The position numbers and the translations under genes are program-made. Below the pieces are notes generated by a model. The model made no database searches and was not told the origin of the DNA. It was given only the letters and a program-made list of their open reading frames with translations. From Ignavibacteria bacterium (GTDB taxonomy: Bacteria > Bacteroidota > Ignavibacteria > UBA10030), in contig VGWB01000011.1 of NCBI GenBank assembly GCA_016873755.1, forward strand, positions 1-38,779: 38,779 nt of DNA, read 5' to 3'. Positions 1 to 38,779 of this stretch are shown in pieces (the stretch's first letter is position 1; each line of letters begins with the position of its first letter).

Positions 1-1497
1 CAGAGTGAAGAACGGCTGCCCATCATCTGTTGCGTGACGGAGGATGACGACAGGGCCGTAGTCGAGTCTGCCTGTGTTGTTCGCGAAGGCATGTACCATC
101 CCCTCGAGCGGAGCGTGAACACCGGTGCCCGGCTCGGCGAATAAGTCGAGGCCGAGATGAATTGTGCGGAACTCATCGGCGGGATGCGGGCCTGAGGCGT
201 ACAGCGGCGCGCGGTAGAACATCCGGGCTTCATCATAACGACCGATCCCCACCTGCACACCCTCTTCCTTCATAGCGCTGAACAGCATGTCCGTGAGGGC
301 ATCCGGTTCGAGTGCACGGGGATCAGCCCCGGTCTCCAGACTGCCTGGACTCAAGTCAAACACTCTCAATGGTACGGTTCTCACATCCACATCCAAAATG
401 GACGCGAATCCGTTTGCATTCTCCCTCAGCCACTCCACGACTCGCTTGGTCTGCGGAACAGGCGGCAAGCCACAGGCGGAGCGAAACGTGTAATGTGCTA
501 AACGGGGATGCACGGTGGCGAGGCGATCAAGGGCCTGCCACGCAGGCCTCTCGCTGATGGTGACGTACGGGTCGTCCGGCACAAGGGTCCTGCGATACGC
601 GGAGTTCACCACGCTCACGCTCAACCGGGCGCAGATGAGAGGATAGAGCATAGCCATTTCTGCTTCGGCGAGCGGAAACGCGCTGTGATAGCCGGCCACG
701 ACCTGCGCGGCGGCGGCCAGCGGATCCCGCTTGTCCAACAGCGCATACGCAGCAGCGACCGCCAGCTCGGCAACCGTCGCAGCGTAGTGCATATCGCCGT
801 AGTCAATGACGCTTACGGCGGTGAGTGTTTGTGCCCGCGGGGTTGCGACCAGCACATTGTAATCGTTCGCATCCCCGTGGATAATGCTGCGGCGGAGGTG
901 CCCGAGCGCTGGCAGCACTTTGGATTCATACAACGCCAGGAAGCGATCGACAAGCGCACGATGCGCTGGCTCGGGCACGTATTTGATGTAGTCGCGAATC
1001 CACGCGGCACGGGTGAGGTCCCATTTCAGCTCACGCTGCGCGGCAGGGTGAGTGAAGTCTATCAAAGCAGCATTCATCTGGCCGAGCAGTTTTCCAAGAC
1101 TGAAGAGAAGCTCGTCGGAGTGAGGGCGGACTTCAGCCAACACCCGGCCGGGCACGAACGTCAGCATCCAAGCCAGCCGCTGTGCACCATCCGGCCCGGT
1201 GATGGTTGTGAGAATACCACCGTCTCGCGCAGTGCATACACGCGGCAGGGAAAGCGCAGGTGCGGACCGGGCAACATGCTGCAGTGCCTGACACTGCAAA
1301 TCGATGAAGGAGCGCTCGCGACCCGGGTGCATCACCTTCAACACGAACTCCTCGCCGGTGGCTGCGGTCAGATGGAAGTTCTCGTCATATTCGCTCGGCA
1401 GACGGGCTGCCGTGCAATGAAGGCCGTAAAGGTCGGCTGCCAGCAGAGCGGCCTCATCTGCCGTGAGGTGTGTGTATTCGTGGGTATCGAGGCTCAT
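1..1497 (-). CDS. Partial APH-fold kinase / M23 peptidase-like fusion (C-terminus beyond window edge)
   Basis: An open frame of 499 codons begins at an ATG at 1497 preceded by AGGAGAG and runs uninterrupted off the left edge, so the 3' end is missing. Residues about 20-300 form an aminoglycoside/homoserine-kinase (APH) fold: the catalytic loop HGDANDYN is at 207-214 and the metal-binding DYGD at 232-235. Residues about 440-499 match the start of an M23/LytM domain, with HLGLD (HxxxD) at 447-451 and GTGVHAPLEG at 457-466. From family knowledge, this order usually continues into a class III PLP aminotransferase resembling the human hydroxylysine kinase/phospholyase pair. That third domain would lie outside the window and is inference. 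It may act on a hydroxylated or phosphorylated amine, with the M23-like domain probably non-proteolytic. The kinase call is firm; the substrate is unknown. Confidence 0.85.
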   Translation of the reverse strand, partial: MSLDTHEYTHLTADEAALLAADLYGLHCTAARLPSEYDENFHLTAATGEEFVLKVMHPGRERSFIDLQCQALQHVARSAPALSLPRVCTARDGGILTTITGPDGAQRLAWMLTFVPGRVLAEVRPHSDELLFSLGKLLGQMNAALIDFTHPAAQRELKWDLTRAAWIRDYIKYVPEPAHRALVDRFLALYESKVLPALGHLRRSIIHGDANDYNVLVATPRAQTLTAVSVIDYGDMHYAATVAELAVAAAYALLDKRDPLAAAAQVVAGYHSAFPLAEAEMAMLYPLICARLSVSVVNSAYRRTLVPDDPYVTISERPAWQALDRLATVHPRLAHYTFRSACGLPPVPQTKRVVEWLRENANGFASILDVDVRTVPLRVFDLSPGSLETGADPRALEPDALTDMLFSAMKEEGVQVGIGRYDEARMFYRAPLYASGPHPADEFRTIHLGLDLFAEPGTGVHAPLEGMVHAFANNTGRLDYGPVVILRHATDDGQPFFTL

Positions 1498-1708
1498 GCG
1501 CTCAGCTCTCCTCACGGCAAGATGCGGTCTGGGTCCGCGTGGTGCGATGCCATAAAGCTACATGTGACGTCACTTGTGTGATCTCAAATCGAGTCTGCCT
1601 GAGTGTCACTTCTGGCTAGTGAGCACGTGGGAACTGAAGCGACATCATCGAATGTACCTTCCACCGCACGCAATGTCAAGAATAACAGCCGATGCAACCA
1701 CGTACTTC

Positions 1709-3094
1709 TCAATCAGGACGCGAGATCGACGCGTTGTGATATTTCTTCTTGAATAAGAAGAACACCGGTATGCCGACAAGAACAGTCAGCACAGCGATGG
1801 AGGATTCGACCGGACGCTCAAAGTACGCCAGGATCAGGATCAGGAGGCCCGAGAGCACATAGAAGCTCGGGACGAAAGGATATCCGGGTAGGAGGCGTGC
1901 GTTTCGCTCAGAAGCATTCAGCCGAAAGACGCCGAGGACTGCCAGGATGGGGAAGATGCCCAGCGAAAATCCCATGTAGGTAAGCACTTGATCAAACGTG
2001 CCGGACAGCACCATGACGATGGAAATAGCTCCCTGCAACAGGAGCGACTTGGCCGGGACTGCAAACTTCGGATGAATTTCCGAAATGGCTTTGAAGAAAT
2101 ATCCATCCCTGGCCATCGAAAAATAGACTCGTGGTCCAAGGATGATGAATGCACTGAGAGAGGAAAAGAGGGCAAAGGATATCAGGAGAGAGAAGACAGT
2201 TTCCATCGGTCCGCCAAACAGCCGCCCCATAGCCAGTCCGCCAATCGAAATCACTCCTTTCATATCGTCCGGGTTGACGGCGTAGACAAAGAGGACGTTC
2301 AAGAACAGATAGAGCAGCATCACCATCCCTGTCCCGAGGATCAGCGAGAGCGGCAGGTTTCTCGACGGATCCCGTATCTCGGAACCGATGTAGGTTGATG
2401 CATTCCATCCACTGTACGCGAACATGACCCACATCAGAGAAAGCCCAAGGGTCTTCCAACCGCCAAAGTCCAACGCGAAGTCGCGTCCCTCGGAAAAATG
2501 GCCGAGATTTCCCTCCCCCCAAAGAAATCCCAGGAAAAGGAGCGCCAGAATCAATCCCACCTTCAACATGGTCAGGTAGTTCTGGACCCTTGCGCCGAAC
2601 TCGATTCCTCTTAGATGGATGAGCGTGAAGAGGACGATCACGATGATGGAAAGGATCTTCTTTGCGGTCGCCGGATCGTTGAGTCCGACGCTCTCTCCCC
2701 AGGTAAGCCATTGCGGGAATGCTCGACTGAAGTACTCGGTGAAGCCGATTGCGGATGCGGCGATGGGTGCGGAGAAACCGACGACGAAGGAAACCCAACC
2801 GCTCAGAAACCCGACTGAGGGATGGTAGAGTTTTGAAAGGAAGACATATTCGCCGCCTGCTTGGGGCATTGCGGCTCCCAGAGCACCATAACAGAGTGCC
2901 CCGCAGAGCGCGATAATTCCACCGACAACCCACAGGAGGATCATCACCGTGGGATTGTCCAGGTCGCCCATGAGAAGGCCGGACGTTGTGAAGATCCCGG
3001 CGCCGATCATATTGGCGATCACAATGTTCGTGATAGAGAACAGACCCAGCCTTCTTTCCAGGGAGGGTGTCGATGTGTTTGGCACGGAGGTCAC
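1709..3094 (-). CDS. APC-superfamily amino acid permease
   Basis: The 461-residue protein has about twelve hydrophobic segments and the APC signature near the N-terminus (IANMIGAGIFTTSG, residues about 26-39), typical of amino acid/polyamine antiporters of the inner membrane. A second conserved stretch, PQAGGEYVFLSKLYHP, follows TM2, as in LAT/amino-acid permeases. Length is normal for the family. The start is a GTG whose last bases overlap the stop codon of the upstream O-methyltransferase gene (GTGA overlap at 3091-3094), which indicates translational coupling in one transcript. An alternative GTG lies three codons downstream. The substrate cannot be read from the sequence. No terminator hairpin is evident in the 211 bases before the next gene. 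Confidence 0.9.
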   Translation of the reverse strand: MTSVPNTSTPSLERRLGLFSITNIVIANMIGAGIFTTSGLLMGDLDNPTVMILLWVVGGIIALCGALCYGALGAAMPQAGGEYVFLSKLYHPSVGFLSGWVSFVVGFSAPIAASAIGFTEYFSRAFPQWLTWGESVGLNDPATAKKILSIIVIVLFTLIHLRGIEFGARVQNYLTMLKVGLILALLFLGFLWGEGNLGHFSEGRDFALDFGGWKTLGLSLMWVMFAYSGWNASTYIGSEIRDPSRNLPLSLILGTGMVMLLYLFLNVLFVYAVNPDDMKGVISIGGLAMGRLFGGPMETVFSLLISFALFSSLSAFIILGPRVYFSMARDGYFFKAISEIHPKFAVPAKSLLLQGAISIVMVLSGTFDQVLTYMGFSLGIFPILAVLGVFRLNASERNARLLPGYPFVPSFYVLSGLLILILAYFERPVESSIAVLTVLVGIPVFFLFKKKYHNASISRPD

Positions 3095-3759
3095 TTCTCG
3101 GATTTCTTGAAGCTCACGGAAAGACCGGAACGGCTTGACCTGTCTATCGTGGTCTCATAGTGTGAAAGGCCGCGGATGTATTCATAAAACTCCCGAGTCC
3201 CACCACCGCCCCATCCGCGTGTGGAAACGTTGTGGGCTGTGTAGCAGCCGCCGACTTCAAGTTTTGGCTCCACCGCCAGGAAGTAGTTCTTGTACCAGCC
3301 CTTGTCCGCATCACAGAAGACAAAATCGAATGGACCTTCAAGCTTGGGCACCAGATCGTGTGCATCTGCCAGCCGGGCGTCGATGTATTTCGAAAGGCCC
3401 GCCTCTCTGAAGTTTGCCACAGCTTCTTCGTAACGGGATTCATCGATCTCGATGGTAATCAACTTGCCACCAGTCTTGCTCAGCGCCCAAGCGATCCAGA
3501 TTGCCGAATGTCCCGTGGACGTGCCGATCTCAAGCGCCTTCTTGTATTGATGCTTCACGATGAGGTCGTGCAGGATCTTCCCGTCGGAAGCAGGGATGTT
3601 CATATCGTACCATTTGCCTGCATGACGGTCGAGGAATGCCCGGACGGTCTTGTCAAGATCGGTTTGTCCAGCAGTCTCCTGAGCGCGCGCAATAGCGGCA
3701 GGGAATGGTGAACACAGGAACAGCAGGAATATCGCGAGCGTACTGATCTGCTTCCTCAT
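3091..3759 (-). CDS. Exported family 3 O-methyltransferase-like protein
   Basis: This is a SAM-dependent methyltransferase of the catechol O-methyltransferase-like family 3. The SAM-binding motif is LEIGTSTGHSA (residues about 76-86), followed by the acidic strand end ITIEIDESR and the metal-binding region FVFCDADKGWYKNYF. The ATG at 3759 is chosen over an upstream in-frame ATG because AAGGAGA precedes it at suitable spacing and it gives a clean signal peptide ending in IARAQ (222 residues in total). Export is unexpected because SAM is cytosolic. The ORF ends inside the start codon of the APC permease gene, so the two are coupled. The substrate is unknown; a diphenol or small aromatic is typical of the family. 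Confidence 0.85.
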   Translation of the reverse strand: MRKQISTLAIFLLFLCSPFPAAIARAQETAGQTDLDKTVRAFLDRHAGKWYDMNIPASDGKILHDLIVKHQYKKALEIGTSTGHSAIWIAWALSKTGGKLITIEIDESRYEEAVANFREAGLSKYIDARLADAHDLVPKLEGPFDFVFCDADKGWYKNYFLAVEPKLEVGGCYTAHNVSTRGWGGGGTREFYEYIRGLSHYETTIDRSSRSGLSVSFKKSEK

Positions 3760-3926
3760 ATGATCGTCTCCTTCCACTCGTCGACTGTCAAGAGTTCTGT
3801 CGACCACATTTCTTAGACCATTACTATTCCGTAGGGGTTAACGGGCGACCTCGCGCTGGATAAACGCCGGATCTCAGAAGGATGTCTTCATTGCTATGTC
3901 GGGGCATTGTTGTTACAGGTGGACTA

Positions 3927-4544
3927 CTATCGACCGTTCTTCAGCCTGAAGACATAGATGTTGTCTCGTTCAAGGAAGGTGAGCATCCGTACCAGCGCGA
4001 AGTCAGTCTTTTGCATCGTCGCAAGGATCTTTTCCTTGCTCATGAAATGACTTCGATCGTGTCGGACCTTCTGCGGGTCTGGATCAATAATGGCCAGGAA
4101 CGCATCGGGTTTCATGGAGGGGATGACGTTCTTCATCCATTCCACAGGTTTTTCAAAATCATGGAAAGCCATAATGATGACGACACAATCGAGTTCTCCT
4201 TCGGGGAACAGGGGGTCATCGACCTCACCGACAATGGTGGTGATGTTGCGGACATCTTCCCGTTTGCATCTGTCGTTTATCCTCTGTAGGGCCCCTTTGT
4301 CGATGTCGTTGGCGTAGATCTTGCCTTCTTCGCCAACTCTCTTTGACAGGTGAAAAGTGAAATAACCGTCTCCCGCCCCGGCTTCTCCTATGATCATGCC
4401 GTGCCTGATGCCGAGCGAGTCCATGATCCGTCCGGGCTGTTGCCAAGAATCCCGATCGGAGCGTTGAGCGAATGCCGTCAGCGCGCTGATCGCGACAGAC
4501 AGAAGGACGAACCAAGTGCTCCAAAGTCGCGACCAAGTCTTCAT
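3927..4544 (-). CDS. Exported class I SAM-dependent methyltransferase
   Basis: This 205-residue protein has a signal peptide (residues 1-26, ending TAFAQ) followed by the motif DRDSWQQPGRIMDSLGI and a SAM-binding loop IGEAGAGDGYFT at about 52-63. It then has an acidic strand end (YANDID) and a later CVVIIMAFHDF segment. From family knowledge, the SWQ-P-(x)n-GAGxGYF layout marks a widespread group of methyltransferase-like proteins that often carry signal peptides; their substrate is unknown. The start at 4544 is set by a strong AAAGGAGG eight bases upstream; the frame is open further upstream but without coding character. It lies 167 bases upstream of the O-methyltransferase start, so the two may share a transcript. 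Confidence 0.85.
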   Translation of the reverse strand: MKTWSRLWSTWFVLLSVAISALTAFAQRSDRDSWQQPGRIMDSLGIRHGMIIGEAGAGDGYFTFHLSKRVGEEGKIYANDIDKGALQRINDRCKREDVRNITTIVGEVDDPLFPEGELDCVVIIMAFHDFEKPVEWMKNVIPSMKPDAFLAIIDPDPQKVRHDRSHFMSKEKILATMQKTDFALVRMLTFLERDNIYVFRLKNGR

Positions 4545-4552
4545 TGCACCCG

Positions 4553-4560
4553 CCTCCTTT
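4553..4560 (-). promoter_or_regulatory. Strong Shine-Dalgarno fixing the start of the methyltransferase at 4544
   Basis: The minus strand reads AAAGGAGG eight bases before the ATG at 4544. It lies inside a longer open frame that begins at 4775, and it is the reason for choosing the shorter protein with an N-terminal signal peptide. Confidence 0.75.
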
Positions 4561-4629
4561 GTCGATCCAAATGTAGCCTCTGAGCACTGATGCCGCTTTT
4601 CGAGCTGCTCGTCCAACACTGTTGAGCCG

Positions 4630-5637
4630 TCATTTGAGCATATCGATTGCGTACTCGAGTTGCCTATCTCTTCCAGCACGAGCGTCTGCCTCCGTTTGCT
4701 CAACACGTATATCAGGTGCAATTCCGAGCCATTCCCAGGGGAGTCCGTCGTAACGCCTGATGTCGATGAAGCCAATGCTTATTGATTTCCCACTGGGCAG
4801 ATAGTACAGGCTTTCATCGCCGCCGCCGACTGAACCGCCGCCCGTAGTATCACCTACTGCTGTCACTTGTGGTAGCTGCTTCAATATCTCTATCGTGAAC
4901 TCGCCGGCACTGAAGGTCGAACCGTTTATCAACACCACAACCGGCTTCGTATAGACGAATGGGCCTTGTGGCTGGAACGGAGGGAGAACCCATTTTTCGC
5001 CATATGTAAATGCATCGTTTCGTACAAGTGGCTCAGCTAAGAACCGCGTCACGACAGCTTCGACATTCTGGTACTCGCCGCCTCGCTTCTGCCGTATGTC
5101 CAGTATCAATCCTTTGGTGTTCTTCAGATAGTCCAATACACGGGGGAATTCTCTGATCATGTAGTCTTTGTGGAAATCAGAGAGAAAAGCATACCCAATA
5201 TTTCCAGGCAAGATCTCATATTCTATGCTGGCGCTCTCGGTCAACCGCAACTCCTTGTCAAAGCATTTTCTCACGACAAACGGATTGTACGCATGACGAT
5301 CTTTGAAGTGTCGCTGAGGATAATATGGATATACTTCTCCGCCACCTTCGGTACGATAATAGACGTGTCCATCCTTCAGCTCGGCTAAGAAATCGTGGAG
5401 CACAACGTAAAATTCATCTCCTTTTGCATTCTCAGCGCGTGGGCGGTATACCGCGTACAGCGAGTCCCAATTGATCTTCTTGAAAGCAAGGTAAGGATAG
5501 ACGGACTTCACTCTCTTCCACGCTGCTTCAAAATCTTCCACGTTCAGATTCGAGACGGGGGACGTGACAATGACATCGGCACAGGAGATCAGGAGGGCCG
5601 CGGCGAGGAAGGGCAGGGAATGCCGTATTGTCCTCAT
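4630..5637 (-). CDS. S41-family peptidase lipoprotein
   Basis: A 335-residue envelope protein of the tail-specific protease (S41) family. The N-terminus has a lipobox, LLISC with Cys at residue 19, so it is probably lipid-anchored and periplasmic. Family hallmarks in order: LAELKDGHVYY (residues about 84-94), the strand LILDIRQKRGGE (177-188), and the nucleophile region INGSTFSAGEF with the likely catalytic Ser243. VGDTTGGGSVGGGDES forms the loop after it. No PDZ domain is recognisable between the N-terminal region and the core, so it resembles the shorter tricorn-core-like members. The ATG at 5637 lies 15 bases after the stop of the upstream outer-membrane protein gene (5653), so the two are probably cotranscribed. 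Its target is unknown. Confidence 0.85.
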   Translation of the reverse strand: MRTIRHSLPFLAAALLISCADVIVTSPVSNLNVEDFEAAWKRVKSVYPYLAFKKINWDSLYAVYRPRAENAKGDEFYVVLHDFLAELKDGHVYYRTEGGGEVYPYYPQRHFKDRHAYNPFVVRKCFDKELRLTESASIEYEILPGNIGYAFLSDFHKDYMIREFPRVLDYLKNTKGLILDIRQKRGGEYQNVEAVVTRFLAEPLVRNDAFTYGEKWVLPPFQPQGPFVYTKPVVVLINGSTFSAGEFTIEILKQLPQVTAVGDTTGGGSVGGGDESLYYLPSGKSISIGFIDIRRYDGLPWEWLGIAPDIRVEQTEADARAGRDRQLEYAIDMLK

Positions 5638-5652
5638 GGGTGATCTCTGCCC

Positions 5653-6429
5653 CTAAAATCCGTACGTGAGAGACACGTGGAGATTGTCGCCGGCCGAGAG
5701 CAGCGGATCCCAGGAACTGATGCGGGTCACCTGGAGCCTGTAGGAGAGTTTCGCCGACAAATTGTCAAAAACATAGTAACGCACTCCCAGTCTGATGGAA
5801 CCGTTCGTCCCCGAGAGCACAGTGAGAAGCTTCGCTGGAGAAACATCTTCCTCCTCCATATCTACCATACGAAAACCCAGGGATAAAAGGCTCAGGCCCA
5901 GGGAGGCCTCTGCCTGGAGACCGGAGCTTATCGGAACGATGACCTCAGACTGGGCTCCGAGAGAGATCAACATAGCAAAGGACTGCGCGTAGTCAAATCC
6001 GGAAACAGCAATATCCTGTTTGTTGTAGAAAAAGAAGAGTTCGGTTGAGGGTCCAAGAAACAGGTGGAGGTCTTTGGTCAGCAGCGACGCTTGTGCCAAA
6101 GGATAGAGAAATCCCTGATGCAGAGAAAACTGATAAACCTCTGCCGAGACGTTGTAGTTCTTCACCTTGTTCGACGTTTGAAACTCTGCAGCCAAAAAGT
6201 ATCCGTACGTGTCGTGGAACTTCGACCAGGTCAGGTTGAAATACGGAAGCGTACCGGAATATTTCTCCTTCGAAATATACTCGTCACGTACAGAGTATTT
6301 GCCGACGCCATATTCGGCGGTAATGCCGACGGGAAAAACGCCCCGAGGGCTTGAGGGATCTTGGCCATAGAGATTCGCGGTGACCAGGAACAACAGCAGA
6401 AGAATGGAACCGAAAGGAGAGTTTTTCAT
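5653..6429 (-). CDS. Putative outer-membrane beta-barrel protein
   Basis: No specific family recognised. The 258-residue product, started at the ATG at 6429, has a typical signal peptide (MKNSPFGSILLLLFLVTA, cleaved near LYGQ). It then alternates polar and hydrophobic residues with many aromatic positions, and it ends in LTYGF with a terminal phenylalanine, the usual signature of an outer-membrane barrel. An upstream in-frame extension to 6648 is rejected because it lacks coding character and would bury the signal peptide. The ribosome site is weak (GGCAAGAAG directly before the ATG). The S41 protease gene follows after 15 bases, suggesting a shared envelope role. Confidence 0.7.
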   Translation of the reverse strand: MKNSPFGSILLLLFLVTANLYGQDPSSPRGVFPVGITAEYGVGKYSVRDEYISKEKYSGTLPYFNLTWSKFHDTYGYFLAAEFQTSNKVKNYNVSAEVYQFSLHQGFLYPLAQASLLTKDLHLFLGPSTELFFFYNKQDIAVSGFDYAQSFAMLISLGAQSEVIVPISSGLQAEASLGLSLLSLGFRMVDMEEEDVSPAKLLTVLSGTNGSIRLGVRYYVFDNLSAKLSYRLQVTRISSWDPLLSAGDNLHVSLTYGF

Positions 6430-6663
6430 CTTCTTGCCGAGATGATTTGTGAAGATAGTGGTTGATATCGGTTTGCCCGACTCCATGCGATACGTAGTCC
6501 AAACGCGGTTGTTGCTTGGATTTCTCATTCTTGCCAATGAGTCACTGGCCAGTACGTAGGGATCTGGAGGATTGGGCAGGAGACGTCCTCGTGTCACCCT
6601 CTCTAAGCTAAGAACATGTGTTGCGGTGAAACCGTTGCAGCCCCGCAACAGGGGTCCTGAGGT

Positions 6664-7221
6664 CTACTGAAGAGGGCCTTTGAAGAGGCGGATATCGTCA
6701 ATCCAGACCGTACCTGTACCCTCGACGACCACATTCAGCTTCACGTTGTCCGGGTTTTCGCCTTTCTTGAGAAAGAACGGGGTCTCCTCAGTGGACCAAT
6801 CTGACGTGCCGCTAAGCGGGGAGGAGAGATCCCGCGAGAAGAACTCCCCTTGTCCGGTGAACTCACACCACATCTCCAAATACACTTTTCCCTCGACGCC
6901 TTCTGTGCGGACTTTGGCCTGATAGGTGAGGCGCGCATTCTCGACGTCAAGATCGCCTGTTTCGTACAATCGTATCGTGGTGGGCTGAGTAGCCGTGATA
7001 CGCAACGAACCGTTGCCGTCCGTGGTAATATCCTTGTCGAGAGCGACGTCTGTCTTCGCAACGATGCCTTCCAGACTTTCAATCGGGTAGTGTTTCACCT
7101 CTGAGACTGCGCTGGAAGGTTTCGGGCAACCAGAGACCAGGACAAACGTTGTGATCGCGAGACAGCAAATCGCTGTTCCGAGGATGTAAGGGCTGTTGAC
7201 GAGTGACTTGTTCTGTACCAT
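6664..7221 (-). CDS. Lipoprotein with a jelly-roll (carbohydrate-binding-like) domain
   Basis: A 185-residue lipoprotein: a hydrophobic N-terminus ends in LVSGC with Cys32. The remainder is beta-rich and resembles the CBM-type jelly roll used for sugar or protein binding, ending with the pattern NVVVEGTGTVWIDDIRLFKG, which is typical of the last strands of CBM4/9-like folds. No catalytic motif is visible. The ATG at 7221 has GGAGG eight bases upstream. It precedes the outer-membrane protein gene by about 234 bases, so an operon is possible but not shown. The fold assignment is inference; the lipoprotein nature is seen directly. Confidence 0.7.
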   Translation of the reverse strand: MVQNKSLVNSPYILGTAICCLAITTFVLVSGCPKPSSAVSEVKHYPIESLEGIVAKTDVALDKDITTDGNGSLRITATQPTTIRLYETGDLDVENARLTYQAKVRTEGVEGKVYLEMWCEFTGQGEFFSRDLSSPLSGTSDWSTEETPFFLKKGENPDNVKLNVVVEGTGTVWIDDIRLFKGPLQ

Positions 7222-7330
7222 ATAGCGCCTCCGCGGGTTTTTATGGAAGTGTCAAATTCTCAGAGCGCACAAGCGGTAGCCGAGACCACTAGATGCTGCC
7301 CCGTACACCGTGCGCCAAGTCCTGTTTGAT

Positions 7331-7939
7331 TCAAGCCTTGACGGATTTGAGCAATTCGGTGCTGACATTTGTCGCCCAGTCTCGAATGAAAGGCCAGTTG
7401 CGAAGATCTCCGGGGGTAGCCTGGATGACGAGCATGACGAAAAGCCTCGGTAGTAACTTCAGGCGCATCAGGTCGAGATTGCCCCCAAAGAATGCAGCGC
7501 TGACGGGCTTCACGCGAGGCGCTGCCTTGAGAACCGGACGAAGGTAGTTCCCGGCGGTGGCGTACCTCTCGCGACGGCTCAACCGGCCGGAGCATCCCGG
7601 TGGCTGAGGGAGGTACGGGTCGACAAGGATCGGAACTGTGTCAACTGCGGTTTCACCAGTCTCAGTGAGACTCATCGCCATGAAGAAGTACGCGACGGGT
7701 ACTCGACTCAGGGCCTCCCTGTGTCTCCTGAGGAACTTCCTCGCCGCGCGGTGCCAGCCGATAATCATCGGCGCACCAACAATGACGGCGTCGTAGGACC
7801 CAACGCTTGTGACTTCTTCGAGCCGCTGAACCTGAACCATAAGCCCGCCCTTGCTGAGCTCCTCTCCGACGGCCTTTGCGACCTCTTCCGTGGATCCGGA
7901 GTGAGTGGTGTAAGCGACAAGTATGGATCCGGTTGGCAT
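7331..7939 (-). CDS. Flavodoxin-domain protein (HemG-like)
   Basis: A 202-residue flavodoxin-fold protein. The FMN phosphate loop is VAYTTHSGSTEEVAKAVGEEL near residues 8-28 and the second flavin-contacting region is AVIVGAPMIIGWHRAARKFL. The C-terminal half (AAFFGGNLDLMRLKLLPR, then a Trp-rich end) resembles menaquinone-dependent protoporphyrinogen dehydrogenase HemG and relatives. The ATG at 7939 is supported by GAGGGAG just upstream. A longer in-frame extension to 8173 is rejected as the shadow of the neighbouring gene. It follows the YkgJ-type gene by 37 bases in the same direction. An electron-transfer or quinone-linked oxidoreductase role is likely, but a true HemG function cannot be established. 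Confidence 0.8.
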   Translation of the reverse strand: MPTGSILVAYTTHSGSTEEVAKAVGEELSKGGLMVQVQRLEEVTSVGSYDAVIVGAPMIIGWHRAARKFLRRHREALSRVPVAYFFMAMSLTETGETAVDTVPILVDPYLPQPPGCSGRLSRRERYATAGNYLRPVLKAAPRVKPVSAAFFGGNLDLMRLKLLPRLFVMLVIQATPGDLRNWPFIRDWATNVSTELLKSVKA

Positions 7940-7976
7940 GTCTCCCTCTCGAATTTGTGCCTGGCGATAGTTGCTG

Positions 7977-8408
7977 TCAGCGTTTCCCCTCGTTTCGTTG
8001 TCTCGCTTCCGCTTCGAGGAGTTTGCGTCCCTGGTCCCACACTCGAATATCCAGCCTGCCCATCCGGTGCAGGTGCATTGCTGTCTCGAAGTCGATCCGT
8101 GCCGCGAGTTTGCGACAATCGACAGAGCGGCACAAAGAGGGCGCGTGGTCGTGGATACTGCAGCCGCTTTCATTCAAATAGATGCACTCGCCGTTCGGCT
8201 TGTGGGCGATCATCAGGGCTCCGGGGATGTGCGGGTGAGGTTCCGTGAGATACTCTTCCGCCGCGTCTTCCAGTTGAAGTCTGACGGCGTCGCCCTGGCA
8301 GCAGATTGTGCAGCCGTTGCAGGGCACCTGGACGATTGGGAGCTTTTTCGTCACTGATGTCTTGTTCGGAGGTGTGGGTGTGGTCAGGTTCCTGCGCAAA
8401 TATAGCAC
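7977..8408 (-). CDS. YkgJ-family zinc/iron-chelating cysteine-cluster protein
   Basis: A 143-residue protein with the cysteine cluster of the YkgJ (CxxCxxxC) family. It has CNGCTICC near residues 30-37, then GECIYLNESGCSIHDHAPSLCRSVDCR near 73-99, in the usual spacing for metal or iron-sulfur binding. The start is uncertain: the most upstream candidate is a GTG at 8408, with another GTG at 8354 just before the conserved region, and neither has a strong ribosome site. The flavodoxin-domain gene lies 37 bases downstream, suggesting a redox pair. Function in this family is not established. Confidence 0.8.
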   Translation of the reverse strand: MLYLRRNLTTPTPPNKTSVTKKLPIVQVPCNGCTICCQGDAVRLQLEDAAEEYLTEPHPHIPGALMIAHKPNGECIYLNESGCSIHDHAPSLCRSVDCRKLAARIDFETAMHLHRMGRLDIRVWDQGRKLLEAEARQRNEGKR

Positions 8409-8536
8409 CTACGCGAACGACGGGCAAGAGCCATTGTTTGAAGAGGAGAGAAGCCTCTCAGGAAGTGCTCCAAGCCGGGCGGTGATAGGGGAAGGCACAG
8501 AAAGAAGGTCGATGCCCCCGTAGGATTTTGGGTGTG

Positions 8537-9784
8537 TTACTCGTATCGAAGTGATTCCACCGGATCGACACTAGCGGCTTTGCGGGCAGGGAAGAAGCCG
8601 GCGAGCAAGCCGATAGTTGTGAGGATGCCGGCTGTCATCAGCATGGTGGTAAGGGAAAGAACGGGCCTGCCGAGGAATTGCATGGCGTTCATCTCGTCTC
8701 CTGCGGGAATCATCCGCACAGCAGTGACCACGCCGTACGAGAACAGCAAACCGATGCCGCCGCCGACGAAGGCGAGAAGGAGCGCTTCGAAGATGAACTG
8801 CCCGAGTATGTAGTTCCGCCGCGCTCCGACGGCCATTTTGATACCGATCTCACGCGTGCGCTCCTTGACGACGACGTACATCACGTTCGCTACGCCGACG
8901 CCGGCGATGAGGAGCGTAAGGAAGCCAACGGAGAACATGAAAATGGACACGCCAATGCCGACCTTTCGGCTAATCTTCTCGGCCTCAATGAAGTCCCAGA
9001 TGCCCAACGCGCGTTCATCCTCTGGGTCAAACTGATACTTCCGCCCAAGCACTCGGTACAACTCGCTCTTCACACGCTCCTGCTGTGAAGGGTCGCTTGG
9101 GTGCACGACAAGAGTGTTCACATAGATGTTGCCATAGGTTGTGCGGAAGGTTGTATAGGGCATGATGGCCCGGCGCACGTCAGGGCCGTTATTCATCGCG
9201 GTTTGGATCTTCTTCTGCATCACGCCGACCATCGTGAACGGCACACCGTCAACCAGAATGGACTTTCCGATCGGGTCTTCGTCCTTAAAAATGTCCTTGG
9301 CAATCTCCTCCCCCAGGAAAAGCACTCGTCGCTGCTCCTCAACATCGACCGCGTTCAGAAACCGTCCGCCGCCGGCAGGATACATCCGTCGCATTTCCTC
9401 GAAAAGGGGGTTGACGCCTTCACATTCCGTTGTCACCGAGAACTTGCCATACATAAGCTGGACGTTCTTGCGGTACTGCGGGGAGATCATGTCGATCGCC
9501 GGGATAACCTGCTGCAGCAGCGTGGCGTCCTCCTCCGTTAGCCTGACCCGGCGCCCTTTGGGCAAACCCTGGTACGTGAGACCGGTCTCCATGCCGTACA
9601 CGACCATGATCCGGTTGCCCGCGTTCATCATCCCCTTCATCATCTGGTTTCCCAGTCCCTCGCCGAACGAGAGGAGAAGAACAACCGCGACGGTTCCCCA
9701 GGTGATCGCGACCAGCGTCAGGATCGCCCGGGTGCGGTGAGCCCGAAGATCATGAACGAAGTCCCTAAGAAGTTCGCGCCACAT
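8537..9784 (-). CDS. MacB/FtsX-type ABC transporter permease (second of tandem pair)
   Basis: A 415-residue integral membrane subunit with the MacB layout. There is one N-terminal transmembrane helix (RAILTLVAITWGTVAVVLLLSFGEG), a periplasmic core domain of about 200 residues, then three C-terminal helices. These include the conserved stretch GVANVMYVVVKERTREIGIKMAVGA, the coupling-helix region that contacts an ATPase. The family exports lipoproteins, peptides or macrolides with an ATPase and an adaptor. The start at the ATG at 9784 is preferred; the longer frame to 9832 translates an inverted repeat. It is a clear paralogue of the preceding permease. No ATPase gene lies in this unit. Confidence 0.88.
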   Translation of the reverse strand: MWRELLRDFVHDLRAHRTRAILTLVAITWGTVAVVLLLSFGEGLGNQMMKGMMNAGNRIMVVYGMETGLTYQGLPKGRRVRLTEEDATLLQQVIPAIDMISPQYRKNVQLMYGKFSVTTECEGVNPLFEEMRRMYPAGGGRFLNAVDVEEQRRVLFLGEEIAKDIFKDEDPIGKSILVDGVPFTMVGVMQKKIQTAMNNGPDVRRAIMPYTTFRTTYGNIYVNTLVVHPSDPSQQERVKSELYRVLGRKYQFDPEDERALGIWDFIEAEKISRKVGIGVSIFMFSVGFLTLLIAGVGVANVMYVVVKERTREIGIKMAVGARRNYILGQFIFEALLLAFVGGGIGLLFSYGVVTAVRMIPAGDEMNAMQFLGRPVLSLTTMLMTAGILTTIGLLAGFFPARKAASVDPVESLRYE

Positions 9785-9803
9785 AGTGATCCATCGTTCA
9801 TCT

Positions 9804-9848
9804 ATTGCCGATTGCCAATTTCCAATTCCCAATTGGAAATCGGCAATC
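9804..9848. repeat. Heptamer-phased inverted repeat between the two permease genes
   Basis: Six consecutive 7-base units of the type ATTGCCA or its complement (ATTGCCG, ATTGCCA, ATTTCCA, ATTCCCA, ATTGGAA, ATCGGCA) form a palindrome. The arms 9810-9827 and 9831-9848 pair over 17 of 18 positions around a CCC loop. It sits in the 76-base gap between two permease genes read leftwards, where it could form a strong mRNA hairpin. It resembles a dispersed intergenic palindrome rather than a classical terminator, because no T run follows it on either strand. Confidence 0.8.
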
Positions 9849-9860
9849 TCTTCGCCTTAC

Positions 9861-11093
9861 CTATGTTCTCAAACATTCTACTACATCCAGGTTTGCCGCG
9901 CGGCGGGCGGGCATTAATCCTGCCAACAGGCCGATGATACCGAGTATGGAGACGGTTGCCACGACAACCGAAAGGGAAATTTCGGGTGTGCCGACATATT
10001 CTTTGATGGGGAGGAGCTGCATGACGGCGACAATCCCCACGGCGATCATGAACCCAATCGCTGAACCGAGTCCGATGATGAAGAATGTCTCCATGAAGAA
10101 TTGGAGCATGATGTTCGATTTCTTTGCACCGACCGCTCGTTTGACGCCGATCTCTTTGATCCGTTCCTGCACGACGATGAACATGATGTTCGCAACGCCG
10201 ACGCCGGCCACGCCGAGCGTGAAACTTCCGATCAATCCCATGAAGATGTTGAAGCCGAGGAACAGGTAAAGCATGAACTTATCGAAGTTCGAAGTGTCCC
10301 AGATCCAGACGGCGTCCTTATCGGTTGGATCGAACTTGTACTTCTTTCCGAGGACCTGTCGCACTTGCTCGACGACCGTCTCGGAATTCATTGGATCATC
10401 GACCTGGAAGATGATGTTGTTGAGATAAATGGTCCCGTACACCGAGCCATACGTGGTCGCTGGGATGAAGATCCTGTCCTGATCCCGGGCGTTGTACGAC
10501 GAGCTCTGTGTCTTCTTCTGCATCACGCCGACGACCTGAAACGGCACCTGGCCAACGTAGATGATTTTTCCGACAGCGTCTCCCTCACCAAACAGAAACT
10601 CCTTCACCTTGTTTCCGATCACCACGACGCGTCGCCGGTGCTTCATATCGAGGTCATTGATGAACCGGCCGCCGGGCTCTGGAATGATGTTCCGCATCTC
10701 GGCATAGATCGGATAGATGCCCGACACCAGAGGGGTGAGGATGTTCTCCCCAACGCGGGTTGGCACGCGGCGTGCAAATTCTGGACTCACAGCCTTCATC
10801 CCCGGTACCCGGGAGGCAAGCAGGGTTGCATCGTCTTCGATGAACGTCATCCGGCGCCCGATGCCGAATCCCTCCCACGGCTTGGTCGTCTTGCCGGGGA
10901 ACATTATGGCAATGTGCTCACCAATACCATGCATGTTGATGGAGGTCTGCCGCTGAAAGCCGACGCCGAACGCGATCAGGACGACGATGCTCACCGTCCC
11001 CCAGATGATGCCAAACGTCGTGAGGAACGCTCGCAGCTTCTGAGCCTTGAGGTCGAGGTAGAATTCCTGGATAATGGTTTTGAAATGATTCAT
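9861..11093 (-). CDS. MacB/FtsX-type ABC transporter permease (first of tandem pair)
   Basis: A 410-residue permease with the same layout as its downstream neighbour: an N-terminal helix (RAFLTTFGIIWGTVSIVVLIAFGVG), a large periplasmic core with GGRFINDLDMKHRRRVVVIG, and three C-terminal helices containing VGVANIMFIVVQERIKEIGVKRAVGA. The ATG at 11093 begins the conserved part. A longer frame to 11192 is not supported by coding character, although no clear ribosome site precedes 11093. It follows the adaptor gene by 100 bases. Two distinct permeases suggest a heterodimeric exporter rather than the MacB homodimer; its ATPase must be encoded elsewhere. Confidence 0.88.
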   Translation of the reverse strand: MNHFKTIIQEFYLDLKAQKLRAFLTTFGIIWGTVSIVVLIAFGVGFQRQTSINMHGIGEHIAIMFPGKTTKPWEGFGIGRRMTFIEDDATLLASRVPGMKAVSPEFARRVPTRVGENILTPLVSGIYPIYAEMRNIIPEPGGRFINDLDMKHRRRVVVIGNKVKEFLFGEGDAVGKIIYVGQVPFQVVGVMQKKTQSSSYNARDQDRIFIPATTYGSVYGTIYLNNIIFQVDDPMNSETVVEQVRQVLGKKYKFDPTDKDAVWIWDTSNFDKFMLYLFLGFNIFMGLIGSFTLGVAGVGVANIMFIVVQERIKEIGVKRAVGAKKSNIMLQFFMETFFIIGLGSAIGFMIAVGIVAVMQLLPIKEYVGTPEISLSVVVATVSILGIIGLLAGLMPARRAANLDVVECLRT

Positions 11094-11193
11094 CGTCGTG
11101 AGATGCGAGACGATTGCCGACCGTTCTCCTGGTTTGTAAACACCGAATTCCTTCCGTTCACTTCTCCAATGCATCCAACTACCACCTACCACA

Positions 11194-12285
11194 TCAATCT
11201 ATCTTCTTGACAGGCTTCTCGTAGACCTCGTCCCCCTGCTTGAGCCCGCTCTTCACCTCGATGCTGATGGCGTCGCTGAGGCCCGTCTTGATGAGGCGTT
11301 CTTCAGACTTGTCCGGCCCAAGGGCGAGTTTCACAAACGCCGAGTCGTTCCGGAAGGTCACCACCCGTTCGGGGATGATCAACACGCTGTCCTTTCGCTG
11401 GATGATGATGTGCGCGTTAGCGGAATAGCCGGCCCGGAGCGTTGCGCTGCGGGCTCCAGGAATGAGGATCTCGATTGGGAAGACCGTCGCGTTTTCCTTC
11501 TTCTCAGCTTTAAGCCAGATCTTTCGGAGAATTCCTTTCACGGTGTCCGTTGGGAGAGCACCGACTTTGATTTCGACGTCCATCCCTTCCTTCATCTTCC
11601 CAACGTCGATTTCGTCAACCGTGCCCTTGAACAACAGCCGCTGCATGTTTGCCATCTTCATGAGCACCGTCCCCTCCATGAACGAGGTCTGGGGCGTCAC
11701 GGGATCGCCCACCTCGATCGCACGGTTCAACACGAAACCGTCGATCGGCGCCTTGACGATGGATTCGATCTCGGTCTCACCAATCTTTACCTTCCCGCTT
11801 TCGAGCAGGGCGAGCTTCTCGTTGGCAATCTTGAGCCGCAGCTCTGCTTCGTCATACCGTTTCTGGAAGTCTTCAAACTCCTTGTCCGAGATCAGCTTGT
11901 TCTTGATCAGGATCTCCTGGCGTGAGCGGTCCTTCTGCAAGTTGTCAACGTCAACCTGCGCGAGCTCGACCTGACGTTTTGCATCCGCCAACTCGAGTGG
12001 GGCCGGATCCGGCTTCACCTCCAGCAAGGGCTGTCCCGCCTTCACATACTCGCCGACATCGACAAGGATTCGTTTCACGACACCCGACACCTTGGACTTG
12101 ACCGAAATCTCAATCTCAGGCTCGATTGTCCCGACGGCAAGTGCCTTGTCGATAATCGTTCCCTTCTTCACGGTAACTTTCGGCAGCTGCTCGTCGCTCG
12201 AGTTGCTTGAGTTCCCGATAAACAGGACGGCAGCAACGACGACAGGGACAATGACGAATGCAGAGATGATGATCTTCTTTTTCAT
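11194..12285 (-). CDS. HlyD/MacA-type efflux periplasmic adaptor
   Basis: A 363-residue membrane-fusion protein. It has an N-terminal anchor (MKKKIIISAFVIVPVVVAAVLFIG), a first lipoyl half (VSGVVKRILVDVGEYVKAGQPLLEV), and a helical hairpin rich in K/E/Q of about 75 residues (LADAKRQVELAQVDVDNLQK onwards). The second lipoyl half (IVKAPIDGFVLNRAIEVGDPV) and beta-barrel and membrane-proximal domains follow, ending IPERVVTFRNDSAFVKLALG. The ATG at 12285 has GAGG six bases upstream. It is the first gene of an adaptor-permease-permease operon and links the exporter across the periplasm. A decayed copy of its 5' end lies at 16140-16330. Confidence 0.9.
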   Translation of the reverse strand: MKKKIIISAFVIVPVVVAAVLFIGNSSNSSDEQLPKVTVKKGTIIDKALAVGTIEPEIEISVKSKVSGVVKRILVDVGEYVKAGQPLLEVKPDPAPLELADAKRQVELAQVDVDNLQKDRSRQEILIKNKLISDKEFEDFQKRYDEAELRLKIANEKLALLESGKVKIGETEIESIVKAPIDGFVLNRAIEVGDPVTPQTSFMEGTVLMKMANMQRLLFKGTVDEIDVGKMKEGMDVEIKVGALPTDTVKGILRKIWLKAEKKENATVFPIEILIPGARSATLRAGYSANAHIIIQRKDSVLIIPERVVTFRNDSAFVKLALGPDKSEERLIKTGLSDAISIEVKSGLKQGDEVYEKPVKKID

Positions 12286-12749
12286 ACCAAACCTCACCGG
12301 AAGTGGTTTCTCGAGGGGAGCCCGGAATGCGTTCCTGCCCTAAAACATACGCCAGATACGGCCAAATGTTACGAATTGGGGCGAAACGCGGGAATGACTC
12401 TCGGGGAGCACACAGTGAACGTTAGACTTGTAGAAACGCCGAAAGGTTGCAGCAGGAAGGTCTGACGCCATTATCCGGGCGCGAGGGATGGAATTCCCCG
12501 GACAAAACGGGTGATCGTCTCGTAGTAGTGATCGCCGCCGGCGAAGAATGTATCGTTATGGTCGGCGTTGGGAATCTCGCAGAATTGCTTCGGCTCATTC
12601 GCAGCGTGAACCAATTCGCGACCGAGCTGGGTCGGGATGATCGAATCACGATTGTCGTGGATGAAACGAATCGGAACGTTGACCGTTTCGATCTTCTCAA
12701 TGGAGTTAAGGCTTGTGTGAAGTACGAGGAACACGGAGAGAAAGGGGCG
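12120..12749. repeat. Direct repeat, left copy (adaptor 5' end, spacer, hydrolase 3' fragment)
   Basis: This segment aligns in the same orientation with about 16145-16740. The match covers the first 55 or so codons of the adaptor gene, the spacer upstream of it (for example GGGAAT-ACTC near 12390 and near 16379, then CGCC--AGGT-GCAGC), and the last 90 codons of a hydrolase gene. The spacer of the right copy is about 55 bases shorter before the GGGAAT block. The two copies flank the TonB-receptor module. Boundaries are approximate. Confidence 0.75.
12471..12749 (-). pseudogene. Truncated alpha/beta hydrolase (3' fragment)
   Basis: The last about 92 codons of an alpha/beta hydrolase are open and end in TAA at 12473-12471. 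They align with the C-terminus of the intact hydrolase at 16458-17321: 62 of 86 residues are identical by hand count, including NSIEKI, DSIIP, AANEPK, ADHNDTF and TITRFVRGI. The acid and histidine of the triad are retained, but the nucleophile (GTSLGG), the oxyanion loop and the membrane anchor are absent. The match stops at the PFL equivalent of residue 196, close to 12749, just before the end of the TonB receptor gene. It has no plausible ribosome site and is very probably not functional. Confidence 0.8.
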
Positions 12750-12770
12750 ATTCCTTTTTGACCGGATCGC

Positions 12771-15029
12771 TTAGAAGACTAGTTTGTACAACAATTTGAG
12801 ATTTCTCCCCGGCTCGGGCATAATGGATTTGACGCGGGAGAGGTGGACACGATATTCGGTGTTCAGCACGTTCTCGGCAGTCAGTACAAATGTATGAAAG
12901 ACCGCTCCAGTCCCGACCTGGTACTGTGCAATCCCGTCGATGACGGTGTAGCCTGCCGTCGGTTGCTCAAACTGATCGATCCGATTCTGGGCTGCAGCCA
13001 TTCTCGCGACGACCCCGGCCATGAACGTGCTCGTCGAATAACGGAGATCAATTTTTGCTCCGAGCGGTGGCATCATCGGCAGCGGTGACTGACTTTCCTT
13101 CAACGATCCGCGGACGTAGTTGAGCGAGGCGCCAGCCACAAAAGAACCGACCACCCGCGCCTCAGCCGAGAGTTCCACTCCGCTCATCGCCGCTCCCAGG
13201 CCGGTGAATCGGTATATCGGCAGGAGGGTCCTGAAATTGATTTGACCGGAATTGCGCGGGAAGATGTAGCCCTGAAGATCGTTGTGGAATACAGTAACCT
13301 GAGAAAGCGCATCGTGGCCGGTGTATCGCAAGAAGACTTCGAGGCCGAGACCTCGCTCAAGATCCAGCTCAGGATTTCCTACTTCGAAAGAATACGCGGC
13401 AAGGTGTGGTCCTTCCGAATACAATTCCTCTACAGAGGGGGGGCGGATGGACCGCGTGAAGGTGATGCCCGCGAAGAGGCTTGACCTCAGGTGGAACACG
13501 CCGGCAAGAGATCCTGAGAGGTCGCTGAACCTGCGACTCCGAATCAGGCCTATCCGCTTCGACTCGAATTCCTCCTCAGGGTGGACAAGCCGGGTGTCGG
13601 CGCGGAGTGCGATCTTGAGCGACAGCAGGCCAAGGTCGGCCTCCTGCAAGAGAAACGCAGCAAGATTCTGTTCCCGCGTCGGAGGCGTGAACGAGAATCC
13701 GCCCGATGCAAAGTCCCTGTATTCCCCGGAGATTCCGGCGAAACCACCCGAAAAGAAACCCCAAGGTCTGGTCTGTGCGATGACTTCGCCGCTGTACGTC
13801 AAGACCCCAAACTCGATGCCGAGAACTCCCGTTGCCTCAAGCTCCCTGTGGTAATAATCCGTGAGCGCGAATTCCGCCTCCAGGAGGCGAAACGGCGAGG
13901 AGGACACAAGCACCTCTGCTTTCGCACGCAAATGTGCTCGTTCAAGCTCGATCTTGACACCATTCGGATGGGCCCCGACGAACCCCCCGGGAATTCCATA
14001 CTGCGATCGGTAGATCCCAGCAGCAAGCCCTAAGTGTCCCCAGTCGTCGAAGCGCGAAGCGCCCAGCGATCCGGCAAGATTCCGGTAATACGTATTGCGG
14101 AGAACTCCATTCGGGACGCTGATGTCGGTCGCATTCCTCATACTCCCATCGGCCCTCAGCACTATCGCCCCGAGAGGAACGGAGACTGCCCCCCCTCCGG
14201 CCAGCCCCCCGTTGACCGTTTCGCCATGAACCATGAGGTTGCCGTGAACATGATGGATCGGTTCTGACGGAATCTGCCCGCGCACGACATTGATCGTCCC
14301 TACCAGTGCATTCGGTCCGTATCGCAACGCAGCTGGGCCGCGACTGATCTCAACCCGCTCAGCCGTCAACGGATCGACGACGACTGCATGATCGGGTGCC
14401 GTCGCCGAAATGTCCCCCGTCCTTCCGCCGTCCTCGAGGATCAGGAGCCGGTCTCCCCCTAAACCCCTAATGACCGGCCGCGCAGGTGCCGGTCCCATTG
14501 TCCGCTGCGATATGCCCGACTCTTTGCTCAACGTTTCTGCCAGCGTTCTCCCCAGCTGTTGCTGAAGCTGCTTGCCGGTGATGATCTCGGTTGGCTTGAC
14601 GGAAGATGCTTTGCCGTTGGCGACACCCAGGACAAGGACAGTCTCGGTCGATAGAGGGCTGCTCTTGAGTTCGAGGGTGACGATCACGGTCTCTCGCTCT
14701 GCCACCGTGATCCTGCGAATCAGACTTTCGTAGCCGAGCCGAAATGTTTTGAGCGAATGGGTTCCTGGCGGGACATTGTGAAAGTGGAATGTTCCGTCTT
14801 CATGAGCAGTGACAGCTTTGTTTGTTTCCAACAGAAGAACGGGCGTCCACCCGAGCGGCTCCTTTGTCTCGATATCAACGACCTTTCCAAGAATGACACC
14901 GCTCTTCTGTTCCTCAATCGCGGAACGTTCCTCTTTACCCATGCGCGCTTGCGCAAGGAGCGTCACGAAGAAGACAGCCGTCGCAACGAGAACCGTCCGC
15001 TCATGGTATGATAACGCACTTTTCATCAT
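12771..15029 (-). CDS. ZnuD-like TonB-dependent outer-membrane receptor
   Basis: A 752-residue receptor. After a signal sequence (residues about 1-28) comes a carboxypeptidase-regulatory-like domain (GVILGKVVDIETKEPLG to about 120). The plug follows (RTLAETLSKESGISQRTMGPAPARPVIRGL, then DGGRTGDISATAPDHAVVVDP), then a 22-strand-type barrel ending in phenylalanine. The segments SVEELYSEGPHLAAYSFEVGNPELDLE and ENVLNTEYRVHLSRVKSIMPEPGRN are typical of the zinc receptor ZnuD group, so zinc or another metal is the likely ligand; this is inference. The ATG overlaps the TGA of the preceding lipoprotein gene (ATGATGA type), indicating translational coupling. The module is flanked by direct repeats. 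Confidence 0.88.
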   Translation of the reverse strand: MMKSALSYHERTVLVATAVFFVTLLAQARMGKEERSAIEEQKSGVILGKVVDIETKEPLGWTPVLLLETNKAVTAHEDGTFHFHNVPPGTHSLKTFRLGYESLIRRITVAERETVIVTLELKSSPLSTETVLVLGVANGKASSVKPTEIITGKQLQQQLGRTLAETLSKESGISQRTMGPAPARPVIRGLGGDRLLILEDGGRTGDISATAPDHAVVVDPLTAERVEISRGPAALRYGPNALVGTINVVRGQIPSEPIHHVHGNLMVHGETVNGGLAGGGAVSVPLGAIVLRADGSMRNATDISVPNGVLRNTYYRNLAGSLGASRFDDWGHLGLAAGIYRSQYGIPGGFVGAHPNGVKIELERAHLRAKAEVLVSSSPFRLLEAEFALTDYYHRELEATGVLGIEFGVLTYSGEVIAQTRPWGFFSGGFAGISGEYRDFASGGFSFTPPTREQNLAAFLLQEADLGLLSLKIALRADTRLVHPEEEFESKRIGLIRSRRFSDLSGSLAGVFHLRSSLFAGITFTRSIRPPSVEELYSEGPHLAAYSFEVGNPELDLERGLGLEVFLRYTGHDALSQVTVFHNDLQGYIFPRNSGQINFRTLLPIYRFTGLGAAMSGVELSAEARVVGSFVAGASLNYVRGSLKESQSPLPMMPPLGAKIDLRYSTSTFMAGVVARMAAAQNRIDQFEQPTAGYTVIDGIAQYQVGTGAVFHTFVLTAENVLNTEYRVHLSRVKSIMPEPGRNLKLLYKLVF

Positions 15030-15478
15030 GGTGTCACAGTAACAGGAATAGGCGGCGTGCGGAAATCGACATGACCCGCGTGGAGGATGCGAAGCTCTAT
15101 CGTCGTGTCACCGATCTTCTTCCCCAAGACGTGCATTTCCCACTTTGCACCCTCATCCCGCTCAACCTCAGCAATAGAAGCATCTGCAAATTCCCATCCG
15201 AGATCGAATTCAGACCCTTCCGGGCGAAACCGGTTACCACCTGCATCAAGGAAGTAGATGTCGATGTGATCGGTCTCCGTCCCGACTTTCACCGTAATCT
15301 TTCCCGTGACCTTCCCCTCCTTGACAGTGACGAAGTCAACACCGTTCATCCGAAGCACCAGACCCTCCGCTTCAGCGTGATCGGGGTCGGGTTCAACGCT
15401 CTTCTGACAGCCATTGATGACGAAGATTGCTAACAGAGTCGTGAAGAATGCAAAAGAGTAGTTCTTAAGGGATTTCAT
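15026..15478 (-). CDS. Lipoprotein coupled to the ZnuD-like receptor
   Basis: A 150-residue lipoprotein with lipobox VINGC (Cys24). It has a His/Asp-containing linker (EPDPDHAEAEGLVL) and a beta-rich body with two similar segments (VTGKITVKVGTETDHIDIYFLD and TTIELRILHAGHVDF), suggesting an Ig-like or two-lobed beta-sandwich. The family is not recognised by name. The ATG at 15478 is supported by AAAGGAGAAACCC. Its stop codon overlaps the start of the receptor gene, so the two are made together. It may present metal to the receptor or bind it on the periplasmic side; that role is inference from position and the histidines. Confidence 0.75.
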   Translation of the reverse strand: MKSLKNYSFAFFTTLLAIFVINGCQKSVEPDPDHAEAEGLVLRMNGVDFVTVKEGKVTGKITVKVGTETDHIDIYFLDAGGNRFRPEGSEFDLGWEFADASIAEVERDEGAKWEMHVLGKKIGDTTIELRILHAGHVDFRTPPIPVTVTP

Positions 15479-15633
15479 GGGTTTCTCCTTTATCATAGGG
15501 ATTCACGGGGCGATGCCGAGCCGTGAAATGACGAGGATATCACGGAAATCGGTACGACCGGTCGAGACGCGAAATCACTTCATTGCGTCCTGCGGACGCA
15601 TATCAGCAGAACAGCGAGAGTGGTAACCGGTGA

Positions 15634-15960
15634 TTAGGAGAAAGGGGGAGCTCGGGGGGGTGCACTCTCCAGCCGGCTGAACGACAACCAGCCCACCTCC
15701 GGGGAAAGAATAGTGCGGGATTCCTGGGGAGTGCTCTCCGAGGGGACCTGAACAGGTAGCGAGAGAATATGGTTCGAAGCCTGGAGACACAATCCACATT
15801 CCGTGCTAAACGAACGGCTGGAGTGTTGTTCAGAACCGTCAGATAGTACGTCAGATCTGCCGACCCCGTGGTAATGATGAGGGTACGTCACGACGAACGT
15901 ACTCGTCGCAAACAACAGTAACATCAATATCGAGATTGGCCCGCGTTTTATGGAGAGCAT
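15634..15960 (-). CDS. Small His/Cys-rich membrane or exported protein
   Basis: A 108-residue protein starting at the ATG at 15960. It has a hydrophobic segment (ISILMLLLFATSTFVV), then a histidine cluster (YPHHYHG, residues 27-32), another histidine (SEQH), and a CxxC (TECGLC, Cys55 and Cys58). This layout resembles the DUF2946-type small proteins found beside metal receptors. The remainder is Pro/Ser-rich and low in complexity. No good ribosome site is visible, and an alternative TTG start lies at 15993. It heads the lipoprotein-receptor module with a 155-base gap. Coding status is likely but not certain. Confidence 0.5.
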   Translation of the reverse strand: MLSIKRGPISILMLLLFATSTFVVTYPHHYHGVGRSDVLSDGSEQHSSRSFSTECGLCLQASNHILSLPVQVPSESTPQESRTILSPEVGWLSFSRLESAPPRAPPFS

Positions 15961-16139
15961 ACAACAATTTACCGATGTATTGCGAATCTGCAAAGCAAAA
16001 GAATTAACGAAATCAGAATGCCGAAAGTTCCCACTCGGCTTGAATACGGAGTCCGCAGGTCCGATAAAGACAGGGTATCAGCAAAGCAGCGTCAGCCCCG
16101 CTATTTATTGTGCCTTGCCGTTTCCAGGAAGTCGAATTC

Positions 16140-16330
16140 TGTGCTATCCCGCAGCGAGTCTGAGCTTTGATCGTGTTCATAACCAGGGGCTTGTCGATGG
16201 CGGTGCCTTTCGTAAGCCCCACCCTCGGAAGCTGTTCCTCGTTGGAATTGCCTGGATCCCCGATGAACGCGACCGCCTAAACACCGGCAAGGCCGACCGC
16301 AAATGCAGAGGTGATGATCTTCTTTTTCAT
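16140..16330 (-). pseudogene. Decayed 5' fragment of an efflux adaptor gene
   Basis: Read from an ATG at 16330, the minus strand gives MKKKIITSAFAVGLAGV, then an in-frame TAG (16279-16277), then AVAFIGDPGNSNEEQLPRV and LTKGTAIDKPLV. This aligns codon by codon with the intact adaptor at 12285 (MKKKIIISAFVIV..., FIGNSSNSSDEQLPKV, KKGTIIDKAL). About 30 of 55 residues match by hand. Similarity fades near 16140, so the lipoyl, hairpin and barrel parts are absent. The stop codon and truncation make it a remnant. Confidence 0.8.
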
Positions 16331-16740
16331 GTAGAACATTGCCGGACTGGAAAAAGGGTTGCGTATTGAGTCTGAAACTGGGAATCACTCGTCGGGGACG
16401 CACAGCAGCATTCTGACTTGGCAAGGCGCCAGGAGGTCGCAGCGGGACGGTTTGAGGCTACCGCTTCGGGGCGAGAGAGACAATCCCGCGCACAAAGCGG
16501 GTAATGGTGTCGTAATAGCGATCGCCGCCGATGAGGAACGTGTCGTTATGATCGGCGTGGGGGATTTCGTAGAATTCCTTCGGTTCGTTCGCCGCCCGGA
16601 AGAGTTTACGTCCAAGCCCGATCGGGATGATTGAATCCTGGTTGCCATGGATCGAGAGAATCGGAGCCTTGACCTTCTGGATCTTCTCAATGGAGTTGAA
16701 GCTGGTTCGGAGTACAAGGAAGACGGGAAGAAATGGGTAC
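16145..16740. repeat. Direct repeat, right copy (adaptor 5' fragment, spacer, hydrolase 3' part)
   Basis: Partner of the repeat at 12120-12749, same orientation. Here the hydrolase portion is part of an intact gene and the adaptor portion is the decayed half, the reverse of the left copy. Boundaries are approximate and set by where hand alignment fails. Confidence 0.75.
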
Positions 16741-17321
16741 AGGGTGCGTGCAACGTCTCTCGCCGACGAAAAGGTGGATTCCAGGATCAATCCGGCGACT
16801 TGTCGATGCTGGGCGACATCAACAGCCACTGCGCCACCAAGGCTCGTTCCCCAGAGTATGATACGCGTCCGATCGACTTCGGGCACGGTGAGGGCGAAGT
16901 CAAATGCTGCCCGACCATCTTTGTAAACGCCCTCCTCATCAGGAGATCCCTCGCTCCGCCCGTATCCCCGATAGTCGTACATCAGCACATTGAATCCGCG
17001 ACGCTGCAGCTCTCTGATGATCGGAATGCGATGGGAGATGTTTCCGGCATTTCCATGGGCAATGACAAGCGTCGCGATCGCTGAGTCGGCCAACGCAAAC
17101 CACGCATGGATCTTGACGCCATCCTCCGCTGTAATCCAACAATCTCGAAGGTTCGGAACAAAGCGGGCATCCTCATAGATGCCGCGTGGATACTCATAGG
17201 GGAAGTAGATGAATTTCTCTTCGAAGATCATGAAGATGAGTGTCCAGAACAGAAGAGCAACAAGTCCTGCGATGGCAATTCTGCGAAGCACGACGAGGAG
17301 ACGCTTCATGAGCTTGTTCAT
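16458..17321 (-). CDS. Membrane-anchored alpha/beta hydrolase (S33/ABHD13-like)
   Basis: A 287-residue hydrolase with one N-terminal transmembrane anchor (residues about 11-33) and the typical core. The oxyanion loop is HGNAGN (89-94), the nucleophile elbow GTSLGG with Ser160, the acid Asp229 in GNQDSIIP, and the histidine His258 in HADHNDTF. It resembles the BEM46/ABHD13 and YfhR group, whose natural substrates are largely unknown. The ATG at 17321 lacks a clear ribosome site, and a second ATG lies four codons in. A truncated paralogue lies at 12471-12749. Upstream of the adaptor fragment, its position suggests it once preceded the exporter genes in one operon. Confidence 0.85.
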   Translation of the reverse strand: MNKLMKRLLVVLRRIAIAGLVALLFWTLIFMIFEEKFIYFPYEYPRGIYEDARFVPNLRDCWITAEDGVKIHAWFALADSAIATLVIAHGNAGNISHRIPIIRELQRRGFNVLMYDYRGYGRSEGSPDEEGVYKDGRAAFDFALTVPEVDRTRIILWGTSLGGAVAVDVAQHRQVAGLILESTFSSARDVARTLYPFLPVFLVLRTSFNSIEKIQKVKAPILSIHGNQDSIIPIGLGRKLFRAANEPKEFYEIPHADHNDTFLIGGDRYYDTITRFVRGIVSLAPKR

Positions 17322-17376
17322 AGCAGGAGGTTCTGCTCCCGAGCGGATCCATCACGCTCTCTGCGGGTGAAACGCG

Positions 17377-18801
17377 TCACTCGATATGGTACTCGATCAT
17401 GCGCTCAATGGCCGCGCGGCAGACAGCGCAGAAATCAACCAGGCTAAGAGAAAACATCCGGCAGTCAAGTGCTGGCCGGTAGAGCCCCGTGCTCATGTAG
17501 CCGGCGCCCTCAAACGCGCCGACCTTGCCGGCGTACCGGCCCTTTTTCAGAATGTCTTGCGCCTGCCGATACAGTGGTTCCCGCTTCTCGTAATAGTCGG
17601 ACGCCAATCGGTCAAGCTTCGCCCGCGCGCGTTCAAGGCTGTCATACTTGGCTTTCTCCCACGGGGTTGGCAGAGGCGTCCCTTTCTCCACCAGATCTCT
17701 CCATTTGAGCGTGGTCGGATCGCTCAACGCTGTCAGGTTGGGTTCCCAGGGCTCAACGCCTTGCGAATAGAAGTCGACGTAGGACACCTGCGACGTGTAG
17801 TACTCGTCACCGAGGCCGGCGAACGCGTGTCCAAGCTCATGGACGTAGACGTAATCCATCTGCCACTCCATGCCCTTTGTATCCGTCTGCGTGAAGCACG
17901 TGGTGTACTGGTTATACATTCCCCCGCCTCCGTACCGATTGTCATTCAAAAGAATCGTGATGACATCATAGGGGACGGCCGAGGCGATGTCTCGAATGAT
18001 CCGGTTTTCCTCTGTCAACACATACCGAGTGCTTCCGAAGGTATTGTACATAGTGCCAAGAGCATTCTCCTTCCATTCGTTCTTATCGGGCTTGTCGATG
18101 CCGGATTCACGTGACTCGACTTCAATGGTCCAGACGTTGAAGTCGTCCCTTCGCTCCTTAAACGGGCTTGTTCCGAACAGCACGTCGGTGAAATGCTTGA
18201 CGTCCTCACGAAACTTCGCCATGTCGGCTCTCGCGTATCCGTCTGGCACAATGAGGAGGTCCACCTTGTTTTGCGGCGCGCCGTTATCGATGAACTTTGC
18301 CGACTTGTATGGATGCGTTCGTTGTTGACGGTTGACCTGTGTCGGATCGTTCGGATCGATGACCGTGGAGAAGATCTCGTGGAAGATCATACGTTTGTCA
18401 CGACGAGAAAGGGTCACCTGGATCTTGCTCTTCGGGAACGGGAACCGCACGCTCTCGTGAAATGTACGATACACCCCGGCTCCGGCTTCCTCCGTCGTCT
18501 GCCACTCATTGAACATCGTGGAGTACCCTCGGGAGTAGATCGGCAGTGAGCTCGCGACATCGTAAACGCGCACCATGTATTCCCCGAGGTTCAGCGGATC
18601 GAGGAGGTGCGTTCTGCTTCCCGGCCACACACCCTCGTCATAGACTTTGTCGAGAGCAACGGTCTCCTGGCCCTTCGTGCCCGTGTGATAGAAATCGACC
18701 CGCATCGTCTTATCGACGAAGAACTTGTCAAACGACTGACTGAATAAAACAGCGCAGAGGGATGCGCACAGCAAAAGTGAGTAGATGATCAGTTTTCTCA
18801 T
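17377..18801 (-). CDS. Secreted M64-family metallopeptidase
   Basis: A 474-residue peptidase related to the IgA peptidase M64 family. The signal peptide is MRKLIIYSLLLCASLCAVLFS. An N-terminal beta domain (residues about 25-160, with MRVDFYHTGTKGQE) is followed by the catalytic domain beginning KVDLLIVPDGYA. The zinc site is HELGHAFAGLGDEY, with His321, Glu322 and His325 and the downstream GLGDEY that supplies the third ligand. CRMFSLSLVDFCAVC near the C-terminus carries three cysteines, as often in the family. The ATG at 18801 is chosen because it begins the signal peptide; the longer frame to 18840 adds nothing recognisable. The target is unknown; in environmental bacteria it is presumably extracellular protein. 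Confidence 0.9.
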   Translation of the reverse strand: MRKLIIYSLLLCASLCAVLFSQSFDKFFVDKTMRVDFYHTGTKGQETVALDKVYDEGVWPGSRTHLLDPLNLGEYMVRVYDVASSLPIYSRGYSTMFNEWQTTEEAGAGVYRTFHESVRFPFPKSKIQVTLSRRDKRMIFHEIFSTVIDPNDPTQVNRQQRTHPYKSAKFIDNGAPQNKVDLLIVPDGYARADMAKFREDVKHFTDVLFGTSPFKERRDDFNVWTIEVESRESGIDKPDKNEWKENALGTMYNTFGSTRYVLTEENRIIRDIASAVPYDVITILLNDNRYGGGGMYNQYTTCFTQTDTKGMEWQMDYVYVHELGHAFAGLGDEYYTSQVSYVDFYSQGVEPWEPNLTALSDPTTLKWRDLVEKGTPLPTPWEKAKYDSLERARAKLDRLASDYYEKREPLYRQAQDILKKGRYAGKVGAFEGAGYMSTGLYRPALDCRMFSLSLVDFCAVCRAAIERMIEYHIE

Positions 18802-19098
18802 GGCTAGTATCCCAGAAAATGAGTAGGCAAACGCGAACAATTGGTCCGGTTGAAACCTAACGCCCTGCGCGCTGACAACGGGACGCGAGGTTGGCCAAAA
18901 GGAAGAAAGACGTCAGCCCGAAGGAGTGGAGCGACTCTAGAATGTGCCTTCTTCAATCAGATTCCCCGCCCGGAAGAGAGCGGGACTCGGAATGACTGTT
19001 TGGTCAGCCTCGGACATCTCGCCTGGTCATCGTGCGATGCCCCCTCTGCTCGGAGGAGAAGACCGGGGTGAGGACAAGAGCACGACCGACCGCGCGCA
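18802..19098. other. Intergenic region with a repeat-like, non-coding segment
   Basis: 297 bases separate the M64 gene from the cyclophilin gene. No convincing gene is seen. The segment around 18915-18998 holds short palindromes (GAGTGGAGCGACTC at 18925-18938) and GATTCCCCGCCCGG---CGGGACTCGGAATGAC (18960-18996). This is the kind of text seen in dispersed intergenic repeats of many bacterial genomes. No second copy is visible in this window. Confidence 0.4.
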
Positions 19099-19680
19099 TC
19101 AGAGTCTTCTCCTGGCCGAGATGATTACGATATTCTCTCTTGGAACGTCTCGAAACTGTCCCCGAGTTTCCGTCGGTGCGGCAGCAATTTGGTCAACGAT
19201 TTCCATTCCCTCGATCACCTTGCCGAAGACTGCGTAGCCCCACCTGCCGTCGCTGAAGTCCAGCCGGGCGTTATCCACAAGATTGATGAAGAACTGAGAC
19301 GTCGCGCTGTGCGGATCCGTCGTCCGTGCCATCGAGAGCGTCCCCCGATCGTTCGTCAGCCCATTGTCGGATTCGTTCTTTATGGGTGGAAATGTGGCTT
19401 TGCGTGCCAGGTCCGCCGTGAAGCCGCCGCCCTGGATAACGAACCCCCGCATCACGCGGTGAAAGATCGTACCGTCATAGAAACCGCTGTCGACGTACGC
19501 CAGAAAGTTGCGAGCTGTGATCGGTGCTTCCTTCTCAAAGAGGAGGATGGCGATATCTCCGTACGACGTTGACAGAACGACCGTTGTCGTGTCGGCCTTC
19601 GGCTGCCCGGAGGACAGCCCGACTGCGGTCACCGTGAACAGCAGCGCCGCGACGAGGTGTAGGAGCATTTCTCGTTTCAT
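19099..19680 (-). CDS. Exported cyclophilin-type peptidyl-prolyl isomerase
   Basis: A 193-residue protein with a signal peptide (residues about 1-26, ending LSSGQ) and a single cyclophilin domain. Conserved motifs are FHRVMRGFVIQGGGF, MARTTDPHSATSQFFINLVDNARLD and GYAVFGKVIEGMEIVDQI. The Arg of FHRV and the Gln/Phe pair of SQFF are retained, so the isomerase is probably active in the periplasm and assists folding of exported proteins. The start codon lies 12 bases after the stop of the S15 hydrolase gene, so the two are cotranscribed. No Shine-Dalgarno is obvious, which fits coupling to the upstream gene. Confidence 0.92.
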   Translation of the reverse strand: MKREMLLHLVAALLFTVTAVGLSSGQPKADTTTVVLSTSYGDIAILLFEKEAPITARNFLAYVDSGFYDGTIFHRVMRGFVIQGGGFTADLARKATFPPIKNESDNGLTNDRGTLSMARTTDPHSATSQFFINLVDNARLDFSDGRWGYAVFGKVIEGMEIVDQIAAAPTETRGQFRDVPRENIVIISARRRL

Positions 19681-19692
19681 AGGAACAGGAGA

Positions 19693-21555
19693 TTATTCAT
19701 TGATGATAGGCAATGCAATGTGAGATGGATATCGTTCGGAACGGTACACTTTCTGGGTCGCACTCTGGTAATCGGAGCTCTTGGCCAGAAAGATGTTCTC
19801 AACATACTTTTGCGGGTTTCGATCGATGATCGGGAACCAGGTGCTCTGAACCTGGACCATGATCTTGTGTCCCTTGAGGAATGTATGGTCCGCGTGGTGC
19901 AAGTCGATCACGTACTGATCGACCTCATTCGACATGATTGGCTCGGGTCTCTCAAAGCTCTTTCGAAATCTTCCACGAAAGACGTCGTTGGCGATCATGA
20001 GTTGATACCCTCCCATCTTCCGGTCTTTCGGATACTCCTCGGGATAGACGTCGATAAGCTTCACGATCCAATCGCTGTCGGTCCCTGAAGTGGAGGCGAA
20101 GAGGTGAGCCACGATCGAGCCGGTTACCGTGACGTCCTTGCTGAGGGGTTCCGTCTCCCAGCTCAGCACATCCGGGCGAAGGTGTACGAACCGCTGATCC
20201 TCGGTCAACCACGTTGACCACCGCGAACCCCTGCTGTACGTCCTCTCGATCGGGCGTGGCCGGTACGGCACTGGATGAGCGGGATCGGAGATGTAGCTGT
20301 CAAAGGCGTTCTCATCGGAGTGACGCGGCGGGTCAAAGGACAAGCGGCCGCCGGGGTGGAAATACAGGTTGTGCACCGAGACGCCCTCTTTCGGGGGCCA
20401 ATCCTTGTACCTCTTCCACGTGTTGACACCTGTCCGAAAAGTCAGGGCCTCCGGAAAATCTCCACTCCCCTTGTCTTTCAGGAAGTACGCAAACCAGGGT
20501 GCTTGGATCTCTTGCCTGAATGTCAGCGCTGTCGATGTATCGAAGGCGATGTTCCCGAGCGTTCTCCCCGTACCGCGCGCCCACCCGCCGTGGTTCCATG
20601 GCCCCACGACGATGTAATTCAGGTCTTGAGTGTCCTTTCTCTCCAGGACTTCGTAGGTCTTGAGTGGCCCATAGAAGTCCTCCTGGTCCCACCAACCGGC
20701 CACGTGCATCGTTGGCACTGTCGGTGCGTCGAGGCGATACGCCAGGGCCTGCTTCTGCCAGAATTCATCGTAGTTCGGGTGACCGGCGAAGTCGTTCCAC
20801 GTGGGAATTCTGCCGAAGAAGTGCTTTGCATTGACGTTCGAAAGGGCGCCAAGCTTGAGGTACCACTCAAACGTGTCGTAGGTGTCGAAGGCGAACGCGG
20901 TATCGGCCTTCGAGGCTTCCATCCTGAAGGCATACTCGAACCCGTAGCTTAACCGGAAGGCCCCGTTGTGATGGAAATCGTCGCCAAGATACATATCGGC
21001 CGGCGTCGCCTGCTCCGATGCCGCCTTGAGTGCTGGATGCGGATCGATCGTCCCCATAACAGTCAGCCATCCGTCATAGGAGATCCCCAACATCCCTACT
21101 CGCCCATTGTTGGCAGGCACGTTTTTCACCAGCCATTCGATGGTATCGTACGTGTCGCTGCTCTCGTCGATCGATTTTGGGTCGCTCCTGTCCCTTGTGA
21201 ACCGCTGCATCTCGAACGTGCCTTCGGACTTGTACTTGCCGCGGATGTCCTGGAAAGCGAAGATGTAGCCATCGGCCGCGAGATCTCGCAGGTACTCCGG
21301 CTGGTCCGGGGCGGGACGCCCGCTGACAGAGTACGGTGTCCGAAGGAGTATGATGGGGAGCGGCTCCGGCTGCTGTTTCGGAGTGAAGATGACAGTGTTG
21401 AGCCTGATGCCATCGCGCATCGGGATCATCACATCGCGCCTTTCGAACCCATTCATCTCAGGAGTAATCTGGGCCTGAACGTGAAGGCTTACGATCGAGA
21501 TCAAGGCTGCAGCAAAGAGAGACCAGACGGATCGGTTGCCTGAATGGGTGATCAC
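19693..21555 (-). CDS. Exported S15/CocE-type hydrolase (X-Pro dipeptidyl-peptidase family)
   Basis: A 620-residue serine hydrolase with a signal peptide ending HVQAQ. The alpha/beta hydrolase core has the nucleophile motif GISYDGW (Ser159), the acid in AGWWDQED (Asp290) and the histidine in GPWNHGGW (His322). A C-terminal beta-jelly-roll domain follows (residues about 400-610: DVTVTGSIVAHLFASTSGTDSDWIVKLIDVYP). This is the layout of alpha-amino-acid ester hydrolases, glutaryl acylases and cocaine esterase. Whether it is a peptidase, esterase or acylase cannot be told. The GTG at 21555 is preceded by a perfect AAGGAGGTGA. The cyclophilin gene follows after 12 bases. Confidence 0.9.
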   Translation of the reverse strand: MITHSGNRSVWSLFAAALISIVSLHVQAQITPEMNGFERRDVMIPMRDGIRLNTVIFTPKQQPEPLPIILLRTPYSVSGRPAPDQPEYLRDLAADGYIFAFQDIRGKYKSEGTFEMQRFTRDRSDPKSIDESSDTYDTIEWLVKNVPANNGRVGMLGISYDGWLTVMGTIDPHPALKAASEQATPADMYLGDDFHHNGAFRLSYGFEYAFRMEASKADTAFAFDTYDTFEWYLKLGALSNVNAKHFFGRIPTWNDFAGHPNYDEFWQKQALAYRLDAPTVPTMHVAGWWDQEDFYGPLKTYEVLERKDTQDLNYIVVGPWNHGGWARGTGRTLGNIAFDTSTALTFRQEIQAPWFAYFLKDKGSGDFPEALTFRTGVNTWKRYKDWPPKEGVSVHNLYFHPGGRLSFDPPRHSDENAFDSYISDPAHPVPYRPRPIERTYSRGSRWSTWLTEDQRFVHLRPDVLSWETEPLSKDVTVTGSIVAHLFASTSGTDSDWIVKLIDVYPEEYPKDRKMGGYQLMIANDVFRGRFRKSFERPEPIMSNEVDQYVIDLHHADHTFLKGHKIMVQVQSTWFPIIDRNPQKYVENIFLAKSSDYQSATQKVYRSERYPSHIALPIINE

Positions 21556-21562
21556 AGCAGTC

Positions 21563-21572
21563 TCACCTCCTT
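21563..21572 (-). promoter_or_regulatory. Perfect Shine-Dalgarno for the S15 hydrolase
   Basis: The minus strand reads AAGGAGGTGA, a ten-base match to the 16S rRNA 3' end, seven bases before the GTG at 21555. It supports the non-ATG start and suggests high translation. Confidence 0.8.
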
Positions 21573-21655
21573 AGTCCAGTTTGTTATGCGGTTCTCCCGG
21601 GGGTAATGGACGAGCAATCTTATTCTTTTTTCTGTTGTTTGTCAATTGAAGGCAA

Positions 21656-21688
21656 ACAAAAAGGCATCTCGCTTCCGCAAGATGCCCT
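21656..21688 (-). terminator. Rho-independent terminator of the ArsR-permease-thioredoxin cluster
   Basis: On the minus strand GGCATCT, TGC, loop GGAA, GCG, AGATGCC form a stem with one mismatch (21663-21672 with 21677-21686), followed by TTTTTGTTTG. It lies about 65 bases downstream of the last open frame of the cluster (ending 21751) and is related in sequence to the terminator at 24688-24720. Confidence 0.7.
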
Positions 21689-21699
21689 ATCAGGCCGGA

Positions 21700-21730
21700 G
21701 ATTCCTGAAGTCTTCAAGACTTCGGGAATC
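21700..21730. repeat. Near-perfect 15-bp palindrome
   Basis: GATTCC (21700-21705) pairs with GGAATC (21725-21730) and GAAGTCTT (21707-21714) with AAGACTTC (21716-21723), with one T-G pair between them and a single central C. It lies between the last open frame and the terminator of the minus-strand cluster. It has no T run and may be a REP-like element or an mRNA-stabilising hairpin. Confidence 0.75.
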
Positions 21731-21750
21731 CAACCCAGATTGCGTGCCAC

Positions 21751-22203
21751 CTACTCATTCGCGTCCTGGAGGACCCCCAGGATCCATCGGAGAGTCGCGG
21801 CTTGCTCATGCTCCTTATTCTCGACCGCTCGCTGAAACTCGTTCTGCAAAACGTCTACAGTCGGGGGCAACGCGGGCTCTCTCTTTTCGGGAAGAACGAG
21901 ATCCGCCTGACGGTGATTTCCAGCCTCAGGTAACTCCGATATCTCCAGCATGATCTTGTCGTCAACACGCAGTGGAGCACCCGACTTGAGTGAGAGCAAA
22001 ACCGCCTCCACGTACGGCTTGAAGGTTGTCTGGGAAGATATGCCCTAGCGAGCCGTTACCGTGGCTAGAAATGGATGGCCACGTACGCCGTTCAAGATGA
22101 TATCGTCGACTCGCTCTTTAAGCCCCCGATCAAGATGCGTCTCCAAGCCGAGATGCGAAAGAAGTGCGCTGATACGGCGAGCGTCGGACTTGCGGACGAA
22201 CAT
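21751..22203 (-). pseudogene. Remnant of a bifunctional-nuclease-like protein with a UVR motif
   Basis: In one frame from an ATG at 22203 the minus strand encodes about 52 residues, among them VDDIILNGVRGHPFLATVTAR, then an in-frame TAG at 22047-22045. The frame then stays open for a further 98 codons. The second part has YVEAVLLSLKSGAPLRV, comparable to the SDAIALALRTGAPIFV strand of BFN (DUF151) nucleases. It ends with a UVR-type helix pair, LQNEFQRAVENKEHEQAATLRW. The characteristic BFN N-terminus (LPIWIG region) is missing, and the thioredoxin gene overlaps where it should lie. The BFN assignment is tentative; the UVR motif is clearer. A GTG at 22011 could start an 86-residue fragment but has no ribosome site. 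Confidence 0.5.
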
Positions 22204-22525
22204 AGGGAGCCACAATATCACCTTCAGAAAAAACCTGGGTGGGGATTAACCGAATACCGTACTGAACCGCGTACGGCGGTCCCTGCAGCGTCCAGACATC
22301 GTGAAACACGATCTTCACCTGATCGCTGTACTTCTCTTCGATTGACTTCATAATCGGCTGCATCATCCGGCAGGGAATGCAGCGAACGGAACCGAGCTCG
22401 ATGAACGTAACGAGCGGTTTCGGGGGGTCCGGGGACTTCTTCGTCTGAGCCGATGGTTCCTGGACCGAGGCACCCAGTGCAGCTACGAGTGCGACAAGAG
22501 GTACAAGAATGTACGGTTGTTTCAT
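22130..22525 (-). CDS. Exported thioredoxin-like protein with an aberrant C-terminus
   Basis: A 131-residue protein. The signal peptide (MKQPYILVPLVALVAALGAS) is followed by a thioredoxin fold with the active site RCIPCR (residues 48-53) and the cis-proline region GIRLIPTQVF. Homologues continue with about 25-30 more residues (strand beta-4, beta-5 and the last helix); here the frame instead reads a basic, low-complexity tail (VRPQVRRSPYQRTSF). The C-terminus therefore looks replaced near 22230, in the same place where the next gene has lost its N-terminus. The ATG at 22525 has AAAGGAAA upstream. It may still be a periplasmic disulfide reductase, or a broken one. Confidence 0.75.
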   Translation of the reverse strand: MKQPYILVPLVALVAALGASVQEPSAQTKKSPDPPKPLVTFIELGSVRCIPCRMMQPIMKSIEEKYSDQVKIVFHDVWTLQGPPYAVQYGIRLIPTQVFSEGDIVAPYVRPQVRRSPYQRTSFASRLGDAS

Positions 22526-22673
22526 GCCGTGGTTTCCTTTATATGTACCCTGGGCCCTCATCACGATGACCGGCATCCAGACAGACAATGGAATTTCAAC
22601 CATGCGGAAGAAGGAACTTCCTCGTCAACAGAATCCTTCGACACTCTCAAGGCGTCACCGGAAACCGCTCTCT

Positions 22674-22940
22674 CTATCTTTCGCTCTGCTCTGTGTTCCT
22701 TTTTTGGGGCTCCAGCAGCCAGTGTTTCACTTCTTCCAGCTTGGGGACTCGCCCAGATGCTTTCAGGGCTCCATCAATGAAGACAGCAGGAGTGAACATC
22801 ACTCCGCGTTGGGCAAACTCCCGCAGGTCATCAATGTGGATGACCTCCGCCTCCATGTTTAGTTCATTGAGTGCGTGTTCGACAGTCCTGAGCGTAGTCT
22901 GGCATCGATAGCAGCCGGGACCAAATACTTCGATTTTCAT
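22674..22940 (-). CDS. Small thioredoxin-fold (redox-active disulfide, MTH895-like) protein
   Basis: An 88-residue cytosolic thioredoxin of the redox-active disulfide protein 2 group. The active site is FGPGCYRCQTT (Cys10 and Cys13), the acidic strand is EVIHIDDL and the cis-proline region is GVMFTPAVFIDGALKASGRVP. The second of two adjacent ATGs (22940) is chosen because GGAGGAGGT lies just upstream of the first and gives it better spacing. This family usually sits next to DUF318/ArsP-type permeases, as here (permease stop at 22964), and is thought to supply electrons or a metal-handling thiol to the permease system. Confidence 0.9.
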   Translation of the reverse strand: MKIEVFGPGCYRCQTTLRTVEHALNELNMEAEVIHIDDLREFAQRGVMFTPAVFIDGALKASGRVPKLEEVKHWLLEPQKRNTEQSER

Positions 22941-22963
22941 CATACCTCCTCCACGTTTGGGTT

Positions 22964-24016
22964 CTAGAAAACGAAATTCCCGGCAAACCAACCGACGACG
23001 GTGCCGAGGGCGATGATCGTGACCACGTACAACAGTGCTTTTTTCACACCGAACACCCTTGCAATTGCCAACCAGTTCGGAAGGCTCAGCCCTGGTCCGG
23101 TCAGCAACAAGGCAAGCGCTGGTCCTTTTCCCATGCCCATCTTCATGAGCGTGTCGACAAACGGGGCTTCTGTCATCGTCGCGAAGTAGCTGATCGAGCC
23201 TATAAGCGTCGCAAGGAAAGAAGCTGGCATACTCGAGCCTCCCAGGTAATTCTCTACCCAGCTCTGGGGAAGAATTGCTCCAATGACCCCAACGATGAAC
23301 ACCCCAATGAGCAGCAGCGGGAAGATAATCCGTACGAACCACCACGTTTCTTTCATCCATTCGATGAGCTGGTCGTTTGTCTTGACTTTGACTGCGTACG
23401 CGGCGACAAGCGCGGTTGCGATTGACCAGACGATCACCTTCTGCCAGAACGGGCCGGACTGGATAAGGTAGTTGGGGGCGAGAAGTGAGATGACAAGAAG
23501 GATGATCAGCACAATGTCTTGTCGTGAGATGATCTTTCCAGTCATCGTTTCATCGCTTGTTCCTGCCCTTTCAACTTCTTCTCTTCTGAATGCGCCGGTC
23601 ATGATTGTTCCGATCACCAGCGCCATCATCAGCGCAGACACAACCCTCACGGCTACCATCTCTCCGCCGAGGATCGCGCCGGTGTAGGTGAGTGCGAGGA
23701 TATTCGCCGCGGGTGCAACCCACAGAAGAATGAAGGCGGGTCCTATGCCGCTACCTCGGTAATAGAGACCACTTGCTACTGGAATGACCGTACACGAGCA
23801 TGCCGCGAGGAAAAAGCTACCGAAGGCCGCGGTCAGGAACGATTGGAGCTTGTTCACCGCGTGACCGAGATACCTTATGATCGTTTCTTTCGAGATGAAG
23901 CTGACCATCGCGCCAGCGAGAAGGAATGCTGGGATGAGACAGGTCAGGACGTGAAGAGCGATGTAATCCCAGAGCGACGTAAGTCCTGCTAGTATGAGTT
24001 CTTGGAGGAGTTCCAT
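22964..24016 (-). CDS. ArsP/DUF318-type permease
   Basis: A 350-residue inner-membrane protein of the SO_0444/ArsP_1 permease family with about eight to ten hydrophobic segments. The duplicated core motif is present: AACSCTVIPVASGLYYRGSG with a cysteine pair (CSC), followed by WVAPAANILALTYTGAILG, and a second TEAPFVDTLMKMGMGKGPALALLLTGPGLSLPN. The family exports organoarsenicals, metals or thiol compounds; the substrate is not determined. The ATG at 24016 is preceded by AGAAGGAAAAG. It follows the ArsR regulator gene and precedes the small thioredoxin gene by 23 bases, a common regulator-permease-thioredoxin arrangement. Confidence 0.9.
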   Translation of the reverse strand: MELLQELILAGLTSLWDYIALHVLTCLIPAFLLAGAMVSFISKETIIRYLGHAVNKLQSFLTAAFGSFFLAACSCTVIPVASGLYYRGSGIGPAFILLWVAPAANILALTYTGAILGGEMVAVRVVSALMMALVIGTIMTGAFRREEVERAGTSDETMTGKIISRQDIVLIILLVISLLAPNYLIQSGPFWQKVIVWSIATALVAAYAVKVKTNDQLIEWMKETWWFVRIIFPLLLIGVFIVGVIGAILPQSWVENYLGGSSMPASFLATLIGSISYFATMTEAPFVDTLMKMGMGKGPALALLLTGPGLSLPNWLAIARVFGVKKALLYVVTIIALGTVVGWFAGNFVF

Positions 24017-24145
24017 GGCTCTTTTCCTTCTGCAATTACTGTGAACTGAACCACTGCGTCACGTTCCCTCGATTGCCTGCATCATTTCCTGTGTTCCTGG
24101 ATTTGCGACGGCGTCTGCAATCTCGTCTTTCCGGGTTGATGATGT

Positions 24146-24463
24146 TTAGGCTTCTTCGAGCGCTTCAGCACGCATCTCAACGCTCTGCTTGGCAAGTGCT
24201 GCTGCCAGATCGAGGATCTTGAAGACCCGCGTATCCGCGACCCTAACATTTACGCGCAGACCCTCTTTCCAGGAAAGAAGTATCCCAGCTTGCACGAGGA
24301 TCTTAAGGTGACGGGAGAGATTCGATTGCTCAAGCTCCAACGCCGGCGCCAGTTCACGGTTGCATGACGCTCCTCTTTGCAGGGCCTCAAGGATGCGTAT
24401 CCTGTTCGGATGCGCCAGAGCTGCTAAGATCTCAGCCTGTAATTCGCTTCGCGACCGTTCCAT
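24146..24463 (-). CDS. ArsR/SmtB-family transcriptional repressor
   Basis: A 105-residue winged-helix regulator: ILAALAHPNRIRILEAL, then the recognition region ELEQSNLSRHLKILVQAGIL and a wing (SWKEGLRVNVRVADTRVF). The classic ELCVCDL metal site is absent; one cysteine (GASCNREL, Cys34) is in the corresponding helix, so metal or thiol sensing by a different site is possible. The ATG at 24463 has GGAGGGTG upstream. It is the first gene of the permease-thioredoxin cluster and probably represses it; a palindromic operator should lie between 24464 and 24540 but none is obvious. Confidence 0.92.
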   Translation of the reverse strand: MERSRSELQAEILAALAHPNRIRILEALQRGASCNRELAPALELEQSNLSRHLKILVQAGILLSWKEGLRVNVRVADTRVFKILDLAAALAKQSVEMRAEALEEA

Positions 24464-24687
24464 GGAACACCCTCCGGTTAGTTCGTTTTTGATTATATGA
24501 GCAAGTATGCATAAAGTGTGCCCACAGCCACCCCCTTTTTTCGGACGCAGGCAGCGACCTTCACGTCCAAAACCTCCCAGTTCTCGGAAAACGCTCTTCC
24601 AGAATCGGGATAATCAATCGAGGATTGCGAACCCGGCAGGAGGGGGGAGCGAGTCGGCGTCGACTAAGCCTCAGAGAGGCAAGAAAC
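24464..24687. other. Intergenic region upstream of the ArsR-type gene
   Basis: 224 bases between the ArsR-type gene and the metK-ahcY terminator. It must contain the promoter of the ArsR cluster (AT-rich TTTTGATTATATGAGC near 24485-24500). No gene or clear operator palindrome is seen. Confidence 0.4.
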
Positions 24688-24720
24688 GAAAAAGGCATCC
24701 CGCTTGCGTGAGATGCCTTT
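24688..24720 (-). terminator. Rho-independent terminator of the metK-ahcY operon
   Basis: On the minus strand AAAGGCATC (24720-24712) pairs with GATGCCTTT (24699-24691). Three further pairs sit above one mismatch and a 4-base loop, and the run TTTTTCG follows. It begins 39 bases after the ahcY stop. It shares its core and the flanking TCAG--CGGA--GAGATTCC text with the terminator at 21656-21688. Confidence 0.8.
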
Positions 24721-24758
24721 CAGATCGGATGAGATTCCCGGATGGCTGGGGAGCCCGG

Positions 24759-26036
24759 TTACGTTCCCGCGGAGTAATCAGTGAGATACTTGACCTGTTC
24801 CGGCGTCAGCCTGTCGATCTTCAGGCCCATCGTTCCGAGCTTCACGACTGCGATCTCTTGGTCCTGTTCAGCCGGGATGTCATAGACCTTGTTTTCTAAT
24901 CTCTTTCCCTTTTTGTACAACTCTGCGAGACGGAGCTGGGAGGTGAACTGGTTGGCGAATGACATGTCCATTACCTCCGAGGGATGCCCCTCGGCGGCAG
25001 CAAGATTGACCAGGCGGCCCTTCGCCAAAAGGTAGATGCGGCGGCCATCCTTCATCATATACTCCTCATTGTTCGCGCGCACTTCGCGTGCGCTTTTCTT
25101 AAGCTTGTCGAGGTCACGGATGTTGACTTCACAGTCGTAGTGACCAGTATTGCACACGATGGCGCCATCCTTCATTAACTTGAAATGGCGGCTTACGATC
25201 ACGTCTTTGACCCCGGTCGCAGTGACAAACACATCGCCGATCTTTGCAGCCTCATCCATCTGCATCACCCGGAACCCCTCGAGCGTTGCTTTCAGCGCAG
25301 CGGTCGCCTTCACCTCCGTTATGATGACGTTCGCGCCAAGTCCTTTCGCACGGATGGCAACGCCCCGTCCGCAGTGGCCAAAGCCGGCGACCACAACATT
25401 CTTGCCCGCGAACAGCACGCTGGTTGAGCGCAGAATACCGTCGACGGTTGACTGGCCAGTGCCGTAGACGTTGTCAAAATCCCATTTCGTTTCGGCGTCA
25501 TTGACCGCGATGATCGGGTATTTCAGCGCGCCATCGTGGGCCATTGCACGAAGGCGGTTGACACCAGTTGTGGTTTCCTCCGTTCCGCCGATGACGTTTG
25601 GAATCAGCTCCCGATGCTTGTTGTGGATGGTGAAGATCAGGTCGGCGCCGTCGTCGAGAGTGAGATTAGGTTTGAACCGGAGAGTCTCTTCGATGCACCA
25701 GTAGAACTCGTCAACATTCATCCCGTGCCACGCAAAAATGGAGATACCATCGTCGGCAAGCGCCGCAGCGACATCGTCTTGCGTGGAGAGCGGGTTGCAG
25801 CCGCTCCAGCTCACCTCGGCTCCCGCCTCGACAAACGTCTTGACAAGGACTGCGGTTTCTTTGGTGACATGCAGGCAGCCGGCAATCCTGAATCCTTTGA
25901 AGGGTTTCGTTTTGCGATATTTCTCTCGCAGCGCCATCAAGACCGGCATGCGAGATTCCGCCCACTCGATGCGGAGCCTTCCGGCGCCGGCGAGCGAGAG
26001 ATCTCGTACTTTGGAAATTCCTTTCTTCTCATCCAT
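24759..26036 (-). CDS. ahcY: S-adenosylhomocysteine hydrolase
   Basis: A 425-residue enzyme that splits S-adenosylhomocysteine to adenosine and homocysteine using bound NAD, in the cytosol. Substrate-domain motifs are AGCLHVTKETAVL, TEETTTGVNRL and the catalytic set NDAETKWDFDNVYG, which keeps the Asn, Lys, Asp and Asn of the active site. The NAD fold is VVVAGFGHCGRGVA; the histidine of GHYDCEVN is also present. The length and lack of the 40-residue insert match the shorter archaeal/thermophilic type. It follows metK by 50 bases, so synthesis of SAM and removal of its by-product are encoded together. The start has no strong ribosome site. Confidence 0.97.
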   Translation of the reverse strand: MDEKKGISKVRDLSLAGAGRLRIEWAESRMPVLMALREKYRKTKPFKGFRIAGCLHVTKETAVLVKTFVEAGAEVSWSGCNPLSTQDDVAAALADDGISIFAWHGMNVDEFYWCIEETLRFKPNLTLDDGADLIFTIHNKHRELIPNVIGGTEETTTGVNRLRAMAHDGALKYPIIAVNDAETKWDFDNVYGTGQSTVDGILRSTSVLFAGKNVVVAGFGHCGRGVAIRAKGLGANVIITEVKATAALKATLEGFRVMQMDEAAKIGDVFVTATGVKDVIVSRHFKLMKDGAIVCNTGHYDCEVNIRDLDKLKKSAREVRANNEEYMMKDGRRIYLLAKGRLVNLAAAEGHPSEVMDMSFANQFTSQLRLAELYKKGKRLENKVYDIPAEQDQEIAVVKLGTMGLKIDRLTPEQVKYLTDYSAGT

Positions 26037-26086
26037 AGGATTTGGGTTCCACGTTCAAGGTTTGAAGTTTCCAGTCGTACGTCTGT

Positions 26087-27229
26087 CTATCTCACCGCGC
26101 GCTGGAGCGTTTTCACCAGGTCAAGCTTCTCCCACGTGAATTCCTTTTCCTCGCGTCCGAAGTGTCCGAACGCTGCAGTCTGTCGAAAGATGGGCCGCAG
26201 AAGATCGAGCCGCTTGATGATACCGCGCGGGGTCATATCGACCTCTTTTCTGATCACCCTCTCGATTTCTTTGTCAGGAACGATACCGGTTCCGAACGTT
26301 TGAACGTTGATTGACACCGGCTCAGCGATGCCGATTGCGTATGCGACCTGAATCTGGCATTCCGTTGCGAAGCCGGCGGCGACGACGTTCTTCGCCAGGT
26401 GCCGTGTTGCGTATGCGCCGCTGCGGTCGACCTTCGTCGGGTCTTTGCCTGAAAAACAGCCGCCGCCGTGCGGTGCACGGCCTCCGTAGGTATCGACGAT
26501 GATCTTTCGACCGGTGAGGCCGCTGTCGCCGTGTGGACCACCGATTTCGAATCGCCCTGTGGGATTAACGAGGTAGCGGGTTTCCCTGTCAAGCAGCCGT
26601 TCGGGGATAACCTTCTTCACAACGTGCTCGATGATGTCCTCTCGAATCCGTTTCTGAGAGACATCCGGATCGTGTTGTGTTGAGATGAGAACCGTGTGTA
26701 TTCGCTTCACACGCCGGCCATCGTACTCCACAGTGACTTGCGTTTTCGCGTCAGGGCGAAGGTACGGCACGAGTTTCGAGTGGCGCTTGCGCACCTTGGC
26801 AAGACGGCGCGCCAGCTTGTGGGCGTACATGATCGGCATCGGCATTAGCTCGGGTGTCTCCGCGCACGCGTAACCGAACATCATTCCTTGGTCGCCGGCA
26901 CCGCCCGTGTCAACGCCGCGCGCGATGTCGGGTGACTGGGCATGGATTGCAGAAATGACGGAGCACGAATCTGCGTCGAACCGATATTCCGCCTTCGTGT
27001 ACCCAATGTTGCGGATGACATCGCGGACGATATCTTGAATTTCAATGTACCCTTTTGTGGTAATCTCGCCGCCGACAAATGCCAGGCCGGTAGTGACAAA
27101 CGTTTCACATGCGACGCGCGAGTGTTTGTCCTGCGCGAGCAAAGCGTCGAGAACAGCGTCGGAGATCTGATCGCAGATCTTGTCCGGATGTCCTTCAGAG
27201 ACAGATTCCGATGTGAAGAGGTACGTCAT
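26087..27229 (-). CDS. metK: S-adenosylmethionine synthetase
   Basis: A 380-residue methionine adenosyltransferase, making SAM from ATP and methionine. Conserved motifs: [19 protein letters not shown] (residues about 7-25), the first signature [12 protein letters not shown], the phosphate loop region [20 protein letters not shown] and the second signature [19 protein letters not shown]. All expected lysine, histidine and aspartate positions of the active site appear intact, and the length is typical. The ATG at 27229 is preceded by GGGAAACGT. It heads the metK-ahcY pair. The exported methyltransferases in this window would depend on SAM, but they are far away and probably unrelated in regulation. 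Confidence 0.97.
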
Positions 27230-27285
27230 ACGTTTCCCGATGGTCCCTCGTAATCAAGAGAACTGATGTTTGGACTCCATGTGCC

Positions 27286-28260
27286 TTAATAGAATTCGAG
27301 TTCTGATGCCTCCCCGATGTTGACACGCTTATACATGCCGCGGACAATCGCATTGTTCCCGACGATCGATTCTTCCAGCAACGCGTCTGTGACAGTCGAC
27401 CCCTCACTAATGATTGAATTGCGGATGATGGAGTTCTCGACGGTTGCACTCTCCGCGATGGTCGCATAGGGTCCGATCACCGAATGTTTCACAGCCGCCT
27501 TCGGTGAGATGAAGACTGGCGGTTGGACAACCACTTCGGCTCGCGAGACCGCGGTTGTCTGGTTCTCGAGGAGGTGGCGATTGGTCGCCAGCAGCGTTTC
27601 GGGCTTGCCGCAATCATACCAGCCTTCGACGGGGAACGGCGTCATCTTCTCTCCCCGGTCGAGCATCAGTTGCAGTGCGTCGGTGAGCTGGAATTCACCC
27701 TTCGTGCGGATGTTTTGCTTGATCAGGTCCTTCAGACATTCAATGAGCAGCTGAGGGCGCTTGATATAGTAGATGCCCACAATGGCCAGCCGGCTTGTAG
27801 GGTGTTCCGGTTTCTCGACCAGGCGTGTGATGAATCCCTCGGAGGTTTCCGCCACGCCAAAACGCTTCGGATTCTCAACCTCCTTCACCCCGAGAACCGT
27901 GTATTCGCTTTTCGCCGCAGTACCGAGGTCGACGTCAAAGACCGTGTCACCAAGAATGATGAGCACCGGATCGCGGGAGACCGTATGTCGGGAAAGATAA
28001 ATGGCATGACCGAGGCCTAATGGCTCTTCCTGCTCGACGAAATCGACTCTGATCGAGTAGTTGGCCAGAACATAGTCCTTGATCTTTTCGCCCAGATATC
28101 CGATGACGATCGTGGCCTCGTCAAAACCGTATTTGATGACCCGATCGAGAATATGGCCGATAATCGGCTTGCCGGCGACGTTCAGCAGGACCTTCGGAAG
28201 GGTGTACGTGTGAGGGCGCAACCGAGTGCCGACCCCTGCCACAGGAATGATTGCACGCAT
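27286..28260 (-). CDS. Sugar-phosphate nucleotidyltransferase with left-handed beta-helix
   Basis: A 324-residue nucleotidyltransferase. The N-terminal signature is GVGTRLRPHTYTLPKVLLNVAGKPI, followed by LGLGHAIYL and ILGDTVFDVDL, where the metal-binding aspartate sits. The segment EGWYDCGKPETLLATN (about 215-230) and the C-terminal hexapeptide repeats (VKHSVIGPYATIAESATVENSIIRNSII) are typical of long RmlA-like or GDP-mannose/UDP-glucose pyrophosphorylase relatives. It makes a nucleotide sugar from a sugar-1-phosphate, but which sugar and nucleotide cannot be told. The ATG at 28260 is preceded by GAGAGATTG. It is the first minus-strand gene beside the divergent region and lies 56 bases upstream of metK. 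Confidence 0.9.
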   Translation of the reverse strand: MRAIIPVAGVGTRLRPHTYTLPKVLLNVAGKPIIGHILDRVIKYGFDEATIVIGYLGEKIKDYVLANYSIRVDFVEQEEPLGLGHAIYLSRHTVSRDPVLIILGDTVFDVDLGTAAKSEYTVLGVKEVENPKRFGVAETSEGFITRLVEKPEHPTSRLAIVGIYYIKRPQLLIECLKDLIKQNIRTKGEFQLTDALQLMLDRGEKMTPFPVEGWYDCGKPETLLATNRHLLENQTTAVSRAEVVVQPPVFISPKAAVKHSVIGPYATIAESATVENSIIRNSIISEGSTVTDALLEESIVGNNAIVRGMYKRVNIGEASELEFY

Positions 28261-28302
28261 AACAATCTCTCATTCGGTCGTAACAAGTGCGCTCAAGATA
28301 GA

Positions 28303-28330
28303 AAAGTATTGTGACAAAACAAATAATCAA
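28303..28330 (-). promoter_or_regulatory. Candidate promoter of the minus-strand nucleotidyltransferase operon
   Basis: On the minus strand TTGATT (28330-28325), a 16-base spacer and TACTTT (28308-28303) lie about 45 bases before the ATG at 28260. TACTTTTC also fits the Bacteroidota-type TAnnTTT element. Prediction only. Confidence 0.3.
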
Positions 28331-28383
28331 AGCATCGATGCTTCTCGGTGCGAGACGCCTGCAACCCCTTCCTCTTCATTACC

Positions 28384-28412
28384 TTGATTCTCGGACGGCA
28401 TTTCAGTATTAT
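28384..28412 (+). promoter_or_regulatory. Candidate promoter of the plus-strand fni operon
   Basis: TTGATT (28384-28389), a 17-base spacer and TATTAT (28407-28412) form a good sigma-70-like pair. If used, transcription would begin near 28419, only some seven bases before the ATG at 28426, giving a very short leader. Prediction only. Confidence 0.35.
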
Positions 28413-28425
28413 GCTATTGAAGCCC

Positions 28426-29490
28426 ATGCAAACATCCTCTCGGAAGCAACAACATGTAGCGATCGCGCTGTCGAAGGATGTATCGTTCCGAAGCAAGACC
28501 GCGGGCTTTGAGCGCTGGGAATTCTTGCACAACGCGCTTCCCGAACTGAACTTCACGGACGTCGACCCGTCGGTTACGTTCCTGAAAAAGAAGCTGAAGC
28601 TCCCGCTGATCATCTCGAGCATGACGGGCGGATACAGCGATGCGAAGCGCATTAATCGGCTTCTAGCGCAGGCCTGTGAGTTGAAGGGGCTTGCGATGGG
28701 TGTGGGGAGCCAGCGGCAGGCGATCGAGGATGCAACGTATCATCAAACGTTCAGCATCGTCCGCAAAGTGGCTCCGAACATCCCGGTCTTCGGGAACATC
28801 GGCGGAGCAGAGGTCGCCAACCTGAATGATCTCTCAAAGATCAGACGGCTAGCTGATATCATTCGTGCAGATGCGTTTGCGGTTCACCTGAATCCCCTCC
28901 AAGAGTTTCTCCAACCGGAAGGAAACCCGGATTTTCGAGGAGTCCTGAACGGCATCGCGAAGCTCGTCAATGGACTTGGAATCCCGGTCATCATCAAGGA
29001 AATCGGCGCAGGAATCTCGATGACGGTTGCCAAGCGGTTGCTGGAAGCGGGCGTCCGGATCATCGATGTCGCCGGAGCCGGAGGAACCAGTTGGGCAGGG
29101 GTGGAGATCATACGGAGAAAAGAGGGGAGGAAGGACCGGAAAACCCGGAGGCCAGAAGCTGATACGTTTCCTGCGACGTTCTGGGACTGGGGCATTTCAA
29201 CCGTGGATGCGCTGCGACAGGTGTGCAGTCTCAAGATGGAACTCCCATCACTGACGGTTATTGCGTCGGGCGGAATTGCGGGCGGACTCGATATTGCGAA
29301 GTCGATTGCATTCGGGGCCGATGTTGCCGCGGCGGCCCGGCCAATGCTCAAGGCGCTCGATGGCGGCGGAATCGATGGCTTGCTCGCGACGATCGAAACA
29401 TGGGAGATGGAACTGAAAGGAGCCATGTTCCTCACCGGCTCTCGGACCATCTCTGAACTGCAACAACAACAGTTGGTGCTGAAGCCGTAG
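28426..29490 (+). CDS. fni: Type II isopentenyl-diphosphate delta-isomerase (FMN-dependent)
   Basis: A 354-residue enzyme interconverting isopentenyl and dimethylallyl diphosphate. Family motifs: RKQQHVAIAL, FLHNALPELNF, the FMN-contacting LIISSMTGG, GVGSQRQAIE, the substrate-side EGNPDFRG, DVAGAGGTSWAGVE and the C-terminal phosphate site ASGGIAGGLDIAKSIAFGAD. Length and order are typical. The start is uncertain: the ATG at 28426 begins the conserved part, and an in-frame ATG at 28411 overlaps the candidate -10 element. It opens a plus-strand operon with a prenyl synthase, so it feeds chain elongation directly. Confidence 0.95.
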   Translation: MQTSSRKQQHVAIALSKDVSFRSKTAGFERWEFLHNALPELNFTDVDPSVTFLKKKLKLPLIISSMTGGYSDAKRINRLLAQACELKGLAMGVGSQRQAIEDATYHQTFSIVRKVAPNIPVFGNIGGAEVANLNDLSKIRRLADIIRADAFAVHLNPLQEFLQPEGNPDFRGVLNGIAKLVNGLGIPVIIKEIGAGISMTVAKRLLEAGVRIIDVAGAGGTSWAGVEIIRRKEGRKDRKTRRPEADTFPATFWDWGISTVDALRQVCSLKMELPSLTVIASGGIAGGLDIAKSIAFGADVAAAARPMLKALDGGGIDGLLATIETWEMELKGAMFLTGSRTISELQQQQLVLKP

Positions 29491-29567
29491 TTGCTGATGC
29501 GGCATGGTTTCCGCTCGATCAAAGCGCAACGGTGGCGCATGGTGGTGTGCGGGGAGTCGATCAACGA

Positions 29568-30545
29568 ATGGATTACGAACGAACGTACGCCCGATACAAA
29601 GCGCTTGTTGACGATTACCTGAAGCTCTTTTGCAGGCAAACGAAGCCCCGTTCACTGTACGAGCCCTTGCGTTATGTCGTGGCAGGGGGCGGCAAACGCA
29701 TCCGTTCCGTTTTGGTGCTCTTGTCGTGTGAGGCTGTCGGAGGCTCAGTGCAGAGTGCCTTGCACGCCGCGGGTGGAATTGAGATCCTGCACAACTTCAC
29801 CCTTGTGCATGATGACATCATGGACAATGCCCGGTCGCGCCGCGGGCGTGCCACTGTGCATACCAAGTGGGACTCGAACGTTGCTATCCTCGTAGGGGAT
29901 GAATTGTTGGCATTGGCCTATCGTGCAGTACTACAAACGCAAAGCCCCAGGATTCAAGAAATCACGAAGGTCTTCACCCAGGGGGTCGTCGAAGTCTGCG
30001 AAGGGCAAGCGTACGACAAAGAGTTCGAGACTCGATCAGACGTCACAGTGAACGACTACATGCTGATGATCGAGAAGAAAACAGCAAAGATGGTTTCTGT
30101 TTCATCGGAGATTGGAGCACTCATCGGTGAGGGTACGAGGGCGTCTGTCTCGGCGTTGCGGCGGTACGGTGGATACGTTGGCCGGGCGTTTCAGATCCAG
30201 GATGATTTGCTCGATATCGTCGCTGACGAAGAGAAGTTCGGCAAAGCCGTTGGAGGAGACCTGGTGGAGGGTAAAAGGACGTTTCTTCTTCTTGAAGCCT
30301 TAAGACGCGCCAAGGGAGCTGACAAGGCGCTCCTCCAGGCCGTCGTTACAAACAAAGGAGCTCCTCGGCGGTTGATTGCTGAATATCGCCGCATCTACTA
30401 TGAGACGGGTGTCATCGACGCTGCCCTCCGTCGCGTCAAGCAGGACATTGCGCGGGCGAAGGAGGAACTCAATCACCTGCCGCCATCTGGTGCGCGAGCA
30501 ACGCTGGCGTGGTTTACCGATATGTTGCTGAACAGAACTTATTGA
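29568..30545 (+). CDS. Polyprenyl (geranylgeranyl/farnesyl-type) diphosphate synthase
   Basis: A 325-residue trans-prenyltransferase. The first Asp-rich motif is HDDIMDNA (Asp82, Asp83, Asp86) and the second QDDLLDI (Asp212, Asp213, Asp216); GGGKRIRSVL and EGQAYDKEFE are also conserved. Five residues before the first motif is a phenylalanine, and there is no two-residue insert in DDxxD. From family rules this suggests a short product such as C20 rather than a bacterial-type FPP synthase; the exact length is inference. The ATG at 29568 lies eleven bases after GGGGAG. It follows fni by 77 bases and precedes ptsH, so IPP supply and chain elongation are cotranscribed. Confidence 0.92.
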   Translation: MDYERTYARYKALVDDYLKLFCRQTKPRSLYEPLRYVVAGGGKRIRSVLVLLSCEAVGGSVQSALHAAGGIEILHNFTLVHDDIMDNARSRRGRATVHTKWDSNVAILVGDELLALAYRAVLQTQSPRIQEITKVFTQGVVEVCEGQAYDKEFETRSDVTVNDYMLMIEKKTAKMVSVSSEIGALIGEGTRASVSALRRYGGYVGRAFQIQDDLLDIVADEEKFGKAVGGDLVEGKRTFLLLEALRRAKGADKALLQAVVTNKGAPRRLIAEYRRIYYETGVIDAALRRVKQDIARAKEELNHLPPSGARATLAWFTDMLLNRTY

Positions 30546-30564
30546 GGGGAGAGTGTCGAGCTGC

Positions 30565-30831
30565 ATGATTCAACGCGAAGTAGTCGTTAAGAACAGAGCC
30601 GGCTTGCACACGCGTCCAGCAGCGTCGCTCGTCAAACTGGCGGCGAAATTCAAATCAGATTTCTTCATCGACAAGGACGGATTCGAAATCAACGGGAAGA
30701 GCATCATCGGTGTCATGACGCTCGCTGCCGAGCAGGGCTCGAAGCTGGCGCTGCGATTCACCGGTGAAGATGAGGAGCAGGCGGCGACGGCGGTGTGTGA
30801 ACTCATCGAAAGGGGATTTGACGAGGCGTGA
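30565..30831 (+). CDS. ptsH: PTS phosphocarrier protein HPr
   Basis: An 88-residue HPr. Starting from the ATG at 30565 the phosphorylated histidine falls at position 15 (NRAGLHTRPAAS) and the regulatory serine at 46 (INGKSIIGVM), exactly the canonical numbering, which supports this start over the GTG at 30553. It carries phosphate from Enzyme I to PTS targets. The retained Ser46 region could be a substrate of an HPr kinase, but none is in this window. It lies 19 bases after the prenyl synthase and 50 before ptsI. Confidence 0.96.
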   Translation: MIQREVVVKNRAGLHTRPAASLVKLAAKFKSDFFIDKDGFEINGKSIIGVMTLAAEQGSKLALRFTGEDEEQAATAVCELIERGFDEA

Positions 30832-30881
30832 GTGCGCCAGCGTTATTCCATGGACTATGTTTGCCCTTCGAGCAGTGACCA

Positions 30882-32648
30882 ATGAGTACTAAAGCTGACA
30901 GCGCAGCACGAGAAGAAGTTGTCCTGAAGGGAATTCCTGCGTCTCAGGGAATTGCCATTGGACCGGTGTTTCTGATTCACAAGATGGATCCGGTGATAGA
31001 GGAGCGCTCAATTCTGCCTGAGGAAGTCGGCCGCGAAATCTCCCGGTTGGAACAAGCAATCGCACGCTCGCACAAGGAGCTCCGGAAGATTCTGGATTTC
31101 GCCGAAAAGAAGCTGAGCGACGACAAAATCAAGATCTTCGAGGCACAGCTGATGATTCTGGAGGACTCCGTTCTGTTCGATTCTATCTACGGCCGGATCC
31201 GAAACGAGCTGAAGAACGCGGAGTTCGTCGTGCATGACGAGATCGGAAAGTATCACCGCGTCATGTTGGCGTCGAAGGATGAATACACCCGCGAGCGGGC
31301 ACACGATGTTGAAGATGTGCGGAACCGTATCCTGCGCAATCTTCAGGAGCAGAAACTGATCTCCCGCCTGGAAGGATCATCCGTCATTGTGTCTTACAAT
31401 CTGACTGCGGCCGACGCGCTCATTTTGAGCAGGAACGAGGTCCTTGGCTACGCGACAGATATCGGTGGCGTCACCTCGCATACGGCGTTGGTCTCCCGTG
31501 CGCTGAAAATCCCGGCGGTCGTCGGCCTTCGTAACGTTTCCCATGTGGTGCACGATGCGGACCGTGTGATACTCGACGGGTACGCGGGAAGGCTTATTCT
31601 CAATCCGTCGGCGGAAAGCATCAAGCGCTATGAGGCAAAGCGCGAGCGCTATCACGAATTTGAAGCTCGCCTCGCGGGGCTGCGCGATCTGCCGGCGGAG
31701 ACGCTGGACGGTCGACGCGTCGACCTATCGGCAAACGTAGAATTTGAGCAGGAACTGGAATTCATCAAGATCCAGGGGGCTGACGGGATCGGTTTGTACC
31801 GGTCGGAGTACCTCCTGGTTGGCAAAGAGGTGTTCCCTTCCGAAGAAGAGCAGTTCGAGCACTACAAGGTCCTGGCCGAGACCATGTATCCGAAGCGCGT
31901 CATCATCCGAACGTTCGACGTCGGCGGAGACAAGGTGATGATGGAACCCGTGCGAGAAGGCAATCCCTTCCTGGGATGGCGCGGCATCAGGGTCATGCTG
32001 GACAAGCCGGATATCTTCATCGAGCAGCTGCGCGCCATTCTACGGGCGAGTACGAAGAAGAACGTCTCCGTGATGTTCCCGATGATTTCCACCATAGAGG
32101 AAGTCCGCCACGCCAAGAAGTTCCTGGAGGAAGCAAAGCACCAGCTCCGTAATGAGGGGGTCCCATATGACCCGAGAATCAAGGTCGGCGTCATGATCGA
32201 AGTGCCGTCGGCGGCGGTGATGGCGGAGGACATGGCCGAGGAAGTCACCTTCTTGAGCGTCGGAACCAACGACCTTATCCAGTACTTGCTGGCGGTTGAC
32301 CGCGGAAACGACATCGTCTCAGATCTCTATCAGGAGTTTCATCCGGCCGTCATCCGCTTTCTGCGGCGCATCGTGGAGCGGGGCAAGAAGAAGAACGCAT
32401 GGGTCGGGATGTGCGGCGAAATGGCGGGTGATCCGCTGGCCACTATCCTGTTGCTCGGTCTTGGGCTGGATGAGTTCAGCGTCGTGCCGAATGTCCTGCC
32501 CGAGATCAAGAAGATCATTCGCTCCGTGAAGTACAAGGAAGCTCAGAGAATCACTAAGCGTGTGCTGACGATGCAAACCGCGGGCGAAGTGAGGACCTAT
32601 CTGAAGAAAGTGATGAAGAAGAAGTTCCCCGACATACCGATTGATTGA
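30882..32648 (+). CDS. ptsI: PTS Enzyme I (phosphoenolpyruvate-protein phosphotransferase)
   Basis: A 588-residue enzyme that takes phosphate from phosphoenolpyruvate and passes it to HPr. The N-terminal part has GIPASQGIAIGPVFLI and the active histidine His200 in GGVTSHTALVSRALKIPAVVG. The PEP-binding barrel has LYRSEYLL, RTFDVGGDK, FLGWRGIR and the catalytic cysteine in GMCGEMAGDP, and FLSVGTNDLIQY is intact. No GAF domain precedes it, so it is the sugar-type rather than the nitrogen-type enzyme. With ptsH it forms the general PTS pair, yet no Enzyme II gene is present here, so a regulatory phosphorelay is possible. Confidence 0.97.
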   Translation: MSTKADSAAREEVVLKGIPASQGIAIGPVFLIHKMDPVIEERSILPEEVGREISRLEQAIARSHKELRKILDFAEKKLSDDKIKIFEAQLMILEDSVLFDSIYGRIRNELKNAEFVVHDEIGKYHRVMLASKDEYTRERAHDVEDVRNRILRNLQEQKLISRLEGSSVIVSYNLTAADALILSRNEVLGYATDIGGVTSHTALVSRALKIPAVVGLRNVSHVVHDADRVILDGYAGRLILNPSAESIKRYEAKRERYHEFEARLAGLRDLPAETLDGRRVDLSANVEFEQELEFIKIQGADGIGLYRSEYLLVGKEVFPSEEEQFEHYKVLAETMYPKRVIIRTFDVGGDKVMMEPVREGNPFLGWRGIRVMLDKPDIFIEQLRAILRASTKKNVSVMFPMISTIEEVRHAKKFLEEAKHQLRNEGVPYDPRIKVGVMIEVPSAAVMAEDMAEEVTFLSVGTNDLIQYLLAVDRGNDIVSDLYQEFHPAVIRFLRRIVERGKKKNAWVGMCGEMAGDPLATILLLGLGLDEFSVVPNVLPEIKKIIRSVKYKEAQRITKRVLTMQTAGEVRTYLKKVMKKKFPDIPID

Positions 32649-32658
32649 GCATTGAAGA

Positions 32659-33726
32659 TTGTTAGCCGAGAGCCACGTGACCGTCGACGACATCAAAGAG
32701 ATAGACCAATCGGGGATGTACTCCGTACTGGTCGATTTCCACGCGCAGGTGGAAGATGCGGTGCGCATCGGCAAATCGACACCCGTCAAATTGAACGTCA
32801 AGGGCATCGACACTATCGTTCTTACAGGCATGGGTGGATCAGCGATGGGGGGCGACTTGCTCCGCGCCTTTCTATCTGACAAGATGACGATCCCGTTTCT
32901 TGTTAACCGCCATTACGATCTGCCTGCGTTCGTCAACCGAGACACCCTCGTCATCGTTTCAAGTTATTCTGGTAACACTGAGGAGACGATTGCCGCTCAC
33001 CGGGACGCCATCAAACGGAAGGCGCGCGTTCTGTGTCTCGCCTCAGGAGGAAGGACGGAAGCTCTGGCGAAGGAGCACAGGCAGCAGCTTGTGAAGATCC
33101 CCGCCGGTTTTCAACCACGTGCGGCGTTAGGGTACCTCTTCTTCCCGCTTCTCATGGTGCTCTCCCGGCTCGGGATCGTCCGGCCTCGCCCGGCCGGAAT
33201 TCGTGAGACGATCCGGCTCTTGAAGGCGAAGTCGCTTGTCTACGGCGACGTCGCGTCGGATGATAATCTACCGCTTCAGCTTGCCCACCGACTGCAGGGG
33301 AAACTGCCTGTCATCTATTCTCCGACTGGATACTTCGACGCGATCGGTATGCGATGGAGGGGGCAGATCTGCGAAAACGCCAAGAAGCTCGCCTTTAGCC
33401 ACGTCCTTCCTGAAATGAGTCATAATGAGCTGGTCGGATGGAAGATCGGTGCCGAGCTGATGCGGCAGATGGAGGTAATCTACTTGAGGGATAAAGGAGT
33501 CCATCAGCGCATAGCTCTGCGGGAAGATATCACCAGGGAGATCATCGCTCGCTACGCGTCGCACGTCACCGACGTATGGAGCGACGGTCACTCTTTGCTT
33601 GCAAGAAAGTTTTCCTTGATCTATTTTGGTGATTGGGTAAGCTTCTACCTTGCCATCCTCAACAAAGAAGATCCCACCCCTGTGGCGGTGATTCAGCAGT
33701 TGAAGGGGGAACTGGCGAAAGTGTGA
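32659..33726 (+). CDS. Bifunctional phosphoglucose/phosphomannose isomerase
   Basis: A 355-residue SIS-fold isomerase of the family that interconverts fructose-6-phosphate with glucose-6-phosphate and mannose-6-phosphate. First SIS motif: TGMGGSAMGGDLL; phosphate-binding SSYSGNTEET; the catalytic region CENAKKLAFSHVLPEMSHNELVGW; and a C-terminal helix with DWVSFYLAILNKEDPTPV. The start is a TTG at 32659, ten bases after ptsI, or the GTG at 32677 behind GAGAG; the latter has the better ribosome site. Its place after ptsI suggests that sugar-phosphate flow and the phosphorelay are coordinated. It is the only hexose-phosphate isomerase in the window. Confidence 0.9.
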   Translation: MLAESHVTVDDIKEIDQSGMYSVLVDFHAQVEDAVRIGKSTPVKLNVKGIDTIVLTGMGGSAMGGDLLRAFLSDKMTIPFLVNRHYDLPAFVNRDTLVIVSSYSGNTEETIAAHRDAIKRKARVLCLASGGRTEALAKEHRQQLVKIPAGFQPRAALGYLFFPLLMVLSRLGIVRPRPAGIRETIRLLKAKSLVYGDVASDDNLPLQLAHRLQGKLPVIYSPTGYFDAIGMRWRGQICENAKKLAFSHVLPEMSHNELVGWKIGAELMRQMEVIYLRDKGVHQRIALREDITREIIARYASHVTDVWSDGHSLLARKFSLIYFGDWVSFYLAILNKEDPTPVAVIQQLKGELAKV

Positions 33727-33810
33727 TCGTTGCTCAATCCGGATTTCAGGTCCCGGGTGAGACCGCCGGCACGTTGTTTTCCGACGTGCAATTGTGGAGT
33801 GGAAGCTGAC

Positions 33811-36657
33811 ATGCGACGAGAGAGACCTATGCTGCGCTCGTTCCTCAAATATCTTCTCCTCATCCTTCTGTTCGTTCCGACCGCATCGGCACAGTTCTAC
33901 TACTTCGGTCGAAACAAGGTTCAGTACACCGAGTTCGATTGGCAGGTCCTGCGCACGGAGCATTTCGATATCTACTACTATACTGACATGAAGGAGCTGG
34001 CTCAGAGGGGAGCATTCTTCGCTGAGGAGAGCTACAAGCTCCTGGAGCAGAAGTTTAACCACAGTGTCCGGGATCGTATCCCGCTTGTCTTCTACAGCTC
34101 ACACCTGCATTTTCAACAGACGAATATCCTGCCCGGATTCATCCCCGAGGGAGTTGGGGGGTTTTTCGAGTTCCTGAAGGGGAGGGTCGTTATACCGTTC
34201 GAAGGATCGCTGTTCAGATTTGCCCGCGTCATCCGGCATGAACTGGTACATGTCTTCATGCACAGCAAGATCAATCGGGTCCTGGTCGACCACAGGCAAT
34301 CGCAAGAACGGGGAGTCCCGCTATGGTTCACGGAAGGGCTTGCGGATTACTGGGCTTCGGAATGGGACACCCAGGCAGAAATGGTGATGCGCGATGCCGT
34401 TCTCAACAACTATGTCGTTCCGCTCAACGACATAGAGCGCATCTACGGCACGTTCCTGATGTACAAGGAGGGTCAGAAGATCCTCGAGTACATTGCTGAG
34501 CAGTACGGGGAAGAAAAGATCCTGCTTCTTATGGAGAATTTCTGGAAGGCGAGCAGCTTCAGCGAGGTCATGAAGCTCACGATCGGCAGAACCTACAAGG
34601 AGTTTGATGAAGAATGGATGTATCGCATGAAGAAACGCTACTACCCGATCATGGGTGGGAACGATCTGCCGAGCGGCGTAACAAAGAACATCGTCAACGT
34701 TGGCTTCAACGCGAAGCCCGTGTTCTTCAGGAACAACGAAAAACGCGAGGTCTATTTCATCGGCAACCACACGGGCTACACGAACATCTATCGGGTCGAT
34801 CTTGAACGGGAGAAACCGGATCCGGAAGTCGTTATCGAAGGCGAGAAGACGGACGAGTTCGAAGCGTTCCACCTCTTCCAGAGCAAGCTGGATATCTCAA
34901 AAGAGGGTATGCTGGCGTTCGTTACGAAGAGCGGCGAGACCGACGCGCTGCATATCTATGATATCAAGAACGAAAAGCTGCACGACACCTTCCGGTTCCG
35001 CAACATCGTCGTCTTGGGTTCGCCATCGTGGTCGCCGGACGGCAAGCGCATCGTCTTCTCGTCGGTTGATCGGGCTGGATATCATGACCTGTACGTCGTT
35101 GAGCTTGCCACGCGGTCACTCACTCGCCTTACGAGCGATATGTACGACGACCGCGATCCCGCATGGTCCCCTGATGGCCAATCGATTGCCTTCAGTTCGG
35201 ATCGCAATCCAGAGGGCCGGGATGGCTATCTGAACCTTTTCCTCTACAACCTTGCATCGGGATCGATCGAGTACATCACCATCGGCAGGGCGAACTACCT
35301 GTTCCCGGCTTGGTCGAAGGATGGAAGGCAACTGGCGTTCACTTCGGATATCGACGGGGCGCAGAATGTCTGGATCATGGATATGAACGAGGCGAAGCGC
35401 GAACGGACGATGACAAAGCTCACCTGGTTTTCGACCGGTGCGTTTGACCCTGCGTGGGTGCACGATCCCGTGGAGAGTGAAAAGAACCATCTGATACTCA
35501 CCGCGTTTGAAAACTTCAGCTTTCAACTGAAGAACATCGGCAATGTCGATGCGCTCATCGATTCATCCCGAACGAAGCACACATTCCGCTTCGATGTCGG
35601 CAAAGAACAATGGGTGCCGCAGAAACTGGACGGATCATCTATTGTGGCGGATGTCCGTTATACCGGCGAGTACAAGCTTGATATCGCACAGAGCCAGGTC
35701 TCGACAGACCCGATCTTCGGCACGGCGGGTGGAGCTGCACTGGCGATGAGCGACGTACTCGGCAACGATCAATTCTATTTTCTCATCTACAATACGGCGC
35801 AGGCGCGATCGGAGTTTCTCGAAAGCTTCAACATCGCGATCTCGCGGATCTCTCTCGGAAAACGGACCAACCACGCCTACGGCATCTTTCATTTCGCGGG
35901 AAACCGGTACGACCTTACCGATCCCGACATGTTCTATTATGAACGTGCGTTCGGTGGGTATTTCGTGCTCAGCTATCCCTTGTCCAAGTTCCGTCGGATT
36001 GAATCGGGTCTGACCATCAGCAATTCTGACAAGGATGTTTTCGAGAATCTCCTTCCGAGGAAAGCGCTCATGGTGTCGAGCTCGTTCTCGTTCATTAGTG
36101 ACAATTCGCTGTGGGGTCCCAGCGGGCCGCTGGACGGGAACCGGATGAAATTGACGATCGCCTACACAACGGACGTTCAACACTCGAACGTCAACTACTA
36201 CACGATCATAGCAGACTACCGGCACTACCTGAGGCTTTCGACGCGTAGCGCGTTCGCTTCCCGGATCCATCTCTGGTTCAATGACGGCAAGGAGGCTCGC
36301 CGGTTCTTCATGGGGGGGAGCTGGGATCTCCGCGGCTGGCAGCGATGGTCAATCCGAGGTCAGAAACTCTGGCTCACAAGCCACGAGCTCCGCTTCCCGT
36401 TCATTGACCAGCTGGGCATCCGCTTCCCGTTCGGCGGACTGTCCTTCGGCTCGATCCGCGGCGCACTGTTTGTCGATGCGGGGGGCGCATGGGACACGAA
36501 GTACACTGAGACGAAAGGAAGTGTCGGTGGAGGAGTCCGCCTGAACATCGGAGGAGTGCTCGTTCTCCGTTATGATATCGGCAAAAGGATCGAGCAAAAT
36601 ATGAGCAAGTTTCAGGACGGCCTGTTTCACCAGTTCTTCTTTGGCTGGGACTTCTAA
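33811..36657 (+). CDS. Metalloprotease-like / TolB-type propeller / Omp85-like barrel fusion
   Basis: A 948-residue outer-membrane protein with three parts. After a signal peptide (MLRSFLKYLLLILLFVPTASAQ) comes a gluzincin-like domain with HELVH at 143-147 and TEGLADYW, whose glutamate (175) follows at the expected distance. Next are PD40 propeller blades (about 270-600), with SPSWSPDGKRIVFSS, DPAWSPDGQSIAFSS and FPAWSKDGRQLAFTS. The C-terminal barrel (about 620-948) has the surface-antigen motif FFMGGSWDLRGWQRW and ends in GWDF. The ATG at 33811 has GGAAG upstream; a second ATG at 33829 would shorten it by six residues. It may both bind and cut envelope substrates. Activity of the protease site is likely from residues but unproven. 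Confidence 0.88.
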   Translation: MRRERPMLRSFLKYLLLILLFVPTASAQFYYFGRNKVQYTEFDWQVLRTEHFDIYYYTDMKELAQRGAFFAEESYKLLEQKFNHSVRDRIPLVFYSSHLHFQQTNILPGFIPEGVGGFFEFLKGRVVIPFEGSLFRFARVIRHELVHVFMHSKINRVLVDHRQSQERGVPLWFTEGLADYWASEWDTQAEMVMRDAVLNNYVVPLNDIERIYGTFLMYKEGQKILEYIAEQYGEEKILLLMENFWKASSFSEVMKLTIGRTYKEFDEEWMYRMKKRYYPIMGGNDLPSGVTKNIVNVGFNAKPVFFRNNEKREVYFIGNHTGYTNIYRVDLEREKPDPEVVIEGEKTDEFEAFHLFQSKLDISKEGMLAFVTKSGETDALHIYDIKNEKLHDTFRFRNIVVLGSPSWSPDGKRIVFSSVDRAGYHDLYVVELATRSLTRLTSDMYDDRDPAWSPDGQSIAFSSDRNPEGRDGYLNLFLYNLASGSIEYITIGRANYLFPAWSKDGRQLAFTSDIDGAQNVWIMDMNEAKRERTMTKLTWFSTGAFDPAWVHDPVESEKNHLILTAFENFSFQLKNIGNVDALIDSSRTKHTFRFDVGKEQWVPQKLDGSSIVADVRYTGEYKLDIAQSQVSTDPIFGTAGGAALAMSDVLGNDQFYFLIYNTAQARSEFLESFNIAISRISLGKRTNHAYGIFHFAGNRYDLTDPDMFYYERAFGGYFVLSYPLSKFRRIESGLTISNSDKDVFENLLPRKALMVSSSFSFISDNSLWGPSGPLDGNRMKLTIAYTTDVQHSNVNYYTIIADYRHYLRLSTRSAFASRIHLWFNDGKEARRFFMGGSWDLRGWQRWSIRGQKLWLTSHELRFPFIDQLGIRFPFGGLSFGSIRGALFVDAGGAWDTKYTETKGSVGGGVRLNIGGVLVLRYDIGKRIEQNMSKFQDGLFHQFFFGWDF

Positions 36658-36698
36658 AGATTGCGGAGAGCAGATTGAAGTTCGCCTGGCAAGAGACG

Positions 36699-37865
36699 AT
36701 GAATGCCATTCAACGAACAACTCGCGTTGCTGCGATCCTGGTGGCGACGGCAAGCCTGATCCAGGGGTGTGCGGGGATCCGCCTTGATCGTGGATTGCGC
36801 GAGGCACCCTATGATTGGCTCACGTTCGGCGGAGCGGCGAGCCGGGTGAACCAGAGTGGCTCTGTAGCTGCACCGCCGCTGCAAGCAGTGTGGGAATACA
36901 ACGCCCTGGCAGGGATCCGTGGTACCCCGTTGGTCAAGGACAGTGTCGTGTTGGTGGTGACATTGAGCGGAGAGATACAGGCAGTTCATCTCACCACTGG
37001 TGAGCGCGTCGGCTACATGGTTCTCCAGTCCGCGGTTGCCGGGACGCCGGTGTGGGACAGCTCGTTCGCGTACGTTCCGTGTGCGCTCGGCTCGGAGACG
37101 CTTACATGCATCGGGCTGCGCAACGCCGAGCGGCGGTGGGCGCGGGATTACGGGTCGATCGAATCATCCCTGCTGCTGCATGGTGAGCTACTGTACGTCA
37201 CCACGCTGGATGGAATCTTCTACTGCATCAAGAAGTCCGACGGTATGGAGCTCTGGAAGTTTGAAACCGCGGAGAAAGGGAAACGAAAACCTATCCGCTC
37301 GTCACCCGCATCCGATGGTACCGCGATAACATTTGGCTCGGACGACGCATATCTCTATGCTGTTGAGCGCACGAGCGGAAAACTCCGGTGGAAATATCAA
37401 ACCGGTGCGAGCATCTTTGCCACGCCGGTTATCGCCCACGATATTTGCGTTGTTGGATCGCTGGACGGCCTTGTGTACGCCCTTCAGATGGGTACGGGGA
37501 AGCTTTTGTGGAAGTACGATACGCGGTCGAAGATCTACGCCGAGGCGGCGGCAGCGGCAGATTCGGTGGTTTATATCGGATCGGCGGATGGCCAGCTCCA
37601 TGCCCTGAGGATCGACTCCGGTGCGCGCCTGTGGAGTTTTTCAGCAGGGAGCGTCATCAGCAGCGCACCACTGATCGCCGGCGACGTTCTTTACGTCGGC
37701 TCTCTCGATCGCATTCTATATGCGTTGAACAGGCAAACCGGAGAAAAGCTCTGGCAATATGAAGCGCCGGGGCGTATCAGGGTTTCACCCGTCATTTGGG
37801 GGGATGTGTTACTCCTGACCTCCGAGGATAAATTCATTACTGCCATGAGGCCTGCTCAACCGTGA
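36699..37865 (+). CDS. BamB-like PQQ-type beta-propeller lipoprotein
   Basis: A 388-residue lipoprotein with lipobox LIQGC (Cys24) and a propeller made of repeated units of the pattern GxVYALxxxTGKLLWKY (KLRWKYQTG, KLLWKYDTR, ARLWSFSAG, EKLWQYEAPG). This is the fold of BamB, which assists the Bam complex, and of PQQ dehydrogenases; the PQQ catalytic ligands are not apparent. It directly follows the barrel protein by 41 bases, which fits an outer-membrane assembly role. The ATG at 36699 is chosen since it begins the signal peptide; a TTG at 36675 is the only longer option. Its stop overlaps the start of the PEGA gene. Confidence 0.88.
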   Translation: MNAIQRTTRVAAILVATASLIQGCAGIRLDRGLREAPYDWLTFGGAASRVNQSGSVAAPPLQAVWEYNALAGIRGTPLVKDSVVLVVTLSGEIQAVHLTTGERVGYMVLQSAVAGTPVWDSSFAYVPCALGSETLTCIGLRNAERRWARDYGSIESSLLLHGELLYVTTLDGIFYCIKKSDGMELWKFETAEKGKRKPIRSSPASDGTAITFGSDDAYLYAVERTSGKLRWKYQTGASIFATPVIAHDICVVGSLDGLVYALQMGTGKLLWKYDTRSKIYAEAAAAADSVVYIGSADGQLHALRIDSGARLWSFSAGSVISSAPLIAGDVLYVGSLDRILYALNRQTGEKLWQYEAPGRIRVSPVIWGDVLLLTSEDKFITAMRPAQP

Positions 37866-38638
37866 GACAAGTGTCCCTTTTCGCCATCTTTCTCCTCTGC
37901 TGCGGGTGCACGGCCTGGGCGTCGGATCTGCCTGACTCGCTGGGGACGCTGACCCTCCTGAGTGAACCGACGGGCGCAGATGTCTACGTCGATACGCTCT
38001 ACATCGGCAAGACACCACTCGTGGCGCTCGCCCTGCGCGAGGGCTCCCATCGGATAAAACTCTTCTATCCTTCGGTCTTCGCCTGGAACTCTGTGACACG
38101 GGAGGACACGGTTCGGATCGATGCACAAGGTCAGACCGAGAAGATCATCGAGCTGGGGAGCGTGCTGGCTATCCGGTCTGTTCCGTCGGGTGGGACGGTC
38201 ACCTTGCAGGGCACAGAGCTCGGAACGACGCCGCTCTTTTTCAGAAGCCCCACCCGGCTCAGCGGGGAGCTCCTCATTCAGAAGGAGGGCTTCGAGCCTC
38301 ACCGCCTGCAACTCGGCCGCCAGGAAGATCAACTTCTCGCCGTGACTCTGGTGCAGAAGGCTGGTGTAACTCCACTGAACGACTTCTCCATCACTGATCA
38401 AAAGGCCATATCGGCCCGCACGTGGCCTCTCTATGCTTCCGGATCTGCTATGATCGTCTCGGGCGTTCTTTCAGCGTACCTGAAAGACCAGGCAAACCGG
38501 GAGTTCGATCGATATCTGCAATCAAGGGACCCGGCCTCCCTTTCCACCACACGCCGTCTCGACCGTGCGGCGGCGATCTCGCTCGTCGTAAGCCAGGTGA
38601 GCTTTGCCGTCCTCTCCTACCTGTTGCTCTCTGACTGA
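37862..38638 (+). CDS. PEGA-domain exported protein
   Basis: A 258-residue protein with two PEGA repeats: LLSEPTGADVYVDTLYIGKTPLV (about 32-54) and IRSVPSGGTVTLQGTELGTTPL (about 104-125). It has an N-terminal hydrophobic segment with CCGC that may be a lipobox and two hydrophobic stretches near the C-terminus (YASGSAMIVSGVLSAYL and ISLVVSQVSFAVLSYLLL). PEGA domains occur in surface or peptidoglycan-associated proteins of this group. The GTG start overlaps the stop of the BamB-like gene (GTGA at 37862-37865), so it is translationally coupled and ends the visible operon. No terminator is apparent downstream. Confidence 0.85.
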   Translation: MRQVSLFAIFLLCCGCTAWASDLPDSLGTLTLLSEPTGADVYVDTLYIGKTPLVALALREGSHRIKLFYPSVFAWNSVTREDTVRIDAQGQTEKIIELGSVLAIRSVPSGGTVTLQGTELGTTPLFFRSPTRLSGELLIQKEGFEPHRLQLGRQEDQLLAVTLVQKAGVTPLNDFSITDQKAISARTWPLYASGSAMIVSGVLSAYLKDQANREFDRYLQSRDPASLSTTRRLDRAAAISLVVSQVSFAVLSYLLLSD

Positions 38639-38639
38639 G

Positions 38640-38743
38640 ACTCGATTGAGGGATTGCACATAGGCAGGATCGAACACGTCGGGGTGTGCTTCTTGCATTT
38701 CTCTCGCCAGTTTCCTAGATTTTTCGTAGATTTTTGCCCTCAC
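38640..38743 (-). other. Possible gene fragment at the right edge
   Basis: The minus strand from a GTG at 38743 reads KIYEKSRKLAREMQEAHPDV and FDPAYVQSLNRVS, which has coding-like composition, but the frame then runs into the antisense of the PEGA gene. It may be the degraded remains of a small protein or chance. No family recognised, and an in-frame stop lies just upstream of the GTG. Confidence 0.25.
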
Positions 38744-38779
38744 ACCTCATTCCGCAAATGGAAGCACCTATGTCTCCTC

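Follow-up and report, generated by a model that had tools for sequence, protein, structure and literature searches.

A metal-uptake cassette seated between two diverged copies of a hydrolase-adaptor junction in an Ignavibacteria genome

In the analysed stretch of DNA from an Ignavibacteria bacterium, 38,779 nucleotides in length (hereafter the window), a three-gene metal-uptake cassette, probably for copper, lies between two same-orientation copies of the junction between an alpha/beta hydrolase gene and a membrane-fusion adaptor gene. The locus is a genuine, clearly delimited scar and a variant of the insertions that have long flanking repeats, except that here the repeats predate the insertion. 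We propose, with a probability of about one half, that two versions of the junction, already diverged from each other, were joined around a foreign cassette, the second version having been imported from a related species rather than left by a tandem duplication. These two sources of the second version are inseparable here, and tandem duplication is nearly as likely.

Architecture of the locus and its uninterrupted form in relatives

On the minus strand, the genes run in the order M64 peptidase, whole hydrolase (hydR), adaptor 5' stub, CruR-like ORF, lipoprotein and TonB receptor, followed by a hydrolase 3' stub (hydL), the whole adaptor and two MacB/FtsX permeases (Table 1), with the whole hydrolase on the right side and the whole adaptor on the left side of the cassette. 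The two repeats form a single colinear alignment of 612 columns, which covers the spacer, at 65.5% identity (E 1e-63). This pair is the top self-match of the window; its ungapped core (12478-12747 against 16468-16737) reaches 75% identity, and the longest identical run shared by both repeats is 19 bases. The initial annotation had described two same-orientation copies in this order, each with one whole and one cut gene, and had put the protein identity of the repeats at roughly 70%; the alignment bears out the arrangement, and the hydrolase parts share 72.5% identity over 91 residues. The frame of hydL is open and begins at about codon 193, no more than 23 bases from the stop codon of the receptor, and one proline and one glycine that are invariant among 19 compared relatives are replaced in it. 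The right adaptor, previously read as cut and as carrying a stop codon, is indeed a pseudogene, in which protein similarity reaches to about adaptor codon 78, at position 16097 (tblastn to adaptor residues 1-78, 41%, 7e-12).

The outer genes resemble those of four genomes of genus g10, with 62-68% identity between hydR and its syntenic orthologues and 80-84% for the whole adaptor. A Pfam search found no ABC ATPase domain in either permease. Permeases 1 and 2 (8537-11192) share 39% identity with each other, pointing to an ancient duplication, and short, near-palindromic repeats lie between their genes (9804-9848).

Table 1. Features of the locus, by position in the window
Feature	Position	Strand	Evidence or remark
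MacB_PCD/FtsX permease 2	8537..9832	-	Pfam; 76-80% identity to g10 orthologues
MacB_PCD/FtsX permease 1	9861..11192	-	Pfam; 76-79% identity to g10 orthologues
Membrane-fusion (HlyD/MacA-type) adaptor, whole copy	11194..12285	-	TIGR01730, 2e-42, above cut-off
Left (downstream) repeat: hydrolase 3' stub, spacer, adaptor 5' part	12140..12747	-	Pairwise alignment
Promoter-like motif 2, intact: GTAAC-N16-CGTAT	12347..12372	-	Also in relatives' spacers
Promoter-like motif 1, intact: GCAACC-N17-GTCTAA	12422..12450	-	Shared, with equal spacing, by the spacers of 6 of 7 relatives
Hydrolase 3' stub (hydL)	12474..12748	-	Frame open; first ~192 codons missing
TonB-dependent receptor, CarboxypepD_reg N-domain, intact	12771..15029	-	PF00593, PF07715, PF13715
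Cassette lipoprotein, no assigned function	15026..15496	-	Adjoins receptor in phylum loci
CruR-like / DUF2946-like leader ORF	15634..15993	-	CGLC, 44 residues, RAPPFS at C-terminus
Adaptor 5' stub, pseudogene	16097..16330	-	TAG at codon 18 (translation)
Right (upstream) repeat: hydrolase 3' end, spacer, adaptor 5' stub	16185..16737	-	Pairwise alignment
Promoter-like motif 1, decayed copy: GCGACC-N17-GTCAGA	16411..16440	-	Alignment with seven relatives
Alpha/beta hydrolase, whole copy (hydR)	16458..17321	-	PF12146, E 1e-19
IgA peptidase M64, conserved upstream neighbour of hydrolase	17377..18840	-	PF09471, E 9e-87

We then searched 60 relatives, all from outside the source genome's own genus, the closest named records being Ignavibacteriales/Bacteroidetes metagenome-assembled genomes. 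As a result, an adjacent, receptor-free hydrolase-adaptor-permease-permease operon was found in at least eight of them (L032, L033, L035, L039, L041, L043, L044 and L049), and in L032, L035 and L039 the hydrolase is itself preceded by the M64 gene. The predicted ancestral operon without the receptor thus exists in relatives. The earlier proposal that recombination between the repeats would restore this operon is topologically correct, but homologous recombination would today be very unlikely to release the cassette, the longest identical run being only 19 bases.

Other variants of the locus were seen in the same search. In L036 (9146-10276), L038 (10581-11714) and L046 (6118-7223), the hydrolase-adaptor boundary is occupied by another gene, about 270 codons long and with many 'LETYKG/FETYKG' strand repeats, and the boundary has therefore admitted other genes. 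In L050 (2294-5084), the same locus has decayed independently, with only a 3' remnant of the hydrolase behind the M64 gene and with the adaptor broken into two frames.

Divergence and reciprocal decay of the two copies

The differences between hydL and hydR number 12, 14 and 41 at codon positions 1, 2 and 3, with a dN/dS of 0.14-0.17. In simulations under a simple model, with 267 and 150 bases, a left copy that had been fully neutral since the duplication failed to reproduce the observed pattern in any of 300 runs at either omega value, and the best fit was obtained when about 10-30% of the hydL branch was neutral. For the adaptor stub, which is shorter, a neutral share of about 20-100% was compatible with the data, full neutrality of this stub alone not being rejected (P 0.08-0.10). 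The third-position excess, together with the rejection of full neutrality, shows that the copies first diverged as working genes, and the truncation of hydL at its 5' end came only after this divergence.

The divergence between the left and right copies amounts to 0.46 at third positions and 0.146 at first and second positions, which is within the range of same-genus pairs (third over first plus second positions, 0.40/0.140 in genus g3 and 0.51-0.66/0.15-0.24 in genus g10). Furthermore, hydL and hydR are sisters with a UFBoot value of 100, the hydL branch (0.31) being 3.3 times longer than that of hydR (0.095). This genus-level divergence, taken with the sister relation, indicates that two working versions from within this genus-level lineage were joined, and the copies had reached about the divergence of congeneric species before the cassette lay between them. 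Codon-position statistics thus date the recombination scar, in that they place the divergence of the copies before the insertion.

Decay was counted over the alignment columns at which six or more of seven relatives agree. In the hydrolase part, 12 such columns were kept in the right copy only and 3 in the left copy only; for the spacer plus adaptor, the corresponding numbers were 34 for the left copy alone and 4 for the right copy alone, a reciprocal contrast with a Fisher p of 2e-6 in a test that takes alignment columns as independent. These mirror-image losses indicate that each outer gene retained what it requires, and reciprocal decay thereby tells the half of each copy that is still needed from the half that is not. 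The comparison also exposed two conserved promoter-like motifs ahead of the adaptor operon, of which motif 2 has been deleted from the right repeat. Both are candidate promoters of the adaptor operon, and we take them to resemble ECF sigma factor promoters. A genome-wide regulon for motif 1 was considered and dropped, because its exact matches in the genome number one, as do those of the reversed control pattern.

The cassette genes, their likely metal and their origin

What had been annotated as a ZnuD-like receptor module holds two genes besides the receptor, at 15026-15496 and 15634-15993. Together they make a three-gene cassette, in which a CruR-like leader ORF with CxxC...RAPP comes first and a lipoprotein lies between it and the TonB receptor. 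The receptor, whose last residue is an aromatic F, has the ZnuD model NF038289 as its best NCBIfam match, yet at 195.6 bits it falls far under the family cut-off of 950; the assignment as a receptor holds, whereas that to ZnuD is not supported. Copper-responsive CruR leader ORFs carry a CxxC and a C-terminal RAPP about 45 residues apart, plus or minus one or two (PMC9426467), and the 44 residues between the two motifs of the leader ORF agree with this spacing. The ORF, for which an alternative ATG start is possible at 15960, also heads a TonB-receptor operon as CruR does, with a gap of 137 bases to the lipoprotein gene. Since its score against Pfam DUF2946 (PF11162) is a near miss, 20.1 bits under a cut-off of 23.7, we call it CruR-like and not a DUF2946 member.

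A similar order is found in bp2923-bfrG-bp2921 of Bordetella pertussis, where the leading ORF carries both a CxxC and a C-terminal RAPP and is followed by a long gap and a TonB receptor (PMC9426467). Unlike in that operon, an extra lipoprotein lies here between leader and receptor, and in contrast to the CruR-led operon of B. pertussis the leader stays just under the DUF2946 cut-off. Because the leader ORF is CruR-like, copper is better supported than zinc, and the cassette, judged by its sequence, is probably specific for copper. The likely metal is thereby corrected, and the CxxC...RAPP leader arrangement is extended to cassettes of the Bacteroidota group. No riboswitch or other Rfam RNA was found in the cassette.

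A CruR-like ORF accompanies the receptor at 25 of the 29 related loci, and the lipoprotein adjoins the receptor in all 12 phylum loci of one survey and in 26 of 29 of another. Elsewhere, the receptor is accompanied by the lipoprotein and a small CxxC...RAPP ORF, and never by the hydrolase or the adaptor. Across the phylum, 89 of 385 genomes have the receptor at E<=1e-120, the best matches (43-49%) lying in other classes; within the order, a threshold of E<=1e-90 finds it in 2 of 98 genomes. Since the cassette is conserved phylum-wide but nearly absent in the order, a horizontal acquisition is indicated, and the cassette most likely came from outside the order as a defined unit. The GC content is even across the module and the joins, so that composition lends no support to a recent transfer; it is the patchy distribution that does. 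Carriage of the receptor by a phage or plasmid found no support, as viral contigs gave no match and plasmids gave matches of only about 30%; no integrase was seen in the cassette, and no tRNA attachment site was found within the window. At two loci (L111 and L112, genomes G433 and G395), the receptor of the cassette is present as a neighbouring pair.

How the diverged junctions may have come to flank the cassette

The starting point would have been the ancestral M64-hydrolase-adaptor-permease-permease locus, as it stands in relatives, with the three-gene cassette entering at the hydrolase-adaptor boundary. DNA of a related species, carrying the cassette beside that species' own version of the junction, would have recombined with the native locus. 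If circular, it would have entered by a single crossover; if linear, one of its ends would have joined by homology and the other illegitimately. The outer genes would have stayed complete, the right hydrolase with its own 3' end and the left adaptor with its own upstream promoter-like motifs, and both inner stubs would have lost selection and decayed reciprocally. We infer this import route. The integration of a circle by a single crossover, as first suggested, would require that the junction on the circle had diverged beforehand, and a homologous crossover between repeats that are 65-75% identical, and whose identical runs do not exceed 19 bases, would be inefficient unless the identity was formerly higher.

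The second copy may instead stem from an old tandem duplication in the lineage, a serious though less favoured possibility, in which two complete units diverged and the cassette then replaced the stretch that runs from inside the first adaptor to inside the second hydrolase. This would account for the divergence before insertion and for the sister relation of hydL and hydR; that the two are each other's closest known relatives counts against import, being equally expected from duplication within the lineage. Tandem duplication would also give two sharp inner edges without any homologous recombination of diverged sequences. A second close adaptor copy, however, was found in none of the 60 relatives searched, which weighs against a tandem duplication in the family and counts for import, and no remnant of a second permease pair was found between the repeats. 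Moreover, long tandem repeats are usually lost or homogenised. The earlier suggestion that the copies came from different lineages fits better than a duplication made at insertion, and ancient tandem duplication fits equally.

It is improbable that the locus is an assembly chimera of this metagenome-assembled genome, with a false join, within the repeats or close to them, between contigs from two related species. The genome consists of 376 contigs with an estimated contamination of 2.48%, its closest named relatives are themselves metagenome-assembled genomes, and the divergence between left and right is at species level. A chimera would nevertheless leave the decay of both inner stubs unexplained (the in-frame stop, the lost motifs and the lost invariant residues of hydL), the longest shared run of 19 bases is too short to mislead most assembly graphs, and the base composition is even across the joins. 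Least probable of all is the junction-duplicating insertion of the initial annotation, with copies identical at entry and decaying neutrally thereafter, which fits the anatomy exactly and follows a pattern described for restriction-modification genes of Helicobacter pylori (Nobusato et al. 2000, as cited in PMC1643837) but is contradicted by the codon-position pattern of two working genes and by the simulations, and could be rescued only if the truncated hydL product had stayed under protein-level selection.

As far as insertion with long target duplication is outlined in papers citing its description (Nobusato et al. 2000, in PMC1643837 and PMC3154945), it shares with this locus a foreign block between several-hundred-base repeats of the interrupted locus, whole outer genes and an uninterrupted locus in relatives. 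By the same outline, it differs in that the repeats here diverged before truncation and were not identical at insertion, and in that the cargo is a metal-uptake cassette in place of a restriction-modification system. The codon-position test may be used on other cases assigned to this class, and would separate true duplications from joined diverged copies.

Under import, the favoured reading, one may go further and speculate, against the odds, that the diverged orthologous junctions of related species serve as landing sites, by which a cassette is inserted between operon genes with neither of them broken. If this were true, each side would donate the half that it keeps, and 'homeologous junction' scars would mark a general, so far undescribed route of cassette entry.

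Two further processes show partial likeness. Homology-facilitated illegitimate recombination with displaced 3' gene remnants has been discussed for the T6SS and Rhs loci of Vibrio (PMC5361080), where a module likewise enters beside a homologous anchor with displaced parts of old genes downstream; here, in contrast, a copy of the junction lies on both sides, and the displaced part is the dead 3' end of the hydrolase. In Streptococcus pneumoniae, merodiploids formed by transformation carry duplications of about 100-900 kb of native DNA (PMC3784515). There too, partly homologous incoming DNA leads to a duplicated stretch, whereas the stretch found here measures about 0.6 kb and has diverged.
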